DNA from: Sulfurimonas marina
Lineage (GTDB): Bacteria > Campylobacterota > Campylobacteria > Campylobacterales > Sulfurimonadaceae
Reading direction: 5' to 3'
Assembly: GCF_014905095.1 (NCBI RefSeq)
Contig: NZ_CP041165.1
Location: 992,001-1,056,000 of the forward strand
DNA: 64,000 nt
Shown here: piece by piece, positions 1 through 64,000 of the stretch
How positions within the stretch are numbered: the stretch's first letter is position 1
How the letters are laid out: each line of letters begins with the position of its first letter
Program-made: the position numbers and the translations under genes
Notes under the pieces: model-generated
What the model was told of the DNA's origin: nothing
What the model saw: the letters and a program-made list of their open reading frames with translations, nothing else
The model's database searches: none

Positions 1-272
1 AAGATTTTTTGTTGAAACTTCTCAATGATGTACTCTTTCATGATTTGTAACATCGTTGTAAGTATAAAAATTACAATTACGATCAAACCGAGGATAAATA
101 CGGAAATAGAACTATGTGCTAATACGCTGTTGATGATAAATACGGATGCAAGAGGAATTGATAAAACCAAAATAGCTTCAATAGCAGAATAGTATAAGAG
201 ATAAAAAATATTTTTTTTATCCTGGGTAACTATTTCGGCAATATTTTTTAAAATTTTTTTCTCTATGCTCAT
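1..272 (-). CDS. ABC exporter, N-terminal membrane part (partial)
   Basis: This is the first ~90 codons of a gene that runs off the left edge; the ATG is at 272-270. The translation begins MSIEKKILKNIAEIV and continues with a charged stretch, then a hydrophobic segment (about residues 27-50) and a second one (about 55-75), followed by a QIMKEYIIEKFQQKI-like helix. That is the layout of the start of the transmembrane domain of half-size ABC exporters, including type I secretion permease/ATPases. The ATP-binding part is outside the window, so substrate and subfamily cannot be told. It is transcribed divergently from the chemoreceptor at 491. The family call is inference from topology and composition. 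Confidence 0.55.
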   Translation of the reverse strand, partial: MSIEKKILKNIAEIVTQDKKNIFYLLYYSAIEAILVLSIPLASVFIINSVLAHSSISVFILGLIVIVIFILTTMLQIMKEYIIEKFQQKI

Positions 273-490
273 TAATATACAACCTTTAAAAAAGTCTATT
301 ATTATATTGTCAAATAGATAATATCATTTTAACAAATGAAACTATTGTGATTTTTTAAAAATAGAATGAACTTTAGAAATTGTATCATAAAAACAAAAGT
401 GTGTAATTGTGAATAATAATTAATTTTAATAAAAATACAATAAAAATGTGATACCATTCAAGTGAAAATTTTTACGGAGAATATGGACAG
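273..490. other. AT-rich divergent intergenic region
   Basis: About 218 bases separate the divergent ABC exporter and chemoreceptor genes. The stretch is very AT-rich, with runs of A and T and several weak TATAAT-like hexamers, such as TACAAT near 436-441. An ACGGAG ribosome-binding site lies at about 474-479 for the right-hand gene. I see no RNA gene, repeat or convincing ORF here. Confidence 0.5.
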
Positions 491-1609
491 ATGTTATTTG
501 GGAATAGTAAAGAGCTGGAATTAGAGTTGGCCAAAAAAGATAAACGTATACAAGAGCTGGAATTGGCCTTGAAAAAGTCGGAAACTCAGATAGAAGAGTT
601 AAAATATAAAGCGAATGCTACCAATACAGACAGAGTAATGAACGAATTAATAAAGTCATTAACAGGTAACTTGACTGAAGGGTGTAACAGAGATCTTCAT
701 TATCTGCAAAATGACTTGACAGATAATGTAGCTGCACTCGAAGATATTACGGTAAAAAATCAGGAAAGTTCAGATTTTACAACAGAGTGTTCTGTTGAAA
801 TAGATAAGCTTGTTGATATTTTACATACTTTACTAGAACATATAACACATACATATACACAAGTAGAGACACTTAACAATAGTGTAGAGAGTATTTCAGA
901 TGTTATCAACCTAATTAAAGATATTTCGGACCAAACAAATCTTTTAGCACTTAATGCTGCTATTGAAGCTGCTCGTGCAGGGGAACACGGACGTGGTTTC
1001 GCCGTTGTAGCCGATGAAGTAAGAAAACTGGCTGAGCGTACACAAAAGGCGACTGCAGAGGTGGAGATTACTGTTCAAGGATTAAAACAGAATACTCAAG
1101 AGGTACATGAACACTCTCGTGCAATGGAGACATTATCTCACCAGTCAAACGACCAGATGAATCTTTTCCAGCAAAAAATGGTACATTTAAGAGAAAATGC
1201 ATCAGTTATAGAACAAGAAACGACAGATGTAACATACGCTATCTTTACAATTCTTAGTAAGCTTGATCATCTTCTGTTTAAAGCAAACGGCTATAAAACG
1301 GTATTTAGACAAGAGGTACATACAGAATTTGCAAGTGAGAAAGAGTGTAGACTTGGAAAATGGTACGACAACGGTATCGGATATGAAAAATTTAGTAAAT
1401 GTCCAAGCTATACAAAAATGGCCGCACCGCATAAAGAGGTACATGAGAGTATTAAAAAAGCTGTTGAGTGTGTAGAAAAAGGGACATGTACACAAGAATC
1501 ACAAAATGTTATGACATATTTCAATCAAGCTGAAGAGGCAAGTAAACATGTTATAGAGATCTTAACACAACTCCTCAAAGAAGAGAAAAATTTAAGACAC
1601 TCCCTTTAA
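491..1609 (+). CDS. Soluble methyl-accepting chemotaxis protein with CZB zinc domain
   Basis: This 372-residue chemoreceptor has no membrane segment or signal peptide, so it should be cytoplasmic. It starts with a coiled coil (about 1-40). The conserved signalling hairpin that docks CheA/CheW covers about 145-195 and contains [21 protein letters not shown]. The C-terminal region (about 265-355) is a CZB (chemoreceptor zinc-binding) domain: I see His277, the CRLGKWY motif with Cys286, and His314 and His318, the expected 3-His/1-Cys set. CZB receptors in Helicobacter (TlpD) sense hypochlorite or oxidants through the zinc thiolate, so a redox cue is likely here too (inference). A clear ACGGAG ribosome-binding site supports the ATG at 491. 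The next gene pair is a separate sensory module. Confidence 0.9.
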
Positions 1610-1670
1610 TCGCTTTTTAAACAAATACTTAGGATAATAGGTAGATATAAGCAGAAAACAGGAGTCTTTA

Positions 1671-2633
1671 ATGCATATTGTTAGATATTTAATCATTCTT
1701 GTGATAGTCAGTGCATTAAATGCCAATGAACCTCAAACTAAAAAGATAGCCTATTTGGTATCTGATTTAAAAATCCCTTTTTGGGATATTATGAGAAAAG
1801 GGATAGTCTCTGAGGCAAAAACATTGCACTACGATCTCCAAGTTTACAATGCAGACAACAGTTTAGAAAAAGAGTTGAAAAATACCGTCAAAGCAATTAG
1901 GAATAAAGTTGACGGTATTATCGTTTCACCTATAAACTCATCATCCTGTGTTACGATTTTAAAGCTGGCACAACGTGCAAACATTCCTGTCGTTATATCT
2001 GATATTGGAACCGATAAAGGTGAGTATGTATCATATGTATCATCCAATAATTATCAAGGTGCTTATGCTATCGCAAAAGTTTTGGCAAAACATATGAAAA
2101 TGTTAGGCTGGGAAAAAGGAACCGTAGGCATTGTAGCAATCCCTCAAAAACGCTCCAACGGAAAAGCCAGAACGGCAGGCTTTTTACAAGGACTTCATGA
2201 AAACAACATCAAAAGTAGTAGTCTAAAACAGCAGGTAGATTTTTCTTATAAAGAGACGTATGATTATACGATGGAGATGATTGAATCTGATCCGAATTTA
2301 AGAGCTGTTTGGCTGCAGGGTTCAGACAAGTATCAAGGGGCATTAGATGCTATTAAAGATGCAAGAAAAAGTGGAGAAATATTACTTGTTACTTTTGATG
2401 CCGAACCGATTTTTTTAGAGTTAATCCCTCAAGGTATAGTGACAGGTTCCGCTATGCAGCAACCGTTCTTAATGGGTGAAAAAGCGACAGCATTATTAGA
2501 CCGACACCTTAAAGGGAAAGTTGTTAAAAAGAGTATAGAGCTGCCGGTACTCGCTATCTCTAAAGAGAATATCGATGAAAAGTTACCGCTGATCAAGAGA
2601 AATGTTTTAGGATTGAATTTAGATGCTAGATAG
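1671..2633 (+). CDS. Periplasmic sugar-type substrate-binding protein
   Basis: The 320-residue protein has an N-terminal signal peptide (about 1-18, ending SALNA) and a type-1 periplasmic binding fold of the ribose/LuxP/TorT class. Support comes from KIAYLVSDLKIPFWDIMRKG at the start of lobe 1, VDGIIVSPINSSS, NIPVVISDIGTD, and the lobe-2 segments GTVGIVAIP, VWLQGSDKYQGALDAIKDA and LLVTFDAEP. There are no ABC permease genes nearby. Its stop overlaps the start of a membrane diguanylate cyclase by 11 bases, so it probably acts as the ligand-sensing partner of that enzyme and not in uptake (inference by analogy with LuxP-LuxQ and TorT-TorS). CAGGAG upstream of the ATG is a good ribosome-binding site. 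The ligand is unknown. Confidence 0.88.
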   Translation: MHIVRYLIILVIVSALNANEPQTKKIAYLVSDLKIPFWDIMRKGIVSEAKTLHYDLQVYNADNSLEKELKNTVKAIRNKVDGIIVSPINSSSCVTILKLAQRANIPVVISDIGTDKGEYVSYVSSNNYQGAYAIAKVLAKHMKMLGWEKGTVGIVAIPQKRSNGKARTAGFLQGLHENNIKSSSLKQQVDFSYKETYDYTMEMIESDPNLRAVWLQGSDKYQGALDAIKDARKSGEILLVTFDAEPIFLELIPQGIVTGSAMQQPFLMGEKATALLDRHLKGKVVKKSIELPVLAISKENIDEKLPLIKRNVLGLNLDAR

Positions 2634-5001
2634 GTTAAAGTTAAACTCATTACATGTACACCTGAGTCTCATCATTATTGTGACAGTTTCTCTCTTTTTC
2701 GGGTTTTATTCTTTATACCTTTATGTACAAACAAAAAAAGAAGTTGATAGTCAAATGAAAAGTGAGCTTACCAGAGACATAGAATCGGTATCTGGAAGTA
2801 TCACAAGGTTTATGGATGCATATTCCCCGAATGAATACCAAAAAATTATTATCGATTTGGTCAACAAGCAAAATATTGCAGCAATTATTATTGATGATTA
2901 CAATATGCAAAGGATTTTAAGTGACAAAAGCTATAGAGTAGGTTATATAAAAGAGAATAACTTAACTGCTGAGATAGATTTTAACGATCCTAAGCAGCTT
3001 GCTTTACTTAATCATCCCTATTATAAAGAAACGATAGAACTTAAAAATATAAAAGGTAAAAAACTGGGAGAGGTCACTTTTTTTATATCGAATGAAGTTA
3101 TAAAAAAAGAGATTGAAAAGATTATTGAGCAAAATATATTTTTAGCTGTATTAACCTCTTTATTTTTGACTCTCATCCTTTTTATCTCAATTAAATACTT
3201 TATCGTCAACCATTTAACACGAATTGTTGATGTTATAAGTAACTACGATCAGGATGGTATCCCTGTAGGTGAAGTAGAGAGTGAAGGCTCTTTTGAGATC
3301 CGTTATATTATTGACAGAATAAACACTATGATTAGATTGATCAAAAAGTCACGAGAAGAGCTGCATACAAACTATGAACTTTTACAAACTGAAAAAGACA
3401 GATTTCAGTTGACGATCAAAGCTACAAATGACGGTATATGGGATTGGAACATGAAAACCGATGAAGTGTTTTTCTCAAAACGTTGGAAAAGTATGCTTGG
3501 GTATACAGATGATGAGATCACAAACGATGTAAATGAATGGGAAAAAAGGGTACATCCGGATGATTTGGAAAAAGCGCTCGAAGATCTTGATGCACATCTA
3601 AACGGCGAAACGCCGGTATATGAAAATGAACACAGGGTACAGCATAAAGATGGACACTGGTTGTGGATTCTAGACAGAGGTAAAGCTCTATTTGATGAGA
3701 ATGGTAAGCCGTACAGAATGTTGGGGTTTCATACCGATATGACACAACGCCATAAGTTTATAGAATCTTTAAAAGTGGAGCAAGAAAGGTATAAAAGCTT
3801 GCTTGAGCTTTCAAGTGACGGGATTCACCTAATTGATCATGACGGAAAGTTATATGACTATAGTGAATCATTTTTAAAAATGTTAGGCTATACAAAAGAG
3901 GAAGCAAAAAATTTAAATGTAAGTGACTGGGATGTTAAAATTCCTGAAGAGGAGATTAAAACGTTTATTCATAAACTGATGAATGAACCTCAGTCCTTTG
4001 AAACGATACATAAACGTAAAGATGGTTCAACTTTTATTGTAAGTATAAATGCTAAAGGGATAGAGATAAACGGTGAAAAATATATCTATGCATCTGCCAG
4101 AGATGTAACAAAAGAGAAACAGCATCAGTTGGAGATAAGAAGAAAATTACAAAGGTTTGTAGATACGCAGAGCTCTATTGTAATTTTAACAGATGGTAAA
4201 AACTTGAAATTTGCCAACAATACTTTTTTAGATTTCTTTGATTGTAAAAATATTGAAGAGTTTTTGAAAACCAATAAATGTATCTGTGAAAGATTTATCA
4301 AAGAGGATAAATTCTTCCATTTAGAAAAAGTACAAAAGGGTGAAGAGCATTGGATAGAGAGTTTATTGCATCTTAGCGGCAGACAAAGAGTTGTTGCCAT
4401 GAAAAACAGTGAAGGGCAAATACATGCATTTAATGTTGCTATTAATAAGTATGAAGGTGATGAGTATATTGTCAACTTTACAGATATCAGTGATACGATG
4501 AGTGAAAAGTTTGAACTTGCACAACAAGCATCTGTTGATACACTTACAAGTGCATACAACAGAATGTATTTTAATCAGAATATCGAAAATATTTTAAATC
4601 ATCATATACACAATAATATGAGCACAGGTATTATTATGTTTGATATCGATAAGTTTAAAGATGTTAATGATACCTACGGACACGATGTCGGTGACTATGT
4701 TTTAAAAACACTGGTACAGATAGTACAAAGATATACAAGAACAAACGATAAAGTGATCCGCTGGGGTGGTGAAGAGTTTATTATAATATGTCCTATAAAG
4801 GGTGAAGAGACTTTAGAAAAAATTGCAGAGTATCTCCGCAGTACAATTGAAAACTATAAATTTGACTATGTTGAGAAAGTTACATGTAGTTTTGGTTGTG
4901 CCATTCATGACCTTGAGAGAGATATATTAAAAACTATAAAAGAAGCAGATCAAAAACTTTATCAGGCAAAAGAGCTGGGAAGAAATAGGGTCGTATGTTA
5001 A
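2623..5001 (+). CDS. Membrane PAS-PAS-PAS-GGDEF diguanylate cyclase
   Basis: This 792-residue protein should make c-di-GMP at the inner membrane. Order: TM1 (about 12-34), extracytoplasmic sensor (35-170), TM2 (about 172-195), a HAMP-like linker, a PAS/PAC domain (about 260-385, with GIWDWNMKTDEVFFS), a second PAS (390-505), a weaker third PAS (510-625), and a GGDEF domain (635-790). The catalytic signature is GGEEF at 715-719. An RTND inhibitory I-site lies five residues before it, so feedback by c-di-GMP is expected. The metal-binding FDIDKFKDVNDTYGH segment is intact. The 11-base overlap with the binding-protein gene upstream implies translational coupling and a joint sensory unit. A TAA stop follows with no obvious terminator. 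Confidence 0.92.
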   Translation: MLDRLKLNSLHVHLSLIIIVTVSLFFGFYSLYLYVQTKKEVDSQMKSELTRDIESVSGSITRFMDAYSPNEYQKIIIDLVNKQNIAAIIIDDYNMQRILSDKSYRVGYIKENNLTAEIDFNDPKQLALLNHPYYKETIELKNIKGKKLGEVTFFISNEVIKKEIEKIIEQNIFLAVLTSLFLTLILFISIKYFIVNHLTRIVDVISNYDQDGIPVGEVESEGSFEIRYIIDRINTMIRLIKKSREELHTNYELLQTEKDRFQLTIKATNDGIWDWNMKTDEVFFSKRWKSMLGYTDDEITNDVNEWEKRVHPDDLEKALEDLDAHLNGETPVYENEHRVQHKDGHWLWILDRGKALFDENGKPYRMLGFHTDMTQRHKFIESLKVEQERYKSLLELSSDGIHLIDHDGKLYDYSESFLKMLGYTKEEAKNLNVSDWDVKIPEEEIKTFIHKLMNEPQSFETIHKRKDGSTFIVSINAKGIEINGEKYIYASARDVTKEKQHQLEIRRKLQRFVDTQSSIVILTDGKNLKFANNTFLDFFDCKNIEEFLKTNKCICERFIKEDKFFHLEKVQKGEEHWIESLLHLSGRQRVVAMKNSEGQIHAFNVAINKYEGDEYIVNFTDISDTMSEKFELAQQASVDTLTSAYNRMYFNQNIENILNHHIHNNMSTGIIMFDIDKFKDVNDTYGHDVGDYVLKTLVQIVQRYTRTNDKVIRWGGEEFIIICPIKGEETLEKIAEYLRSTIENYKFDYVEKVTCSFGCAIHDLERDILKTIKEADQKLYQAKELGRNRVVC

Positions 5002-5061
5002 TTAAGCGACTAAAAACTTTATAAATTGACATAGAAATACTACCAACACTCTTTAGATAGG

Positions 5062-5069
5062 TATAAAAT
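5062..5069 (+). promoter_or_regulatory. Probable -10 region for the lipocalin operon
   Basis: TATAAAAT lies about 25 bases before the AAAAGGAG ribosome-binding site of the lipocalin gene, in an AT-rich stretch. Campylobacterota sigma-70 promoters often rely on the -10 box with little -35 conservation. A TTGACA at 5026-5031 is too far upstream to pair with it. Confidence 0.4.
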
Positions 5070-5092
5070 TATGCTATTGAAAAGGAGAAAAC

Positions 5093-5596
5093 ATGAATTA
5101 TGTAATTATTTTAGTTGTTCTGTTTTTCACTGCTTGTACAAGCCACTATCCATCGCTAAAAACTGTGGAGCAGGTTGATATAAAAAGATATAGTGGAACA
5201 TGGTATGAGATAGCGCGTTATGAACATTTTTTTGAAAAAGGGTGCAGTGATGTCAATGCAACATATACACTCAAAAAGGATGGAGATATTGAGGTGCTAA
5301 ACCAGTGTATGAAACCAGACGGCCTTTCAAGAGCAAAGGGTGTAGCATATGCTGTTGATAAGACAAATGCAAAACTTAAAGTGAGTTTTTTCCGCCCATT
5401 TTACGGTGATTATTGGATTTTGATGCTTGGAGATAATTATGAATATGCCCTTATTGGAGAGGAGTCTCGAGAGTATCTGTGGGTACTTTCTCGAACACCT
5501 GCGATGGATGAATCGTTAAAAGAAAAAATTGTTACCAAACTTCCGGAGTTTGGATATGGTACAGAAAAATTGCTCTGGACAAAACATTCAAAGTAA
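5093..5596 (+). CDS. blc: Outer-membrane lipocalin (Blc family lipoprotein)
   Basis: The 167-residue product starts with a short lipoprotein signal and a lipobox ending at the Cys of FFTACTS (about residue 15). The lipocalin hallmark GTWYEIARYEHFFEKGC follows at about 36-52, then YTLKKDGDIEVLNQC and the C-terminal LWVLSRTPAM segment typical of bacterial lipocalin Blc. Bacterial Blc binds lysophospholipids or fatty acids and sits in the inner leaflet of the outer membrane. AAAAGGAG gives a strong ribosome-binding site. The next gene starts 3 bases after the stop and encodes a likely outer-membrane barrel, so the two are probably co-transcribed and share an envelope role (inference). Confidence 0.93.
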   Translation: MNYVIILVVLFFTACTSHYPSLKTVEQVDIKRYSGTWYEIARYEHFFEKGCSDVNATYTLKKDGDIEVLNQCMKPDGLSRAKGVAYAVDKTNAKLKVSFFRPFYGDYWILMLGDNYEYALIGEESREYLWVLSRTPAMDESLKEKIVTKLPEFGYGTEKLLWTKHSK

Positions 5597-5599
5597 TCG

Positions 5600-6478
5600 A
5601 TGATGAAAAAGTATCTTTATTTAGCAGGTGTATTATCTTGTACGGCATTAGCACAAGCTGAGGGAAAAAAAGCCGGACTTGAGAAGATGATTCAACCAAA
5701 GGTGTCTTACGAATCAAGTTACTTAAGTGATGCTGTAGTAGATGGATTTAGCGGTGGTGCAAAGGTGAGTAAAAACACAATTCGCATCAACAATATGATA
5801 GCAGGACTAAGCTATACGAACTGGACATTTAAATGGCACGGGATCGATAAACTTCCTTTTGGGGATGGAGTGCATGAGCCTTTAACACAGATGCATAGTA
5901 TCAAACTTAATGCCAATATCCCTTATTTCATAAGTGAAAAATGGTTTTGGCTTACATCGTTATCTCTAAAGTCTACTTTTGAAAAAGAGACAAAGGATTC
6001 TTATGCGATCGGGTTTTTCAGCTTTGGAACATATAAGCTTGATAAGGAGCATGCCATTACAGTTGGGGCATTTGGGAATTACCATCCAACAACCACTATA
6101 GCACTTCCTGCACTCAGTTACAGTTACCGTGCCAGAGCAAGTGATGGTTTTAAGGTAATCCTTGGATTTCCTCGTTCATATGTTGGTTACCATATAAATG
6201 AAGATCTTTTAATCCGTGCAGGATTTATCTATTCCCAGTCTGTGATCCGCTTGAGCGATGAAAGCTACATTACACCAAGTGGTTTTGTAGAGGCAAAAGA
6301 TTATCTAAATAATTTTGGATTTGCTTATGAGTTAAGTAATCATATCAATCTTGAAACAGACCTGCTGTACTCTTTAAGACGTGAGTTTACGATCTTCTCA
6401 AAAGATGCCAACGAACTTAACAGCTATATAATAAAACCTTCATTGGGGATAAACCTCAGGCTCTCTTACCTTTTTTAA
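5600..6478 (+). CDS. Predicted outer-membrane beta-barrel protein, unknown function
   Basis: A 292-residue protein with an N-terminal signal peptide (MMKKYLYLAGVLSCTALAQA, cleavage near 20-21). It is then a series of alternating polar/hydrophobic strands, and it ends in LRLSYLF; a terminal Phe is the usual BAM recognition signal of outer-membrane barrels. I recognise no named family with certainty, though it looks like the small uncharacterised barrels that Pfam lists as DUF-type. It begins 3 bases after the lipocalin stop and so probably forms a two-gene operon with it. A role in lipid handling or envelope integrity would fit that neighbour but is a guess. Confidence 0.7.
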   Translation: MMKKYLYLAGVLSCTALAQAEGKKAGLEKMIQPKVSYESSYLSDAVVDGFSGGAKVSKNTIRINNMIAGLSYTNWTFKWHGIDKLPFGDGVHEPLTQMHSIKLNANIPYFISEKWFWLTSLSLKSTFEKETKDSYAIGFFSFGTYKLDKEHAITVGAFGNYHPTTTIALPALSYSYRARASDGFKVILGFPRSYVGYHINEDLLIRAGFIYSQSVIRLSDESYITPSGFVEAKDYLNNFGFAYELSNHINLETDLLYSLRREFTIFSKDANELNSYIIKPSLGINLRLSYLF

Positions 6479-6637
6479 AACGAACAGACAAAATAAAGAA
6501 TACAACAGAAGTTTTGTGATCTTGAAGCGTTATACCGAAAAAATGGCTTTATGATCGAAAGAGTTCTATAAAATTTTAGAAGAAATTGAACTTATAAATA
6601 TTTTGTTTGTGTACCAATAAGTTACAAAACAATATAT

Positions 6638-6664
6638 TTTCAGAAGCTTAAAAAGCCTCTGAAA
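6638..6664. terminator. Hairpin between convergent genes
   Basis: TTTCAGAAGCTT (6638-6649) pairs with AAGCCTCTGAAA (6653-6664) with a single mismatch and a 3-base loop. Outer ACAATA (6629-6634) and TATTGT (6666-6671) can extend the stem. It lies 25 bases beyond the stop of the minus-strand superoxide reductase and 160 bases beyond the plus-strand barrel gene, so it is most likely a terminator for the former and possibly bidirectional. Confidence 0.65.
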
Positions 6665-6688
6665 GTATTGTATATAGGTGTTTATAGA

Positions 6689-7075
6689 TTATTCAGCTAC
6701 TTCAACTTCAACTGGAGTTGATTCCCAGATACCGTGTTTAGTACAGTAACCGTGAGCTACAAGGTTTAGTTTTTTACCCATTGGACGGATATTAAAAGTT
6801 ACTTCAGCGTGAGATTTTTCATTTCCTAAAGTACCAGGTACGAAAGAAGCAGAAGCTAATTTAGTTTCACCATTGAAAAGAGTGATAGACTCGATGAAGT
6901 GATCAAAATCATCTGGGTGAGTATATTCTTGACCCATTTTTACATTTACTGCAAGCATCTCACCTTTTTTTGCTTCACCTTCTACTGTGATGAATGGAGA
7001 GTGACGATCAATAAGGTCTTTTTTCGCTTCTCTTTCTACTGTGTCAATATCAACATATTTGTTAATTTTTGGCAT
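6689..7075 (-). CDS. Superoxide reductase (neelaredoxin type)
   Basis: A 128-residue protein matching one-iron superoxide reductases (class II, without the N-terminal desulforedoxin domain). It reduces superoxide to peroxide in the cytoplasm using a Fe(His)4Cys centre. All five ligands can be assigned: His25 (DRHSPFI), His53 and His59 (YTHPDDFDHFIES), and Cys111 and His114 (CTKHGIWES). The usual catalytic lysine just before the first His (EKH motif) is an arginine here (DRH); I confirmed codon CGT in the sequence. No signal peptide. AAAAGGAT precedes the ATG, and a TACAAT -10 lies at 7107-7112 on the minus strand. It is probably monocistronic. Neighbours upstream also relate to redox stress. 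Confidence 0.9.
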   Translation of the reverse strand: MPKINKYVDIDTVEREAKKDLIDRHSPFITVEGEAKKGEMLAVNVKMGQEYTHPDDFDHFIESITLFNGETKLASASFVPGTLGNEKSHAEVTFNIRPMGKKLNLVAHGYCTKHGIWESTPVEVEVAE

Positions 7076-7106
7076 TTTCTATCCTTTTTTTTAATTTAAT
7101 TGTAGT

Positions 7107-7112
7107 ATTGTA
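7107..7112 (-). promoter_or_regulatory. -10 box for superoxide reductase
   Basis: Read on the minus strand the hexamer is TACAAT, 31 bases before the start codon, with an AAAAGGAT ribosome-binding site between. No convincing -35 is visible. Confidence 0.45.
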
Positions 7113-7172
7113 ACCATAAAAACTTTTAGCAAAACATAAATAAGAGTATATTTGTCTTATTTAAGTCTTTTT

Positions 7173-7805
7173 TTATTTTCTAAAGTTACTTTCCTCTATT
7201 ATAACAGGATAAAAGTAACCATATCCAAAATCTTTGTCTTTTGCTAATTTTCCTGATGCATAAACAACATCTCCGGGCTTAGGTGTATTTTGTGCAGTTG
7301 TAAAAACAAGATCGTCCATATTTTTAAATCTACTTCCATCTTGGATATGTACCCAGTTTTTTCCCATAATTCCTGATGAAACTTTAGTGACTTTTCCTCT
7401 GACAGTTATATTTTTCGCTACATATTTTTCACGATTTTTAAACATTTCAGCTACTGTGAGGGTATTTTTCATTTTGTATTGAGAAGTTAAGATATCGGGC
7501 TTAAATTGAATTGTTTCTTGTGTATGTCCAGAAGTAGAGGCATCTCCTGCAAACAAGATATTGTCAAAAGTGCGGTTGAGTGTTTTTGAATGGAAGTTCT
7601 TCATCCATCCTTGTTCAGTAAAAGAGATGTTATCGCCTTTTTTTACATCTCTTTGTGTCATTGCGATCCAGTAAGTGTTCTTTCCGTCATCGACTTTCAT
7701 GTATGTATAGCCGCCGCTGTTCATATTTTCGAGTACTTTTGCAGTATGCGGCGTTGCAGCATAAAGTGAAGCCCCAAGGAGTAAAGCAAGTGCGATCTTT
7801 TTCAT
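7173..7805 (-). CDS. Exported OB-fold protein (NrfJ-like)
   Basis: The 210-residue product has a clear Sec signal peptide (MKKIALALLLGASLYA). The first half (about 20-90) contains GGYTYMKVDDGKNTYWIA, a pattern found in NrfJ-like periplasmic proteins. The second half (about 115-205) reads VAEMFKNREKYVAKNITVRGKVTKVSSGIMGKNWVHIQDG and GDVVYASGKL, which is a nucleic-acid-type OB fold. The same proteins occur beside nitrite reductase or redox genes in other Epsilonproteobacteria, but the function is not established. A TACAAT box at 7827-7832 (minus) could be its promoter. It stands alone between superoxide reductase and the metallo-beta-lactamase gene. Confidence 0.7.
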   Translation of the reverse strand: MKKIALALLLGASLYAATPHTAKVLENMNSGGYTYMKVDDGKNTYWIAMTQRDVKKGDNISFTEQGWMKNFHSKTLNRTFDNILFAGDASTSGHTQETIQFKPDILTSQYKMKNTLTVAEMFKNREKYVAKNITVRGKVTKVSSGIMGKNWVHIQDGSRFKNMDDLVFTTAQNTPKPGDVVYASGKLAKDKDFGYGYFYPVIIEESNFRK

Positions 7806-7917
7806 CTATTTAACCTTTTTTGTCACATTGTACATAAGTTTGAACAACAAGCGTTTAATATAAGTATTTAAAATATTAGATGTGATAAAGAGATACAAGA
7901 AGATCGCAATCCTCAAG
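7806..7917. other. Short intergenic gap with minus-strand promoter
   Basis: 112 AT-rich bases between two minus-strand genes. TGTACAAT on the minus strand at 7827-7834 is a plausible extended -10 for the OB-fold gene. Nothing else is evident. Confidence 0.35.
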
Positions 7918-8661
7918 TTACATTATGTCACCGCCACATTGCAACCCTTCAAACCATGTTAGAAACTTCTCGACATCCTCCCCTTTAAAAATAGCACCGT
8001 GTTGAGGAGCGATCATATCTACATCATATTTTCGTACATTGTGGACCCATTTTTTTGTGAAGTGATTTCCCGCCATATAGCGTTTATGAAATGCTTCAAG
8101 TAGTGTCAGGTGTTTGTCAAAGTTATGAACCTCTTTATAGATGTCATGCACAGGCATTACGGCTGCACCTATATCTCCACTAAAGAGAATTTTTGAGCGA
8201 CTGTCATACAGAGTAAAGTTTCCAGGTGAGTGGAGAAAGTGTGCCGGTACAAACTGTAAATAGTTGTCACCAAAACTTATTTTTGCCCCCGGATCGGGTA
8301 AAGGCATAATACGTTCTAGATCCATCAGCCCGTAATGACTCATAAATCTACTCCAAAGACCTGAAATAATGATTTTTGCAGTAGATGCTACACTCCATTC
8401 TGCAATAGAGCCGGCTACGTCAGGATCTTGATGAGAATAAAAAATATATTTTAGTTTATCTACACCTAAATGGCGTTCTACTGCATCATACATCTCATTA
8501 AAAGCTGACTGGCTTCCCGGATCGATTAAAATACCGCTGTTGTTTTGAATGATCAAAAACTGGTTAACGGCAAGGTAACTTTCTTCTTGTTCCTCATCAT
8601 CAAAACTAAACATAATGCACTTATGTACACCGTCATCATAAAGTATTGTTTCATTTTCCAT
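7918..8661 (-). CDS. Metallo-beta-lactamase-fold diiron protein (flavodiiron/ODP-like)
   Basis: A 247-residue cytoplasmic protein with the metal site of the flavodiiron (FDP/ODP) branch of the metallo-beta-lactamase fold: SHQDPDVAGS (first metal motif), PAHFLHSPGNFTLYD, LFSGDIGAA (bridging Asp), and APQHGAIF (last His). It lacks the C-terminal flavodoxin domain of true flavodiiron proteins. Stand-alone ODP domains bind oxygen at a diiron site and in some bacteria feed chemotaxis. An oxygen-sensing or oxygen/NO-reducing role is therefore likely, but the electron partner is unknown. It is the third redox-related gene in a row on the minus strand. The ATG at 8661 follows AAGAAGAAAC, a weak ribosome-binding site. 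Confidence 0.8.
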   Translation of the reverse strand: MENETILYDDGVHKCIMFSFDDEEQEESYLAVNQFLIIQNNSGILIDPGSQSAFNEMYDAVERHLGVDKLKYIFYSHQDPDVAGSIAEWSVASTAKIIISGLWSRFMSHYGLMDLERIMPLPDPGAKISFGDNYLQFVPAHFLHSPGNFTLYDSRSKILFSGDIGAAVMPVHDIYKEVHNFDKHLTLLEAFHKRYMAGNHFTKKWVHNVRKYDVDMIAPQHGAIFKGEDVEKFLTWFEGLQCGGDIM

Positions 8662-8771
8662 TAATGTTTCTTCTTAAAAATAAAATTGCAATATACAAAC
8701 AATTTTTTAAATTAAAAATGTTTGATAAATTATTTATATTGTAACTAAAAAAAAGGATATTTATCAAATTG

Positions 8772-8801
8772 TTGACACATTGTTTTCATATATTTTACTA
8801 T
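8772..8801 (+). promoter_or_regulatory. Sigma-70 promoter of the cupin operon
   Basis: TTGACA (8772-8777) and TACTAT (8796-8801) are separated by 18 bases. The near-consensus -35 box is unusual for this AT-rich genome. It gives a leader of roughly 130 bases before the cupin gene. Confidence 0.6.
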
Positions 8802-8821
8802 ATAGAAATATTGTAGTACAA

Positions 8822-8941
8822 TTGAACAATACAACTGTTAAAGTATCCTCAGTTAAAGCTCCCCTCACTGATAATTGGAAGGAGTCTCCTGAGCCTGTTT
8901 CTGATGAACATTACAGTAACCTCATAACAAAGGATAAATGA
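8822..8941 (+). pseudogene. Remnant of a cupin gene 3' end
   Basis: An open frame of 39 codons with no ribosome-binding site ends in TGA overlapping the next start. Its last part reads NWKESPEPVSDEHYSNL, which resembles the C-terminus of the intact cupin gene downstream (VEWLEPVNDEQYSGK). The DNA is also alike: GAGCCTGTT, two differing bases, then TGATGAACA occurs in both, at 8890-8909 here and again at 9418-9437. I read this as the tail of a lost paralogue left by deletion or recombination. It could alternatively be a translated leader peptide starting at the TTG at 8822. Confidence 0.5.
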
Positions 8942-9453
8942 TGATGCTTGTAAAAAATGTTTTAGCACTATTAATAGTGAGCAGTTCTGTGATGGTAACT
9001 TCTACTCAAGCGAAAGAGGACTCCATACAAAAGGGACAACGTATATCTGGAATTGAAACAAGAGCGTCTCTTGTTGTTAATAAATCAGATTTTAAAAAAT
9101 ATTTTAGCGGCGGAGAAGTACGTATCGATTTCCTCTATCCTGCAACTGACGCACATACACATTCAGGAGCTTATGTAACATTCGAGCCTGGTGCAAGAAC
9201 AAACTGGCATACTCATCCGGCCGGTCAACACATGATTGTCACATCGGGTGTGGGGTATACTCAGACATGGAAGGGAGAAAGACGTACCATTAAAGTCGGT
9301 GATGTCGTATGGTGTCCAGTTGGAGTAAAGCATTGGCACGGAGCGTCAAAAGATATTGCTATGACACATCTTGTTATTACAGGTAGTGATAAGGATGGTA
9401 AGAATGTTGAATGGCTTGAGCCTGTTAATGATGAACAATATTCAGGAAAATAA
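8938..9453 (+). CDS. Exported cupin-fold protein
   Basis: About 171 residues, with a signal peptide (ALLIVSSSVMVTSTQA) and a single cupin_2 barrel. The metal motifs are visible: AYVTFEPGARTNWHTHPAGQ supplies GX5HXH, and GDVVWCPVGVKHWHGA supplies the second motif with its His. Three ATGs stand in tandem (8938, 8941, 8944); AAAGGA at 8929-8934 is best spaced for the second or third. Cupins of this type often accompany carboxymuconolactone-decarboxylase-like proteins, as here 9 bases downstream. Substrate unknown. Export is unusual, since most such cupins are cytoplasmic. It is the first gene of a three-gene operon behind the promoter at 8772. Confidence 0.85.
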   Translation: MMMLVKNVLALLIVSSSVMVTSTQAKEDSIQKGQRISGIETRASLVVNKSDFKKYFSGGEVRIDFLYPATDAHTHSGAYVTFEPGARTNWHTHPAGQHMIVTSGVGYTQTWKGERRTIKVGDVVWCPVGVKHWHGASKDIAMTHLVITGSDKDGKNVEWLEPVNDEQYSGK

Positions 9454-9462
9454 GGAGTTGAG

Positions 9463-10194
9463 ATGAGACTTAAGATATTTACTTTTTTGTTTTCTCTTTT
9501 TAGTGCTACATGTAGTTTTGCGGAACAAACAGATCAGGGTATGGATATATTAAATGTAAGACAGCAGGCTATTATCTCGATCTCAGCATTTACGGCAAAC
9601 GGTGATATTGTAAAACTAAAATCGGAATTGAATGCTGGACTTGAATCAGATTTGAGTGTGAATGAGATCAAGGAGATACTTATTCAGCTTTATGCTTACT
9701 GTGGATTTCCGCGAAGTCTCAACGGCATTAATGCATTTATAGATGTAATTAAAGAGCGTGAAGCGCAGGGGATTAAAGACAATATTGGAAAAGAAGCAAC
9801 ACCATTGCCAAAAGATATGGATAAAGATGCATATGGTGCCAAAGTAAGACGGGAATTGGCAGGTTGGGATAAAGAACCACCTGCGCAGGGGTATCAACTT
9901 TTTACTCCCGTTATGGATGTATATCTTAAAGAGCATCTGTTTGCAGATATCTTTGCAAGAGATGTACTAAATCATCAAGAGCGTGAACTTGTTACCATTG
10001 CGGCATTAGCAGCAATGAGTGGAACCCAGGGACAGCTTCAGTTTCATTTTGGTGCTGCAATAAATAGTGGTTTTACTCTTTCGCAGATGTATGCATTTGT
10101 AAAGGTTTTAAATATAAAAATTGGTCAAAAAGAAGCAAAAATAGCAGATAAAGTTTTAAGTGATGTTTTAAAAAGCAGAGGAAATAAAACTTAA
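9463..10194 (+). CDS. Exported tandem carboxymuconolactone-decarboxylase-like protein
   Basis: The 243-residue product begins with a signal peptide (to about CSFA, residue 20). It contains two CMD/AhpD-type helical domains, about 30-110 (ILIQLYAYCGFPRSLNGI) and about 155-235 (LNHQERELVTIAALAAMSG, then LQFHFGAAINSGFTLSQM). Neither carries the CxxC of AhpD peroxidases, so it resembles the gamma-carboxymuconolactone decarboxylase branch; the true reaction is unknown. The double-domain layout with an upstream cupin matches cytosolic cupin/CMD pairs or fusions elsewhere. Its stop overlaps the start of the next gene by one base (TAATG). GGAG before the ATG is the ribosome-binding site. Confidence 0.85.
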   Translation: MRLKIFTFLFSLFSATCSFAEQTDQGMDILNVRQQAIISISAFTANGDIVKLKSELNAGLESDLSVNEIKEILIQLYAYCGFPRSLNGINAFIDVIKEREAQGIKDNIGKEATPLPKDMDKDAYGAKVRRELAGWDKEPPAQGYQLFTPVMDVYLKEHLFADIFARDVLNHQERELVTIAALAAMSGTQGQLQFHFGAAINSGFTLSQMYAFVKVLNIKIGQKEAKIADKVLSDVLKSRGNKT

Positions 10195-10622
10195 TGAGAT
10201 TAAGTATAATATCGATAGTTCTTTTTATCGTTGTAACAGCTGTGTATGGTGATAAAAATACTAATAGTTTAAAAGGGAAGATAATGCAGATCAGTGTTAA
10301 TTCAAATGGGCAAACTACTGTATTCCAACTTAATAACTCTGAGGCAGCAAAAGAACTGTATGCTCAATTGCCTTTGGATATTGAAGTTGAAAACTACAGT
10401 AACAATGAAAAAATATTTTATCCTCCCAAAAAATTAACAACTAGTAAAACACCTGCAGCTGATGCAAAAACAGGTACACTAGCTTATTATGCCCCGTGGG
10501 GTAATGTAGTTATGTTCTATAAAGACTTTGGAACTGCCAACGGTTTGTATGAACTTGGATATGCGGTTTCTGGGGTAGAACATATTAAAAATATGTCTGG
10601 AATGATACAAATTACAAAGTAG
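10194..10622 (+). CDS. Exported cyclophilin-like fold protein
   Basis: A 142-residue protein with a signal peptide (about 1-19, ending VYG). It then follows the cyclophilin-like fold found in small proteins of unknown role: TTVFQLNNSEAAKELYAQLP at the N-terminal strand/helix, then LAYYAPWGNVVMFYKDFG and LYELGYAVSGVEHIKNMSG near the end. The catalytic residues of true peptidyl-prolyl isomerases are not evident. It is translationally coupled (one-base overlap) to the CMD-like gene and closes the operon; the convergent PilZ gene ends 15 bases further on. Such cyclophilin-like genes commonly travel with cupin and CMD genes, which suggests a shared pathway (inference). Confidence 0.78.
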   Translation: MRLSIISIVLFIVVTAVYGDKNTNSLKGKIMQISVNSNGQTTVFQLNNSEAAKELYAQLPLDIEVENYSNNEKIFYPPKKLTTSKTPAADAKTGTLAYYAPWGNVVMFYKDFGTANGLYELGYAVSGVEHIKNMSGMIQITK

Positions 10623-10636
10623 AAGAAGAACCACAA

Positions 10637-12166
10637 TTACTTACCATATTGTAATCCTTTAAATTCTCTGATTAACGCCATTTGACGCTTTGATAAATAG
10701 TTAATTAGATTTTTTTGTGTATTGGGCTTTGGTGCAAGTTTTATTACTACATGAAATTCATGTTTTTCCTCTGTAATGTATAATATTTTACCTTCACAGT
10801 TAATGATTAACGGTTGTTTCCCAGCAGAAGAAAAAACCATGTCAACAATAACTTTTTCATCTGTTTGAAATCCTGCCGGAAGTGAAAGAAGTGAAAGACG
10901 CACTGCATCTACCGAGAGATTGAGTATTTTGACATAGTCTCCAAACTTATGCCCTTCATAAAAAAGTGAAACTTTATGATCATCTTCAGGAGTAAGACGG
11001 ATTGAACTGCGTTGTGTAGGGGATGCTGTTAAAAATTTGAAATCAGCAACACTTATACTTTGCTCTTCATAATTAACACTGTTTATTGACTGACAAAGAA
11101 TGTCTGCAGGAAAAAGGGAGTGCGAAAGTATCAATTTACCCTCATGATGAGCACATCTTTGTTGCAGGTAAGTGGTTTGAAGAGCAACTCTGTTCTCATC
11201 TGCTTGAACAATAATTCCTTTATTTGTTACTGTCAGACCCTTATAAAGATTAAACAGTTTTATTTCAGTGTGATTTCTTTGTATAGATTGCAATAGATTG
11301 ATGAATGTTGATTGGTTTGTTTCTTCTTCATCAAGTTGTGATTGTTTTTCATCAAACAGTTTTAGCAAGTTGAGATCTGTAATGTCGTCTAAAGATACAA
11401 GATAGTAGTTGTCTTGGTTCTCGATCTTTGTCATTCTAAAAACAAAATGGTGAAATTCATGTTCATGATTTATTAACTTGACATGATAAAGTTTATTTAG
11501 GTTCTCAAGAGCCTCTTCGTACCAGTTACGATCTTCAGTATTGTAAAGAAAGTTCTTGTGCTCAAGAAAAGTATCTCCTATAGAATGAAACTCTATATTG
11601 AAACTCTCTATATCATCAACCTGGAAAAAATTTAAAAAAGTCTCATTAACTATGATAGGTTCGTCTTCTTTATAAAGCATAAGGAGATTATGTTGCGAGT
11701 TGAAAATAGTTTCTACATAGAAGTCAAAGAGCTTTTGTTCTGTTAAAAGTTTGACCTCATGCAGGGCATCTAAAAGTGCTTCTAGTAGTTTATCGGTAAC
11801 AAGCGGTTTTTTTAAAAAACGATAAACTCCAATATCTAAAGCTTTATGTAAAGTGTCAGAATCTTCATTTGGAGCTGTAACAATAACCTTTGTCTGAGGT
11901 GCTATTTTATGAATTTTACCAGTCATCTTAAAACCGTCCATATGAGGCATTTCAAGATCTGTTATGACAATAGGTGTATGAATAGTACGAAAAACTTCTA
12001 AGCCCTCTTTCCCATTGCTGGCAGTATAGATATCATCGAAGAACTGTTCTAAAAAATGGGTTGCTTTTTCTCTTAAACGTTCGTTGTCTTCCACGTATAA
12101 AAGCTTTACACCTTTTGTCAGTTCTTTAAGCTCTAATAACTTTTTTTTATCTATGTTTAAACCCAT
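10637..12166 (-). CDS. Response regulator with PAS-like and PilZ domains
   Basis: 509 residues. A receiver domain (about 20-140) carries the acidic pair E26/D27, phosphoacceptor Asp70 (ITDLEMPHMDG), the switch Thr in VIVTA, and the conserved Lys in LKKPL. A PAS-like segment follows (about 155-270, NSQHNLLMLYKEDEPIIVNE). Residues 280-385 look like a non-canonical PilZ N-terminal domain. The C-terminus (about 385-505) is a PilZ domain with the RxxxR motif as RSSIR (bases 10997-11011) and NLSVDA as the NxSxxG-like motif, so c-di-GMP binding is plausible. It would join phosphorelay input to c-di-GMP readout. It lies 26 bases downstream of an HD-GYP regulator and is probably in the same operon. 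Confidence 0.85.
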   Translation of the reverse strand: MGLNIDKKKLLELKELTKGVKLLYVEDNERLREKATHFLEQFFDDIYTASNGKEGLEVFRTIHTPIVITDLEMPHMDGFKMTGKIHKIAPQTKVIVTAPNEDSDTLHKALDIGVYRFLKKPLVTDKLLEALLDALHEVKLLTEQKLFDFYVETIFNSQHNLLMLYKEDEPIIVNETFLNFFQVDDIESFNIEFHSIGDTFLEHKNFLYNTEDRNWYEEALENLNKLYHVKLINHEHEFHHFVFRMTKIENQDNYYLVSLDDITDLNLLKLFDEKQSQLDEEETNQSTFINLLQSIQRNHTEIKLFNLYKGLTVTNKGIIVQADENRVALQTTYLQQRCAHHEGKLILSHSLFPADILCQSINSVNYEEQSISVADFKFLTASPTQRSSIRLTPEDDHKVSLFYEGHKFGDYVKILNLSVDAVRLSLLSLPAGFQTDEKVIVDMVFSSAGKQPLIINCEGKILYITEEKHEFHVVIKLAPKPNTQKNLINYLSKRQMALIREFKGLQYGK

Positions 12167-12192
12167 GTGATTATCTTAGCAAAAAATATAAC

Positions 12193-13245
12193 TTATCGTA
12201 ATAAAGTAATAAGTTTGTTTACAAAATTTTCATTGATCTGTGTAGACATCGTTTTTTTCATTAACATTAATGCATCAAAACTTGAATAATTTTCTCTAAA
12301 AGTTCTCTTTGTTGTTAATGCATCAAAAATGTCACATACACATAAGATCTGTGCATAAGTAGGAATTTGTGAGCCTATAAGATAGTTTGGATAACCTGTA
12401 CCGTCTAATTTTTCATGATGAAATTCAATACCTTGTATAATCTCTCTTTTTTTAATCCCCAACTCTTTGGCAAGTTCTACACTTTTTATAGGATGCGATT
12501 GCATCTCATCAATCTCATTTTGTTGTAACCCTGAAGGTTTATCTAAAATCTCTTTGGCAATATTGAGTTTGCCTATATCGTGTAAAACAGCTGCAAGGGC
12601 AATCTCAATCAACTGAGAATGCTGCATTCTAAGCTGACGTCCTAAAAGAACTGAGAGTACACAAACATTTACATTGTGTGAAGCTACCGTATATGTGTCT
12701 TGAAACAGGTTAATAAGTTTTCCTATAGAGATATTTGACTGTTCTATAGTAGATACAAGATCTTCTGCCCATTCATATAACTTCTCTTTTTTTATACCTG
12801 AAACTCCTTGTGCAAAAAAAGCATCCATCAGTTTTACACCGCTTGTATATACCTTTTTTAATCCATATTGAGAGGTCTTTTGTAAGGTGTTTTTTACCTT
12901 CTTTTGTATGATGTTTGGTTCAAATGGTTTCACAATATAGTCACATGCGCCTAGCTCTAGAGCTTTTTTTACCGACTCTGCCTCTTTAGAACCGGTAACA
13001 AACATAATTGGGATTTCAAGTTGCAGTTCTTTATGTAAATATTCTGCAACTTCAAAGCCGTTTTTATCAGGCATCTGAATATCTAACAATATTAAATCAG
13101 GTTGGAAAGATTGAGCAGACTCTATCGCATCAGAAGCATTACTCGCTAAGTGAACATCATAGTCACTTCCAAGTATCGCATCTAAAAAGTGTAGGTTAGT
13201 ACTTTCGTCATCGACAACAAGAAGCTTTTTTTGTGTATATCTCAT
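12193..13245 (-). CDS. Response regulator c-di-GMP phosphodiesterase (REC-HD-GYP)
   Basis: A 350-residue protein with an N-terminal receiver domain (about 5-120; phosphoacceptor Asp in PDLILLDIQMPDKNG, Thr in MFVTGS, Lys in VKPF) and a C-terminal HD-GYP domain (about 165-345). The catalytic motifs are complete: VLHDIGKLNI supplies the HD pair, HHEKLDGTGYP the signature, and CDIFDALTTKR the conserved DxxxAL segment. It should hydrolyse c-di-GMP when phosphorylated. Together with the PilZ regulator downstream it forms a phosphorelay-controlled c-di-GMP module; no histidine kinase gene is adjacent. It is divergent from glyS. Confidence 0.93.
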   Translation of the reverse strand: MRYTQKKLLVVDDESTNLHFLDAILGSDYDVHLASNASDAIESAQSFQPDLILLDIQMPDKNGFEVAEYLHKELQLEIPIMFVTGSKEAESVKKALELGACDYIVKPFEPNIIQKKVKNTLQKTSQYGLKKVYTSGVKLMDAFFAQGVSGIKKEKLYEWAEDLVSTIEQSNISIGKLINLFQDTYTVASHNVNVCVLSVLLGRQLRMQHSQLIEIALAAVLHDIGKLNIAKEILDKPSGLQQNEIDEMQSHPIKSVELAKELGIKKREIIQGIEFHHEKLDGTGYPNYLIGSQIPTYAQILCVCDIFDALTTKRTFRENYSSFDALMLMKKTMSTQINENFVNKLITLLR

Positions 13246-13310
13246 ATAAATTATTTAACTCTTCTATTTTTGAATCTAATGTGAGTTAATTGTATCATAT
13301 ATTTAACCCC

Positions 13311-13329
13311 CTTGTTATTAATTAACAAG
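13311..13329. promoter_or_regulatory. Inverted repeat in the HD-GYP/glyS divergent region
   Basis: CTTGTTA (13311-13317) and TAACAAG (13323-13329) form a perfect 7-base dyad with a 5-base spacer. It sits 20 bases before a TAAAAT -10 candidate for glyS (13349-13354). It could be an operator for either gene; the regulator is unknown. Confidence 0.3.
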
Positions 13330-13348
13330 AGTTTAACCAATAAGAGTG

Positions 13349-13354
13349 TAAAAT
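13349..13354 (+). promoter_or_regulatory. -10 box of glyS
   Basis: TAAAAT in the context GTGTAAAATCGCG, 30 bases before the glyS ATG, matches the loose -10 pattern seen before other genes in this window. No -35 is evident. Confidence 0.4.
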
Positions 13355-13383
13355 CGCGTCAATTTAATAAAAGAGTATGGATT

Positions 13384-15405
13384 ATGTTAAAAACTTTACT
13401 AATTGAGATAGGTGTTGAAGAGCTACCGGCTGTTCCACTGTTAAAAGAACTAAAAAATATAGAGAAAAAATATGCTGATATTTTAGAGAAAAACAATCTT
13501 TTATGTGAGTTTGAATTTTACTATACACCTCGTCGTTTAGTGCTTTGGCATAGAGAATTTAAAACATCTCAAGATGATTCTGTTGAAGAGTTCTTCGGTG
13601 CACCTCTTGCAGTTGCATACAAAGATGGAGAACCGACTCCTGCAGCTAACGGTTTTGCAAAAAAATGTGGTGTATCTTTAGAAGAGTTAAGTACAGCTGA
13701 TAAAGGTGGTAAAGAGGTACTTTACTATAAAAAAGATGTAAAAGGAAAAGCATCTACTGAACTACTTCCTGAAATTATAGACACTTGGATCAAATCACTT
13801 GATTTCGGAAAATCTATGAGATGGGGATCATTAGATGAAAGTTTTATCCGTCCTATCCGTTGGGTAAATGTACTGTTAGATGATGAGCTTGTGGATCTAG
13901 AACTTTACGGAGTAAAATCTTCTAAAACAACTTTTGTTCATCGTATCGCCAACTTTGATGCTATGGCTATTGATGGTGCAAAAGATTACTTTAACAAATT
14001 AGAGACAAACGGTGTACTTCTTTTCCAGGAAGAGCGTGCGAAAAAGATCCTAAACGACATCAAAACACTAGAATCTGATAACGGTATTACAGTTGAGATT
14101 GATGAAGAATTATTTGATGAAGTTGTTGCCATTAATGAACATCCAACTGCACTTTTAGGTTCATTTGATGAGGAGTTCTTGGCACTTCCTCCTGAAGTTA
14201 TCATCACGTCTATGAAAGAGCACCAAAGATATTTCCCTGTATTTAAAGATGGGAAATTAACAAACAAGTTTGTAGTTGTTGCAAATGCATACACAAATGA
14301 CTTTAGTGAAGTGATTGCAGGGAATGAAAGAGTACTTCGCCCGCGTTTAGCTGATGGTATGTTCTTCTGGGAAAATGACCTTAAAAACGGTCTGAGCACT
14401 GCAGGACTTGAAAAGATTACTTTCTTTAAAGGTCTTGGAAGCGTAGCTGATAAGATCCAAAGAGAGGCAAAAATCGCTTCTGTTTTATTTGACAAGTTTG
14501 CCCTGGATGCTTCAAAAGAGGACTTAACGACTGCAGTTGAACTTGCAAAAGCAGACCTTATGAGTGAAATGGTATATGAATTCACTGAGCTTCAAGGGAT
14601 TATGGGATACTACTACGCACAAAAAGGTGGATACTCTGATGCAGTAGCAGTTGCGATCAAAGAGCAGTATCTCCCAGCCGGTGAGGAGAGTGAGCTTCCA
14701 TCTACTCCACTAAGTGCAGTTGTAGCACTGAGCTTAAAACTGGATACTCTTTTAGCACTCTTTAGTATAGGTCAGATCCCAACAGGAACACGTGACCCGT
14801 TCGCACTTCGCCGTGCGGTAAACGGAATCGCTAGAATCGTAAATGAATTTGGATTTAACTTCAATATAGATACAGATATAAAAGAGTTAGCTGCGATTTA
14901 TGAAAACAAGATTGACTTTGAAAAACTTGAAGGTTTTATCTTAGAGCGTATCAAACGTTACTACAAAGTAAACCCTTCAATCATCGAAGCTGTACTTGCT
15001 TCTGGTGAAAGAGAACTTCTTGCCCTTGGTCAGAAAATCGATGCACTAAATAACCTTGTAAACTCTGATGGATTCTCAGAGGTAAGTTCAACTTTTAAAA
15101 GGGTTGCAAATATTACTAAAGATGTTGATATGTCTGGAGAGTTTGCGATCAATGAAGCTTTATTTGAAGACGATAGCGAAAGAAAACTATTGTCTCGTTT
15201 CAATGAAGTAAGTGTAAAAACTTACGAAAACTACGAGTATGAACTTGATGCATTACTTGGATTAAAACCTGAGCTTGATAACTTCTTTGACTCTGTTATG
15301 GTAAATGCGGAAGATGAAGCGGTTAAAAATAATCGTAAAGCGCTTGTAAGTGCGATCTACAAAGCTATTTTCAAAATAGCGGATATTAAAGAAGTAAGTA
15401 TCTAA
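13384..15405 (+). CDS. glyS: Glycyl-tRNA synthetase beta subunit
   Basis: The 673-residue protein is the beta chain of the heterotetrameric alpha2beta2 glycyl-tRNA synthetase, which charges tRNA-Gly in the cytoplasm. The N-terminus reads LKTLLIEIGVEELPAVPLL, diagnostic of GlyS, followed by YTPRRLVLW, IRPIRWVNVLL, ALPPEVIITSMKEHQRYFPV and GTRDPFALRRAVNGI, all highly conserved. I placed the start at the ATG at 13384 because the open frame upstream lies within the promoter region and the family begins here. The length is normal. The alpha subunit (glyQ) is not in the window. The stop overlaps the ATG of the next gene by one base. Confidence 0.97.
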   Translation: MLKTLLIEIGVEELPAVPLLKELKNIEKKYADILEKNNLLCEFEFYYTPRRLVLWHREFKTSQDDSVEEFFGAPLAVAYKDGEPTPAANGFAKKCGVSLEELSTADKGGKEVLYYKKDVKGKASTELLPEIIDTWIKSLDFGKSMRWGSLDESFIRPIRWVNVLLDDELVDLELYGVKSSKTTFVHRIANFDAMAIDGAKDYFNKLETNGVLLFQEERAKKILNDIKTLESDNGITVEIDEELFDEVVAINEHPTALLGSFDEEFLALPPEVIITSMKEHQRYFPVFKDGKLTNKFVVVANAYTNDFSEVIAGNERVLRPRLADGMFFWENDLKNGLSTAGLEKITFFKGLGSVADKIQREAKIASVLFDKFALDASKEDLTTAVELAKADLMSEMVYEFTELQGIMGYYYAQKGGYSDAVAVAIKEQYLPAGEESELPSTPLSAVVALSLKLDTLLALFSIGQIPTGTRDPFALRRAVNGIARIVNEFGFNFNIDTDIKELAAIYENKIDFEKLEGFILERIKRYYKVNPSIIEAVLASGERELLALGQKIDALNNLVNSDGFSEVSSTFKRVANITKDVDMSGEFAINEALFEDDSERKLLSRFNEVSVKTYENYEYELDALLGLKPELDNFFDSVMVNAEDEAVKNNRKALVSAIYKAIFKIADIKEVSI

Positions 15406-16517
15406 TGTATGATGTTGCAGTTATTGGTGCAGGCATCAATGGCTGTACAACTGCATACTATCTTCATAAAGCGGGTCAAAACGTTGTTGTTTTTGATCAA
15501 GGTGGTATTGCATCGGGTGGCAGTGGAGCTGCCGGTGCATTTTTATCACCGAAATTCGCAAAAGGTGGGGAGTTAAAAGAACTAATAAACTCTTCGCTTG
15601 ATGTTGCACTTGATTTCTACACAAAAAACTTCTCTCAGCATATAAACCATCATAATCTTTTACATATTGCCAAAGATGAAAAAGATGCCCAAATTCTCAA
15701 ATATTTTAAAGAACATACTGATATAGAAATTCTAGATAATCCCCCATTTATACCTGATAATGAGTATATATATACCTCAAAAAGTGCTCTTGTTGACGCA
15801 CAAAGTATGTGTGAAGCATTAATAGAAGGGATAGAATTACATCAAGAGGAGATTAGCTCTTTAGAGTTGCAAGAGGGTGTATGGAATTTAAACGGTAGAT
15901 TTAAAGCTAAAAAGGTGGTGATAGCAACCGGTGCCTATGAACATAACTTTTTTACACAGCCGTATCAGATGCTTCGAGGTATCTGGGGGCATCGCATAGA
16001 TATAAAAACCTCTACAAAAAACGAGACTTCTATCCATCAGTTTGTCTCTATATCAGCGGCAAATAACGGCGTGTTGTCTATCGGTGCGACACACAATGTA
16101 CATTACCATCCCCAAAGAAGTAAAGAGCCTTATAACTTTGAAGAGGGAAGAGCAGAACTGCTTGAAAAAGCTTCCAGAACTTTAGAGCTTCAGGATGTAG
16201 AGGTGATCAAAGATTACGTGGGGCTTCGCAGCGGGAGTTTTGACTATCTTCCGATCGTGGGAGAAGTTGTAGATGTCCAGCAGTCTCTAAACACTTTAGG
16301 TAAAAAAGAGTTCTATCAAAAAAAGCCTGATCTCTCTAAAGCAGTTGCATATGAAAATCTTTATATGATTAACGGGAGTGCAGGGTACGGATATGTACTA
16401 GCCCCTTATCTAGCACAAACACTAGTAAAAAATATTTTAGAGGGGGAGAGTATTCCATCTTCGTTAAATCCTGCGAGATTTTTTTTCAGATGGGCAAAGG
16501 GTGAGAGAAAAGATTAA
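15405..16517 (+). CDS. FAD-dependent oxidoreductase, MnmC C-domain-like
   Basis: A 370-residue DAO-family flavoprotein with the dinucleotide motif VIGAGINGCTTAYYL at the N-terminus, a following GGSGAAGAFLSPK segment, and a C-terminal YVGLRSGSFDYLPIVGEVV plus GSAGYGYVLAPYLA, as in glycine-oxidase-like enzymes. It resembles the FAD domain of MnmC, which removes the carboxymethyl group from cmnm5s2U34 in tRNA; Campylobacterota carry this as a separate protein. The SPK..GGELKEL region fits that assignment, but other amino-acid oxidases cannot be excluded. Its start overlaps the glyS stop (TAATG), linking it to a tRNA-related neighbour. Confidence 0.7.
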   Translation: MYDVAVIGAGINGCTTAYYLHKAGQNVVVFDQGGIASGGSGAAGAFLSPKFAKGGELKELINSSLDVALDFYTKNFSQHINHHNLLHIAKDEKDAQILKYFKEHTDIEILDNPPFIPDNEYIYTSKSALVDAQSMCEALIEGIELHQEEISSLELQEGVWNLNGRFKAKKVVIATGAYEHNFFTQPYQMLRGIWGHRIDIKTSTKNETSIHQFVSISAANNGVLSIGATHNVHYHPQRSKEPYNFEEGRAELLEKASRTLELQDVEVIKDYVGLRSGSFDYLPIVGEVVDVQQSLNTLGKKEFYQKKPDLSKAVAYENLYMINGSAGYGYVLAPYLAQTLVKNILEGESIPSSLNPARFFFRWAKGERKD

Positions 16518-17245
16518 GGAAGTCTCACCATTTTTGGTGTACCATCTGCAAATATCTCTTTAAAAGCGTTTGCAACAAGTTCTCTGTTTTTTCCACCCAT
16601 AAGCGGAGAGATAAAGTAAGCGATATCCATCGCCTCATCTATATCGTGATTTCTGTCATAGATGAAAACTATTTGTTTGTCTAGTTTTTTAATATGTTCA
16701 GTTAAATCTCTTGCATAATAATTGATAGCTGTGTGATCTCTCTCATATTTATGGCCGATGCCAAAATAGACAAACTTGCCGCTTAGACGGATATTTGGGA
16801 TATCAATGTAGTTTAATTCTTTGTCGTGGCGAGTAAGCTGCATAGATTTTAGTTTTTCAAGATCTTTTTCAAACTCGTCAAATACAAAAGCAGGGGCATT
16901 TTCTCTGTTATAGTTAAAAAGGTATTTAATCTCTACCAGTTTCCCTTTATATGGATGTTTCAGTCCCGCATTTAAAATATGACTCATAGGATTGTCATTT
17001 AATTCTACAAACTCGTCATATTGCTCAAAACCATCCTCTTGTAAAAACTTGCTAGGTTTAAACCCTTTAGGTGATGTCTCAGGGTGATATAAAAAGATAG
17101 TCCCTGCAACTGTCTTTCTTTTTTTCTTTAACATATTTTCAAGGTCTGCCGTAGTGATAGATTCATCCTCTTCATTAAAATAAATATAATGCTCTACAAG
17201 ATAGTCCATATCGAAGTTTGTTTTGTATTTTCCAAATATTTGCAT
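16514..17245 (-). CDS. Conserved-looking hypothetical protein
   Basis: 243 residues, no signal peptide, no membrane segment, rich in charged and aromatic residues. I do not recognise a family. A central basic/acidic stretch (about 125-150, EFEKDLEKLKSMQLTRHDKE) looks helical, and the C-terminal half has alternating hydrophobic strands (GKFVYFGIGHKY, KQIVFIYDRNHDIDEAMDIAYF). It ends convergently with the FAD oxidoreductase (4-base overlap of the coding ends) and is divergent from the hydrolase at 17297. Codon use looks like that of its neighbours, so it is probably a normal chromosomal gene of unknown cytoplasmic function. Confidence 0.6.
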   Translation of the reverse strand: MQIFGKYKTNFDMDYLVEHYIYFNEEDESITTADLENMLKKKRKTVAGTIFLYHPETSPKGFKPSKFLQEDGFEQYDEFVELNDNPMSHILNAGLKHPYKGKLVEIKYLFNYNRENAPAFVFDEFEKDLEKLKSMQLTRHDKELNYIDIPNIRLSGKFVYFGIGHKYERDHTAINYYARDLTEHIKKLDKQIVFIYDRNHDIDEAMDIAYFISPLMGGKNRELVANAFKEIFADGTPKMVRLP

Positions 17246-17296
17246 TATAATTCCTTGATCGTCGTATTGTTTAGCGAATTATACTAAAATAAGATT

Positions 17297-18064
17297 ATGA
17301 TTTATATAGCATTTATCCTCTTTACACTTTTTATCCTCTTTTTTGTATTGTATCAGTGGCAATATTTTCTGATATTCTCCCCTACATATATAAAAGAGAG
17401 ACGTTTATGTGAGCAGTGTGAGCCTTTAGAGATTGTAACAGATGACGGTATCTCTTTAGAGGGTGTAGTTTATGAACCTAAAGAGTTTAAAGAAACACTT
17501 CTCTTTTTTGCAGGGAGAAGTCATGACAGTGTAGCACTTATTCAAAAGCTTCAGGCCACTTATCCAAAAAGCAGAATTATCACTTTTAATTACCGTTCTT
17601 ACGGTAGAAACAAAGGAAGCGTTACTGAGAAAAATATGCTTGAAGATGCTTTGCATATTGCAAAAATAGTACAAAAAAACTATGGAGATTTTTACCTTTT
17701 GGGATTCTCCATCGGCTCATCACTCTGTGCTTATATTGCTTCGAAAATGAAAGTAAAAGGGGTGTTTTTAGTCGGAGCTTTTGATTCTATTCCTCTAATT
17801 GCAAAGATAAAATTTAACTGCTCAATTCCGGAGATGTTTATAAAGTATAAATTTCCTACAATAGAGTTTGTGCAAAATATTGAGAGTGATACCTACATCT
17901 TTTTAAGTCAGGATGACGATATTACATATATAGAAAATGGACGCAACTTATCTAAAAGTGTCAAAAATCTCACTTTTTACAAAGAGTATGAAAACCTTTC
18001 TCACAAAGAGTTGTTATGGGATGAAGAGGTTGTCGGCTATATTAACGGGGTTGTAAACAGATGA
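17297..18064 (+). CDS. Membrane-anchored alpha/beta hydrolase
   Basis: 255 residues with an N-terminal hydrophobic anchor (about 1-28, IAFILFTLFILFFVLYQW) followed by an alpha/beta hydrolase of the YfhR/BEM46-like type. The segment ISLEGVVYEPKEFKETLLFFAGRS precedes the oxyanion region, the nucleophile elbow is GFSIGSS (about 136-142), and the catalytic Asp and His are probably in IFLSQDDDITYIENG and ENLSHKELLWDEE. The hydrolase domain could lie on either side of the membrane. Its stop overlaps the next start (ATGA), so the two envelope genes are translationally coupled. Substrate unknown; an esterase or lipase-like role is likely. Confidence 0.8.
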   Translation: MIYIAFILFTLFILFFVLYQWQYFLIFSPTYIKERRLCEQCEPLEIVTDDGISLEGVVYEPKEFKETLLFFAGRSHDSVALIQKLQATYPKSRIITFNYRSYGRNKGSVTEKNMLEDALHIAKIVQKNYGDFYLLGFSIGSSLCAYIASKMKVKGVFLVGAFDSIPLIAKIKFNCSIPEMFIKYKFPTIEFVQNIESDTYIFLSQDDDITYIENGRNLSKSVKNLTFYKEYENLSHKELLWDEEVVGYINGVVNR

Positions 18065-18867
18065 GTTTTGGATTGTTGGTAAAAAAGTTTATTAGCTTCT
18101 TTTTTGAGCCTATAGGGATAGTAATAACACTGTTGCTTCTAGGGTTATACTTTCTTTATACAAAAAGAGTTTATAGAGCGAAAAAGTTCTTTTTTGGAAC
18201 CATTTTGAGTCTCCTATTTTTTTCCTATCCTCCGTTTGCAAATTTTTTAGTAAGCGGTTTGGAAAACCAGTATCCGAAGTGTGAGTATAGAGATGAAATC
18301 AAGTATATCCATGTTCTTGGAAACGGACATACTACCGATAAATCGCAGCCTATATCTTCTCAAATTACAAATGACGGGACAAAGAGAGTTTTAGAGGGGG
18401 TGATTCTGCATAGAAACATTCCTGATTCCAAGATCATTTTTACAGGGTTTGCAGGACGGACAGACACGCCAAATGCGATTATGAATGCAAAACTTGCTTT
18501 TGCTTTGGGTGTAGATGAAAACTCTACGATCGTAAATCCTCAACCTGAAGATACAAGAGAAGAAGCAAAGTTTACAAAAACAGTAGTAGGGGAGAAACCT
18601 TTTGTGCTTGTAACATCGGCATCACATATGCCGCGTGCTATGATGCTGTTTGAATCACTCGGTATGCATCCTGTAGCTGCACCTACAGCTTTTTATAAAG
18701 ATGACGACATCAGTTGGCTAAAAGCACCGAGTGCTCATGCATTTTTGTTTCAACACTTGCAATGCATGAGTATGTCGGCATTCTTTATGCAAAGATTAAA
18801 GCAGTTTTTTCATAAGCTCTATGTGGTAAGATTCCTGGAAGTTGATAAAGTCGAAAAACTTACTTAG
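18061..18867 (+). CDS. ElyC/SanA/YdcF family envelope protein
   Basis: 268 residues: two N-terminal membrane helices (about 15-35 and 42-62), then a DUF218 (YdcF-like) domain. The features are YIHVLGNGHTTD near residue 80, KIIFTGFAGRTDTPNAIMNAKLA, the EDTREEAKFTK segment typical of the family, and VLVTSASHMPRAMMLFESLG. E. coli ElyC affects peptidoglycan and lipid-carrier metabolism at the inner membrane. Coupling to the membrane hydrolase upstream supports an envelope role. The last 72 bases overlap the end of the convergent ferritin-like gene, an unusually long coding overlap; both frames look real. Confidence 0.85.
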   Translation: MSFGLLVKKFISFFFEPIGIVITLLLLGLYFLYTKRVYRAKKFFFGTILSLLFFSYPPFANFLVSGLENQYPKCEYRDEIKYIHVLGNGHTTDKSQPISSQITNDGTKRVLEGVILHRNIPDSKIIFTGFAGRTDTPNAIMNAKLAFALGVDENSTIVNPQPEDTREEAKFTKTVVGEKPFVLVTSASHMPRAMMLFESLGMHPVAAPTAFYKDDDISWLKAPSAHAFLFQHLQCMSMSAFFMQRLKQFFHKLYVVRFLEVDKVEKLT

Positions 18868-19599
18868 TTTTTCATCTTTAATAGCATCGCTTAACTCTTT
18901 ACACATCTCTTTTGCAGCTTCCTCTTCAGCTATACCGTCGTGAACAAACTTCTCTAGATCTTTTACGATATAAGTTAGTTCATGAAGTTGTCTTGGAAGT
19001 GCTAAGATACCAAGACGAGCCATCATGTTTCCAAAAGATTTGAGATGAAAGTGTGATTCATCTACCAGGTCTTGAAACACGTTAAAATGTAGAGCATTGT
19101 TTGTTCGTGTCTGCATATAGGCATAGACTAAAATAAGCTCATATTCTTTATATGACTCTTCAAACAAAAACATCGTTAAAGCATCAATACTTGACTGATC
19201 AAGATTTTCCCATTCCCTTTTCATATTAAAGGCTGTGATGGCCTGATTGTTCTCATTAACAGCCAGGAGTTGTTCAATATATTCTAAAAGGTAATCATCA
19301 TCAGTTTTGAGACGTTCACCCAAGATCGAAGCAGGGTAGAGTGTTTGTGCCTCTTTTATTTGCTCTTTAAGGGTGTTTAGAACTTCAAATACAGAATTGT
19401 GCTTAATAAGTTGCCATTCACGATCGTAGTTGTAGTTATCGTTGTTTTCTAAGATGTCGTCTCCGAGCCATTTCATATGGCGAAATGCTATTTGGGAAAA
19501 GTCATATAGGTGTGACTTTATTGTTTCATCGTTGATCGCAAAAGAGGCAAATAAAATGCCGAGCCAGAGTTCATGTTTCTTTTGATATGTTTTATTCAT
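18796..19599 (-). CDS. Ferritin-like diiron-type protein
   Basis: A 267-residue, mostly helical protein. I chose the ATG at 19599 because its ATGAATAA overlaps the upstream stop, the same coupling style used elsewhere in this operon. Possible metal-ligand helices are FLFEESYKEYELILVYAYM, LVDESHFHLKSFGNMM (ExxH) and FINFQESYHIELMKKL (ExxxH/ExxY), plus an early NDETIKSHLYDFSQIAFRHM. This pattern of Glu and ExxH in paired helices is that of ferritin-like/rubrerythrin-type diiron proteins. Coupling to a NifU-like scaffold suggests a role in iron or Fe-S handling (inference). It is not a classical ferritin, and the ligands need a structure model. The 3' end overlaps the convergent elyC-like gene by 72 bases. 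Confidence 0.6.
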   Translation of the reverse strand: MNKTYQKKHELWLGILFASFAINDETIKSHLYDFSQIAFRHMKWLGDDILENNDNYNYDREWQLIKHNSVFEVLNTLKEQIKEAQTLYPASILGERLKTDDDYLLEYIEQLLAVNENNQAITAFNMKREWENLDQSSIDALTMFLFEESYKEYELILVYAYMQTRTNNALHFNVFQDLVDESHFHLKSFGNMMARLGILALPRQLHELTYIVKDLEKFVHDGIAEEEAAKEMCKELSDAIKDEKLSKFFDFINFQESYHIELMKKLL

Positions 19600-20059
19600 T
19601 TTCAGTTTCCTCTTCAGTAACCTCACAACTCTCTTTCATTTTAAACACATGCAGCTCTTCATCTGCACCGTTAAGTCTGTTTTCATAGTTTTTTATCGAA
19701 GCCATAAATGCAGTAAATACAAGGTTGGCACATGTTTGTTGCTGTTGGGACATCTTCCCGAGTTTTTCATTCATCTTTTGAATTGCTCTGTTTGCATACT
19801 CGATATCATTTGTTTTTATCATCTCTGAATACATTGAACCGATTACAACCGTATCTTGGCATCCGTTTGTTGCAAAACGTACATCAGTGATAGTCTCTCC
19901 ATCAAGCTTTGTATAGAAGATTACATACTCTTTTGTTTTTTCATCAAGTGCTACACCGACACCGTCTGCATCATCAAGTTTTCCGTAGTTTTTCGGGTCC
20001 ATTAAATGTTCCAGCGTTTCAGGGTTTACACCTTCTGGCATCTTTACATTTTCAAACAT
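19592..20059 (-). CDS. NifU/IscU-like scaffold protein lacking one cluster cysteine
   Basis: 155 residues similar to the N-terminal (IscU-type) domain of NifU: EHLMDPKNYGKLDDADGVG at 17-35, then TNGCQDTVVIGSMYSEMI with Cys67, and QTCANLVFTAFMASI with Cys110. IscU scaffolds bind [2Fe-2S] with three cysteines, but the first, normally in a (A)CGD motif near residue 37, is replaced here by ALD (37-39). The Asp is kept. A Cys145 in the acidic C-terminal tail (KESCEVTEEETENE) is extra. It may carry, deliver or regulate clusters without being the housekeeping scaffold. It is coupled to the ferritin-like gene by an 8-base overlap and follows truA by 12 bases. Confidence 0.75.
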   Translation of the reverse strand: MFENVKMPEGVNPETLEHLMDPKNYGKLDDADGVGVALDEKTKEYVIFYTKLDGETITDVRFATNGCQDTVVIGSMYSEMIKTNDIEYANRAIQKMNEKLGKMSQQQQTCANLVFTAFMASIKNYENRLNGADEELHVFKMKESCEVTEEETENE

Positions 20060-20071
20060 TACAACTCCTTT

Positions 20072-20782
20072 TTAGTATTTCACTTTAGCCAAGTACAAAC
20101 CGTTTGCAGGTGCCGGTTTGAGTCTATGATCTTTGCTACCGTCAAGCTTCTCTTTGATCTGTTGTGCGCTCAAGTCTAGAAGTGCACCCGCCATAAAGCG
20201 GATTTGTGTACGTAAAAAACCGTTTGCTTCAAAGTAGAGGATAATAAGGTCCTGATGTTTGTATGCAAACGCTTTATATATCTCTCTTACACTGCTTTTT
20301 GTGTCACTTCCTGTTTTCATAAAGTTTTTAAAGTCATGTTGACCGATAAAAAGTTTGATCTTTTGTTGGAGTGTATTGAAGTTTACTTCATTAACAAAGG
20401 TGATAAAGTCATTCTCAAACGGATTGGATTCTCCCACTTTGATTACGTATCTGTAAACTCTCGATTTTGCTCCATAGCGGGCATGAAAATCATCTGCAAC
20501 TTGGAAGATACGTTTTACGTGTATAGTTTTTGGAAGCATCTCATTAAGTACTTGTTTGAGTTTTGTAAGATCATCCCAAAAAGGGGGTAGATCAAAGTGT
20601 GCTACCTGGTAAGAAGCATGTACACCTTTGTCTGTTCTCCCGCTTGCAACAGTTTTAGAAGTGATTCCCAGCTGTTTTAGCACATTTTCTAGCTGTCCAA
20701 AAATAGTATTTTGAGAACTTTTTTGGATCTGTGAACCCAGAAAGTGGGTCCCGTTATATGAAAGTACTACAGCTACACGCAT
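20072..20782 (-). CDS. truA: tRNA pseudouridine(38-40) synthase
   Basis: The 236-residue enzyme isomerises uridines 38-40 of the tRNA anticodon arm. The catalytic motif VASGRTDKGVHASYQVAHF (nucleophilic Asp in RTDKG) is at about 41-59, and the C-terminal half has FEANGFLRTQIRFMAGALLDL, typical of TruA. The length is normal. The start codon directly follows the stop of the upstream LptF/G-like gene. It belongs to the long minus-strand operon. Confidence 0.97.
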   Translation of the reverse strand: MRVAVVLSYNGTHFLGSQIQKSSQNTIFGQLENVLKQLGITSKTVASGRTDKGVHASYQVAHFDLPPFWDDLTKLKQVLNEMLPKTIHVKRIFQVADDFHARYGAKSRVYRYVIKVGESNPFENDFITFVNEVNFNTLQQKIKLFIGQHDFKNFMKTGSDTKSSVREIYKAFAYKHQDLIILYFEANGFLRTQIRFMAGALLDLSAQQIKEKLDGSKDHRLKPAPANGLYLAKVKY

Positions 20783-21805
20783 CTAAAATCTTTTTGCTAT
20801 AGTTTTTCTGTAGATTAGATAGGTACTCATTAACCAAGCTAGTGCTACTATGTAGATTGTATGGTATCCGAGTGTACGGTGCAGAGACATTGCAGCACCG
20901 TAGTAGATGATAATTCCTAAAAATATATAGAGATATATTTTTGACTTTTGATGTCTTGCATGAACTACTCCGATAGCTACTATTAAAAAGATAGAAAGGA
21001 GAGGAAAGAGACTTAAAATAGTATCTGTTATAAGAAGTCTGTCTTTCTTTTTTCTTCCATCTTCATCACTCCAAAACTCTAATGGCATCTGGTATGTTTT
21101 TAAAGATGCTTGAAGTGTATCGTAGATAGTCATCTCTTCAAAGTTGATCTGGGTAAACTTGTCTTTTGAGTAGCTATATCCCTCACCGTTTTTTAGTTCC
21201 AGCTGTAATACACCGCCGTCATTGATAACATCTGCTTGTTTTGCAGAGATAAGGATCTCTTCATCAGTTTCTTTGTTAAATAAAAAGACATCTTCATATC
21301 TTTTATTCTCTTTGTCCTCTTTTCCTATGTATAAAAGCCAGTCTCCGAAATTGTTTCCAAATTCACTTGCAGAAAGGTTGAATTTTGCTTCACTTTTTTT
21401 CTGATCGATGAAGTTGTCAGAGAGGTTGTCAGTATGTGGGTACAACATAAAAAAGTTGATAAATAAAAGCACAGAGAGTAAAAAAGCGGGTACAAAAAGC
21501 GTTTTTACTAAAAATGATGGTTTTATTCCAAGTGCAAAAATAACTACGATCTCATTGTCGTTTGAGAGTTTGAAAATTGAAAGAACTGCTGCAATAAAAA
21601 ATGAGATTGGTAGTGTATAAAACAGGATGTCCGGCAATACGAACATATAGAGTTTTACCATATCCAAGAGGGAGAGTTTAATGATCGCCGTATAGGTTGC
21701 AAGCTTGATCGAGAAGATCATTGAAGCAATCACAAACAGCGGTAAAAACATCGATAAAAATACCGACGAGAGGTTTGAAAGTATATAACGTCTGAGTTTA
21801 TTCAT
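20783..21805 (-). CDS. LptF/LptG family lipopolysaccharide export permease
   Basis: A 340-residue inner-membrane protein of the YjgP/YjgQ family that, with LptB, extracts lipopolysaccharide from the inner membrane. The N-terminus LRRYILSNLSSVFLSMFLPLF begins three membrane helices (about 12-35, 50-75, 98-122). There is a periplasmic jellyroll-like domain (about 130-250; LNLSASEFGN-like and GVLQLELKNGEGYSYSKDKF) and three C-terminal helices. LptF and LptG cannot be told apart with confidence from sequence reading alone. Its start overlaps the prepilin-peptidase stop by one base, within the coaBC-uppS-pilD operon. Confidence 0.88.
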   Translation of the reverse strand: MNKLRRYILSNLSSVFLSMFLPLFVIASMIFSIKLATYTAIIKLSLLDMVKLYMFVLPDILFYTLPISFFIAAVLSIFKLSNDNEIVVIFALGIKPSFLVKTLFVPAFLLSVLLFINFFMLYPHTDNLSDNFIDQKKSEAKFNLSASEFGNNFGDWLLYIGKEDKENKRYEDVFLFNKETDEEILISAKQADVINDGGVLQLELKNGEGYSYSKDKFTQINFEEMTIYDTLQASLKTYQMPLEFWSDEDGRKKKDRLLITDTILSLFPLLSIFLIVAIGVVHARHQKSKIYLYIFLGIIIYYGAAMSLHRTLGYHTIYIVALAWLMSTYLIYRKTIAKRF

Positions 21806-22623
21806 TAAAAGTTTGCCTCAATATATGCATAAATTTGTGTATCGTAGATAAAAGTGATAATTGTTGCCAGTGCTAAAAACGGCACAAATGGAACACGTTG
21901 TTGCTCCGGGGGTCTGTTTAAAAGCAAAAGCATAACTGGCAGTGCTAAAAGTGCCGATAAAAATACAGCAAAAAGTCCAAGTTTGATCCCTAAAAGTGCA
22001 CCCATTGTAGCGGCAACCATAATATCGCCTTCACCCATCGCCTCGATCATAGGAGTGCGATCGTAGTGTTTATTCCACGATGTTTTTGTTTTTAGTCCTG
22101 CACGATATACAGATGATGTAAGATAATATGAAAGTGCAAAACGAAGGAGAGTGAAACCACCCGCAAAAAGAAGAGCATTTTGGGCATTTTCTAAAAATGA
22201 CGGGATTGAGAAAGCTCCGAAAATTGCAAAAACAATTGCTAAAAGATTAAGAGAATCAGGCACCATTTTATACTTAAAATCGATCATAGAAAGAGCCAGC
22301 AGCATTAAAAAACTCATAGCTACCGAAAATGCAGGGATATTAAACCCGTATTTCAGTGCTACCAAAAGAAAAATAACTCCTGAAGCAAATTCAATTAAAG
22401 GGTATTGAATAGAGATTTTCGTTTTACAGTAAGCACATTTTCCGCCAAGAACAAGCCAAGAGATCAAAGGGATGTTATGCCAAGGTTTAAGAGGTGTATT
22501 GCATGATGTACAGTGTGAAGGGGTAAAAACAACGCTTTCACCTTCTGGAATGCGTAAAATAACCACATTTAAAAATGAACCGAATAAAACTCCAAACAGT
22601 GCTGCTATGAATAACTCTATCAT
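21805..22623 (-). CDS. pilD: Type IV prepilin peptidase / N-methyltransferase (A24 family)
   Basis: 272 residues. The N-terminal domain shows GSFLNVVILRIPEGESVVF and two zinc-type cysteine pairs in CTSCNTPLKPWHNIP and GGKCAYCKTKISI, the methyltransferase part of PilD. The C-terminal A24 aspartyl protease has MIDFKYKMVPDSLN with the first catalytic Asp, and GEGDIMVAATMGALLG with GxGD. About eight membrane helices. It processes prepilins or pseudopilins at the inner membrane; no pilin genes are in this window. It overlaps uppS by 4 bases. Confidence 0.94.
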   Translation of the reverse strand: MIELFIAALFGVLFGSFLNVVILRIPEGESVVFTPSHCTSCNTPLKPWHNIPLISWLVLGGKCAYCKTKISIQYPLIEFASGVIFLLVALKYGFNIPAFSVAMSFLMLLALSMIDFKYKMVPDSLNLLAIVFAIFGAFSIPSFLENAQNALLFAGGFTLLRFALSYYLTSSVYRAGLKTKTSWNKHYDRTPMIEAMGEGDIMVAATMGALLGIKLGLFAVFLSALLALPVMLLLLNRPPEQQRVPFVPFLALATIITFIYDTQIYAYIEANF

Positions 22624-23297
22624 TTTAATCCACCAAATCGTCTTTCAACTTTTTTAAATTTTTTAATTATTTTATCTAACTCTTGCGCACTGAAATCGGG
22701 CCAGAGAGTATCTGTAAAAAAGAGTTCGGCGTATGCCGCCTGCCAAAGTAAAAAGTTAGAGAGTCTGTGGTCTCCACCCGTTCTTATAAGCAGATCGACA
22801 TCTGTTTTACAGTCAAGTACATTCTCAAGCATCTCTTGTGTAATGTCACCCTCTGAGTCTTTGAGTGAGTTAAAGGCACGCAGGATCTCATCTTGTGCAC
22901 CGTAGTTAAGTGCTAAAGATTGTACTAAACCGTCACAGTGTGCAGTTTTTTCCTCTACCATTTTAATGGTAGCCTGGAGTTGTTTTGAAAATGCTCGAAG
23001 ATCTCCGATTGGCTCAAAACGGATATTGTTTTGAAGGTAAGTTTCGAGTTCCTGTTTGAGATATTTATCAAGTAGTTTCATTAAAAACTCGACTTCTAGA
23101 CGTGGGCGCTTCCAATTTTCGGTTGAAAAAGCGTAAAGTGTTAGACGCTCAACCTCTTCGTGAGCTGCACAAAAAGAGGTGATCTCACGTACAATCTTTG
23201 CTCCGGCTTCATGACCCACTGAGCGTTTTTTAGAACGTTCTTCAGCCCATCTGCCATTGCCGTCCATAATGATTGCGATATGCCCAAGTTTATTCAT
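22620..23297 (-). CDS. uppS: Undecaprenyl diphosphate synthase
   Basis: The 225-residue cis-prenyltransferase makes the C55 lipid carrier for peptidoglycan and LPS. The start reads LGHIAIIMDGNGRWAEERSK with the catalytic Asp of MDGNGRWA, followed by GHEAGAKIVREI, LTLYAFSTENWKRP and, near the end, LLIRTGGDHRLSNFLLWQAAYAELFF, all signatures of UppS. The length is slightly below average but complete. Its start overlaps the coaBC stop by 8 bases (ATGAATAA). Confidence 0.97.
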   Translation of the reverse strand: MNKLGHIAIIMDGNGRWAEERSKKRSVGHEAGAKIVREITSFCAAHEEVERLTLYAFSTENWKRPRLEVEFLMKLLDKYLKQELETYLQNNIRFEPIGDLRAFSKQLQATIKMVEEKTAHCDGLVQSLALNYGAQDEILRAFNSLKDSEGDITQEMLENVLDCKTDVDLLIRTGGDHRLSNFLLWQAAYAELFFTDTLWPDFSAQELDKIIKKFKKVERRFGGLK

Positions 23298-24573
23298 CTG
23301 AAGATTCTAGCTCTTTCGCATTTTCTAAAATTTCAAATGACAGTTCAAGTTTTGCTGCTCTTGGTAACATTACAGAGTTTTCTTTTGTAATAAATTCTAT
23401 CTCATTCGTGTCTGTTCCGAAACTAGAAGAGTTTTGTAAGATATTTAAACATACGGCATCTATACCTTTATTCTCAAGCATATTAGTTGCATTCGTTTTT
23501 GCACTTTGTGGATCCATTTCAGCTTTAAAACCGACAACCTTGATCCCCTCTTTATTGATAGAACCTAGAATATCTACATTTTTCTTTAATGCAAGTTCCC
23601 ATTCATCACCCAATATATCTTTTTTAAGTTTACCGCTTTGTGTAAATGCCGGGATATAATCGCTAACAGCTGCAGCCATAAACAAATAAGGTGTCTTTTC
23701 AATACGATGGATATGTTCGTCTCTCATCAATGTTGCTTTGGAAATTTTTCCTTTTTTTGCAATGCGGATAGAATCTACTAAATACTCCATCATCTCTGCA
23801 CTGTCTTCAACGTGGATTTTATGCATATTTTTAGGTAAATCATCACTCAGTTTTGTTGAGATAAGATTAACGTCTGCACCTTTTAAATAAAGTGCCGTTG
23901 CAACAGCTGCTGCCATCTTTCCACTTGAAAAGTTAGAGAGGTAACGGACATCATCGATCTTCTCGATAGTACCGCCGCCTGTAACCATCACCATACGATC
24001 ACTCCAGAACTGATCTTTTAAAAGTTCACGAGCCGTTTCATAAAAGATATCCAAAGGTTCAGCCATAGCACCGTCACCCGTTGTTTTACATGCAAGCTCT
24101 TTTGTCTGTGTATCTACTATGGTAAAGTTCGCAATAGCAAGCATTTTTAGGTTTGCCTGAGAGATTGGGTGTTGGAGCATATTCGTATTTGCCGAAGGTG
24201 CAAGGATCTTAACATCAGGATAAGCAAGAGCTACTTGAAGTAAGATATTATCAGCTATAGCATTAGCAAGTTTTGCAATCGTATTTGCAGTTGCAGGTGC
24301 GATCACCATAATATCCGCCCACTGTGCAAGCTTTATGTGGTTATGATAGGAAGTCCAGTCTTCGTTAGTATCATCTAGAACTTTGTTTGAAGTGAGTGTC
24401 TCAAATGTGAGGGGTGTTACAAATTTCTTTGCAGCTTCACTCATAACTACACGAACTTCTGCACCTGATTTTACGAATAAACGTGCCAGTTCAAGCGATT
24501 TATAAACTGCAATTGAACCTGTTACAGCTAAAATTATTTTTTTATTTTTTAGTAAATTTTGTGAAATATCCAT
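23290..24573 (-). CDS. coaBC: Bifunctional phosphopantothenoylcysteine decarboxylase/synthase
   Basis: 427 residues of the coenzyme A pathway. The N-terminal flavoprotein decarboxylase (about 1-190) has ILAVTGSIAVYKSLELAR, the HNHIKLAQWADIMVIAPATANTIAKLANAIADN active-site region and the later ACKTTGDGAMAEP with the catalytic Cys. The C-terminal synthetase (about 195-425) begins VMVTGGGTIEKIDDVRYLSNFSSGKMA and contains PYLFMAAAVSDYIP and VVGFKAE. It is the first gene of the tight run coaBC-uppS-pilD-lptF/G-truA; glmU ends 64 bases upstream, with a GGTAAAAT -10-like box between. Confidence 0.97.
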   Translation of the reverse strand: MDISQNLLKNKKIILAVTGSIAVYKSLELARLFVKSGAEVRVVMSEAAKKFVTPLTFETLTSNKVLDDTNEDWTSYHNHIKLAQWADIMVIAPATANTIAKLANAIADNILLQVALAYPDVKILAPSANTNMLQHPISQANLKMLAIANFTIVDTQTKELACKTTGDGAMAEPLDIFYETARELLKDQFWSDRMVMVTGGGTIEKIDDVRYLSNFSSGKMAAAVATALYLKGADVNLISTKLSDDLPKNMHKIHVEDSAEMMEYLVDSIRIAKKGKISKATLMRDEHIHRIEKTPYLFMAAAVSDYIPAFTQSGKLKKDILGDEWELALKKNVDILGSINKEGIKVVGFKAEMDPQSAKTNATNMLENKGIDAVCLNILQNSSSFGTDTNEIEFITKENSVMLPRAAKLELSFEILENAKELESSDE

Positions 24574-24636
24574 CTTATATCTTTAGTATTTTATAGTTTG
24601 TGTATTTTACCCTAATATACTTAGAGTTCATAAAAG

Positions 24637-25941
24637 CTATTTTTTCCCAAAAAATTTATAATAAAAATCTTTTACAAGTCGCATCTTTGTACGGCTTATA
24701 ACCAAGTTGCCGCTAGCAACTTCACCACTTGTAACAGTAGTTCCCGCTGCAATCATTACATCATCTTTGATAGTTACCGGAGCAACAAGTTGCGAATCAC
24801 TCCCTACAAAAACATTTTTTCCTATTTTTGTTTTATACTTTTTCAAACCGTCATAGTTACATGTAATTGTTCCGGCACCAATGTTTGTACCCTCATCGAT
24901 CTCAGCATCTCCAAGGTAGCTTAAGTGACCCGCTTTTACCCCTTTAAGTGTAGCTTTTTTTACTTCGACGAAGTTACCGATATGAGTATCTTCGACCGAA
25001 GAAGCAGGGCGAAGGTGTGCAAGCGGTCCTACATCAGAATTTTTAACAATACTATCCTCAATTACAGAGTGTGCTTTGATAATAGAGTTTATAATTTGAG
25101 AATTTCCTGTGATTCTTACACCGTTTTCTAGATGGCACTCTCCTTCAAAAGTGGCATCTTCTTCTATATAAACAGTTGAAGGCAGCTGCATACTGACACC
25201 TGCATTCATCCATTTTGTTCTGATGCGATCTTGCATAATTGCTTCAGAGTCGGCTAAATCTTTTTTAGAATTTACCCCTTTAAAATGTTCCTCATCAACT
25301 AGAAGAGGAGATATCGAAAGGCCATCTTTTTTCGCCATAGCGATTAGATCTGTAAGGTAGTATTCTTTTTGGGCATTATCGTTTGAAAGAAGAGGTATAT
25401 ATTTCTCTAAAACATCTTTTTTAAACGCATAGATACCTGCATTTACTGTAGTAACATTGAGTTCAGCCTGATTTGCATCTTTTTGCTCTACAATATACTG
25501 TACTTGATTGTTGTCGATAACAACACGACCGTATCCGTTTGGATCTTTTAGATCGAAAATACTCATAATGATATCTGCATCATTATGTAAAAAACCCTCT
25601 AATGATTCTGCCGTAATTAAAGGCATATCACCGTTTAATACCAGTACCTTATCATTCTTAGGTGCTACATTTTTCATAGCCCCGCCTGTTCCCGGGAAAT
25701 TTTCGGCATCCTGTTCAACAAAAGTTATATCGTCAAAATACTTTTCTATGCTCTCTTTTACTTTCTCTTTTTGGTGTGCGATAACTACCGAGACATCATT
25801 TGAAATATTTTTTGAAGCTTTTATGATGTGGTAGAGCATAGGTTTTCCAGAAATGTCATGTAAAACCTTTGCTTTGTTTGATTTCATGCGGCTTCCTTTT
25901 CCTGCCGCTAAGATAACTATACTAATACTGTCTAAATTCAT
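24637..25941 (-). CDS. glmU: Bifunctional UDP-N-acetylglucosamine pyrophosphorylase / glucosamine-1-P acetyltransferase
   Basis: 434 residues. The N-terminal nucleotidyltransferase shows [28 protein letters not shown]. The C-terminal left-handed beta helix has hexapeptide repeats, [26 protein letters not shown], and [26 protein letters not shown]. Together they make UDP-GlcNAc for peptidoglycan and LPS in the cytoplasm. It is divergent from motA. Promoters for both must lie in the 99 bases at 25942-26040. Confidence 0.97.
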
Positions 25942-26006
25942 TATTACTCTTCACTTTCTGTTTAATTTCAAAATTTTACCATAAATGTTAATTTAATTTG
26001 TGGTAT

Positions 26007-26012
26007 TATAAT
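26007..26012 (+). promoter_or_regulatory. -10 box of the motAB-fliP operon
   Basis: TATAAT in the context TGGTATTATAATGTG, 28 bases before the motA ATG, is a perfect sigma-70 -10 hexamer. No GC/TGC-type sigma-54 or sigma-28 element is evident, so the stator genes appear to be under housekeeping control. Confidence 0.6.
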
Positions 26013-26040
26013 GTGTTTATAAAATTTTATAAGGTTTGTG

Positions 26041-26805
26041 ATGGATTTAGGTACGGTCATTGGTCTAGTGTTGATTTTGGCTCTTTTATTTGGAGCTATG
26101 GCGATGGGTGTTGGTATCGGTGCCTACATAGATATTCCTTCTGTTTTAATTGTTATCGGTGGTTCAATAGGTTCATTAATGATCGCTTTTAAACCGGCGC
26201 AGATGAAAAAGTTTACGAAAATTTTCATGATAGCTGTTAAACCGACTGAAGAGGATGTAAACGATCTTATAAAAAAACTGGTCGAATTTGCGACAAAAGC
26301 CAGAAAAGAGGGGATACTCGCTTTAGAAGGTGATGTAAATAACGAAGAGAATGAGTTTTTGAGAAAAGGACTCTCTATGGCGATTGACGGGAGTGAACCT
26401 GATACGATTCGTGATCTTTTAGAGATAGATATGGAGCAAACTAGTACACGCCATAAATCGTATGCTTCTATTTTTTCAACTTGGGCGGGACTTGCCGGAG
26501 CGATGGGTATGATTGGTACACTTATCGGTTTGGTTGCGATGCTTTTAAATATGGCAGACCCTTCAGCGATCGGTCCATCAATGGCGGTTGCCTTACTTAC
26601 AACAATGTACGGTGCGATGATTGGTAATATCTTCGGTGCGCCGATTGCTAATGTTTTAAATATCAGAGATGATGATGAAACAATGGTAAAGCAGATCGTA
26701 TTAGAGGGTATTATGTCTATTCAAGCAGGTGATGCTCCAAGGGTTTTAGAAGCAAAACTTCTTGCATACTTAGCTCCGTCTGAGCGTTCAAGCCAGTTTG
26801 ATTAA
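26041..26805 (+). CDS. motA: Flagellar motor stator protein MotA
   Basis: A 254-residue inner-membrane protein with four helices: DLGTVIGLVLILALLFGAMAMG and VLIVIGGSIGSLMIAF near the N-terminus, a cytoplasmic loop with conserved charged residues, then WAGLAGAMGMIGTLIGLVAML and the conserved TTMYGAMIGNIFGAPIAN. It forms the proton-conducting stator with MotB. A GTG at 26038 could also start translation, but the ATG at 26041 gives the usual N-terminus and sits well behind ATAAGG. First gene of motA-motB-fliP. Confidence 0.97.
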   Translation: MDLGTVIGLVLILALLFGAMAMGVGIGAYIDIPSVLIVIGGSIGSLMIAFKPAQMKKFTKIFMIAVKPTEEDVNDLIKKLVEFATKARKEGILALEGDVNNEENEFLRKGLSMAIDGSEPDTIRDLLEIDMEQTSTRHKSYASIFSTWAGLAGAMGMIGTLIGLVAMLLNMADPSAIGPSMAVALLTTMYGAMIGNIFGAPIANVLNIRDDDETMVKQIVLEGIMSIQAGDAPRVLEAKLLAYLAPSERSSQFD

Positions 26806-26815
26806 CGGATAACTG

Positions 26816-27586
26816 ATGGCAAAGAAAAAGTGTCCTGATTGCGAAAAGTGTATGCCGGCATGGTTAGCTGCCTTTGGAGACTTAATGTCTCTACTCCTTT
26901 GTTTCTTCGTATTACTTCTCTCTATGTCAAGTATGGATGCCAAAAAGGTTTCGGAAGCTATCGGATCTCTTAGCGGTGCCATGAGTGTACTAGAAGGTGG
27001 AACAAAAACCGAAATCTCTAAACAGCGTATTCAAGAATCGACTCCAATTGAAACAAGAGACGAAACGAGTCAGACGGTAAATAGAATTCAGCAAGCGATA
27101 GCTGAAGCTAATGAGATGGTTAAAAAAGAGCAGGGGCCTGAGATCACTTTAGAAGAGGCACAAGAAGGTTTTGTTATTAAACTCCCTGCTACATTACTCT
27201 TTAAAGCGGGAAGTGCAACTATAGACAATCAAGATGCCTTACTTTTCTTAAAACGTATGTCTCTTCTAATTGATGAGATGCCAAATGATGTAGAGATGAG
27301 TGTTCAAGGTCACACTGACGATACGGGGCCGGGTGTAAACTCTCCTTTTAAGGATAACTGGGAACTCTCAACTGCAAGAGCGATCTCTGTTCTTAAAGAG
27401 TTAGTAATTGACGGGGTTGATCCAAAGCGTATGAATGCAACTGGATATGCTGAATTTAGACCTGTTGCAACAAATGTTACAAGACTTGGACGAGAGCAAA
27501 ACCGTAGAGTTGAACTCCATTTCTTCGGTGCAAAAAATAAACCTGCTAAAGAGAAAAGTTCTATACTAGACAAGGCAGAGATGTAA
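26816..27586 (+). CDS. motB: Flagellar motor stator protein MotB
   Basis: 256 residues: a short cytoplasmic N-terminus with three cysteines (KKKCPDCEKCMP), one membrane helix with the essential proton-binding Asp22 (WLAAFGDLMSLLLCFF), a periplasmic linker, and a C-terminal OmpA-like peptidoglycan-binding domain (about 125-245; VQGHTDDTG, WELSTARAISVLKEL, GREQNRRVELHF). It anchors the stator to the cell wall. The start lies 10 bases after motA. The CxxCxxC N-terminus is common in Campylobacterota MotB. Confidence 0.97.
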   Translation: MAKKKCPDCEKCMPAWLAAFGDLMSLLLCFFVLLLSMSSMDAKKVSEAIGSLSGAMSVLEGGTKTEISKQRIQESTPIETRDETSQTVNRIQQAIAEANEMVKKEQGPEITLEEAQEGFVIKLPATLLFKAGSATIDNQDALLFLKRMSLLIDEMPNDVEMSVQGHTDDTGPGVNSPFKDNWELSTARAISVLKELVIDGVDPKRMNATGYAEFRPVATNVTRLGREQNRRVELHFFGAKNKPAKEKSSILDKAEM

Positions 27587-27589
27587 AGA

Positions 27590-28327
27590 ATGGTGAAATT
27601 TTTTGCATTATTTGTGCTTTTTGTAGCTACATCATTCGGAGCTGAAAGCGTAACTGTACCTACGGTTAACTTATCGCTTTCTGCCCCTGATACTCCACAA
27701 CAGTTAGTTTCTTCACTCAATGTTTTACTTGTTTTAACATTATTGTTCTTAGCACCGTCTATGGTGATGGTGATGACTACATTTACAAGGTTTGTGATTG
27801 TTTTTGGTTTTTTAAGACAAGCACTCGGTACACAGCAGGTACCACCAACTCAAGTTTTAGTACTACTGGCAATGATACTTACGTTCTTTGTAATGGAACC
27901 TGTGGGAACTAAGGCGTACGAGCAGGGGATTAAGCCTTATGTAGAGGAAAAGATAGGTTACGAAGAGGCATTTGAGAAAACAACATTGCCTTTTAAAAAC
28001 TTTATGATCAGAAATACCAGAGAGAAAGATTTAGCTCTGTTTTTAAGAATACGTGAGATGGAAAACCCTCAAACAGTTGCAGATGTACCGCTTTCGGTTG
28101 TGATTCCTGCTTTTGTTATCAGTGAGCTTAAAACTGCATTTGAGATAGGATTTTTGATCTTCTTGCCGTTTTTGGTAATAGATATGGTAGTTGCATCTAT
28201 TCTTATGTCGATGGGTATGATGATGTTACCGCCTGTAATGATATCCTTGCCGTTTAAGATACTTATATTTGTCTTGATCGACGGCTGGAACCTTTTAATT
28301 GGAAATTTAATAGCAAGTATAAAATAG
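27590..28327 (+). CDS. fliP: Flagellar type III export apparatus protein FliP
   Basis: 245 residues with a cleavable signal peptide (VKFFALFVLFVATSFGA), then four membrane segments and the FliP hallmarks LTLLFLAPSMVMVMTTFTRF, RQALGTQQVPPTQVL, and the C-terminal SMGMMMLPPVMISLPFKILIFVL. It builds the FliPQR export gate at the base of the flagellum. It begins 3 bases after motB. No other fli genes are adjacent, which is normal for the scattered flagellar genes of Campylobacterota. Confidence 0.97.
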   Translation: MVKFFALFVLFVATSFGAESVTVPTVNLSLSAPDTPQQLVSSLNVLLVLTLLFLAPSMVMVMTTFTRFVIVFGFLRQALGTQQVPPTQVLVLLAMILTFFVMEPVGTKAYEQGIKPYVEEKIGYEEAFEKTTLPFKNFMIRNTREKDLALFLRIREMENPQTVADVPLSVVIPAFVISELKTAFEIGFLIFLPFLVIDMVVASILMSMGMMMLPPVMISLPFKILIFVLIDGWNLLIGNLIASIK

Positions 28328-28334
28328 GATAAAG

Positions 28335-29444
28335 ATGAATTGTAAACATTTTGGTGAGTGTGGCGCTTGTAGAGTATATGAAGGTGGTTATGAATCACAA
28401 CTAAAACAAAAAGTAGATATCAATCAAGAGCGCTTTGTAAATTTTTTTAGTAATCCGATAGAAGTATTTGAATCTCCTACACAAAACTATCGTTCAAGAA
28501 GTGAGTTTAAGATCTGGCATGTGGGCGATGAGCTTCATTATGCAATGAACCATATTGAACATAAAGGTGTAGTGCTTATAGATGAGTGTCCTCAGGTAAA
28601 CACTTATATAAATGAACTTATGCCGAAACTTATAAAAGCGATAGATGAAAAAGAGCTGGGATTTAAACTTTTTGGAGCCGATTTTTTAAGTTCTAGCAAT
28701 GGTGAGATAGTAGTATCCCTTTTATACCATAGACAGCTCGATCAGGCGTGGCAAGATACAGCTGCCGAGATTGCTAAAGATTTAGGTATATATATAATAG
28801 GGCGTGCAAGAAAACAAAAACTTGTAATTGGTCAGGATTACATAACTGAGACATTAGATATAAACGGGCAGAACTATATATTTAATTATATAGAAAACTC
28901 TTTTACACAACCAAATTCAAGAGTCAATGAAAAGATGATTGCATGGGCTATGGATGCTTTTAGTGATCACAAGGGTGATCTTTTAGAGCTTTACTGCGGT
29001 GCTGGGAATTTTACAATCCCTTTTGCAAAAATATTTGATAAAGTTTTAGCTACTGAGATATCTAAAAGCTCTATTAATGCCGCAAAAGCAAATATGGCAC
29101 TAAATAGTGTAGAAAACATAGAGTTTATCCGTATGAGTGTTGAAGAGTTTGTAGATGCTTTAAACGGTGTTCGCGAGTTTAATAGAATGCAGCATATAAA
29201 TATAGAAGATTACAATATTAACTCTATCTTTGTCGATCCTCCACGTTCCGGTATGGATGAGTTTACTTGTAAATTTAGTTCACAGTTTGATAATATTGTA
29301 TATATATCTTGTAACCCTGAAACATTGGCACGAGATTTAGATATACTTACTCAAACTCATGAGATCAAATCTATGGCGCTATTTGATCAATTTCCATATA
29401 CACACCATGCAGAGATGGGTGTAAAACTTGTAAAAAAGGTGTAG
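28335..29444 (+). CDS. trmA: tRNA (uracil-54-C5)-methyltransferase with N-terminal cysteines
   Basis: 369 residues matching TrmA, which makes the T loop m5U54. Highly conserved stretches include YRSRSEFKIWHVGDELHYAM, IGRARKQKL, NSFTQPNSRVNEKM, DLLELYCGAGNFTIP (SAM site), VDPPRSGMDEF, ISCNPETLARDL with the catalytic Cys, and ALFDQFPYTHHAEMGV. Unlike E. coli TrmA, the N-terminus carries CKHFGECGACR (Cys3, Cys9, Cys12), reminiscent of the Fe-S-binding cysteines of the related RumA/RlmD enzymes. It is 7 bases downstream of fliP and probably co-transcribed. Confidence 0.95.
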   Translation: MNCKHFGECGACRVYEGGYESQLKQKVDINQERFVNFFSNPIEVFESPTQNYRSRSEFKIWHVGDELHYAMNHIEHKGVVLIDECPQVNTYINELMPKLIKAIDEKELGFKLFGADFLSSSNGEIVVSLLYHRQLDQAWQDTAAEIAKDLGIYIIGRARKQKLVIGQDYITETLDINGQNYIFNYIENSFTQPNSRVNEKMIAWAMDAFSDHKGDLLELYCGAGNFTIPFAKIFDKVLATEISKSSINAAKANMALNSVENIEFIRMSVEEFVDALNGVREFNRMQHINIEDYNINSIFVDPPRSGMDEFTCKFSSQFDNIVYISCNPETLARDLDILTQTHEIKSMALFDQFPYTHHAEMGVKLVKKV

Positions 29445-29445
29445 A

Positions 29446-30087
29446 ATGAAATTAGTTTTATCTTTATTTATTGTCTTATCTCTGAGTAATGGCGATGAGA
29501 TGCAGAGACTAGACTCTATTGTTAAAGATATTGAAAATCTAAGAGTAAACTATGACCGTTCACAAGAGAAACTTCAAGAGTGTGAAGTAAAACTTTTAGA
29601 TGAGCAACAAAAAACTACATTATTACAGACAGAATTAAAAAGCAGCAGTTCTGCAAATAAAGAGAATAAAAAGTATATTGATAAAATAAATAATTTGGAA
29701 AACCAAATAAAATACATAAAAAGTATTTTAAAAAACAAAGAAGAAGAGATAGCTAAATTAAAGCTTCCAAAACAAGAAAAAAAGAAAAGCCAAATAAAAG
29801 TTGAATGTAGTTTGGAAAATCAAATAAATCCTTTTCCAGAATTAAAAATGAGAGAGTCTGCTTGGAAGTCTACAAAAGCAACTACTTACAGACTTAAACA
29901 AGATAGTGCCATCTATTCTGATATTAATGGAAAAAAGATAGGAAAATGGGAAAAACTCACTTCTTTTACTTCAACACTTGCTGTAGAGGGTTGGGTGAAA
30001 ATTAGCGGATATTTTGTAGATAAGAAATGGCAAAAAGCAAAAAAATCTATGTGGGTAAAAGCTGCAAATGCCTTGAAAAGAGACTAG
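29446..30087 (+). CDS. Exported coiled-coil protein with SH3-like C-terminus
   Basis: 213 residues: a short signal-like N-terminus (MKLVLSLFIVLSLSNG), a long coiled coil (about 18-115, rich in E, K, Q, L with heptads), a basic linker (KLPKQEKKKSQ), and a C-terminal region (about 140-213) with TTYRLKQDSAIYSDINGKKIGKWEKL and EGWVKISGYF, the pattern of a bacterial SH3 domain ending in MWVKAANALK. Periplasmic, perhaps peptidoglycan-associated (inference). The gene starts 1 base after the trmA stop and is followed after 3 bases by an RCK protein. No specific function is recognised. Confidence 0.65.
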   Translation: MKLVLSLFIVLSLSNGDEMQRLDSIVKDIENLRVNYDRSQEKLQECEVKLLDEQQKTTLLQTELKSSSSANKENKKYIDKINNLENQIKYIKSILKNKEEEIAKLKLPKQEKKKSQIKVECSLENQINPFPELKMRESAWKSTKATTYRLKQDSAIYSDINGKKIGKWEKLTSFTSTLAVEGWVKISGYFVDKKWQKAKKSMWVKAANALKRD

Positions 30088-30090
30088 AAA

Positions 30091-31497
30091 ATGAAAAAGA
30101 TATTGATTATAAGCGATGGCATAATCGGACAACACTTTATCCAAAGGGTAAGTGAAACATATACTACAGAAAATATCTACTATATTGTTCAAACAAAGTC
30201 TGTTGCTTATGACGATGTTAATCCAGCAAGATTTAAATTTTTTGAATTTGATCCGACAAGTTTTTACAAGCTTGCAAACATTTTAAAAATGGATTTTATC
30301 CAGGTTGTTATAGCTATGGATAATCAGGCTGATGTTGAAAACACGATCAAAAATATCCGAAATATTAAAAAACAGTTACGTATTATTGTTTTAAACCAAT
30401 GGAATATGATCAATCATGATGCCAATGTAGTTCTTGTAAATTCAAATGAGATTTTAGCTTCCCGTTTACAAGATTATCTTCCAAATGTTCCTGTGATTGC
30501 GCAAAATGTCGGGATAGGCGAGGGTGAGATTATGGAAGTGCTCGTCCCTTTTGGAAGTTCTTTTGTATACCGTCATATGGGTGTAATTGAGCAGAAAAAC
30601 TGGAGAATTGTTGCGATCTATAGAAACAGAAAGCTAATCATGCCTTCACGCCGCAGAATGATTCAGCCAAATGACCTGCTTCTGCTTGTTGGTGAACCAG
30701 CTGTATTGAAGTCTGTTTACCGTGCGATCAAACAAGAACTTGGACAATTCCCTGAGCCATTTGGTTCAAATCTTTTACTCTTTATAGATATGAATATTGT
30801 TGCAAAAGAGAATATTAAAAAGCTGGTACGTCGTGCTATTTACGTCCACAATAAGCTCAAACACAATCTTGTAATAAAGATTGTAAACCCTTCAGATATA
30901 GAACTGCTGCAATATATAAAAGATTATAGAAGTATGGATGTGTCTATTGAGATAGATTATGAGAGTGTTGATTTAAAACAAAATTTCCTTTCAGATATAA
31001 AAGCATACCATGTCGGTTTAGTGCTAGTTGCGGGTGAGATGTTTGCCGATTATTATGTAAGAAAAGCGCTGTATGAAGCGCATGTACCTGTGCTTAAGCT
31101 TGCAAATCGAGATTTTAGTACACTTAAAGATGCCTCACTTATTTTATCTGACAATAGAGATCTTGAAAAGATCTCGGCAACTATTTTCGATATCTCGGAG
31201 CAGATGAACTTTAACCTTGAACTCTATAACTATCTTCAAGAGCACCAAGATGACAAAGAACAGGTTATAGAACACTTTAACAACCTTTCAACTATTTTCT
31301 CAAAGTCGATTAAAGTGTTTAAAGAGAAAGAGAATCCGATCAAAGTTCTAAAACAAAAAGAAAACTTTATTCAGATACTTCCGTTTACGGCAAAACTTAC
31401 AAAACATCGTATGAGCTCTTTATTTTCTACAGATAGTGAAAAACTCTATTTTAAACTTGATGATTATCATCAAATATTTATACCTGTTCAGCTTTAA
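30091..31497 (+). CDS. TrkA/RCK-domain protein without a channel part
   Basis: 468 residues, cytoplasmic, no membrane helix. The N-terminal Rossmann-like domain starts KKILIISDGIIGQHFI (about 1-130), and an RCK_C-like domain follows at about 135-225 (VPFGSSFVYRHMG, MIQPNDLLLLVGEPAVLKSVYRAI). A second alpha/beta region covers about 230-365 (LLLFIDMNIVAKENIKKLVRRAIY, VGLVLVAGEMFADYYV), and the remainder is helical with a strand-rich tail. Such proteins resemble TrkA potassium-uptake regulators but occur in Campylobacterota away from trkH. Nucleotide or c-di-AMP-like ligand binding is possible but not shown. It may regulate a K+ system or a mechanosensitive channel such as the MscS homologue two genes on (inference). 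Confidence 0.7.
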   Translation: MKKILIISDGIIGQHFIQRVSETYTTENIYYIVQTKSVAYDDVNPARFKFFEFDPTSFYKLANILKMDFIQVVIAMDNQADVENTIKNIRNIKKQLRIIVLNQWNMINHDANVVLVNSNEILASRLQDYLPNVPVIAQNVGIGEGEIMEVLVPFGSSFVYRHMGVIEQKNWRIVAIYRNRKLIMPSRRRMIQPNDLLLLVGEPAVLKSVYRAIKQELGQFPEPFGSNLLLFIDMNIVAKENIKKLVRRAIYVHNKLKHNLVIKIVNPSDIELLQYIKDYRSMDVSIEIDYESVDLKQNFLSDIKAYHVGLVLVAGEMFADYYVRKALYEAHVPVLKLANRDFSTLKDASLILSDNRDLEKISATIFDISEQMNFNLELYNYLQEHQDDKEQVIEHFNNLSTIFSKSIKVFKEKENPIKVLKQKENFIQILPFTAKLTKHRMSSLFSTDSEKLYFKLDDYHQIFIPVQL

Positions 31498-31570
31498 AAT
31501 TTACTCAATTTAGCGCTTTTTTAGTAAAAATTAAGTATTATCTAACATAATTAATAATTTTGGATAGATA

Positions 31571-32620
31571 ATGCAAGTAAACATACCCCTTAAACAAGTA
31601 ATAGACAACTCTTACTCAATCACAATTGACCAATTACCGCAAATTGAATTAGATACGAAAGTAGCTATTGTTACCAATCCTAAAGTAGCAGGACTACACC
31701 TTTCATATCTTCTTTCAAAGATCTCGGTAAAAGAGTTATATATCATTACGGTTCCAGACGGTGAAGAGTATAAAAACCAAGCAAGTATAGATACAATTTT
31801 AGAATCACTTTTTAACCACCGTTTCAACAGAAAATCGATGTTAATAGCTTTCGGCGGCGGCGTAATCGGAGATATGGTCGGATATGCAGCAAGTATCTAC
31901 CAAAGAGGAATCGATTTTATTCAGATCCCGACAACACTTTTATCTCAAGTTGATGCAAGTGTAGGCGGAAAGACAGGTATGAATAATAAATACGGTAAAA
32001 ACCTTGTAGGTGCTTTTCACCAACCAAAAGCGGTTTATATCGATCCTCACTTTTTAACTACACTTCCAAGTCGTGAGTTTGGTGCAGGTGTTGCTGAGAT
32101 AGTGAAGATGGCAGTAACGTTTAACAAGGAGTTTTTTGAGTACCTTGAAACTGCCGATCTTAAAGATCCTAAAGTATTACAAGAGGCAATCAAGCAGGCA
32201 GTAGAGACAAAAGCTTCGGTAGTAGCTCAAGATGAAAAAGAGCGTGGTCTTCGTGCAGCACTTAACTACGGACATACTTTCGGACACGTAATCGAGAATG
32301 AAACGCAGTATAAAACATATCTCCATGGAGAAGCTGTAGCTATCGGAATCATTATGGCAAATCAACTGGCTATCAAACTTGGACTAATGAGTGAAGATGA
32401 AGCTTTAAGAGTTGAAAATGTATTCAAAAAGTATAACCTGCCGACAAATTATGCGATCAGCAATACTGAGACTTTTTATGAAACATTCTTTCTAGATAAA
32501 AAAAGTTCAGATGCAAATATCACTTTTATTTTGGCTGACGGTATCGGCGGGGTAAAAATGCTTGATGATATTGCTAAAGAAACTGTAGTTTCTGTCTTAG
32601 CACAGTTTGGAGCTTGTTAA
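31571..32620 (+). CDS. aroB: 3-dehydroquinate synthase
   Basis: 349 residues, second step of the shikimate pathway. Conserved segments: FGGGVIGDMVGYAASIYQRG, IPTTLLSQVDASVGGKTGMN, GKNLVGAFHQPKAV, LPSREFGAGVAEIVKMA, ALNYGHTFGHVIEN and LHGEAVAIGI, including the zinc ligands Glu and two His. The length is normal. The 73 bases upstream are AT-rich with a TATTAT -10-like box, so a new transcript may begin here. Its stop overlaps the MscS start (TAATG). Confidence 0.97.
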   Translation: MQVNIPLKQVIDNSYSITIDQLPQIELDTKVAIVTNPKVAGLHLSYLLSKISVKELYIITVPDGEEYKNQASIDTILESLFNHRFNRKSMLIAFGGGVIGDMVGYAASIYQRGIDFIQIPTTLLSQVDASVGGKTGMNNKYGKNLVGAFHQPKAVYIDPHFLTTLPSREFGAGVAEIVKMAVTFNKEFFEYLETADLKDPKVLQEAIKQAVETKASVVAQDEKERGLRAALNYGHTFGHVIENETQYKTYLHGEAVAIGIIMANQLAIKLGLMSEDEALRVENVFKKYNLPTNYAISNTETFYETFFLDKKSSDANITFILADGIGGVKMLDDIAKETVVSVLAQFGAC

Positions 32621-34272
32621 TGAAAAAAAGTTTATTCTTTTGTAGCGTATTATTACTATTACAGTGTGTATTAGTTGCTGCAGATGATGCAAATGTTCCT
32701 ACAGCCAATACTCAGGTAGAGGTTCAAGAGGTCTCTGAAAATGGTATGGGTCTTGATCTGGAACAACAAATCTTAAACTACGAGCAAGAACTTAAAGATT
32801 TAGATTCTTCAATCTCAGATGCCAATGTTTGGATCAAAAGTTATGCGACATATCTTGCAGCGCTTCGCGTAAAAGATGACTTGGATAAAATCAAACAGAG
32901 AATCAAATGGCTCTCTAAAAATGCAAAAACTGCAAAAGAGAGAGATGAACTTAACGGTCTTATAGCAAAAGAGAGTATCTTAACAAGTCAGATAGGACAA
33001 CTTAAAGATGAACACTATACACCGTTTTCAGAGTTGATTACACCTCCGAAGATAGAGGAGATTCCTGAGATCAACAACCCGTTTGATATTTTTACGGGTT
33101 TATCGCTTATTAAAACACTTAACAACAATCTGGATGAGTATAAAAAGAAAAAAGAGAATCTCTCGGAACTTATTACAATCTTGAAAAAAGAGGTTGAAAT
33201 TCATCAGAAACTTGCAGAGGTTGGTAAGCAAGAGTATACTGATGAACTAAAAGAGATTCAACTGCAGCTTTTACGATTTGAGCGTGCACTCGATACAATG
33301 AGCTCTACACTTGAAGTGTATCAAAAACGTTTAGATATTACGGCAGTTAATATCAACAAGTCTGTAGAAACACAAGTGTACAGACTTGCAAAAATCGGTA
33401 TTGCTATTTTAATTGTCTTTTTTATCTTTTTTGTATTAAAACTGATTGTTAAAAAGTATATTACTGACAATGAACGATTTTATATGGCAAATAAGATCAT
33501 TACATTTACGAACTTTACGATTATTATATTAATCGTATTTTTTAACTATATTGAAAATGCTTCTTATCTTGTAACTATCTTAGGTTTTGCATCAGCCGGT
33601 ATCGCCATTGCGATGAAAGATTGGTTTATGAGTATTCTAGGATGGCTTGTGATCGTATTTGGCGGTAGTATCCATGTAGGTGATAGAATCCGTGTCGATA
33701 TGGACGGAATGCAGTATGTTGGAGATGTTCTTGATATCTCACTATTACGTATTACGATACTCGAAGATGTGACATTAACATCTGTAATGACAAATAGACG
33801 TGCAGGAAGAATTATCTTTATTCCTAATAACTACGTGTTTACAAAGATGATCGCAAACTATACGCACAACTCTTTAAAAACTGTTTGGGATGGGGTAAAG
33901 ATCACTATCACTTTTGATTCAAACCATAAAAAAGCTATGTATCTAGTAAAAGAGATCACGAAAAAATACTCAAAAGGGTATACAGATATTACAAGAAAAC
34001 AGTTAAACAGACTGCGTCAGCACTATAGTCTGAAAAACACGAATGTTGAACCGAGAATCTACTCTTTTATAGAGGATAACGGTTTAGAAGTGGAAGCTTG
34101 GTATTTAACAAATGCATATGCGACTTTAACGCTAAGAAGTGTGATCTCGACAGAGATAGTAGATGCATTTAATGCAGCAGATGATATTACAATTGCATAC
34201 CCTACACAAAAACTACATGTAGATATGAGAAGTTCTAAACCGACAGATCTACATGAAAATGAGTTAGTATAA
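32620..34272 (+). CDS. MscS-family mechanosensitive channel with long periplasmic N-terminus
   Basis: 550 residues. Signal peptide (to about VLVAA), a periplasmic coiled-coil domain of about 230 residues (EQQILNYEQELKDLDSSISD and later DELKEIQLQLLRFERAL), three C-terminal membrane helices (about 258-345), then the MscS pore helix and beta domain: GFASAGIAIAMKDWFMSILG and IHVGDRIRVDMDGMQYVGDVLDI. It releases solutes under hypo-osmotic stress. I chose the ATG at 32620, overlapping the aroB stop by one base; an in-frame TTG at 32614 is less likely. The C-terminal domain ends conventionally. Confidence 0.9.
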   Translation: MKKSLFFCSVLLLLQCVLVAADDANVPTANTQVEVQEVSENGMGLDLEQQILNYEQELKDLDSSISDANVWIKSYATYLAALRVKDDLDKIKQRIKWLSKNAKTAKERDELNGLIAKESILTSQIGQLKDEHYTPFSELITPPKIEEIPEINNPFDIFTGLSLIKTLNNNLDEYKKKKENLSELITILKKEVEIHQKLAEVGKQEYTDELKEIQLQLLRFERALDTMSSTLEVYQKRLDITAVNINKSVETQVYRLAKIGIAILIVFFIFFVLKLIVKKYITDNERFYMANKIITFTNFTIIILIVFFNYIENASYLVTILGFASAGIAIAMKDWFMSILGWLVIVFGGSIHVGDRIRVDMDGMQYVGDVLDISLLRITILEDVTLTSVMTNRRAGRIIFIPNNYVFTKMIANYTHNSLKTVWDGVKITITFDSNHKKAMYLVKEITKKYSKGYTDITRKQLNRLRQHYSLKNTNVEPRIYSFIEDNGLEVEAWYLTNAYATLTLRSVISTEIVDAFNAADDITIAYPTQKLHVDMRSSKPTDLHENELV

Positions 34273-35519
34273 TGAAAAAAGTTTACTTTAAAACCTTTGG
34301 ATGTAGAACAAATCTTTACGATTCACAAGTGATGATGAGTGCACTAAAAGAGTATGAGATCACGGAGAATGAAGCTGAAGCAGATATGATTGTAATCAAC
34401 TCGTGTACCGTTACAAACGGGGCAGATACACATGTGCGCTCATATATCTCTCAAGTGGAAAAAAGCGGCAGCGGTGCCAAACTTTTTTTAACTGGTTGCG
34501 GGGCGCATACAAAAGGGGAGTCACTTTTAAAAGAGAACCGTATCCACGGTGTTTTCGGACAGAGTGAGAAACAAAAGATCGATTTTCTACTTAATCAAGA
34601 GCAGCCTTTTTATGAGAAGGGTGATTTAAATCATGTTGATGATGCCGTTGTGGGTGAGTTTGTAGGAAAATCCCGTGCTTTCATTAAGATTCAGGAGGGG
34701 TGTAACTTTAGATGTTCTTACTGTATCATCCCTTACGTTCGCGGTGATGCAAGAAGTATGGATGAAGAGCGTATTATTGAACAGGTTTCAAAACTGGCAC
34801 TCAACGGTTTTGGCGAGTTTATCTTAACGGGGACAAACCTTGGCTCATACGGACAAGATACAAGAACATCTTTGGCAAAACTGCTAAAGCGTATGGGAAT
34901 GATCAGAGGTGTAAGACGCATCCGTTTAGGAAGTGTGGAGCCAATTCAAATCACAGATGAGTTTAAAGAGATTTTGGATGAACCTTGGTTAGAGAGACAC
35001 CTTCATATTGCTCTGCAACACACGTCGCCTCAAATGCTGAAAATTATGAATAGACGTAATGTATATAAACAAGACAAAGAACTTTTTGAGTTCTTAAGTG
35101 ATAAAGGGTATACAATAGGGACTGACTTTATTACGGGGCATCCGGGAGAGAGTGAAGAACTATGGAGAGAGGCGATGGAGAATGTAAAAAATCTTCCTTT
35201 AACGCATCTACATGCTTTTACATACTCTAAGCGTGACGGTACTCCATCAGCTACAATGAAGCCGGAGGTAAACGGTAAAGTGGCTAAAGAGAGACTTCAT
35301 GAATTAGAGAGCTTGGTAAAACAAAAAAATTACGATTTTAGAAAAGCTTTTAATGGCGAGCTTGACGTTCTTGTAGAGTCTTTTAAAGATGGATATTTTC
35401 ACGGGCTTGATCAACACTTTAATAAAATTGTGATAGACTCGGATGAAGATCTGCTTGGTAATTGGATCACTGTGAGTGATTATCAAGTAAAAGAGGAGTT
35501 TAATTTTGCTAGAGTCTAA
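34272..35519 (+). CDS. mtaB: tRNA t6A37 methylthiotransferase, MtaB-like
   Basis: 415 residues, radical SAM methylthiotransferase (MiaB family). The N-terminal UPF0004 domain has TFGCRTNLYDSQVM, VINSCTVTNGAD and LTGCGAHTKG, giving three cysteines for the auxiliary 4Fe-4S cluster. The radical SAM domain has GCNFRCSYCIIPYVRG, and a TRAM-like end follows. The short NxC...T spacing and NGAD pattern are those of MtaB (YqeV) and not MiaB. Starts overlap on both sides: TAATG with mscS, and the next gene begins 14 bases before its stop. Confidence 0.92.
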   Translation: MKKVYFKTFGCRTNLYDSQVMMSALKEYEITENEAEADMIVINSCTVTNGADTHVRSYISQVEKSGSGAKLFLTGCGAHTKGESLLKENRIHGVFGQSEKQKIDFLLNQEQPFYEKGDLNHVDDAVVGEFVGKSRAFIKIQEGCNFRCSYCIIPYVRGDARSMDEERIIEQVSKLALNGFGEFILTGTNLGSYGQDTRTSLAKLLKRMGMIRGVRRIRLGSVEPIQITDEFKEILDEPWLERHLHIALQHTSPQMLKIMNRRNVYKQDKELFEFLSDKGYTIGTDFITGHPGESEELWREAMENVKNLPLTHLHAFTYSKRDGTPSATMKPEVNGKVAKERLHELESLVKQKNYDFRKAFNGELDVLVESFKDGYFHGLDQHFNKIVIDSDEDLLGNWITVSDYQVKEEFNFARV

Positions 35520-37143
35520 AAAAAATCGTATCCTACTTTTTGTTTCAGCATTTTTCATTATTGCCTTAGTTCTTTTTGCAATACTGCGCGATAATTCTGA
35601 AAGTATTACACTCTCACAAGCTACACAGATGTTACTAGATAAAGATGTAACAAAGGTTGTAGCAACAAATGAGTATGTGTATCTGAAAACAGAGAATGGA
35701 TACTTTAAAATAGCCTCTTCGCAAGTTACTCCACAGATGTTTACAAACTATAAAGTGGAAGTGGGAAGCGAATCAAATATACTTATCTATATTCTTTTCT
35801 TAGTTCTGTTTTTAGGTCTTGGAACTATGTTACTGAGATTTTTACAAAAAAGGGATGGATTTCAAATCTCTAAAGATGGAATAAGTCGCAATGCATCGAG
35901 CAAACCTGAGATCTCCGCTCCGATCGAAGCAATAAAATCGGATGTAAGTTTTGATGATATCGGCGGAATCAGCGATGTTAAAATCGAACTTGAAGAGATT
36001 ATTGACTTTATGAGAAATCCGAAACGTTATAAAAGTTTCGGTGCACGCCTTCCTCGCGGTGTGTTACTTGTAGGCCCTCCGGGTGTAGGTAAGACTATGA
36101 TCGCAAAAGCCGTGGCAAATGCTGCAGGTGTACCGTTTTACTACCAAAGCGGTGCATCGTTTGTGCAGATCTATGTGGGAATGGGTGCAAAACGTGTTCA
36201 TGAACTTTTTGCAGCTGCAAAGAAAAATGCTCCAAGTATTATCTTTATAGACGAGATCGATGCGGTTGGAAAAAAGCGTGACGGGCAGAGAAACGATGAG
36301 AGGGAAGCGACACTTAATCAACTCCTAACTGAGATGGACGGGTTTGAGGCTTCAAGCAGTGTGATCGTAATTGCAGCGACGAATAATATTGGTGTATTAG
36401 ACTCTGCTCTTCTTCGTGCAGGACGTTTTGACCGTAGAGTATTTGTTGAGCTTCCAACTAAGAGAGAGCGTGCCTCTATTTTAGAGAAGTATCTTGCAAA
36501 AGTACCTCACAATATAGATACGTTGCAAGTGGCAGATATCACTGTAGGTTTTAACGGTGCAGCATTAGCCGCTTTAGTAAATGAGGCGGCACTTTTAGCA
36601 CTTCGTCAAAATGAATTTCAGGTAAATATTGAACATTTTTATCAGGTGAAAGACAAAGTGATGTTTGGTAAGAAAAAGCTTCAAATGTTAAATGACAAGC
36701 AAAAGTCGTATCTTGTAACATATCAAGCTGGAAAAGCGTTGATAGCTACATATTTCGATCTCCCGTTTGAGAAGTTGATGCTCTCAAATGAGAAGCTTCT
36801 ACCAGTTAGCAATGAAGCCTTTTTACAACAAGACCTTGAAGCACAGGTAAAGATGCATTTAGCAGGTGTTGTAACATGTGATCTGAAATATCAACAACAT
36901 GCAAGCAGTGCAAAACAAGACCTTGATGAAGCAAAAGAGCTTGTAAGAAAAATGTGTGATGAGTACGGTATGAGTACATCTATCCTCGGTGATGCAAACG
37001 AACAGCAAAATGTTTTAGACAGACTTTATGGAGAGTGTAAAACACTTTTAGAATCTAACAGTGAGCTGATCGAGCAGATAGAGAGTATTTTATATGAGAG
37101 AGAAAGCATCACTAAAAATGAGATCAAAAAGTTATTTCGTTAG
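35506..37143 (+). CDS. FtsH-like AAA+ protein with lost protease active site
   Basis: 545 residues. Layout as FtsH: an N-terminal helix (about 7-25), a small extracytoplasmic domain, TM2 (about 90-110), an AAA+ module (about 145-390) and a C-terminal former protease domain. The ATPase is intact: DIGGISDVKIELEEIIDFM, Walker A GPPGVGKT, pore loop FVQIYVGMG, Walker B IIFIDEIDAVG, and Arg-finger region LLRAGRFDRRVFVELP. The zinc motif HEXXH, which in FtsH lies in a YHEAGHA context, reads YQAGK here (406-410), so both His and the Glu are gone. It should unfold or remodel membrane proteins without cutting them (inference). It starts with TTG behind AGAGGAG, inside mtaB. A true FtsH is presumably elsewhere. 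Confidence 0.9.
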   Translation: MLESKKNRILLFVSAFFIIALVLFAILRDNSESITLSQATQMLLDKDVTKVVATNEYVYLKTENGYFKIASSQVTPQMFTNYKVEVGSESNILIYILFLVLFLGLGTMLLRFLQKRDGFQISKDGISRNASSKPEISAPIEAIKSDVSFDDIGGISDVKIELEEIIDFMRNPKRYKSFGARLPRGVLLVGPPGVGKTMIAKAVANAAGVPFYYQSGASFVQIYVGMGAKRVHELFAAAKKNAPSIIFIDEIDAVGKKRDGQRNDEREATLNQLLTEMDGFEASSSVIVIAATNNIGVLDSALLRAGRFDRRVFVELPTKRERASILEKYLAKVPHNIDTLQVADITVGFNGAALAALVNEAALLALRQNEFQVNIEHFYQVKDKVMFGKKKLQMLNDKQKSYLVTYQAGKALIATYFDLPFEKLMLSNEKLLPVSNEAFLQQDLEAQVKMHLAGVVTCDLKYQQHASSAKQDLDEAKELVRKMCDEYGMSTSILGDANEQQNVLDRLYGECKTLLESNSELIEQIESILYERESITKNEIKKLFR

Positions 37144-37149
37144 GTGTAT

Positions 37150-37674
37150 ATGAAGTTTTTTAGTGGTTTTTCGCTGCAAAATGAGCAGTATCTATTTTCA
37201 CCCTTTATCAAAAAGAGTGAAGTGTGTGTATGTGGTTTTAGTTACGGTGCTATAAAAGCGTTTGAGTATACTCAGAAGTGTATTAAAGAGAGTAAGAGGG
37301 TAGATACCCTGCAGCTTTTCTCACCCGCTTTTTTTCAAACAAAAGATGAGAAGTTCAAGCGTTTACAGCTAATGTCATACAAAAAAAATAAAGAGTTATA
37401 TTTAGAGAATTTTATAAGCTCTTGTTTTGCTCCTTATGAGAAGAAGATAGTTGAGCTAAACGACCATGACACGATCGATGATCTTCAAAAGTTACTTGAG
37501 TATGAATGGGATTTAGAAGAGTTACAAAAGATTGTGGATGCAGGCGTTGTAATTGAAGTCTATTTAGGATTTGAAGATAAGATCATAGATGCAGAGGGTG
37601 CTTACCAGTTTTTTAGACAAGTTGCAAATGTGACTTCATTTAAAAAAGCAAACCATTTTTTACAACTAAATTAG
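37150..37674 (+). CDS. bioV: BioV-like pimeloyl-ACP methyl ester esterase
   Basis: 174 residues. MKFFSGFSLQNEQYLF at the N-terminus and the nucleophile elbow VCGFSYGAIKAFEY (GxSxG Ser) resemble what I recall of Helicobacter pylori BioV, as do RLQLMSYKKNKELYLENF, VVIEVYLGFEDKIID (catalytic Asp) and the terminal ANHFLQLN (catalytic His). BioV demethylates pimeloyl-ACP methyl ester in biotin synthesis and replaces BioH. The ATG at 37150 follows an AGGTG; a GTG at 37144 is possible. It directly follows the FtsH-like gene. No other bio genes lie in the window. The assignment rests on remembered similarity and gene order. Confidence 0.75.
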   Translation: MKFFSGFSLQNEQYLFSPFIKKSEVCVCGFSYGAIKAFEYTQKCIKESKRVDTLQLFSPAFFQTKDEKFKRLQLMSYKKNKELYLENFISSCFAPYEKKIVELNDHDTIDDLQKLLEYEWDLEELQKIVDAGVVIEVYLGFEDKIIDAEGAYQFFRQVANVTSFKKANHFLQLN

Positions 37675-37684
37675 TACAAAGAAG

Positions 37685-37759
37685 GTGTTTCTAGCATTAA
37701 AATTTCGAAGACAAATCCTCCCTTTGGTATGAGCTTCTACATTTTAAAGCTAGAAACAC
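37685..37759. other. Long inverted repeat / structured RNA candidate upstream of mogA
   Basis: Arms 37685-37703 and 37741-37759 are 19 bases each and complementary with one mismatch (GTGTTTCTAGC pairs with GCTAGAAACAC; the inner parts are ATTAAAAT and ATTTTAAA). The loop of 37 bases (37704-37740) contains a further GAAG/CTTC pair. It begins 11 bases after the bioV stop and ends 46 bases before mogA, with both genes on the plus strand. No T-run follows, so it is not a classical terminator. It could be a leader RNA (a riboswitch for mogA), a processing site or a small palindromic repeat. I found no second copy here. Confidence 0.5.
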
Positions 37760-37805
37760 TATGAACTAAAATAATTATATAAAAGTTTTAAAGGAGAAAG
37801 AGAGA

Positions 37806-38339
37806 ATGAGTGAAATAAAAATAGGTGTTATAACGGCTAGTGATAGAGCTAGTAAAGGGATTTACGAAGATATTTCAGGTGTAGCTATTCAAGATACAAT
37901 GAAAGATTATTTAAAAAGCGAATTTGAAATAGTTTACAGATGTATCCCTGATGAACAAGACCATATTGAAGCGACTATGAAAGAGTTGTGTGACGATGAA
38001 GGGTGTTGTTTGGTTGTAACTACTGGTGGAACAGGTCCGGCACTTCGTGATGTAACTCCGGAAGCTACTGAAAACGTATGTCAGAAGATGATGCCAGGTT
38101 TTGGTGAATTAATGCGCCAAGTGAGTCTTCAGTACGTTCCAACGGCTATTTTATCTCGTCAAACGGCAGGAATCAGAGGAAAATCTTTAATTATTAATCT
38201 TCCTGGTAAACCAAAGTCTATTCGTGAGTGTTTAGATGCAGTTTTCCCTGCTGTACCGTATTGTATTGATCTTATTGAAGGACCGTACATCGAAACAAAC
38301 GAAGACGTGATCAAAGCATTTAGACCAAAGGCAAAATAA
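37806..38339 (+). CDS. mogA: Molybdopterin adenylyltransferase
   Basis: 177 residues. KIGVITASDRASKGIYEDISG at the start, VVTTGGTGPALRDVTPEAT, PGFGELMRQVSLQYVPTAILSRQTAGIRG and LIINLPGKPKSIREC are characteristic of MogA (the MoaB/MogA fold), which adenylylates molybdopterin before molybdenum insertion. AAAGGAGAAAGAGAG is a strong ribosome-binding site. The hairpin structure upstream may be its leader. Its stop overlaps the hemF start by one base. Confidence 0.95.
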   Translation: MSEIKIGVITASDRASKGIYEDISGVAIQDTMKDYLKSEFEIVYRCIPDEQDHIEATMKELCDDEGCCLVVTTGGTGPALRDVTPEATENVCQKMMPGFGELMRQVSLQYVPTAILSRQTAGIRGKSLIINLPGKPKSIRECLDAVFPAVPYCIDLIEGPYIETNEDVIKAFRPKAK

Positions 38340-39382
38340 TGGTATATGCAAAGTCAGAGTTTGCTAAAGATGCTTTAGCGGTAGTAGAAGAGTTACAAAG
38401 CTATTTTGCAACGAAACTTGGAGATGTAAGTAAGCAGTTTGGCAGTGATAAACCGTTTGAAAGAGTTGAATGGTTAAGAGATAACGGTACACACGGTGGC
38501 GGAAGTCGTTATGAAGCACGTGATGAGGAGATCTTTAACCGTGGTTCTGTTAATGTCTCTCAGGTACATTACGATGACGATGCAACGAAAAAGCTGAGTT
38601 CAGCGACGGCTATCTCTACGATCATTCATCCGAAAAATCCTCGTGTACCTTCAATGCATATGCATATCTCACTTACAGAGATGAGAGATGGAAAGATGTA
38701 CTGGAGATTGATGGCAGACCTTAATCCTTCTATAGTAAATGAAGCCGATCAAGAAGCTTTTGATGCAATGCTTCAAGATGCCAGCGGTCCGTTTTACGAA
38801 GAGGGGAGTGCTCAAGGTGATCGTTACTTTGCGATCCCTGTTTTAAATAGAACACGCGGAGTAAGTCATTTCTATCTTGAAAACTTTAGCAGCGGTGACT
38901 TTGTAATAGATAAAAACTTTGCTCTTTCATTTGGAAAAAAGGTAATAGATAAATATATTGAGATTATCTCAAATGCTATACAAAATAATCCGGAAGTATC
39001 TGAAGAAGATAAAAAAGAGCAGCTGGCATATCATACAACCTATTTATTTCAGGTTTTAACGCTCGATCGCGGAACAACTTCTGGACTTTTGGTACATAAC
39101 CAAAACGATGTGGGTATTATGGGTTCTATTCCTGCTCAAATTGATGTAGAGCTGTTAAAAAGCTGGATAGAGTTAATGCCAAAACCACAAGATAAGCTTG
39201 TTGAAGATCTTGTCGTTGCATTAGGGGGTAGTGGTATTGTTGATGTTGATGAAGCAGTTAAAACGAAACTGGCGAATGCAGTACGTGAACATTATAAGAA
39301 AAATCCTGAAGCTATCTCAATGCAAGCTTCAGGTGCAATTATTCCTCCAACCGTTGCAAATCACGGTTCGCTGTTAAATTAG
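38339..39382 (+). CDS. hemF: Oxygen-dependent coproporphyrinogen III oxidase
   Basis: 347 residues of the HemF family, converting coproporphyrinogen III to protoporphyrinogen IX with O2. Recognisable are WLRDNGTHGGGSRYEARD, FNRGSVNVSQVHYDDDA, HPKNPRVPSMHMHISL, WRLMADLNPS, and the C-terminal FQVLTLDRGTTSGLLVHNQNDVGIMGSIP (LxRGT..GL). Many Campylobacterota rely on HemN alone, so a HemF implies regular exposure to oxygen (inference). It is translationally coupled to mogA; its stop overlaps the end of the convergent lipoprotein gene. Confidence 0.93.
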   Translation: MVYAKSEFAKDALAVVEELQSYFATKLGDVSKQFGSDKPFERVEWLRDNGTHGGGSRYEARDEEIFNRGSVNVSQVHYDDDATKKLSSATAISTIIHPKNPRVPSMHMHISLTEMRDGKMYWRLMADLNPSIVNEADQEAFDAMLQDASGPFYEEGSAQGDRYFAIPVLNRTRGVSHFYLENFSSGDFVIDKNFALSFGKKVIDKYIEIISNAIQNNPEVSEEDKKEQLAYHTTYLFQVLTLDRGTTSGLLVHNQNDVGIMGSIPAQIDVELLKSWIELMPKPQDKLVEDLVVALGGSGIVDVDEAVKTKLANAVREHYKKNPEAISMQASGAIIPPTVANHGSLLN

Positions 39383-39918
39383 CGTAAAAATTTTGCAACC
39401 CTTGGGTTGCGTTTAATTGCTTCCTGCTTTGCTTCCTCTGTTGCATTAATGATGTTTTTAATAACAAATGGATTTACTTTTACCGCTTCTAATTGTACTT
39501 TGTCTGAAGGATAAGGGATAAACTGAATAATTTGAGGATTATGTTTTACAGCAGCTATTTGTGCTTCTTCATCAAATGTATTTATCAATTTAGTTAATGC
39601 TATATTAAAACTGCCGTCTTTCATAATTTTATTAACTGCAAGAACTTGGATCTCTTTAGTTGGATTTTCAATCTCTTCAATAGCTCTTGGAGAACTTTCC
39701 AGTGCTGCTTTTTGTACATTGTAAGAGGGAGATTTAATAAATTGCACTTTCCACCAGTACTCTGTAACTGCTTTAATTTGTTCCTCTTCACTTAGTGCAG
39801 AATAGTATTTTGTTTTTTGTTCTATCTGCTGGGAATAAGAAAGGTTTTTTTGCTGAGTACATCCAAAACTGAACAAAGTTATAAGCAAAGCAATAAGAAG
39901 TTTGATTAAAGGTGCCAT
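39379..39918 (-). CDS. Lipoprotein with DUF4116-like repeats
   Basis: 179 residues from the ATG at 39918, preceded by GAGAG and overlapping the end of the upstream gene by 13 bases. It has a lipoprotein signal, IALLITLFSFGC (lipobox FGC), then a helical segment and repeats of about 22-25 residues of the type QIAAVKHNPQIIQFI, QLEAVKVNPFVIKNI and KQEAIKRNPRVAKFL, the periodic pattern of DUF4116. Function unknown; probably anchored in the envelope. It is coupled to the thioredoxin-fold gene upstream, suggesting a shared export or redox context. Confidence 0.65.
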   Translation of the reverse strand: MAPLIKLLIALLITLFSFGCTQQKNLSYSQQIEQKTKYYSALSEEEQIKAVTEYWWKVQFIKSPSYNVQKAALESSPRAIEEIENPTKEIQVLAVNKIMKDGSFNIALTKLINTFDEEAQIAAVKHNPQIIQFIPYPSDKVQLEAVKVNPFVIKNIINATEEAKQEAIKRNPRVAKFLR

Positions 39919-40319
39919 AAATAACTCTCTTCTTCCTGCCAACCATCAATCTCATCGATAATCTGCCCGCTAGGAGCATCTATAATGTATGTGACTGGTT
40001 CAAACGGTCTTACTAGTTTTTTAGGATAGTTTTTATCTGTGTCTTTATTTATAATAAGTTTGATATATTTTTTGTTAATATATTCTCGTATCTCTTTTTT
40101 TGTAAGTATTGTATCTACAAGACGGTGACAAAAAGGGCAGCCATCGCTTACTAAGATTACTAGAAGATCTTTCTTCTCTTTTTTAGCAATGGTAATTGCT
40201 TTATTGTAATCTCTTTCATACCCCATATATTTTGCAAAAAGGTTATAATCATCCCAATAATTGGCATATAGAGAGATTGTCAGTAACGGCAATAATAATA
40301 GTTTCTTATAAAAATTCAT
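39906..40319 (-). CDS. Exported thioredoxin-fold protein (CxxC)
   Basis: 137 residues with a signal peptide (MNFYKKLLLLPLLTISLYA) and a compact thioredoxin fold: DLLVILVSDGCPFCHRLVDTIL carries the CPFC redox motif, followed by IREYINKKYIKLIINKDTDKNYP and the cis-Pro region EPVTYIIDAPSG. It resembles SoxW/DsbD-gamma-like periplasmic thioredoxins. It would act on thiol partners in the periplasm; the partner is unknown. The downstream lipoprotein gene overlaps its 3' end. Confidence 0.82.
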   Translation of the reverse strand: MNFYKKLLLLPLLTISLYANYWDDYNLFAKYMGYERDYNKAITIAKKEKKDLLVILVSDGCPFCHRLVDTILTKKEIREYINKKYIKLIINKDTDKNYPKKLVRPFEPVTYIIDAPSGQIIDEIDGWQEEESYLWHL

Positions 40320-40387
40320 ATTTGCATTGTATCCTAAAATTATAAATTAAACTCAATATGTAATAACTGTACAAAACTATCAGTTAT

Positions 40388-41068
40388 CTACTTATTGGTT
40401 TCGATCTCTTCTTTAAGAGCTTCTCTTAAAAATTCATACGTCGAACGGTTAAAGATATACTCTTTTGCATTAAAGAGTGTCTCAAACATAATTTTCCACA
40501 ACAAAGAGAAGTTCTCCTCAGTTTTTATATTACAGAGAGTTTTTTGCATCTTTTGTTCAAGTTTTGCTATCTCTTTAGCATGTTTTATATACTCTTTTAA
40601 GATCTCGTAATCTAAACCAACTTCTAAGAAGTATTCAGCCAGTGTTATGATTGAGGCATCTTTTTTTGTAAAACTATCTTCCTGAGCAGGAATAACGATA
40701 CCGTCAGCCAATAATTTATTTAATAACTCTGTATCAATTTCAAAGTTTTCTATGAAGTCTTGTTTTGTGTAGTGCTCAAGCCCATTGTCACCGCTAAGTG
40801 TACTCATAAGGGGTGCTAGCATAGTGTATGAACCTGAGAATGAGTCGTTTTTCTTCTCTAGGGCTAGTTTAATCTCTTCTATTGAGCTTCCCATGCTCTC
40901 TTGCATATATTTAATGTATTTGATCAGTTCTATATGTTCATCGTTATATTTATGTACATTAGCTTTAATCTTTTTTGCTTCGGGAAGTAAACCCTCTTTA
41001 ATATAATATAAAATAGTTGATTTAGGAACATTGGTTTTTGCAACCACTTCAGAGATCTTATACTCCAT
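40388..41068 (-). CDS. MerR family transcriptional regulator
   Basis: 226 residues. The N-terminal winged helix is typical of MerR: YKISEVVAKTNVPKSTILYYIKEGLLPEAKK, then the wing and HIELIKYIKYMQESMGSSIEEI. A dimerisation coiled coil and a long helical effector region follow (about 90-226), with no cysteine cluster that would mark a metal sensor. It is divergent from the AhpD-like peroxidase gene 98 bases away, with a dyad AAGTGT-N6-ACACTT between, so it likely controls that gene and perhaps itself. The inducer is unknown. Confidence 0.9.
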   Translation of the reverse strand: MEYKISEVVAKTNVPKSTILYYIKEGLLPEAKKIKANVHKYNDEHIELIKYIKYMQESMGSSIEEIKLALEKKNDSFSGSYTMLAPLMSTLSGDNGLEHYTKQDFIENFEIDTELLNKLLADGIVIPAQEDSFTKKDASIITLAEYFLEVGLDYEILKEYIKHAKEIAKLEQKMQKTLCNIKTEENFSLLWKIMFETLFNAKEYIFNRSTYEFLREALKEEIETNK

Positions 41069-41118
41069 ACATCGCCTTTAAATAAAAGTTAAGAATTATA
41101 GCATATAATTTTATCGTT

Positions 41119-41136
41119 AAGTGTAACTTGACACTT
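41119..41136. promoter_or_regulatory. Dyad operator overlapping a TTGACA box
   Basis: AAGTGT (41119-41124) and ACACTT (41131-41136) form a perfect dyad with a 6-base spacer. TTGACA (41128-41133) overlaps its right half and would be the -35 of the ahpD-like gene. The site lies between the divergent merR-type and ahpD-like genes, the classic place for a MerR-family operator. Confidence 0.5.
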
Positions 41137-41166
41137 TTTATTTGAAAATGATTTGAAAGGAGAAAA

Positions 41167-41697
41167 ATGTCTTATATAGATTTACCGGAATTTGAAGATA
41201 TGAGTCCTAAGATTCAAGACAAAGCAAGACCTATTTTAGAAAAAACAGGAAGCTTAGGTGAAATCTTCAAACTTCTAGCAATAGATGAAAAGATCTATTT
41301 TGCGACAGATGCAATGGTGCAGGGGTACCTTTTAGATGAAACATATTTAAGTTATGACGTTAAAGAGGCTATCGCACTACTTATCTCTCAAGAAAATAGT
41401 TGTAAAATGTGCGTCGGAGTTCATAAAAACATCGCAAAAATGTTGGGTGTGAGTGAAGAGAAGATTGAAGCTGTTTTAAATGGCATCGACACTATGCCTG
41501 TTGATCAGAAAGAGAAAGATTTATTACATTTTTGTGTAAGAGCTTCTAAAAAAGACAACTACAAAATGCAACAAGAAGACCTTGAGAAACTGTTTCAGCT
41601 TGGCTGGAGTAAAAATGAGGTGATCGAGGCTGTTGCTATAGTAGGGTATTTTAATTATATCAATACACTTTCAAATGTTTTCGGTTTAGGAGAGTAA
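41167..41697 (+). CDS. AhpD-like alkylhydroperoxidase
   Basis: 176 residues of the CMD/AhpD fold with the catalytic CxxCxxxH motif intact (SCKMCVGVHKNIAKMLG). AhpD-type proteins reduce peroxides through this cysteine pair, or serve as a disulfide adaptor. The N-terminal region PEFEDMSPKIQDKARPIL and the C-terminal AIVGYFNYINTLSNVFGL fit the peroxidase-related subgroup. AAAGGAG gives a strong ribosome-binding site. It is probably regulated by the divergent MerR protein. A DUF1566-type gene starts 5 bases after its stop. Confidence 0.87.
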   Translation: MSYIDLPEFEDMSPKIQDKARPILEKTGSLGEIFKLLAIDEKIYFATDAMVQGYLLDETYLSYDVKEAIALLISQENSCKMCVGVHKNIAKMLGVSEEKIEAVLNGIDTMPVDQKEKDLLHFCVRASKKDNYKMQQEDLEKLFQLGWSKNEVIEAVAIVGYFNYINTLSNVFGLGE

Positions 41698-41702
41698 AAA
41701 GT

Positions 41703-42101
41703 ATGTTGAAAAAGTTTGCGGCCGTTTTCCTTCTATTTAGCGCTATTGCTATGAGTGCACAAGAGAGTTATGTAGTGGACAAAAAGCATGACTTGATGTG
41801 GCAGGATAGTGATGAAAAAGTTATAGATATTTGGAAAATGGCTAGAAGTCATTGTTCGCAGTTAACTCTAGGTGGGTATGACAACTGGAGATTACCTACC
41901 AAATGGGAATTAGTAGAGTTATCTAAAGACAATGAACTGAAACAAACTTTTAAACATATGAAGCATAATGTCTTTTGGAGTTCAGATGATGATCCCAAAG
42001 ACCATTATAATGCTATTACCGTTTATAGCGGTAATGGATTTATCTCCAACAGTGACAAGTGTGAAGAGTATGCTACGATATGTGTAAGAACAAACAGATA
42101 G
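41703..42101 (+). CDS. Exported DUF1566 (Lcl-type) domain protein
   Basis: 132 residues: signal peptide (FAAVFLLFSAIAMSA), then a DUF1566 domain with DLMWQDSDEKV, GGYDNWRLPTKWELVELS (the NWRLPT signature), VFWSSDDDP and, at the end, CEEYATICVR. Two or three cysteines may form disulfides. DUF1566 domains are found in adhesin-like and secreted proteins; no activity is known. It likely shares a transcript with the AhpD-like gene. It ends 17 bases before the convergent macrodomain gene. Confidence 0.82.
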   Translation: MLKKFAAVFLLFSAIAMSAQESYVVDKKHDLMWQDSDEKVIDIWKMARSHCSQLTLGGYDNWRLPTKWELVELSKDNELKQTFKHMKHNVFWSSDDDPKDHYNAITVYSGNGFISNSDKCEEYATICVRTNR

Positions 42102-42118
42102 TTTCTCTTACACGCTTG

Positions 42119-42643
42119 TTATTTTAACAAACTTTTCAAATAGAGAGAATCTTCAACTTTATGGAAAACAAATACTACATTTCTAATATAACGACATTTT
42201 TCTAACACTTCAGCCACCGTCACATATGCTATCTCAGCAGCTTCTTTTTTCGGATAACCGTATATACCTGTAGAGATTGCAGGAAATGCAATAGATGTGC
42301 ATTTATAGCTATCGGCAAGGAGTAAAGAGTTTCTATAGCAAGCGCTTAATGATTGTTTTGGATCTGCATCATTACCGTAGATTGGTCCGACGGTATGGAT
42401 TACATAGTTTGCTTTTAAACGACCCGCCGTTGTTATTACCGCTTCACCGGTCGCAAGACCGTTTGGATACTCTGTATCTCTTATCGCTTTACACGCTTGA
42501 AGTATCTCCGAGCCTCCTGCTCTATGGATAGCCCCGTCAACGCCTCCGCCACCAAGCAAAGAGGAGTTTGCAGCATTCACTATTGCATCGGTATCGAGTG
42601 TTGTGATGTCACCTATGAAAATATCTATTTTATTATTTGCCAT
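42119..42643 (-). CDS. Macrodomain protein (O-acetyl-ADP-ribose deacetylase type)
   Basis: 174 residues forming a single macrodomain of the YmdB/MacroD class. [40 protein letters not shown] contains the ADP-ribose-binding Asp/Asn and the [10 protein letters not shown] loop, followed by [24 protein letters not shown] and ISTGIYGYP. It should remove ADP-ribose from proteins or hydrolyse O-acetyl-ADP-ribose in the cytoplasm. No partner ADP-ribosyltransferase is adjacent. A monocistronic housekeeping-type gene. Confidence 0.93.
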
Positions 42644-42672
42644 CTACTATGATATTTCATACTAAATAATAA

Positions 42673-45357
42673 TTAGCTTACAGAAGTAAGTTGTGTTTTT
42701 CTTAATTTTACATATTTGTAGGTTTCATGAGAGATAAGGACGAGTAGGGGAAAGGGTACAAGGATCCATAAATCGGCAAGCGGTATATATGCAGTGTTAA
42801 AGATTTTTTGTATCGCTGTAACATTGAGCATCGCCCATATCCATACAAAAACTGCAACATTAGAAAAGATCAGCATCTTGTTTGAAGTTAAACTCATACT
42901 CCAAATATTAAAATCCCAACTCCTCATAGTCCATACATTAGCCAGCTGGCTCGTTACCGCTCCAAGAAGAGTCATCGTCATCGCCTGAGCATGAAACACT
43001 GGATCGTTTAAATGCACCTCTCCGTATTGCCAACCGTGGGCAAGTAAAAAAGTAATAAAGGCAAACATAGCGGCACTCGCTTCGATGATACCTACAAAAA
43101 AGTAACCGCGTTTAAATACTTCCCAGTCCAATATTTTCTCATTTTTCCCGACAGGTGGACGTTTCATAATGTTTTTTTCAGGCTTTTCACTTCCAAGTGC
43201 TAGTCCCGGAAGCATATCTGAACCGAGATCGATGGAGAGAATTTGTATAACCGATAAAGGGTTTGGAATTTTTAGAAAAAAGGAGAGAATATAAGGGACG
43301 ATCTCGGGAACATTGGAAGAGAGGATGTAGGTAACAAACTTTTTAATATTAAAATAAACAGTTCGTCCCTCCTCAATGGCTGCTACGATCGAGTTAAAAT
43401 TATCATCGAGTAAAACCATATCGCTTGCTTCTTTGGCTACATCGGTTCCACTTCCCATAGATATGCCGATATCGGCTCTCTTAAGCACGGGTGCATCGTT
43501 GACGCCGTCACCCGTCATAGCAACCACTTCACCGTTTGCCTGAAGAGCATCTGCTACTTTTAGTTTTTGATTACTCGCCATTCTGGCAAAAATATATGTT
43601 TTTTCCAGAAGCAGCTTTTGAAGCTCTTTATGGCTGAGTTTTGCTGCCTCATCTCCACTTATAACCCCGTCAAAACGTAAACCTATCTGTTTTGCAATAG
43701 CTGCAGCCGTATTTGGATTGTCTCCTGTGATCATAATGGTTCGAATCCCTGCACTGTAACAGGTCTCAAGTGCCTCTTTTACTTCAGGACGTGCAACGTC
43801 CATGATGGCACTTAAACCCAAAAGAGTCAAGTTCTCTTCATCGTTTTTGTCGTTGATGGCAATAGCTAAAACTCTGTAAGCTTTGTTTTCAAACTTCTCT
43901 AAAGCTTGCTCCATTACTTGTTGAGCATTTTGATCAAATGGCTTCACTCCGTCACTGCTTTTGTAGTGGGAACATTTTTCAAAAACAATCTCCGCAGCCC
44001 CCTTAACAAAAAGAAGCTCTTTTGAGTCGACTTGCCCAAAAGTGGACATCATTTTTCGCTCACTTGTAAAAGGGTTTTCTGCCATTTTATTAAATCTGTA
44101 TGTGAGGTTATATTTGTGTGCAGCTACTACAAGTGCAAGTTCCGTCGGATCGCCTATAGGTTGATCTTCCTCTATGGTAGCACGCGAGTTAAACCAGCAG
44201 GCCTCTAGAAAATCTTTTAAAATCTCTTTGGAGTTCTCTTTTTCATTTATGATTGTAAAGTCCCCTTGGGTAGTATAACCGCTGCCGCTGATAGAGATCT
44301 CTTCACCGCTTGTTAGATAGATCTCCTGCAGGGTCATCTCGTTTTTCGTTAAAGTTCCGGTTTTATCTGTACAGATAGTTGTAACACTTCCAAGTGTTTG
44401 TACAGATGCGAGGTTTTTAATAAGAGCATTGCGCCTTGCCATACGCTGTGAAGCTAAAGAGAGAGAAAGGGTAATAGTTGGTAAAAGTCCTTCAGGAACG
44501 TTAGCAACGATCAAAGAGAGGGCAAAAATAGCTGCTATTAAAATCCCCTTATCTGAAAATACTCCGAGAATAAAAAATATGACTCCTGCAAACAGGGCTA
44601 ATGCCGTTAAGATTTTGGTCATATTTATCACCTCTTTTTCAAGAGGTGTGAGTCCTTTTTCAATAGTCCCCGTCATCGTTGCTATCTTTCCAAACTCGGT
44701 TGCCATTGCTGTAGAGATCACTACCGCTTCACCGCTTCCGCTGACAACGCTCGTACCTGCAAAAACCATGTTTTTTGCTTCAATCGCACGGTTTGCATCG
44801 GTATTGGGATGGAGTTCTCTTTTTGAGGGTTTTGACTCTCCGTTAAGTGAAGATGTATTTATATAGAGTTCAGAAGCTTCAAGAAGTACCGCATCGGCTG
44901 CTATCTTGTCACCTTCTTCTAAAACTATAATATCTCCGGGTACGATCTCACTTGCATCAATCTCCTGTAATGTACCTTCTCGTCTGACTTTTATAATTGT
45001 GGGCATCAGTTTGAGCAACGCTTCCATCGCTTTATCGGCTTTGAAGTTCTGCCAAAAGGTAAAAGTGGCATTTATAAAGACTGCACCAAAGATTGCAAAG
45101 CCTAAAATATTGTTTCCTTCATTAGGCTGGTAATGGTGGGCAACAAAAGCGAGTATACCTGCAAGCTCAAGTAAGATAGGGAAAAACTCTATATATTGTT
45201 TAAAATATTCATGAACATAGTTTTTCTCTTTCTTTGTTTTTATAAGATTTTTGCCAAACTCATTAAGCCTTTTTGAAACCTCAGAACTGCTAAGTCCTTC
45301 TCTCTGTGTTCTGAACTGATGCAGAAGTGTTTCATGTGAGAGCTTAAAAGGTAACAT
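42673..45357 (-). CDS. Cation-transporting P-type ATPase (P2-like)
   Basis: 894 residues with about ten membrane helices. The N-terminal cation-ATPase domain has GLSSSEVSKRLNEFGKNLI, the actuator has SLNGESKPSKREL (TGES equivalent), M4 has IVANVPEGLLPT, the phosphorylation site is ICTDKTGTLTKNEMT, and the hinge reads VAMTGDGVNDAPVLKRADIGISMG. The PEGLLPT motif and C-terminal helices place it with P2-type Ca2+ or Na+/K+-like pumps; the ion cannot be fixed by eye. The ATG at 45357 shares one base with the stop of the universal-stress gene, so the two are coupled; an in-frame GTG at 45360 is less likely. Confidence 0.9.
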   Translation of the reverse strand: MLPFKLSHETLLHQFRTQREGLSSSEVSKRLNEFGKNLIKTKKEKNYVHEYFKQYIEFFPILLELAGILAFVAHHYQPNEGNNILGFAIFGAVFINATFTFWQNFKADKAMEALLKLMPTIIKVRREGTLQEIDASEIVPGDIIVLEEGDKIAADAVLLEASELYINTSSLNGESKPSKRELHPNTDANRAIEAKNMVFAGTSVVSGSGEAVVISTAMATEFGKIATMTGTIEKGLTPLEKEVINMTKILTALALFAGVIFFILGVFSDKGILIAAIFALSLIVANVPEGLLPTITLSLSLASQRMARRNALIKNLASVQTLGSVTTICTDKTGTLTKNEMTLQEIYLTSGEEISISGSGYTTQGDFTIINEKENSKEILKDFLEACWFNSRATIEEDQPIGDPTELALVVAAHKYNLTYRFNKMAENPFTSERKMMSTFGQVDSKELLFVKGAAEIVFEKCSHYKSSDGVKPFDQNAQQVMEQALEKFENKAYRVLAIAINDKNDEENLTLLGLSAIMDVARPEVKEALETCYSAGIRTIMITGDNPNTAAAIAKQIGLRFDGVISGDEAAKLSHKELQKLLLEKTYIFARMASNQKLKVADALQANGEVVAMTGDGVNDAPVLKRADIGISMGSGTDVAKEASDMVLLDDNFNSIVAAIEEGRTVYFNIKKFVTYILSSNVPEIVPYILSFFLKIPNPLSVIQILSIDLGSDMLPGLALGSEKPEKNIMKRPPVGKNEKILDWEVFKRGYFFVGIIEASAAMFAFITFLLAHGWQYGEVHLNDPVFHAQAMTMTLLGAVTSQLANVWTMRSWDFNIWSMSLTSNKMLIFSNVAVFVWIWAMLNVTAIQKIFNTAYIPLADLWILVPFPLLVLISHETYKYVKLRKTQLTSVS

Positions 45358-46151
45358 CACTTTTCTTCATAGGGGATAAAATAGACGGTGTTTATTAGCG
45401 GGTCTTCAAATAAGGTATCGATCGGATGGGAAAAGAAAAAACTTGAGCTAGTATGTGCTCCTACAATTGTCAAATCAAATCTGTTTCGGCCAATATGGGA
45501 ACGAACCATCTCTCCCTCACCGTAAGCAAAGTCATGCTTGAGAGATAATTTAAAGTTAAGCATATTGGCAAGTCTGAAATAGTGTCTGAGATGAAATATG
45601 AGCTCTTTCAAGCGTGTTGTTTCTTTCTTTTCAAAAAAACTTGATTTGTATATTTTATCTATAGAGTAGATCTCCGCTTTTGCATTGTATGCTAAGACGA
45701 ATGTGGAAAATAGAGTGAATTTTTTTACTGAGAGTTTTGAGCTTCTGATCGGTAAGACGACATTTTCTACACGATTTGCATAGCCTGTGTTTAACACCTT
45801 TACAATCGCAAAATCTACTTTTAGTTTTTTATGGATGAGTGTTTGAACGAAGGAGGGGTCAAAGAGTGCATGTCTGTACCGTGTGGAGCAAAAGATCATA
45901 TCTATATCTTTTTGTTCTATAAAGGTTGTAAGTTCCTCAAGTGTATCAAAAACCGTAAAAGTAGATTCTACATCTTTCTCTTGCGCTAAAGCAAACAGAT
46001 CATCGGCACTTTTTTGTACCTCTTCAAGAGAGTCTTTCCCTTTGACATGAAGAATATAAAGAGGAAGATTTAATTGTTTGGCATAGTGCAGGGCATATAT
46101 AGAAGAGGTTTGAGAACTTAATGAACCGTTTATAAGAGTGATAACATGCAT
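45357..46151 (-). CDS. Tandem universal stress (UspA-like) protein
   Basis: 264 residues from the ATG at 46151, which follows AAAGGATATC; the longer open frame upstream lacks a ribosome-binding site. Two Usp-like halves are visible: the first (about 1-125) with HVITLINGSLSSQTSSIYALHYAKQLNLPLYILHV and IDMIFCSTRYRHALF, the second (about 145-264) with ENVVLPIRSSKLSV, FDLTIVGAHTSSS and LINTVYFIP. The ATP-binding G-x2-G-x9-G(S/T) motif is not clearly preserved. Coupling to the P-type ATPase suggests it senses stress for, or regulates, the pump (inference). Confidence 0.78.
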   Translation of the reverse strand: MHVITLINGSLSSQTSSIYALHYAKQLNLPLYILHVKGKDSLEEVQKSADDLFALAQEKDVESTFTVFDTLEELTTFIEQKDIDMIFCSTRYRHALFDPSFVQTLIHKKLKVDFAIVKVLNTGYANRVENVVLPIRSSKLSVKKFTLFSTFVLAYNAKAEIYSIDKIYKSSFFEKKETTRLKELIFHLRHYFRLANMLNFKLSLKHDFAYGEGEMVRSHIGRNRFDLTIVGAHTSSSFFFSHPIDTLFEDPLINTVYFIPYEEK

Positions 46152-46248
46152 AGATAGATATCCTTTAAAAGCATATCTGTTTATTGTACACAAATTTTAG
46201 ATAATTTGCATTGTGTGTTTTTTATTAGCTCCAATGATTTGTTAGAAA

Positions 46249-46731
46249 TCAATTTGCACTCATCCTTGATAGATTACTGATGATGGTAGGTGCATTTGAA
46301 ATACTCCATGAAAGTGCCTCAGAAAATACCTTTGATAACTGACTCCGAGCTTGATCTTTTAACTCGTCCTTGGCAAGGTCTGTTAAGGCATTAAGCAGAC
46401 GCTCACCACCTGATTCATTTGATTCAATAGACTCTAATCCTTTTGCAGTGAGGCAAATACCAATAAATTTGTTATCCTCAAATCTTTCGTAGTCGAGAAA
46501 ACCGGCATCAATGAGCCACTGAATAGTTGGTTTTGCTAAGCCTGCAGGGCTTCGTTCACGGATATATTCAAATTGGCTTTTGGAAATTTGATGTTGCGAC
46601 TCTTCCCAATACTTGTCACCAAGTTGTAGGGCAAGCTCACTTGGGTTAATAGAAACCTTCAGTGGGAAGCTGTTATATGCTTTGGCAAACACGAGGCCGG
46701 AAAGAGCCCTAAATATTTCGATGTTGGTCAC
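46249..46731 (-). CDS. Hypothetical protein, possible winged-helix
   Basis: 160 residues starting at GTG (46731) behind a good AAGGGAGAAG ribosome-binding site. No signal or membrane segment. The middle (about 65-110) reads KPTIQWLIDAGFLDYE then GICLTAKGLESIES, which looks like the recognition helix/wing and closing helix of a winged-helix protein. The C-terminus is helical and ends with a weakly hydrophobic segment (SWSISNAPTIISNLSRM). I do not recognise the family. Ala/Gly/Ser-rich composition and richer codon use than its neighbours hint at horizontal acquisition. It is flanked by intergenic gaps on both sides. Confidence 0.55.
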   Translation of the reverse strand: MTNIEIFRALSGLVFAKAYNSFPLKVSINPSELALQLGDKYWEESQHQISKSQFEYIRERSPAGLAKPTIQWLIDAGFLDYERFEDNKFIGICLTAKGLESIESNESGGERLLNALTDLAKDELKDQARSQLSKVFSEALSWSISNAPTIISNLSRMSAN

Positions 46732-46782
46732 TAGCTTCTCCCTTGAGTTCTAACTATTTATTCAACAAACATTATATATAGA

Positions 46783-46801
46783 TTAGCTTGACATTAGCTA
46801 A
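46783..46801. promoter_or_regulatory. Small inverted repeat upstream of the 46249-46731 gene
   Basis: TTAGCT (46783-46788) and AGCTAA (46796-46801) flank TGACATT. The dyad lies about 52 bases ahead of the orphan gene's GTG, a plausible operator position, perhaps for autoregulation if the product is DNA-binding. Weak evidence. Confidence 0.25.
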
Positions 46802-46845
46802 ATAAATGAACACTAAAAATGTTAATTTAAATGATATAGAAGGTG

Positions 46846-47622
46846 TTAAAGAGCTATTTTAATCCCGACAGGGCAGTGATCGGAGCCTTCTATATGATCG
46901 AGTATAAAAGCATCCTCAAGGTTTTCGGCTAGGTCTTCAGAGATAAAAAAGTAGTCTATTCTCCAGCCGACATTTTTAACTCTTGCACTGAAACGGTATG
47001 ACCACCAGCTGTAACGATCGGCTTCATCGCCGTTTACATATCTAAATGTATCTATATAGCCGTGATCTAGCAGTTTGTCGATCCATGCACGTTCGATTGG
47101 CAGGAAACCTGATGTTTTTGAGTTCGCTTTTGGATTTTTAAGATCTATCTCGCGGTGGGCAGTATTTACATCCCCACAGATAATAATGCTTTTCCCTTCT
47201 TCTCTTAGGGTTTCACAATGCTCTAAAAAACGATCGTAGAATTCCATTTTATAGTTCAAACGATCCTCATCTTTTTGCCCATTTGGAAAATAGACGTTAA
47301 AAAGGACAATATCACCAAAATGGTTTTCAATAATACGCCCTTCGTTTAATAGATCGATATCCGGACATGTAGATGTCGATTCACTTGCAAGTGTAGAGAA
47401 CGTTGCAGTACCGCTGTAACCTTTTTTCTCTGCAGAGTTGATATGGCGTTCTAAGTAAGATTTTTCAAACAGATTCTCAGGTATTTGTTCTTCAAGTGCT
47501 TTGATCTCTTGCAGACATAATATATCGGGATGACGATCGTCGATCCATTTGAATGCTTCTTTATTTGCTATAGCACGAATACCGTTGACATTCCATGAGA
47601 TTATTTCGATTGAATCTGACAT
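46846..47622 (-). CDS. xth: Exodeoxyribonuclease III
   Basis: 258 residues, endonuclease/exonuclease/phosphatase fold. Motifs: EIISWNVNGIRAI, DILCLQEIKALEEQIP (catalytic Glu), GYSGTATFS, GDVNTAHREIDLKNPK, WWSYRFSARVKNVGWRIDYFFIS and the final EGSDHCPVGIKI. It acts on abasic sites and 3' ends in base-excision repair. The length is normal for the bacterial enzyme. It follows the sdh operon but the sdhE terminator lies between. Confidence 0.95.
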   Translation of the reverse strand: MSDSIEIISWNVNGIRAIANKEAFKWIDDRHPDILCLQEIKALEEQIPENLFEKSYLERHINSAEKKGYSGTATFSTLASESTSTCPDIDLLNEGRIIENHFGDIVLFNVYFPNGQKDEDRLNYKMEFYDRFLEHCETLREEGKSIIICGDVNTAHREIDLKNPKANSKTSGFLPIERAWIDKLLDHGYIDTFRYVNGDEADRYSWWSYRFSARVKNVGWRIDYFFISEDLAENLEDAFILDHIEGSDHCPVGIKIAL

Positions 47623-47667
47623 TTATAACCTTTGAGTTTGAAGTAAGAGAGAAAAAAGAAAAGGGGT

Positions 47668-47693
47668 TTACTAAAGGAAAAATCCTTTAGTAA
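47668..47693 (-). terminator. Rho-independent terminator after sdhABE
   Basis: TTACTAAAGGA (47668-47678) and TCCTTTAGTAA (47683-47693) form a perfect 11-base stem with a 4-base loop. On the minus strand it comes 17 bases after the sdhE stop and is followed by a T-rich tract (CCCCTTTTCTTTTTTC). This is the clearest terminator in the window. Confidence 0.85.
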
Positions 47694-47709
47694 TTAAAGT
47701 AGTGGACTT

Positions 47710-48591
47710 CTATACAAAGTCTACTTTAGCAACGTGGTGTTTTAAACCAAGCTCAGCCGGAGTACAACCAAGAGCAAGACCTACCATTTGTTGCATATGA
47801 AGTACCGGAAGTTGAACTTCACGACCGATAGCTTCAGAAGCGTGGTGAGTCTGAGTATCTAGTTTTAAGTGACATAATGGACATGGAGTTACCATCCAGT
47901 CAGCATCGTTGTCCATAGCACCGGCAATTGCATTACCAGTTAAGATAGCTGCAGTTTTTGGAGCTTGAAGCTCAACGTGGAAACCACAACATTTGTTTTT
48001 CTCTTCATAATCAACATTTTGACCACCACATGCGATGATTAAGTCATCTAATGAAGTAGGGCGGTATGCTGATTCAGGAGACTTGTGAGTCTCGTTTTGA
48101 AGCTCTGATGGACGGATATTGTGACATCCATAGAAAGGTGCAATGTTAAATTGGCTAAGTGGTGTAACAACCATCTCTTTAATTTTATCTAGACCAAAGT
48201 CATCAATGATAGCATATAGGAAGTGAGTGATTTGAGATGTACCTTTGTACTCTAAACCAACTTCAGCAAGCTTCTCATTTACTTTAGCTTTAAGATCAGC
48301 ATCATTATCTAGTTTATGTTTTGTCATAGCTGTGTTTAATTGACACGTATTACATATAGTAACCATTGTAAGACCGTGTTTTTCAGCATATGCGATATTT
48401 CTAGCGTTTAATACTAAAGATAAAAATTCATCGTAATCTTGTAAGTGAGAAGCTCCACAACAAGAAGCTTCTGTTAATTCAACTAGTTCTATTCCAAGTT
48501 TGTCTGCAACAGCAAGAGTTGACATCATTTGCTCTGGCGTACTTTGTTTAGCAGTACAACCAGTAAAAAGTGCATATCTTAATTTTTCCAT
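47710..48591 (-). CDS. sdhE: SdhE-type succinate dehydrogenase/fumarate reductase subunit (CCG domains)
   Basis: 293 residues, homologous to heterodisulfide reductase subunit B. Two cysteine-rich CCG domains are present: the first with FTGCTAKQ, EASCCGASH and CNTCQLN, the second with YGCHNIRP, NKCCGFHVELQ and TPCPLCHLKL. These bind a non-cubane 4Fe-4S cluster and replace the usual haem b anchor, as in MfrE/SdhE of Campylobacter and Acidianus (here sdhE does not mean the flavinylation factor). It completes the sdhABE operon; the gap to sdhB is 11 bases. Confidence 0.9.
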   Translation of the reverse strand: MEKLRYALFTGCTAKQSTPEQMMSTLAVADKLGIELVELTEASCCGASHLQDYDEFLSLVLNARNIAYAEKHGLTMVTICNTCQLNTAMTKHKLDNDADLKAKVNEKLAEVGLEYKGTSQITHFLYAIIDDFGLDKIKEMVVTPLSQFNIAPFYGCHNIRPSELQNETHKSPESAYRPTSLDDLIIACGGQNVDYEEKNKCCGFHVELQAPKTAAILTGNAIAGAMDNDADWMVTPCPLCHLKLDTQTHHASEAIGREVQLPVLHMQQMVGLALGCTPAELGLKHHVAKVDFV

Positions 48592-48602
48592 ATTATTGTC
48601 TC

Positions 48603-49577
48603 CTAAAACTTCGCAGTTGTAGATGATTTCACAAGTGTTTTAATCTCATCCATATTATCTGATTTCGGTAATTGCCACGGCATAGGGATTTTACCTTTTG
48701 TAAACATTTTGAATGCTACTGGCATATGTTTAACGATTGCCGGACCTTCAGAGTAAAGTACTAAGCCACCTTCATCAAGTACACCGCGTTTTGCGATTGA
48801 GTGGATAAATCCAACAGCGTGACGTGTAGCAACGTTAGACTCTGCTTTCCCTTCTTGGAAAAGTTTTTGGTGAAGTTTAGTGATTTTACCGATTGGATCG
48901 ATCTCTTTAGGACAAACCTCTCTACATTCGAAACATTTAACACAGTCCCAAACACCTTGACCCATTTGGTTAACATCCATAAGTCTTGTTTCAGACTCAT
49001 CACGAACATCAGCTTCAAATCTATATGCAGCAGCAAATGCAGCAGGTCCAAAGAAGTCATCATTTACTTCAACAGCAGGACATGCGTAGTGACATGCACC
49101 ACATTGGATACAAAGGTCAGCTTCATCAAGAGCTTCTGCATCTTCTGGAGATACAAGGTTTTCCATCTCTGGAGCTTCATCTACATCTGTAACAACATAA
49201 GGTTGTACAGCAGCATGTTTCTCCCAGAAATCAGACTTGTCAATGATCATATCTTTTACAGAACGTTTTTTGCTAAGTGGCTCAAGAACTAATTCGTTAC
49301 CGAAAAGCTCTACCATATCGTTCATACTTTCTTTACAAGCAAGAGTTGAGCGACCGTTTACTTTAATAGCACAAGCACCACAGATACCGTGACGGCAAGA
49401 TCTTCTATAAGAGAAACTTCCGTCATGATCCCATTTGATTCTGTTTAAAATATCTAAAACAACCTCTTCAGAAGTTACTTCCATCTCATAATCATCATAA
49501 TATGGAAGGTAATCCTCTTCAGCATTGAAGCGGAATACTTTAAACTTTACTTTTTGTGTAGTAATTGTATGTTCCAT
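48603..49577 (-). CDS. sdhB: Succinate dehydrogenase/fumarate reductase iron-sulfur subunit
   Basis: 324 residues, longer than classical SdhB. The N-terminal plant-type ferredoxin domain has CRHGICGACAIKVNGRSTLAC (2Fe-2S). The C-terminal domain has CIQCGACHYACP and CVKCFECREVCP; the second motif has four cysteines where normal SdhB makes a 3Fe-4S cluster, so it may hold a second 4Fe-4S, as described for E-type enzymes. It passes electrons from SdhA to SdhE. A C-terminal extension (about 255-324) is also typical of this branch. Confidence 0.92.
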   Translation of the reverse strand: MEHTITTQKVKFKVFRFNAEEDYLPYYDDYEMEVTSEEVVLDILNRIKWDHDGSFSYRRSCRHGICGACAIKVNGRSTLACKESMNDMVELFGNELVLEPLSKKRSVKDMIIDKSDFWEKHAAVQPYVVTDVDEAPEMENLVSPEDAEALDEADLCIQCGACHYACPAVEVNDDFFGPAAFAAAYRFEADVRDESETRLMDVNQMGQGVWDCVKCFECREVCPKEIDPIGKITKLHQKLFQEGKAESNVATRHAVGFIHSIAKRGVLDEGGLVLYSEGPAIVKHMPVAFKMFTKGKIPMPWQLPKSDNMDEIKTLVKSSTTAKF

Positions 49578-49586
49578 AGGTTATCC

Positions 49587-51299
49587 TTAGTAGTTTCTTG
49601 CTTTTAGTTCATGTTTGCCAAGAACAACATCCATATAGTCTAATGAGATGTTACCATCTTTGTCCATATATGCCATTGTGTGTTTTAACCAATCTTGATC
49701 ATCACGCTCTTGGAAATCTTCTCTATAGTGTGCACCACGGCTCTCTTTACGAGGAAGTGCAGATTCAACGATAAATAGTGAGTAGTCTAACATGTGACCA
49801 AGCTCGATAGCTTCTTGAAGCTCAGTGTTGAATACTTTTGATTTGTCTTTTATACGAATATTTTTAAATCTTGCTCTTAGTTCTTTTACTTTTTCAATAG
49901 CAAGTTTGATAGTCTCTTCAGTTCTAAATGCACCAGCATTTGCAGTCATAGCTTGTTGCAGTTCTTCACGAATTTGAGTAACTGTTTCGTCACCGTTATT
50001 GTTAATGATGAAATCAACTTCTGCTAATGCAGTAGCAGCATCATCTTCAGAAGCTGGGCGAAGTTCAATGTTATCGATCTCTTCAACCATTGTTTTACCA
50101 ACAAAACGACCAAATAGTAACGCTTCAAGAACAGAGTTTGCACCAAGACGGTTTGCACCGTGAACAGATACACAAGAACACTCACCAGCTGCATAGAAAC
50201 CTTCGATAAGCTCATCATTGTTTTTACGAACGTTACCAGCAATATTTACCGGAATACCACCCATAGAATAGTGAGCAGTAGCAGAGATTAAGATAGGCTC
50301 TTTGATCATATCTAAACCTAAGAATGTGATAGCAAGTTCACGAAGCTCAGGAAGTTTTTGCATAATAAGATCTTTACCTAAGTGTGTTACATCTAGATAC
50401 ACAGCATCTTTTCTTGGTCCAACACCGCGACCTTCTCTAATCTCGTTTAAGATAGCACGAGATACAACATCACGTGAAGCAAGTTCTAATGCGTTTGGAG
50501 CATATTTCTCCATGAAACGCTCACCCTTAGAGTTGAAAAGGCGTCCACCTTCACCACGAGCAGCTTCAGAGATTAAAACACCGTTTCCAGAAAGACCAGA
50601 TGGGTGGAACTGTACGAACTCCATATCTTCTAGAGGAATACCGTGACGAGCTACGATTGAAAGACCGTCACCAGTATTTGCATGAGCATTAGAGTTGATT
50701 TTATAACATCTAGCATATCCACCTGTTGCGAACATTACAGATTTCGCATTGAAGATAGCCATTTGCATATCACGAATATTAAATGCAACTACACCAGATA
50801 CTTTACCATCTTTATAGATGATGTCTGCAGCATACCACTCATCCCAGAACTTAACGCCTGAACGGTCAGCTTGCTCGTAAATAGTTTGCAATAATGTAAG
50901 ACCAGTTCTGTCTTTTGCAAAACATGCACGTGGTGAAGATTGTCCACCAAAAGGTCTTTGAGCAATTTTACCGTCTTCAGTACGGCTAAATGCTGCACCC
51001 ATTCTTTCAGCCCAGCGAATAGTCTCTGGAGCATTTTTACACATAAACTCAACAGCATCTTGATCTGCTAAGTAGTCTGCACCTTTAACCGTATCGAACT
51101 CATGAAGTTCAACACTATCTGCATCACTAAAAGCGGCATTAACACCACCTTGAGCAGCACCTGAGTGACTTCTTAAAGGGTGAAGTTTTGTAATTACGGC
51201 AACTTTTTTGCCTGCATTTTGCAGTTCTCTCGCTGCTGCACATCCCGCAAGACCTGCACCAACAACAACTGCATCGTAAGTATAAATAGGAATACTCAT
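49587..51299 (-). CDS. sdhA: Succinate dehydrogenase/fumarate reductase flavoprotein subunit
   Basis: 570 residues from the ATG at 51299, which follows AAGGAA; the longer frame upstream has no ribosome-binding site. The FAD-binding start is DAVVVGAGLAGCAAARELQNAGKKV. HSGAAQGGVNAAF holds the His that takes covalent FAD, and EFVQFHPSGLSGNGVLISEAARGEGG, CSCVSVHGANRLGANSVLE and the C-terminal HYREDFQERDD are diagnostic. There is no twin-arginine signal, unlike periplasmic MfrA of Campylobacter, so the enzyme should face the cytoplasm. Direction (succinate oxidation or fumarate reduction) cannot be read from sequence. Confidence 0.94.
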   Translation of the reverse strand: MSIPIYTYDAVVVGAGLAGCAAARELQNAGKKVAVITKLHPLRSHSGAAQGGVNAAFSDADSVELHEFDTVKGADYLADQDAVEFMCKNAPETIRWAERMGAAFSRTEDGKIAQRPFGGQSSPRACFAKDRTGLTLLQTIYEQADRSGVKFWDEWYAADIIYKDGKVSGVVAFNIRDMQMAIFNAKSVMFATGGYARCYKINSNAHANTGDGLSIVARHGIPLEDMEFVQFHPSGLSGNGVLISEAARGEGGRLFNSKGERFMEKYAPNALELASRDVVSRAILNEIREGRGVGPRKDAVYLDVTHLGKDLIMQKLPELRELAITFLGLDMIKEPILISATAHYSMGGIPVNIAGNVRKNNDELIEGFYAAGECSCVSVHGANRLGANSVLEALLFGRFVGKTMVEEIDNIELRPASEDDAATALAEVDFIINNNGDETVTQIREELQQAMTANAGAFRTEETIKLAIEKVKELRARFKNIRIKDKSKVFNTELQEAIELGHMLDYSLFIVESALPRKESRGAHYREDFQERDDQDWLKHTMAYMDKDGNISLDYMDVVLGKHELKARNY

Positions 51300-51431
51300 T
51301 AAATTTCCTTCGTATAAAGAACTAAAATAATGCTGATTATATCTCAAAAAGACTTATGCTAGATTAAATGTTGGATATATGGCGAAGAAGATGAAGAATG
51401 TTACAATTTTGGACACAAAAAGAAATATGTG

Positions 51432-52679
51432 TTACGATATTTCTCTATGTACATCTTTTTGTGCTAAGTCCCTTGTTTGGAACGTTTTATTTTTCCCTGT
51501 TGTTTTTGCGTAGTTTAATACCTCTTTAGCTTGTTTAATAGCTTCTTCAAGGTTTGTATTGTTTGGTTTAATTACATGTCCACCAGTAACAGTGATACGT
51601 TCCGTACCAACATCAGGAACATTAAATCTCAGATCAGCAATACTTTCACGGATAAGTTCAGCATCTTTATAACATTGCTCTTTTGTCGGGCGAGACAAGA
51701 TAATTGTGTACTGGTTATAATCAGTTCTTGCAATTACATCAACAGGTTGCTCATATAAAGATATAGTGTAAGCAACTTTCTTCAAAATAGATTGTGTAAT
51801 ATCTTGTGGATACGGTCTGTGTGTTTTTGAAAAGTTATCTACATCAAAAACTGTTACAGAAGTAAAGTTACTGTCTTTTAAACCTTTTTTATGAGAGTAT
51901 GAGTTTAACATCCCTTTATAGTTGTTAATACCTGTAACTTTATCAAGCATAGTAGGATTGTCACTGCTTACAGATTTTCTATTCATTCTAAGGGCAATAG
52001 CATCTGCTTCTATTGAGAAGATTTCATATCCTTTTTTATCTTTATCTATTTGATATAAGAACTCAATGTCGTTATAGATCTTTGTAAGTCTACTTCTATA
52101 CAAGAATGTGAAGAATAGTACGATAACAAAAAGTCCAAACGATATATTTTTAATAACATAAAATTTTGTTTCATCGTAATCAATATGTTTTAAAAGCATT
52201 GTGTTGATATGCTGCGTTACAGCAGTTAAAGAGCTGTCTAAAGTTTCTTTTGCTTCGATCTCCTCTTTTGTATGTTTTAAGCTCTTTTTATTTTTTAAAA
52301 TATCTTCATAGTATACGTGTGCAGCATTGTTAAAGTTGTCTATCAATCTAGAAAGATGGTTTACATCGGCACTGTATTCACCTGCATTTCCCAGAAGGTA
52401 ACGTTCTGTTACATTATATTTATAGATCATCATCAGTTTATCGATATCTTGATGCAGTTGTGTACTTTTACCGTTAAATTGAATGAGTGCCAACTCTACA
52501 TCATTTTTATCAAGCTGTGCGAGTTTATGAACAATACTCTTTTGTTTTTGAAGATTATCTATCTTTTGCGTTGAAAGATCATGCTCAAAAACGAATAAAA
52601 CTAAGACTGTAACCATTAAAAATAAAAAGACAAGGTAAGTCTTTAAGCTTTTGAAGATTTTTTTAATTGAACTTTTCAT
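51432..52679 (-). CDS. Membrane protein with degenerate GGDEF domain
   Basis: 415 residues: TM1 (about 15-31), a periplasmic helical sensor (about 32-175), TM2 (about 176-194), and a cytoplasmic GGDEF-fold domain (about 240-400). The fold is recognisable from GINNYKGMLNSYSHKKG, VTVFDVDNFSKTHRPYPQDI and VTGGHVIKPNNTNLEEAIKQAKEVLNYAK. The active-site GG(D/E)EF is replaced by TDYNQ (bases 51711-51725), and no RxxD I-site is present. It cannot be a normal diguanylate cyclase; it may be a GTP or c-di-GMP receptor or an interaction platform (inference). It lies upstream of sdhA but 132 bases away. Confidence 0.82.
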   Translation of the reverse strand: MKSSIKKIFKSLKTYLVFLFLMVTVLVLFVFEHDLSTQKIDNLQKQKSIVHKLAQLDKNDVELALIQFNGKSTQLHQDIDKLMMIYKYNVTERYLLGNAGEYSADVNHLSRLIDNFNNAAHVYYEDILKNKKSLKHTKEEIEAKETLDSSLTAVTQHINTMLLKHIDYDETKFYVIKNISFGLFVIVLFFTFLYRSRLTKIYNDIEFLYQIDKDKKGYEIFSIEADAIALRMNRKSVSSDNPTMLDKVTGINNYKGMLNSYSHKKGLKDSNFTSVTVFDVDNFSKTHRPYPQDITQSILKKVAYTISLYEQPVDVIARTDYNQYTIILSRPTKEQCYKDAELIRESIADLRFNVPDVGTERITVTGGHVIKPNNTNLEEAIKQAKEVLNYAKTTGKNKTFQTRDLAQKDVHREIS

Positions 52680-52765
52680 ACTTTTTCCTAAAAATGTTAT
52701 AATATCACTACGTGCCTATTTTATATCGGCAGACGTTAATATATCCTTAAGATGAAGAAGTTTTT

Positions 52766-53584
52766 TTGAATTTAGAAAATTATTTTATAGCGCAATTTCA
52801 CAATAGACATATTGGAGATGACGGTGCAGTAATTGGTAAGTATGTATATTCAAAAGATGCTTTTTTCGAAAATATCCATTATAAAAGAGAATGGTTAAGC
52901 TTTTATGACATTGCAAAACGCGCAATGCTTGTAAATATTTCAGATGCTTTGGCAATGGGGGCAACTCCAAAATATGCACTTTTAAGTATAGCGATGCCAA
53001 AAAACATGACTAGAGCCGATATGAAAAATCTTGCAGATGGATTTAAAGCGGTAGCTGCACAATACGGTATAGAGATTATAGGTGGAGATACTATCAGCAA
53101 TACTAAGCTGGATATTACGATCACGATCATATCTGAAGTAGAGCGTACCTTATATAGAAAAGGGATAAAAAACAATTATCTTTTTGCCTATACGGGTGTT
53201 TTAGGCAACTCGGCAAAAGAGCTGAAAAAACTACTCAACCTTGGGAGAATTCACCAAAAATCTAAATTTATAGATATACACTTAAGAGAACAGTTTTTAA
53301 AAAAATCTTCAAAAGTTTTAAAAGCGGGTATGGATATCTCTGACGGACTTTACAGTGATCTGGAAAAACTAACGTCTACCAATAAACTCGGTGTACATTT
53401 TTTTAAACAGATCCCTAAACGTATAGGATGTAGCGGTGAAGAGTACGAGATGTTGGTAAGTTTCGCTCCACAAGACAGAAAAAAGATGGTTCGCCTAGCA
53501 CAACTCTCAAGAACAAAGCTTACTATTTTTGCAAAAGCGACAAGAAACAGATATACAAACAGATGTAAAGCACATCATTTCTAG
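52766..53584 (+). CDS. thiL: Thiamine-monophosphate kinase (TTG start or frameshifted 5' end)
   Basis: 272 residues. HIGDDGAVIGKYVYSKDAFFENIHY and DIAKRAMLVNISDALAMGATPKYALLSIAMP, then IEIIGGDTISNTKL, KAGMDISDGLYSDLEKLT and GCSGEEYEMLVSF, are the metal and nucleotide motifs of ThiL, which phosphorylates TMP to thiamine diphosphate. It is somewhat shorter than the enteric enzyme. The frame opens at TTG 52766, but an ATG at 52752 lies just upstream and is out of frame only because of a T7 run (52761-52767); one more T would give MKKFFLNLENYF. AGAAG nearby would serve either start. truD begins 7 bases downstream. Confidence 0.85.
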   Translation: MNLENYFIAQFHNRHIGDDGAVIGKYVYSKDAFFENIHYKREWLSFYDIAKRAMLVNISDALAMGATPKYALLSIAMPKNMTRADMKNLADGFKAVAAQYGIEIIGGDTISNTKLDITITIISEVERTLYRKGIKNNYLFAYTGVLGNSAKELKKLLNLGRIHQKSKFIDIHLREQFLKKSSKVLKAGMDISDGLYSDLEKLTSTNKLGVHFFKQIPKRIGCSGEEYEMLVSFAPQDRKKMVRLAQLSRTKLTIFAKATRNRYTNRCKAHHF

Positions 53585-53591
53585 GAAAAAT

Positions 53592-54665
53592 ATGGACAGA
53601 TTTTATTCACTGGCACACGCTAGTATCGATTTTCACTTTAAGCAGTCACCACGAGACTTCGTGGTTGATGAGATACCCCTTTACGAATTTAGCGGCGAGG
53701 GTGAACACCTTGTTCTTCATGTTCGTAAAAAAGGGCTTGCAACCACTGAAATGGTTGGCATTATTGCAAGATATCTTGGAATAAAAAACAAAGAGATAGG
53801 CTACGCTGGTCTTAAAGATAAAAATGCGATGACAAAGCAGTATATCTCTTTACATAAGAAGTATGAAGAGGCTTTAGACAATTTCACGCATGATTCAATT
53901 AAAATTCTCTCAAAAACATACCATAACAATAAAATCAGAGTAGGGCACTTAAAAGGGAATAGATTCTTTATTCGTTTGAAAAAAGTGAACCCCACAAGTG
54001 CGGCAAAGATCGATGAAGCTCTGAAAAATATAGACAATCAAGGTCTTCCTAACTTCTTTGGTTACCAGCGTTTTGGAAATGACGGGGATAACCATATTTT
54101 AGGTGAAAAGCTTGCAAAAGGGGAAGCTAAAGAGCGCAATCCCCGTGTCAAAAAGCTTCTGATTAATGCATATCAGTCACACCTTTTTAACTTGTGGCTC
54201 TCAAGAAGACTGGAGATCAACTCTTTAGTATCGAGTTTTAGCGTGGATGAACTCTCCACTCTATTAAACCTTCCAAAGCAGGAACTTCAAAAAATGAAGG
54301 AACAAAAACATCCGTTTAAACTCATAAGCGGTGATCTGATGGAACATTATCCGCATGGAAGAGTATTTGAGTTTAGCGGTGAATCGCATGACTTAGATCG
54401 TTTTAATGAAAAAGATATCAGTGTGACGGGATTATTACCTGGTAAAAGGGTAAAAGTAGCATCCCAGTTTGCACGTGAGATTGAGAAAGATTTTGATGAT
54501 GAACTCAAAGAGGATGGTGCACGCCGTTATGCATGGGTATACCCGACTGATATAGAGGGGAGATTTAATCCTGTTGAAGCACAGTATGAGATGAATTTTA
54601 CGTTGCCGAAGGGTTCTTATGCAACGGTACTCATTGAGGAGATCGCAAAGCGCAAGCTTGTTTAA
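53592..54665 (+). CDS. truD: tRNA pseudouridine(13) synthase
   Basis: 357 residues from the ATG at 53592 (TAGGAAAA ribosome-binding site); the longer frame runs back into thiL. The N-terminus has FKQSPRDFVVDEIPLYEFSGEGEH and KKGLATTEMVGIIARYLG, and the catalytic GYAGLKDKNAMTKQYISL (Asp of KDK) and FGYQRFGNDGDNH follow. The C-terminus WVYPTDIEGRFNPVEAQYEMNFTLPKGSYATVLIEEI is typical of TruD. It modifies U13 of tRNA-Glu. A strong terminator follows. Confidence 0.96.
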   Translation: MDRFYSLAHASIDFHFKQSPRDFVVDEIPLYEFSGEGEHLVLHVRKKGLATTEMVGIIARYLGIKNKEIGYAGLKDKNAMTKQYISLHKKYEEALDNFTHDSIKILSKTYHNNKIRVGHLKGNRFFIRLKKVNPTSAAKIDEALKNIDNQGLPNFFGYQRFGNDGDNHILGEKLAKGEAKERNPRVKKLLINAYQSHLFNLWLSRRLEINSLVSSFSVDELSTLLNLPKQELQKMKEQKHPFKLISGDLMEHYPHGRVFEFSGESHDLDRFNEKDISVTGLLPGKRVKVASQFAREIEKDFDDELKEDGARRYAWVYPTDIEGRFNPVEAQYEMNFTLPKGSYATVLIEEIAKRKLV

Positions 54666-54668
54666 TGC

Positions 54669-54690
54669 AGAGGGATTTGTTTATCCCTCT
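54669..54690 (+). terminator. Terminator after truD
   Basis: AGAGGGAT (54669-54676) and ATCCCTCT (54683-54690) form a perfect 8-base stem with a 6-base loop, followed by TTCTATTTTATTT. It is placed right after the truD stop and just short of the convergent rhodanese gene. Confidence 0.8.
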
Positions 54691-54697
54691 TTCTATT

Positions 54698-55579
54698 TTA
54701 TTTGAAAACTTCGTACATATATTGATTCATAGGAGTATCTTCTTGGTTACCCCATTGTTTCATTGAAGCATCGTAAAGTCTAACTTGTTTATAACCCAGT
54801 ACACCTGAGAGTAAAAAGTAGTTGTATGAAGTCTCTAACCCGCCTGTACAGTATACTAAAACCTCTTTATTTTTATCGAGTTTATATCCCTCTTTAAAAA
54901 GTCTGTCAAGCGCTTTTTGTGATTTAAGTGTGTAGTCTTTATTTACAGAATAGTTCCATGAGTAACTCATTGCCCCTTGAATATGCCCGTTACGCTTTAC
55001 AGTCGCCGTCGGTGTGATTCCAAGATACTTGTCACTCGGTCTTGCATCGATCATAGGAATTTTTCCTAGATGTTGTTTAACGTATGTGATATCTGCTATT
55101 TTAGAATGGTTAACAGTAGCTTGGAAGTTGCTTTTTTGAACTTTTTCTACTTTGTCTGTTAGATCGTAACCTTGTGCACTCCAGTTGTTTTCACCACCGT
55201 CAAGTAAAGAGATGTTAGTAAGCCCTACATAGTTCATAGCCCAGTAGATATAAGTAGCTTTTAGGTAGTCTTTAGGAGTTTTTACAGATGCATAAAGAAC
55301 AACATGTGTATCTTTAGTAATCCCTAGGTTTTGGATCTCTTGTTGGATCTCTTTGATCGAGCGAATTGTAAGAAATGTTCCGTTGTTGAGCCTCCACTTA
55401 TTTATAGATGTTGGCACGGCACCACTAATGTGTTGTTTTTTAAAACTAGCCTGATCAGAGACCTCTACAATACGTAAATCTTCTTTGTTTAGATTATCGT
55501 GTAACCACTGAGGAGATACAAGTGCTTCAGAAGCAAAGAGAGATAAACTACATAAAAGAGTGATGAGTAGTTGTTTCAT
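54698..55579 (-). CDS. Exported two-domain rhodanese
   Basis: 293 residues with a signal peptide (LLITLLCSLSLFASEA). Two rhodanese domains follow. The first (about 20-140: RIVEVSDQASFKKQHISGAVP, THVVLYASVKTP) has Ala-Ser where the catalytic Cys is expected and is probably inactive. The second (about 160-290: MIDARPSDKYLGI, GHIQGAMSYSWN) has EVLVYCTGGLETSYNYFLL with the active Cys of CTGG. It is a periplasmic thiosulfate sulfurtransferase type enzyme, which fits a sulfur-oxidising lifestyle (inference). It is divergent from psd and converges with truD. Confidence 0.9.
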   Translation of the reverse strand: MKQLLITLLCSLSLFASEALVSPQWLHDNLNKEDLRIVEVSDQASFKKQHISGAVPTSINKWRLNNGTFLTIRSIKEIQQEIQNLGITKDTHVVLYASVKTPKDYLKATYIYWAMNYVGLTNISLLDGGENNWSAQGYDLTDKVEKVQKSNFQATVNHSKIADITYVKQHLGKIPMIDARPSDKYLGITPTATVKRNGHIQGAMSYSWNYSVNKDYTLKSQKALDRLFKEGYKLDKNKEVLVYCTGGLETSYNYFLLSGVLGYKQVRLYDASMKQWGNQEDTPMNQYMYEVFK

Positions 55580-55779
55580 TATAATGTCCTTATTTAAAAA
55601 TTGTTTATAGATTGTACCAAGTGGATCAAGAGGTATTATTGAGGAAAAAAACTAGCTTTATTATTTTATACATTATTTATTTAAGGAAAAAATTTTCTTT
55701 TAAAACTATATAGTTGTAAAAGTTAATAGACTTTTCATCGATAATTAAATACAATTTCACTAATTAAATAGAGGGTAAA
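55580..55779. other. AT-rich divergent promoter region (rhodanese/psd)
   Basis: 200 bases, strongly AT-rich. TACAAT at 55750-55755 is a likely -10 box for psd, followed by GAGGG as ribosome-binding site. Runs of T and A flank the middle. I see no RNA gene or repeat. Confidence 0.4.
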
Positions 55780-56604
55780 ATGGAAAAAAGACATATAACA
55801 AGTTTAATTTCACAAAATTTCGGTAAATTCGCCGGTAAAGAGTTTCCACATTGGTTTCAAAAAATAGTTAATAATTCATACGTAAAACTGATGGGACTTG
55901 ATATGGGTGAGTTTCATGCACCCGAAACATACAAAAGTTTAAATGCACTTTTTACAAGAACACTCAGAGAAGATAGAGAGTATTCACTTGATGCGGATGA
56001 TTTTATATCACCGTGTGATTCTTTCATCTCTGAATGTGGAAAAATTGAAAACGAATATGCACTTCAGATTAAGGGAATGCGTTATAAAGCGAGTGAGCTT
56101 TTAGGTTCAGAGTTTAGTGATGAAGAAAAAGCGATAGTGGATGATGGAGATTTCATAAACTTTTATCTTTCACCAAAAGATTACCATCGTTACCATATAC
56201 CGACAAATTTAAAGATTTTAAAGGCTGTACATATCCCTGGAAAATTTTACCCTGTAAATATGCCGTCATTGAAAAAGCGTTTGAACCTTTTTATAGAGAA
56301 CGAGAGGGTAGTACTTTTATGCGAAACAACAAATGGTAAAAAGTTTTACATGGTGCTTGTAAGTGCTTTAAATGTTGGTGTTATGAAAGTAAACTTTGAA
56401 CCGGCTATCCAAACAAATGCAACGATAGACTTAAAACCAAGAGTGTATGAGTTTAACGATATGTACCTAGATAAAGCAAGTGATTTTGGATGTTTTGAAA
56501 TGGGTTCTACGATCGTAATACTTTCTGAAAAAGATCTTTTTAAAGAGATAGGTGTTAAAGCAGGAGAACATGTAAGATACGGGCAAACTATAGCTAAAAT
56601 ATAG
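55780..56604 (+). CDS. psd: Phosphatidylserine decarboxylase proenzyme
   Basis: 274 residues. The enzyme makes phosphatidylethanolamine at the inner membrane and self-cleaves to form a pyruvoyl group. Seen here: FISPCDSFISECGKIE, NFYLSPKDYHRYHIPTNLKIL (catalytic His region), HIPGKFYPVN, ALNVGVMKVNFEP and, near the end, FEMGSTIVIL, the cleavage motif where Ser243 becomes the pyruvoyl residue (usually LGST; here MGST). The length is normal for the short bacterial form. Confidence 0.95.
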   Translation: MEKRHITSLISQNFGKFAGKEFPHWFQKIVNNSYVKLMGLDMGEFHAPETYKSLNALFTRTLREDREYSLDADDFISPCDSFISECGKIENEYALQIKGMRYKASELLGSEFSDEEKAIVDDGDFINFYLSPKDYHRYHIPTNLKILKAVHIPGKFYPVNMPSLKKRLNLFIENERVVLLCETTNGKKFYMVLVSALNVGVMKVNFEPAIQTNATIDLKPRVYEFNDMYLDKASDFGCFEMGSTIVILSEKDLFKEIGVKAGEHVRYGQTIAKI

Positions 56605-56612
56605 TTCTCCCC

Positions 56613-57452
56613 TTACAAGATTACTTTAAAAAGTAACAAGCTAAAAGAGATTACGCCCATTCCAAGGGCGATTCCTATAATGGTTGTATGTGCATTTCCG
56701 TACAATCTTGCTGCCGGCAAGAGTTCATCAAACGATATATAGATCATAATCCCCGCAACAATTCCAAATGTTACTCCCAAAGTTATGTCCCCCATAAGCG
56801 GCAGGAGTAAGAAAAATCCAAGCAGCGCGCCTACAGGTTCAGCAATACCGCTGAAAAGTGCATAGTAAAAAGCTTTTTTCTTATCACCTGTTGCATGGTA
56901 GATAGGCAGCGAAACTGCCATACCCTCAGGAATATTATGAATAGCAATTGCAAGTGCGATCGGAATCCCCAGCATCAACCCGTCCAAAGCGGAAACAAAA
57001 GTTGCAAACCCTTCAGGAAAATTATGAATTCCAATTGCCAGAGCCGTAAAGATACCTGTACGTTTTAAAGCCTGTTTTTGAAATCTATTGTCGTATTGTT
57101 GCAGTTCTTTAAGCTCTGTATCACTTTTTAATTCATGCGGGTTGACATCGTCTGGAACTAGATAATCGATTAAAGCAGAAAGAGCAAAGCCGCCAAAAAA
57201 AGCAAGAAGAGTTAATGCTTCACCCTGAATCTCTCCGTATATTGTCGAAAAGTTATTTTGCGCTTTTATAAGTATCTCACCGAAAGATACATATATCATT
57301 ACACCTGCTGAGAATCCCATTCCGACAGAGAGAAACTTATGGTTGTTTGTGTGTGAAAAAAAAGCTAAGGTAGCACCGATTCCGGTCGATAAACCAGCTA
57401 ATAAAGTGAGAAAAAATGCTGAGTAAAACAGAGTAGTATCGGCTATTTCCAT
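56613..57452 (-). CDS. zupT: ZIP-family metal transporter, ZupT-like
   Basis: 279 residues from the ATG at 57452; the frame continues back to a TTG at 57467. Eight membrane helices. The metal motifs of ZupT are clear: AIGIHNFPEGFATFVSAL in helix 4 and AIAIHNIPEGMAVSLPIY in helix 5, with ATLAFFSHTNNHKFLSVGMGFSAGVMIY in the first part. A variable His/acidic loop (about 115-140) lies between. It imports zinc and other divalent ions such as iron or manganese. Convergent with psd (gap 8 bases). Confidence 0.93.
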   Translation of the reverse strand: MEIADTTLFYSAFFLTLLAGLSTGIGATLAFFSHTNNHKFLSVGMGFSAGVMIYVSFGEILIKAQNNFSTIYGEIQGEALTLLAFFGGFALSALIDYLVPDDVNPHELKSDTELKELQQYDNRFQKQALKRTGIFTALAIGIHNFPEGFATFVSALDGLMLGIPIALAIAIHNIPEGMAVSLPIYHATGDKKKAFYYALFSGIAEPVGALLGFFLLLPLMGDITLGVTFGIVAGIMIYISFDELLPAARLYGNAHTTIIGIALGMGVISFSLLLFKVIL

Positions 57453-57519
57453 CTGTAAATCATACAACGCATCTTCTTAGAAAAGTTTAAAATTAGATTT
57501 ATTTTGTATATAATATGTA

Positions 57520-58062
57520 ATGTTGAAAATTCTTTATTCGATAATTTTGATGATTTTTATTAATGGTTGTAGTACAAACTTAACAAAATTTGTAAAAGAA
57601 CCTCTTGTTGCATATGGAATGAAGTCTGAAGATGGTAATGAGACAGTTTTGTATTATATGTTTGTGATAGATCTTAAAAAATTTCCAGAATATCGATTGC
57701 CACAATTTGAAATTGAACTATTACCCGGTACAGGTTCTTTTAAATTAAATGAACTAACGATAGAAAATACTTCTTTGCATCTTCCAAAGTTTCAACCACC
57801 TAAACAGTGGCCTAAAAAGTGGAAAGAAGAAGCGATGAAAAAACAAGCTTTTGAAGGAAATGGAATATATATTTCTTTTGATGAAGATGGAAAAGTAGAT
57901 TATTTAGGAATTTGTACCATTTGTGGAGGAAAAAATTTTAGACCACGCATCGGTAAAATTGATGGAAAATCTTTATATACCACGCCGTTAACATTTGAAC
58001 AAATGGAAGATATATTTGGTCCTCCAAATAGACTTTATAATGTTTTAGAAGTAACTTATTAA
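57520..58062 (+). CDS. Lipoprotein of unknown function
   Basis: 180 residues with a lipoprotein signal (LKILYSIILMIFINGCST, lipobox NGC). The mature part begins KFVKEPLVAYGMKSEDGNETVLYYMFV, has a proline-rich segment HLPKFQPPKQWPKKWKEEAM, then DEDGKVDYLGICTICGGKNFRP and ends LTFEQMEDIFGPPNRLYNV. The C-terminal LTFEQMEDIFGPP stretch recalls SmpA/BamE-like helices, but I would not assign it. The gene is more AT-rich than its neighbours and there is no clear ribosome-binding site. A second lipoprotein gene follows in the same direction. Confidence 0.6.
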   Translation: MLKILYSIILMIFINGCSTNLTKFVKEPLVAYGMKSEDGNETVLYYMFVIDLKKFPEYRLPQFEIELLPGTGSFKLNELTIENTSLHLPKFQPPKQWPKKWKEEAMKKQAFEGNGIYISFDEDGKVDYLGICTICGGKNFRPRIGKIDGKSLYTTPLTFEQMEDIFGPPNRLYNVLEVTY

Positions 58063-58104
58063 GTATTTTAGTATAGAATGTGTCATAGTAGGCGGTAAAA
58101 TATT

Positions 58105-59220
58105 ATGAAATATATAGTAATTATTTTAACAACATTCCTTTTTGGTGGATGTGTTCCAACAATTTATAATACATACTATAAGCCATCGTATGATGACAAT
58201 TCAACACAATCAGTCGCAGCTTATTGTCATGGATATGCAGGTCCACCTTCTGGAATTAATTTTGAAATACCAAACGGCATAAAAGTAAATGTAAAAACTA
58301 GAAAACAATATAATAAAGATGATTGTGGATTCAAAATTGCATTTAAAATTCCATCTAACACAAATATTCAATTCATTTCTGATGAACTAACAATTATATT
58401 TCCAAATGGCTCTAAAGAGACTCAACAAAAAAAGATGGGAATAAGTACTTTCTTACGTTCAAAACCACTATCTGCTTATCAGTTTGGAAATTTTTGTCCC
58501 CATGTTGAAACTCATGAAATTGATAATAAAGTTCTTTCTAATGTAAATGTTAGTTTTTCAATATCTGAAAAAAAGAATGTTAAAGAACATCCGGATGTTA
58601 TTGAGTTACAACTTCCATCAATTATCCTAAATAATATGGTAAAAGAAATCCCTTCTATTACAATGAGAGGTTTCTCTGGTGGGTCATTTTTTTATTATTT
58701 GAGTGAAGAGTTTCAGAATAAAAGGCTTGAGAGATATAATGAATGTTTGAAAACTAATTCTGAGAAGATATGTAAATATGGACTTACAACTGCAAACAAT
58801 AGTTTTGAATATATTACGAATGAGTTTCATTTGACAGGTAGAGTTGTTTGGAATCAACAAGGGGGAGTCAACCAGTTTTATCTCCATACCAATGTTAAAG
58901 CTGTGACAAATATGCCATGGCAGTTTAAAACAAATACAGTTCAAATAGTTGATTTAAACAATAGATTAAAATATTCAACAGAAATTGATCCTATGACTCT
59001 TTATTGTACTAATGAAAATATAACGCCATTAAATGCATTAATACAAAGTATGAAGGATGAAGTTAAACTTGATATTGAAGGAACTATAGGGGAGGAGCAA
59101 CCAAAATATATTGATATATTACTGCCTTCAATGATGATTAATGGAAAAGTATTCCATTTTAAACCGATACGTTTAGAATTACATCTATTTGATTTTGGAG
59201 TAGATCCGTTTAATTGTTAG
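58105..59220 (+). CDS. Large lipoprotein of unknown function
   Basis: 371 residues with a lipobox at FLFGGCVPTIYN. The body is beta-rich (SGINFEIPNGIKVNVKTRKQY, IQFISDELTIIFPNG, VNVSFSISEKKNV, GTIGEEQPKYIDILLPSMM) with six or so scattered cysteines, and repeats the theme IELQLPSIILNNMVKEIPSI / IDILLPSMMINGKVFHFKPI, suggesting two related halves. No family recognised. Like the gene before it, it is strikingly AT-rich and may form an acquired pair. An AGGCGG ribosome-binding site precedes the ATG. Confidence 0.6.
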   Translation: MKYIVIILTTFLFGGCVPTIYNTYYKPSYDDNSTQSVAAYCHGYAGPPSGINFEIPNGIKVNVKTRKQYNKDDCGFKIAFKIPSNTNIQFISDELTIIFPNGSKETQQKKMGISTFLRSKPLSAYQFGNFCPHVETHEIDNKVLSNVNVSFSISEKKNVKEHPDVIELQLPSIILNNMVKEIPSITMRGFSGGSFFYYLSEEFQNKRLERYNECLKTNSEKICKYGLTTANNSFEYITNEFHLTGRVVWNQQGGVNQFYLHTNVKAVTNMPWQFKTNTVQIVDLNNRLKYSTEIDPMTLYCTNENITPLNALIQSMKDEVKLDIEGTIGEEQPKYIDILLPSMMINGKVFHFKPIRLELHLFDFGVDPFNC

Positions 59221-59271
59221 GACGAAGTATGTGTAGTGGGATTTTACTACGTAAGCCTTTATTAAAAAAGG

Positions 59272-60372
59272 CTATACGTTAAATCTGAAGTGCATAATAT
59301 CGCCGTCTTGAACGATGTACTCTTTCCCCTCTAGTCTCATTTTTCCTGCTTCTTTAGCACCTGCTTCACCACCGCAAGCGATAAAGTCTTCATAGCTGAT
59401 AACTTCGGCACGGATAAAACCTTTTTCAAAGTCGTTATGGATTGCTGCAGCTGCACGCGGAGCTGTTGAGTTTTTACGGATAGTCCAAGAACGAACCTCT
59501 TTTACACCTGCTGTAAAGTAGCTCATAAGTCCAAGTTTGTCAAAACCTTTATGGATGATCTGATCAAGACCCGATTCTGTTACACCAAGCTCATCTAAGA
59601 ACTCTTTTGCTTCCTCTTCTTCGAGACCGATGAGTTCCTCTTCAACTTTTGCACATAGTTTGATAAGTTCACAGTTATTTTTCTCAGCATGAGCTTTTAG
59701 TGCAGTTACATACTCATTATCTTCTAAAAGACCATCTTCATCAGTGTTTGCACCGTACATGATCTCTTTGTCAGTTAAGAAACGAAGTTCACGTGCAAGT
59801 TGTTTATACTCATCAGAGTCTGCTTTTTCAAAGTTACGAGCTAGGTTCCCTTCACCAAGGTAGTCTAAAAGCTCATTTGCTACATCAACTAAACCTTGAG
59901 CTGACTTGTCTGCTTTTGCCTGCTTTTTAAGTCTATCGATTCTGTTTGAAAGAACTTCGATATCAGCGAGTATTAGCTCACCTTCAATGATCTCAACATC
60001 ACGAAGCGGATCGATGCTTCCTTCGTTGTGAACAATGTTTTCATCTTCAAAACATCTCACAATTTGTAAGATCACTTCTGTCTCACGGATGTTTGAAAGG
60101 AATTTATTCCCAAGACCCTCACCCTGAGATGCACCTTTTACAAGGCCTGCGATATCTACGAAATCTAGAGTTGAGTGCTGGATTCTCTCAGGATTAACAA
60201 TTTTTGCCAGTTCTGCCAATCTTTTGTCAGGTACAGGTACAACTGCTTTGTTTGGTTCAATTGTACAAAACGGATAGTTTGCCGCTTCTGCGTTTTGTGC
60301 TTTTGTTAAAGCGTTGAATGTTGTTGATTTACCTACGTTTGGAAGTCCTACTAAGCCTATTGCTAATCCCAT
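59272..60372 (-). CDS. ychF: Ribosome-associated GTP/ATPase YchF (Obg family)
   Basis: 366 residues. GLAIGLVGLPNVGKSTTFNALTKA (P-loop), NYPFCTIEPNKAVVPVPD, FVDIAGLVKGASQGEGLGNKFL, and the C-terminal TGS domain with FTAGVKEVRSWTIRKNSTAPRAAAAIHNDFEKGFIRAEVISY. YchF (OLA1) prefers ATP and acts at the ribosome and in stress responses. Length and motifs are standard. Convergent with the lipoprotein gene and divergent from gph. Confidence 0.97.
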   Translation of the reverse strand: MGLAIGLVGLPNVGKSTTFNALTKAQNAEAANYPFCTIEPNKAVVPVPDKRLAELAKIVNPERIQHSTLDFVDIAGLVKGASQGEGLGNKFLSNIRETEVILQIVRCFEDENIVHNEGSIDPLRDVEIIEGELILADIEVLSNRIDRLKKQAKADKSAQGLVDVANELLDYLGEGNLARNFEKADSDEYKQLARELRFLTDKEIMYGANTDEDGLLEDNEYVTALKAHAEKNNCELIKLCAKVEEELIGLEEEEAKEFLDELGVTESGLDQIIHKGFDKLGLMSYFTAGVKEVRSWTIRKNSTAPRAAAAIHNDFEKGFIRAEVISYEDFIACGGEAGAKEAGKMRLEGKEYIVQDGDIMHFRFNV

Positions 60373-60466
60373 ATCTTACCTTTAAAAAACTTTTTGTGGA
60401 ATTATATCTAAGAAAAGCTAAAATTATACATGCTAGAATTGCATCAAAAATTAGATAAGGTATATT

Positions 60467-61150
60467 TTGAAATTTAGTGAGAAGAAACTTATAATATTTG
60501 ATTTTGATGGAACACTCATTGATAGTGTCCCTGACCTTGCAGCTTCAGTAAACTTTATGTTGAAAAAATTAAATAAAAAACTATATAGTATAGATGAGAT
60601 TAGGGAGTGGGTAGGCAACGGTGCCCAAACACTTGTAAAACGAGCTTTGACTGGGAAAAAAGATTTCCAAGAAGAGGAGGTTAATAAAAATCTCTACGAG
60701 CAGGGTTTACCTATTTTTCTTGAAAGCTATGAAGAGAAACTTTGTGAACATACTTATCTCTATGAAGGTGTAAAAGAGACGCTAGAAGATCTCAAACAAA
60801 GAGGGTATAAGATGGCGATAGTAACAAATAAGCCTTATAAGTTTATATTGCCAATCTTAGAAGCATTGGGGATTGAAGAGTATTTTGAGTTATTACTCGG
60901 AGCTGATTCACTTGCTAGTAAAAAACCCTCAGCGGAACCGTTATTGCATGCAATGAACCACTTTGAATGTAATGAGAAAGAGTGTGTAATGGTAGGGGAT
61001 TCTAAAAACGATATTATTGCTGCAAATAATGCGAATATGCATAGTATTGCTGTTAGTTACGGGTATAACTATGGTGAGGATATTTCAGTACATCAGCCGA
61101 GTATTATTATCGAAAATTTTGCAGATATTATCAAACACTTGGAAGTGTAA
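60467..61150 (+). CDS. gph: Phosphoglycolate phosphatase-like HAD hydrolase
   Basis: 227 residues, HAD superfamily. Motif I is IIFDFDGTLIDSVPDLA, the cap domain has REWVGNGAQTLVKRAL, motif II is MAIVTNKP, motif III includes SKKPSAEPLLHAM, and motif IV is CVMVGDSKNDIIAANNANM. The NGAQTLVKRAL cap sequence is typical of Gph, which removes the phosphate from 2-phosphoglycolate. ATP-independent and cytoplasmic. The start is TTG at 60467 with AAGGTAT upstream. Its stop overlaps the next ATG by one base. Confidence 0.9.
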   Translation: MKFSEKKLIIFDFDGTLIDSVPDLAASVNFMLKKLNKKLYSIDEIREWVGNGAQTLVKRALTGKKDFQEEEVNKNLYEQGLPIFLESYEEKLCEHTYLYEGVKETLEDLKQRGYKMAIVTNKPYKFILPILEALGIEEYFELLLGADSLASKKPSAEPLLHAMNHFECNEKECVMVGDSKNDIIAANNANMHSIAVSYGYNYGEDISVHQPSIIIENFADIIKHLEV

Positions 61151-62577
61151 TGGATAGAACAAAAAAGATAGCGATTGTAGGGGGTGGGATAGCAGGAGCT
61201 TCTGTTGCCCTTTATTTGGCAAAAACGGGTCTTAGCATTACACTTTTTGATAAAGAGAAGTCTCTTGTAAGTGGTCCCCCTATGTGTCACTTGCATGCAG
61301 GAGGGAATCTTTACCGAGAGATAGATGACAATCAGTGTAAAATGCTTTTGCAACAATCGATCGAACTATTGCGATTTTATCCTTATGCGATCGACTTTCG
61401 CCCGACGGTAATAGCAACACCTACCACTGATGAATCAGAACCTAGTGAACTTTTCCCACGATTAAAGATGCTACAGGCTGAGTATCAGCATCTAATAGAG
61501 CTTGATCCTCAAAATGAAGTACTTGGAAAAAGTGAAGAGTATTTTAAATGTTTTTCAAAAGAGGAGATGCTCCTACTTAAAGAGAAAGAGAGTGTACAAA
61601 ATCCTCATACTTTAGATGAGTGGATGATCCCCGTTGCAAAAAACATAGAGCTTGAGAAAGTAAAGTATCCCCTTATCATGGTTCAAGAATATGGTCTAAA
61701 TGTTTTTCGTATCTCGTCAAGCGTAACACTAGGTTTACAAAAGCAGGAGAATGTAGATCTGAAAACTGAGACAGAAGTTATTGATATTAAGAAATATGAA
61801 GAATCTTTTAAAATCACTTATAAACACGCTGATGAAGTGCTTAAAGAGGATTTTGACTACCTCATCAATGCCGCAGGATTTAGAAGTGGGGAGATCGATG
61901 ATATGCTTGGAATTAAGCGTGATCGACTTGTTGAGTTTAAAGCAGCATATGTAACAAAATGCAATAAGTACGATACTCTGTGGCCTGAGGTTATTTTTCA
62001 CGGAAAGCGCGGAACACCTCAGGGGATGGCTCAGTTTACTCCATATCCTGACGGCTATTTTCAACTACACGGCATGACAAAAGATATTACACTCTTTGAT
62101 GACGGTTTAGTTCGCAGTAACGCTTTAAGTGCCCAGCCGAAACTTGATGAAAAGTTTATTAAAAAGATCGATCAGGGGTGGTGCTTTTCAGTAACACAGA
62201 GTCGTACACAAGCGGCTATTGAACACTTAGCACAGTATATTCCTGCGTTTAAAGATGCAAAGGTGGCTTCAAAACCTCTTTACGGTGCGCAACAGATACC
62301 CGGAGATGATGCAGACCTTAGAGCTTCTGAAGTTTCCTTTGAGGGGGAGAGATATGCAAGATGTGAGATCGTAAAAGCATCCTCTATTCTTACTATGGCT
62401 GATGCGATCGTAAAAAAACTGATAGGACTTGGTTTTGTCGATCAGGAGTTTTACGGTCAAAGAGATTTTACAACGGCTCAAACCCTCAAAAAAGAGGATG
62501 TCGATCGATATGCCGAACTTACCTGTAAAGATAGAGAGTATCCAAGCTCACTTGCATATGTAAGTAACTCTTATTAA
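61150..62577 (+). CDS. FAD-dependent oxidoreductase (DAO family), unknown substrate
   Basis: 475 residues. The nucleotide motif is KIAIVGGGIAGASVALYLAKTGLSITLFDKE, followed by MCHLHAGGNLYREI, a long middle region, DYLINAAGFRSGEIDDMLG, and a C-terminus with SRTQAAIEHLAQYIPAF and LTMADAIVKKLIGLGF. It resembles FAD-dependent dehydrogenases/oxidases of the DAO type that occur in Campylobacterota. The substrate cannot be named. It is coupled to gph (TAATG), and ppsA follows 48 bases later. Confidence 0.8.
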   Translation: MDRTKKIAIVGGGIAGASVALYLAKTGLSITLFDKEKSLVSGPPMCHLHAGGNLYREIDDNQCKMLLQQSIELLRFYPYAIDFRPTVIATPTTDESEPSELFPRLKMLQAEYQHLIELDPQNEVLGKSEEYFKCFSKEEMLLLKEKESVQNPHTLDEWMIPVAKNIELEKVKYPLIMVQEYGLNVFRISSSVTLGLQKQENVDLKTETEVIDIKKYEESFKITYKHADEVLKEDFDYLINAAGFRSGEIDDMLGIKRDRLVEFKAAYVTKCNKYDTLWPEVIFHGKRGTPQGMAQFTPYPDGYFQLHGMTKDITLFDDGLVRSNALSAQPKLDEKFIKKIDQGWCFSVTQSRTQAAIEHLAQYIPAFKDAKVASKPLYGAQQIPGDDADLRASEVSFEGERYARCEIVKASSILTMADAIVKKLIGLGFVDQEFYGQRDFTTAQTLKKEDVDRYAELTCKDREYPSSLAYVSNSY

Positions 62578-62625
62578 ATTCGTAGTATAATAGGTCACTA
62601 TTTCCGTGTATAGGAGTGACTTGTT

Positions 62626-64000
62626 ATGCAGTATATTAAGTATTTTGATCAGATAGGGATCGATGATGTAGATAGTGTAGGCGGGAAAAATGCCTCACTG
62701 GGAGAGATGTATCAGAACCTCTCAAACAGCGGAGTGAAAATTCCGTATGGTTTTGCTATTACAGTTGATGCCTATAACTATTTTTTAGATGCAAACGCTT
62801 TATTGGACAAGCTTCATGAACAGCTTGACACTCTAGAGCCTGATAATGTAGCCCAACTCCAAGAGCGGGCAAAAATATGTCGGGAGTTAATTCTAAACGC
62901 TTCTATACCCGATGAGCTTCAAGCCGAGATACTTCAAGGGTATAAAACACTTCAACAAAGGTACGACACCTCTATAACATTAGCTGTGCGTTCCTCTGCT
63001 ACGGCCGAAGACTCACCCGAAGCCTCTTTTGCAGGACAAAACGAAACTTTTTTAAATATTTCAAATGATGAAGAACTCCTAAATGCATACAAACAGTGTA
63101 TAGCATCAAACTTTACAGACAGATCGATCCACTATAAGTACGATAACGGCTTTGAGTATTTAAAGGTATATCTGAGTGTAACGGTTATGAAAATGGTTCG
63201 CAGTGATATATCTGCCAGCGGTGTAATGTTTAGTATAGATACAGAGAGCGGTTTTGAAGATGTGGTACTGATCAACGGTGCATACGGACTAGGGGAGAAT
63301 GTGGTGCAAGGGAGTGTCGATCCCGATAACTTCTATGTGCATAAACCTACATATCAAAAAGGTTTTCGAGCTGTTTTACAAAGAACCCTCGGAAGCAAGA
63401 AAATTAAGATGAATAGACACTCCGAGAATGTTGATGTACCACAGGAGGATCGTAAACGCTATTGTGTGAGTGATGAAGATATATTACAGCTTACCGATTA
63501 TGCTATTAAGATCGAGGAACATTACTCTGCCAAAGCGGGATATAAAAAGCCTATGGATATAGAGTGGGCGAAAGATGGGGACGACGGTGCAATTTATATA
63601 GTACAGGCCCGCCCTGAAACAGTAGAATCACATCACAATAAACTTACATATGAGAGTTATAAACTAAAAGAGAGCGGGGAGTTACTGGTAAGCGGTAGTG
63701 CGGTTGGAAGAAAGATAGCCTCCGGAAAAGTGAGACGTGTAAAAGAGCTCTCTGAACTGACAACGTTTGAAGCAGGGGATGTTCTTGTAGCTGAGACCAC
63801 TACACCTGACTGGGAACCTGTTATGAAGATAGCTTCTGCCATTGTAACAAACAGAGGGGGGCGAACATGTCATGCTGCTATTATCTCACGTGAGCTTGGT
63901 ATCCCTGCTGTTGTAGGGTGTGACAATGCTACCGAGGTACTTCAAGATGGAGATTTGGTGACGGTAAGTTGTGCAGAGGGTGAAGTTGGCTTTGTCTATA
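62626..64000 (+). CDS. ppsA: Phosphoenolpyruvate synthase (partial, 3' end outside window)
   Basis: The first 458 residues are visible. The nucleotide-binding domain (about 1-340) has VGGKNASLGEMYQNLSNSG, IPYGFAITVDAYNYFL, VRSSATAEDSPEASFAGQNETFLN, VLINGAYGLGENVVQGSVDPDNF and IYIVQARPETV. The phosphohistidine domain carries the catalytic His in TNRGGRTCHAAIISRELGIPAVVG. It converts pyruvate to PEP with ATP, the entry to gluconeogenesis in autotrophs. The ATG at 62626 follows TAGGAGTG, a good ribosome-binding site. The reading frame stays open to base 64000. Confidence 0.95.
   Translation, partial: MQYIKYFDQIGIDDVDSVGGKNASLGEMYQNLSNSGVKIPYGFAITVDAYNYFLDANALLDKLHEQLDTLEPDNVAQLQERAKICRELILNASIPDELQAEILQGYKTLQQRYDTSITLAVRSSATAEDSPEASFAGQNETFLNISNDEELLNAYKQCIASNFTDRSIHYKYDNGFEYLKVYLSVTVMKMVRSDISASGVMFSIDTESGFEDVVLINGAYGLGENVVQGSVDPDNFYVHKPTYQKGFRAVLQRTLGSKKIKMNRHSENVDVPQEDRKRYCVSDEDILQLTDYAIKIEEHYSAKAGYKKPMDIEWAKDGDDGAIYIVQARPETVESHHNKLTYESYKLKESGELLVSGSAVGRKIASGKVRRVKELSELTTFEAGDVLVAETTTPDWEPVMKIASAIVTNRGGRTCHAAIISRELGIPAVVGCDNATEVLQDGDLVTVSCAEGEVGFVY

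Follow-up and report, generated by a model that had tools for sequence, protein, structure and literature searches.

The locus examined here raises the question of what an IscU-type protein does when the first cysteine of its cluster site is missing and a ferritin-like protein is encoded immediately behind it. The window, a stretch of 64,000 nucleotides from Sulfurimonas marina (contig NZ_CP041165.1, positions 992,001 to 1,056,000), carries both genes on the reverse strand. The upstream gene (19592–20059) encodes an IscU/NifU_N-like protein of 155 aa, in which T42 and E44 replace the Cys and Asp of the CGD motif and which carries Cys67, Cys110 and, in its tail, Cys145. The downstream gene (18796–19599) encodes a two-bundle ferritin-like protein of 267 aa with putative diiron ligands E152, E181/H185, E226 and E256/H259 in its C-terminal bundle. 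The stop of the one and the start of the other share 8 bases on the reverse strand (19592–19599, ATGAATAA), an overlap that the first-pass annotation had described and that we confirmed. The longer frame initially given for the ferritin-like gene (18796–19626, 276 aa) was discarded, as its GTG start falls inside the upstream gene; the ATG in the overlap is the start that fits the homologues, and the 267-residue frame is therefore used throughout. A truA-like gene, named from reading its sequence, lies directly upstream of the pair (20072–20782, reverse strand) and is treated as context, not as part of the unit.

The pair is real and is conserved in some Campylobacterota, Sulfurimonas included, and it is its role that we infer. 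A ferritin-like gene follows the scaffold-like gene in 67 of the 70 named loci; of the three exceptions, two stop at a contig edge (L062 and L068), and the third (L073) has its first gene broken across two frames and gave no match for the ferritin-like gene. The ferritin-like gene was present in 80 of 397 Campylobacterota genomes, and the scaffold-like gene was located directly upstream on the same strand in 66 of these 80, so that the co-occurrence proposed earlier as a check on the coupling was indeed observed. Among the other 14 genomes, nine from family f5 together with G061 have no such partner (E 1e-10), while the rest comprise a contig edge (G316), a remnant of the gene (G199, L181), genes on separate contigs (G355) and a distant relative of a third type only (G349, type 3 below). 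In four of the ten without a partner (G004, G006, G028 and G061), the Pfam NifU_N search yielded the long NifU only. The reverse situation was seen in G330: its scaffold-like gene encodes all three cysteines, but no match for the ferritin-like gene was obtained there. The junction recurs as well: an overlap of 8 bases with the start codon at the junction was found in 40 of the 67 named pairs, and the exact ATGAATAA in 26. The named locus nearest to the window is also from Sulfurimonas, with 82% identity in the scaffold-like protein.

Three other accounts of this arrangement were considered and rejected. A pseudogene or an oddity of one genome was ruled out, as both genes are open in most of the 70 named loci, apart from an early stop in L058 and the split gene of L073; outside these 70, the remnant in G199 already mentioned is a further exception. 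Long open frames in some genomes raised the possibility of a gene fusion; in G288, the one case worked out, each match occupies a frame of its own. Conservation through a truA operon alone was rejected because 33 of the 70 named loci have truA directly upstream and 36 do not (in one the contig is too short), with the reserve that it lies further upstream on the locus in at least 10 of those 36. The distance correlation between the scaffold-like and ferritin-like proteins was 0.65, compared with 0.50 and 0.58 for the pair genes against truA (34 loci), values that lend weak support, since all of these genes are mostly inherited together. The 72,556 plasmid records searched by tblastn with the ferritin-like protein contained no match, and the single scan of genome contigs beyond the phylum set is of a kind that detects close relatives only.

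The scaffold-like protein exceeded the Pfam NifU_N (PF01592) cut-off of 22 with 64.2 bits and stayed under the NCBIfam equivalog cut-offs of NifU_clost (73.4 bits against 187.9), SufU (38.6 against 92.5), NifU (36.3 against 273.3) and IscU (31.9 against 192.4). The AlphaFold2 model, built from 47 sequences (the window protein and those of 46 of the 70 named loci), has the IscU fold with a pLDDT of 81.4, and its top PDB match in Foldseek was 7c8m, an IscU (E 7.7e-12). The IscU structures 2z7e, 9wfy and 4eb5 were recovered by phmmer at E 6.3e-18, 2.5e-18 and 9e-17, respectively. The tail of the model is poorly predicted, with pLDDT block means of 69, 48 and 37 past residue 130, and Cys145 is situated in that part. 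These results bear out the earlier description of an IscU-type protein with Cys67, Cys110 and an extra cysteine before an acidic tail, the extra residue being Cys145. Neither protein of the pair matched a rubredoxin, Bfd, hemerythrin-like or RIC domain in either Pfam or NCBIfam (to E 1).

The first-pass annotation had also stated that the first cluster cysteine is absent and had placed the gap at the ALD of residues 37–39. The absence was confirmed, but the placement was not: phmmer and profile alignments to the Aquifex-type and Archaeoglobus IscU, in which the loop is ungapped and with which MAFFT agrees, set the Cys of N-P-x-C-G-D (Cys1) against Thr42 and the Asp against Glu44. The counterpart of the CGD motif in the window protein is therefore the T-K-E of residues 42–44. 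Cys67 and Cys110 correspond to the second and third scaffold cysteines (Cys2 and Cys3), Cys145 stands before the acidic tail, and the scaffold His ahead of Cys3 corresponds to residue 109, a Thr in the window protein.

Conservation of this altered site was assessed over 123 distinct paired homologues, including two fragments (L058 and L170) that each miss some positions. The Cys1 column held Thr in 81, Asn in 26 and Ser in 15 of the 122 rows covering it, and Cys in none, counts that are of sequences and not of independent events, since many rows are closely related. The restored cysteine in relatives, which the first-pass annotation had named as grounds for refuting its proposal, is thus found in none of these 122. 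With the same caution on relatedness, Glu44, Cys67, Cys110 and Cys145 were each invariant (122/122 of the covering rows), and 97 of the 123 proteins contain exactly three cysteines, namely Cys67, Cys110 and Cys145. The residue preceding Cys3 was Ala in 50, Val in 37, Ile in 34 and Thr in one of the paired homologues. Position 39, part of the ALD, held Asp in 82, Asn in 34 and Ser in 6, the Asp being frequent in the window's family and not general. The paired proteins therefore lack the set of three cluster cysteines plus Asp at the scaffold positions.

The genome of the window encodes two longer NifU proteins elsewhere, with CGD, GC and HC motifs, and a Pfam NifU_N match at E 1.3e-40 or better was obtained in 14 of the 15 genomes searched, the long NifU of G145 reading as broken. 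In a tree of 49 proteins, in which the long branches of type 3 and of NifU come together, the 14 housekeeping NifU rows split from the Cys1-less rows at 100/100. Together with the adjacency and the two longer NifU genes elsewhere, this agrees with the earlier proposal that the pair is distinct from the NIF scaffold, and there is good support for a conserved two-gene unit separate from that housekeeping scaffold.

The Cys1-less rows contain a further clade (100/100), here called type 2, of proteins of 175 to 184 aa that come mostly from the window's own genus. The type was counted as 16 profile matches ending at model position 100 to 103, 11 of which were read (L116, L117, L118, L119, L182–L185, L187, L188 and L147). 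All 11 are without a scaffold cysteine, having neither Cys67 nor Cys110, and have a C-x6-C tail, and none is beside a ferritin-like gene; nine come from genomes that lack the ferritin-like gene, while G332 and G145 carry both the pair and type 2. As the type-2 proteins, without that neighbour, have lost both residues, Cys67 and Cys110 may be retained for the ferritin-like partner. Across the sequences compared, retention of the two scaffold cysteines seems to go with retention of the partner, G330 being the exception. The type-2 gene of L116–L119 adjoins a dCMP deaminase-like gene (named from reading). A third Cys1-less NifU-like type was noted at L121:4883-5365, L144:1426-1929 and L110:4423-4905, and in L121 and L144 it lies between genes resembling an NrdD-type anaerobic ribonucleotide reductase and its radical SAM activase, with a short gene just upstream (names from reading).

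The ferritin-like protein was modelled by AlphaFold2 from 41 sequences as two four-helix bundles (pLDDT 92.6, pTM 0.90), with the helices of the C-terminal bundle spanning residues 135–163, 169–196, 215–239 and 243–266. Bacterioferritin-type ligands follow the pattern Glu, Glu+His, Glu and ExxH along four successive helices. The C-terminal bundle follows this pattern by sequence, with E152, E181 and H185, E226 and E256xxH259, the spacing in helix 2 being E-x3-H and not ExxH; the full carboxylate/His set, whose absence the first-pass annotation had named as a refutation of its proposal, is thereby present by sequence. Across 131 distinct homologues, E152, H185, E226 and H259 were each invariant (131/131), E181 was found in 128 (Asp in the other 3) and E256 in 129 of 130, and Cys233 was nearly invariant (129/131). 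These residues probably suit one diiron site, located in the C-terminal bundle. The N-terminal bundle conserves His9 (122/122) and His41 (126/126), whereas position 38, three residues ahead of His41, where a carboxylate is expected, held Ala in 65, Glu in 22, Leu in 18 and others in the rest. With this carboxylate mostly missing, the N-terminal bundle looks degenerate.

The Pfam Rubrerythrin profile (PF02915) gave the window protein 20.9 bits, below the gathering score of 22.8, and matched 23 of 41 members of the ferritin-like family at E 0.01 or better. Searched against the PDB, the profile of the family matched 9viw_A, named 'Bacterioferritin', at E 3e-15 over positions 8–263, the next best match being at 0.0061. 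In VIA-align, ferritins, Dps and bacterioferritins aligned mostly to residues 127–267, with Z scores from 10.5 to 11.7, and the top row was 3hl1 at Z 13.2 over residues 1–203, levels that helical bundles can reach by chance, and Foldseek returned no match to the model at E < 0.001. The ferritin-like assignment accordingly draws on the profile match and the ligands and not on the structural scores. Elsewhere in the same genome, one Pfam Ferritin match and one Rubrerythrin match were observed.

Both folds are known, and what is new is their combination with an altered scaffold site that is kept over several families; nothing on the pair was found in searches of the open literature, which leaves out most subscription papers. 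The N-terminal scaffold of IscU/NifU, as in 2z7e from Aquifex, 9wfy (the same protein, judging from its residues) and 4eb5 from Archaeoglobus, shares the fold, sequence, Cys2 and Cys3 with the pair protein. It differs in that the pair protein has Thr, Asn or Ser for Cys1, Glu for the Asp and Ala, Val, Ile or Thr for the His, and has a gene of its own, coupled to that of a ferritin-like protein. The pair thus shows the extent to which an IscU site can change while its remaining residues stay invariant. The Aquifex-type IscU, with Cys1 intact, also has a tail cysteine before its acidic tail, about one residue off Cys145. On the ferritin-like side, 9viw_A (306 aa) has matching E-S-x-F-H and Q-E-x-Y-H motifs, and in the profile alignment its N-terminal bundle keeps carboxylates that are absent from the window protein. 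In bacterioferritin and the ferredoxin Bfd, too, a small Fe-S protein is encoded beside its ferritin-like partner, but Bfd has a different fold from IscU, whereas the small partner here is IscU-like. Rubrerythrin carries a rubredoxin domain, to which the window ferritin-like protein, itself below the PF02915 gathering score, gave no match.

The closest functional likeness is to YtfE/RIC of E. coli, a diiron helical-bundle protein that is reported to bind both IscU and IscS and to donate iron (PMC8117158). RIC is described as hemerythrin-like (PMC9268430), whereas the window partner is ferritin-like, and the IscU served by RIC is the housekeeping scaffold. By analogy, we tentatively favour, with rather less than even confidence, a reading in which iron would pass from the diiron protein to a site for metal or a cluster in the scaffold-like protein, much as YtfE provides iron to IscU. 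The two proteins would bind each other; Fe(II) would enter the ferritin-like protein at the diiron site of its C-terminal bundle, probably with O2 or peroxide as oxidant, and iron would then move to the IscU-like partner. Bound there, as iron or within a small Fe-S cluster, by Cys67, Cys110, Glu44 and perhaps Cys145, it would in turn be handed on, and the pair would act like YtfE feeding IscU, beside the housekeeping NifS-NifU and not in its place. If this is true, donor and scaffold would form a naturally occurring pair, fixed in the genome, that would allow the transfer of iron to be tracked directly. The nine f5 genomes and G061, which carry the ferritin-like gene alone, indicate that this protein can do without its partner, and G330 argues against the cysteines depending on the partner. 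The Pfam Ferritin and Rubrerythrin matches elsewhere in the genome likewise weigh against this reading. An unlikely refinement is a mobile-lid site, in which the tail cysteine would take the place of Cys1 and the cluster, loaded by the bound ferritin-like protein, would be closed by Cys67, Cys110, Cys145 and Glu44. The low confidence of the modelled tail argues against Cys145 completing the site, and the tail cysteine need not replace Cys1, since type 2 has one without Cys67 or Cys110 and the Aquifex-type IscU has one together with Cys1.

The main rival to iron donation is a redox couple, in which a lasting [2Fe-2S] cluster on the IscU-like protein would reduce the diiron protein, which in turn would remove peroxide or O2 or release stored iron. 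Bacterioferritin with Bfd and rubrerythrin with its rubredoxin part are the models for such a couple, and the relative named Bacterioferritin (9viw) speaks for it, but neither protein of the pair matches a rubredoxin or Bfd domain. The replacement of Cys1, Asp and His alike is in its favour, and a more stable cluster is thinkable, since the Asp39 of IscU, which is said to destabilise its cluster (PMC2854127), is replaced; a fourth ligand would nevertheless be needed, as only three cysteines are conserved. None of the nine f5 genomes, in which the ferritin-like gene stands alone, has ccoN, and the 17 others searched all do; this distribution hints at a link to O2 and would suit a role of the scaffold-like gene connected with O2. 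The f5 genomes are, however, one family and hence one event, and ccoN is present in G061, whose ferritin-like gene has no partner, and in the pair-less G252, G319, G200 and G266. The ferritin-like gene of G355, which stands beside peroxiredoxin-like and Fur-like genes (L171, names from reading), also agrees with a redox role. Taken together, we regard the redox couple as doubtful.

Two further readings concern the IscU-like protein itself. It might act as a sulfur carrier, receiving persulfide from NifS on Cys67/Cys110 (or binding zinc, like SufU) and relaying sulfur by way of its tail cysteine, the ferritin-like protein serving as acceptor or guard. The two retained IscU cysteines, the invariant tail cysteine (122/122) and the nearly invariant Cys233 of the ferritin-like protein are in keeping with this, but the SufU score is far under its cut-off, and Cys1, proposed as the first sulfur acceptor in IscU (PMC2854127), is lost; sulfur transfer is held to be quite improbable. 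Alternatively, the IscU fold may have turned into a structural or regulatory adaptor that serves the ferritin-like protein as a subunit for binding or sensing and handles no metal. The 11 type-2 proteins read, without Cys67 and Cys110, indicate that the fold can persist without scaffold chemistry; a mere adaptor would not need cysteines that are invariant over several families, as they are in the paired proteins, and this role is also held to be very unlikely.

The surroundings of the pair vary among the loci, and the following gene names derive from reading the sequences. Apart from truA, the neighbours seen include genes resembling coaBC and ABC exporters. In L105, L107, L109, L122, L181 and L186, from families f4, f9 and f11, a phosphatidylserine decarboxylase-like gene follows the ferritin-like gene, and L031, L043, L060, L070 and L071 each have a gene for a YgiQ-like radical SAM protein, transcribed divergently from the pair or lying near it. 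In the stretch L171:120-2089 of G355, the ferritin-like gene is convergent with the peroxiredoxin-like gene, with the Fur/PerR-like gene beyond. In the three f5 loci read (L111, L112 and L113), genes resembling those of 2-oxoacid:ferredoxin oxidoreductase converge on the lone ferritin-like gene.
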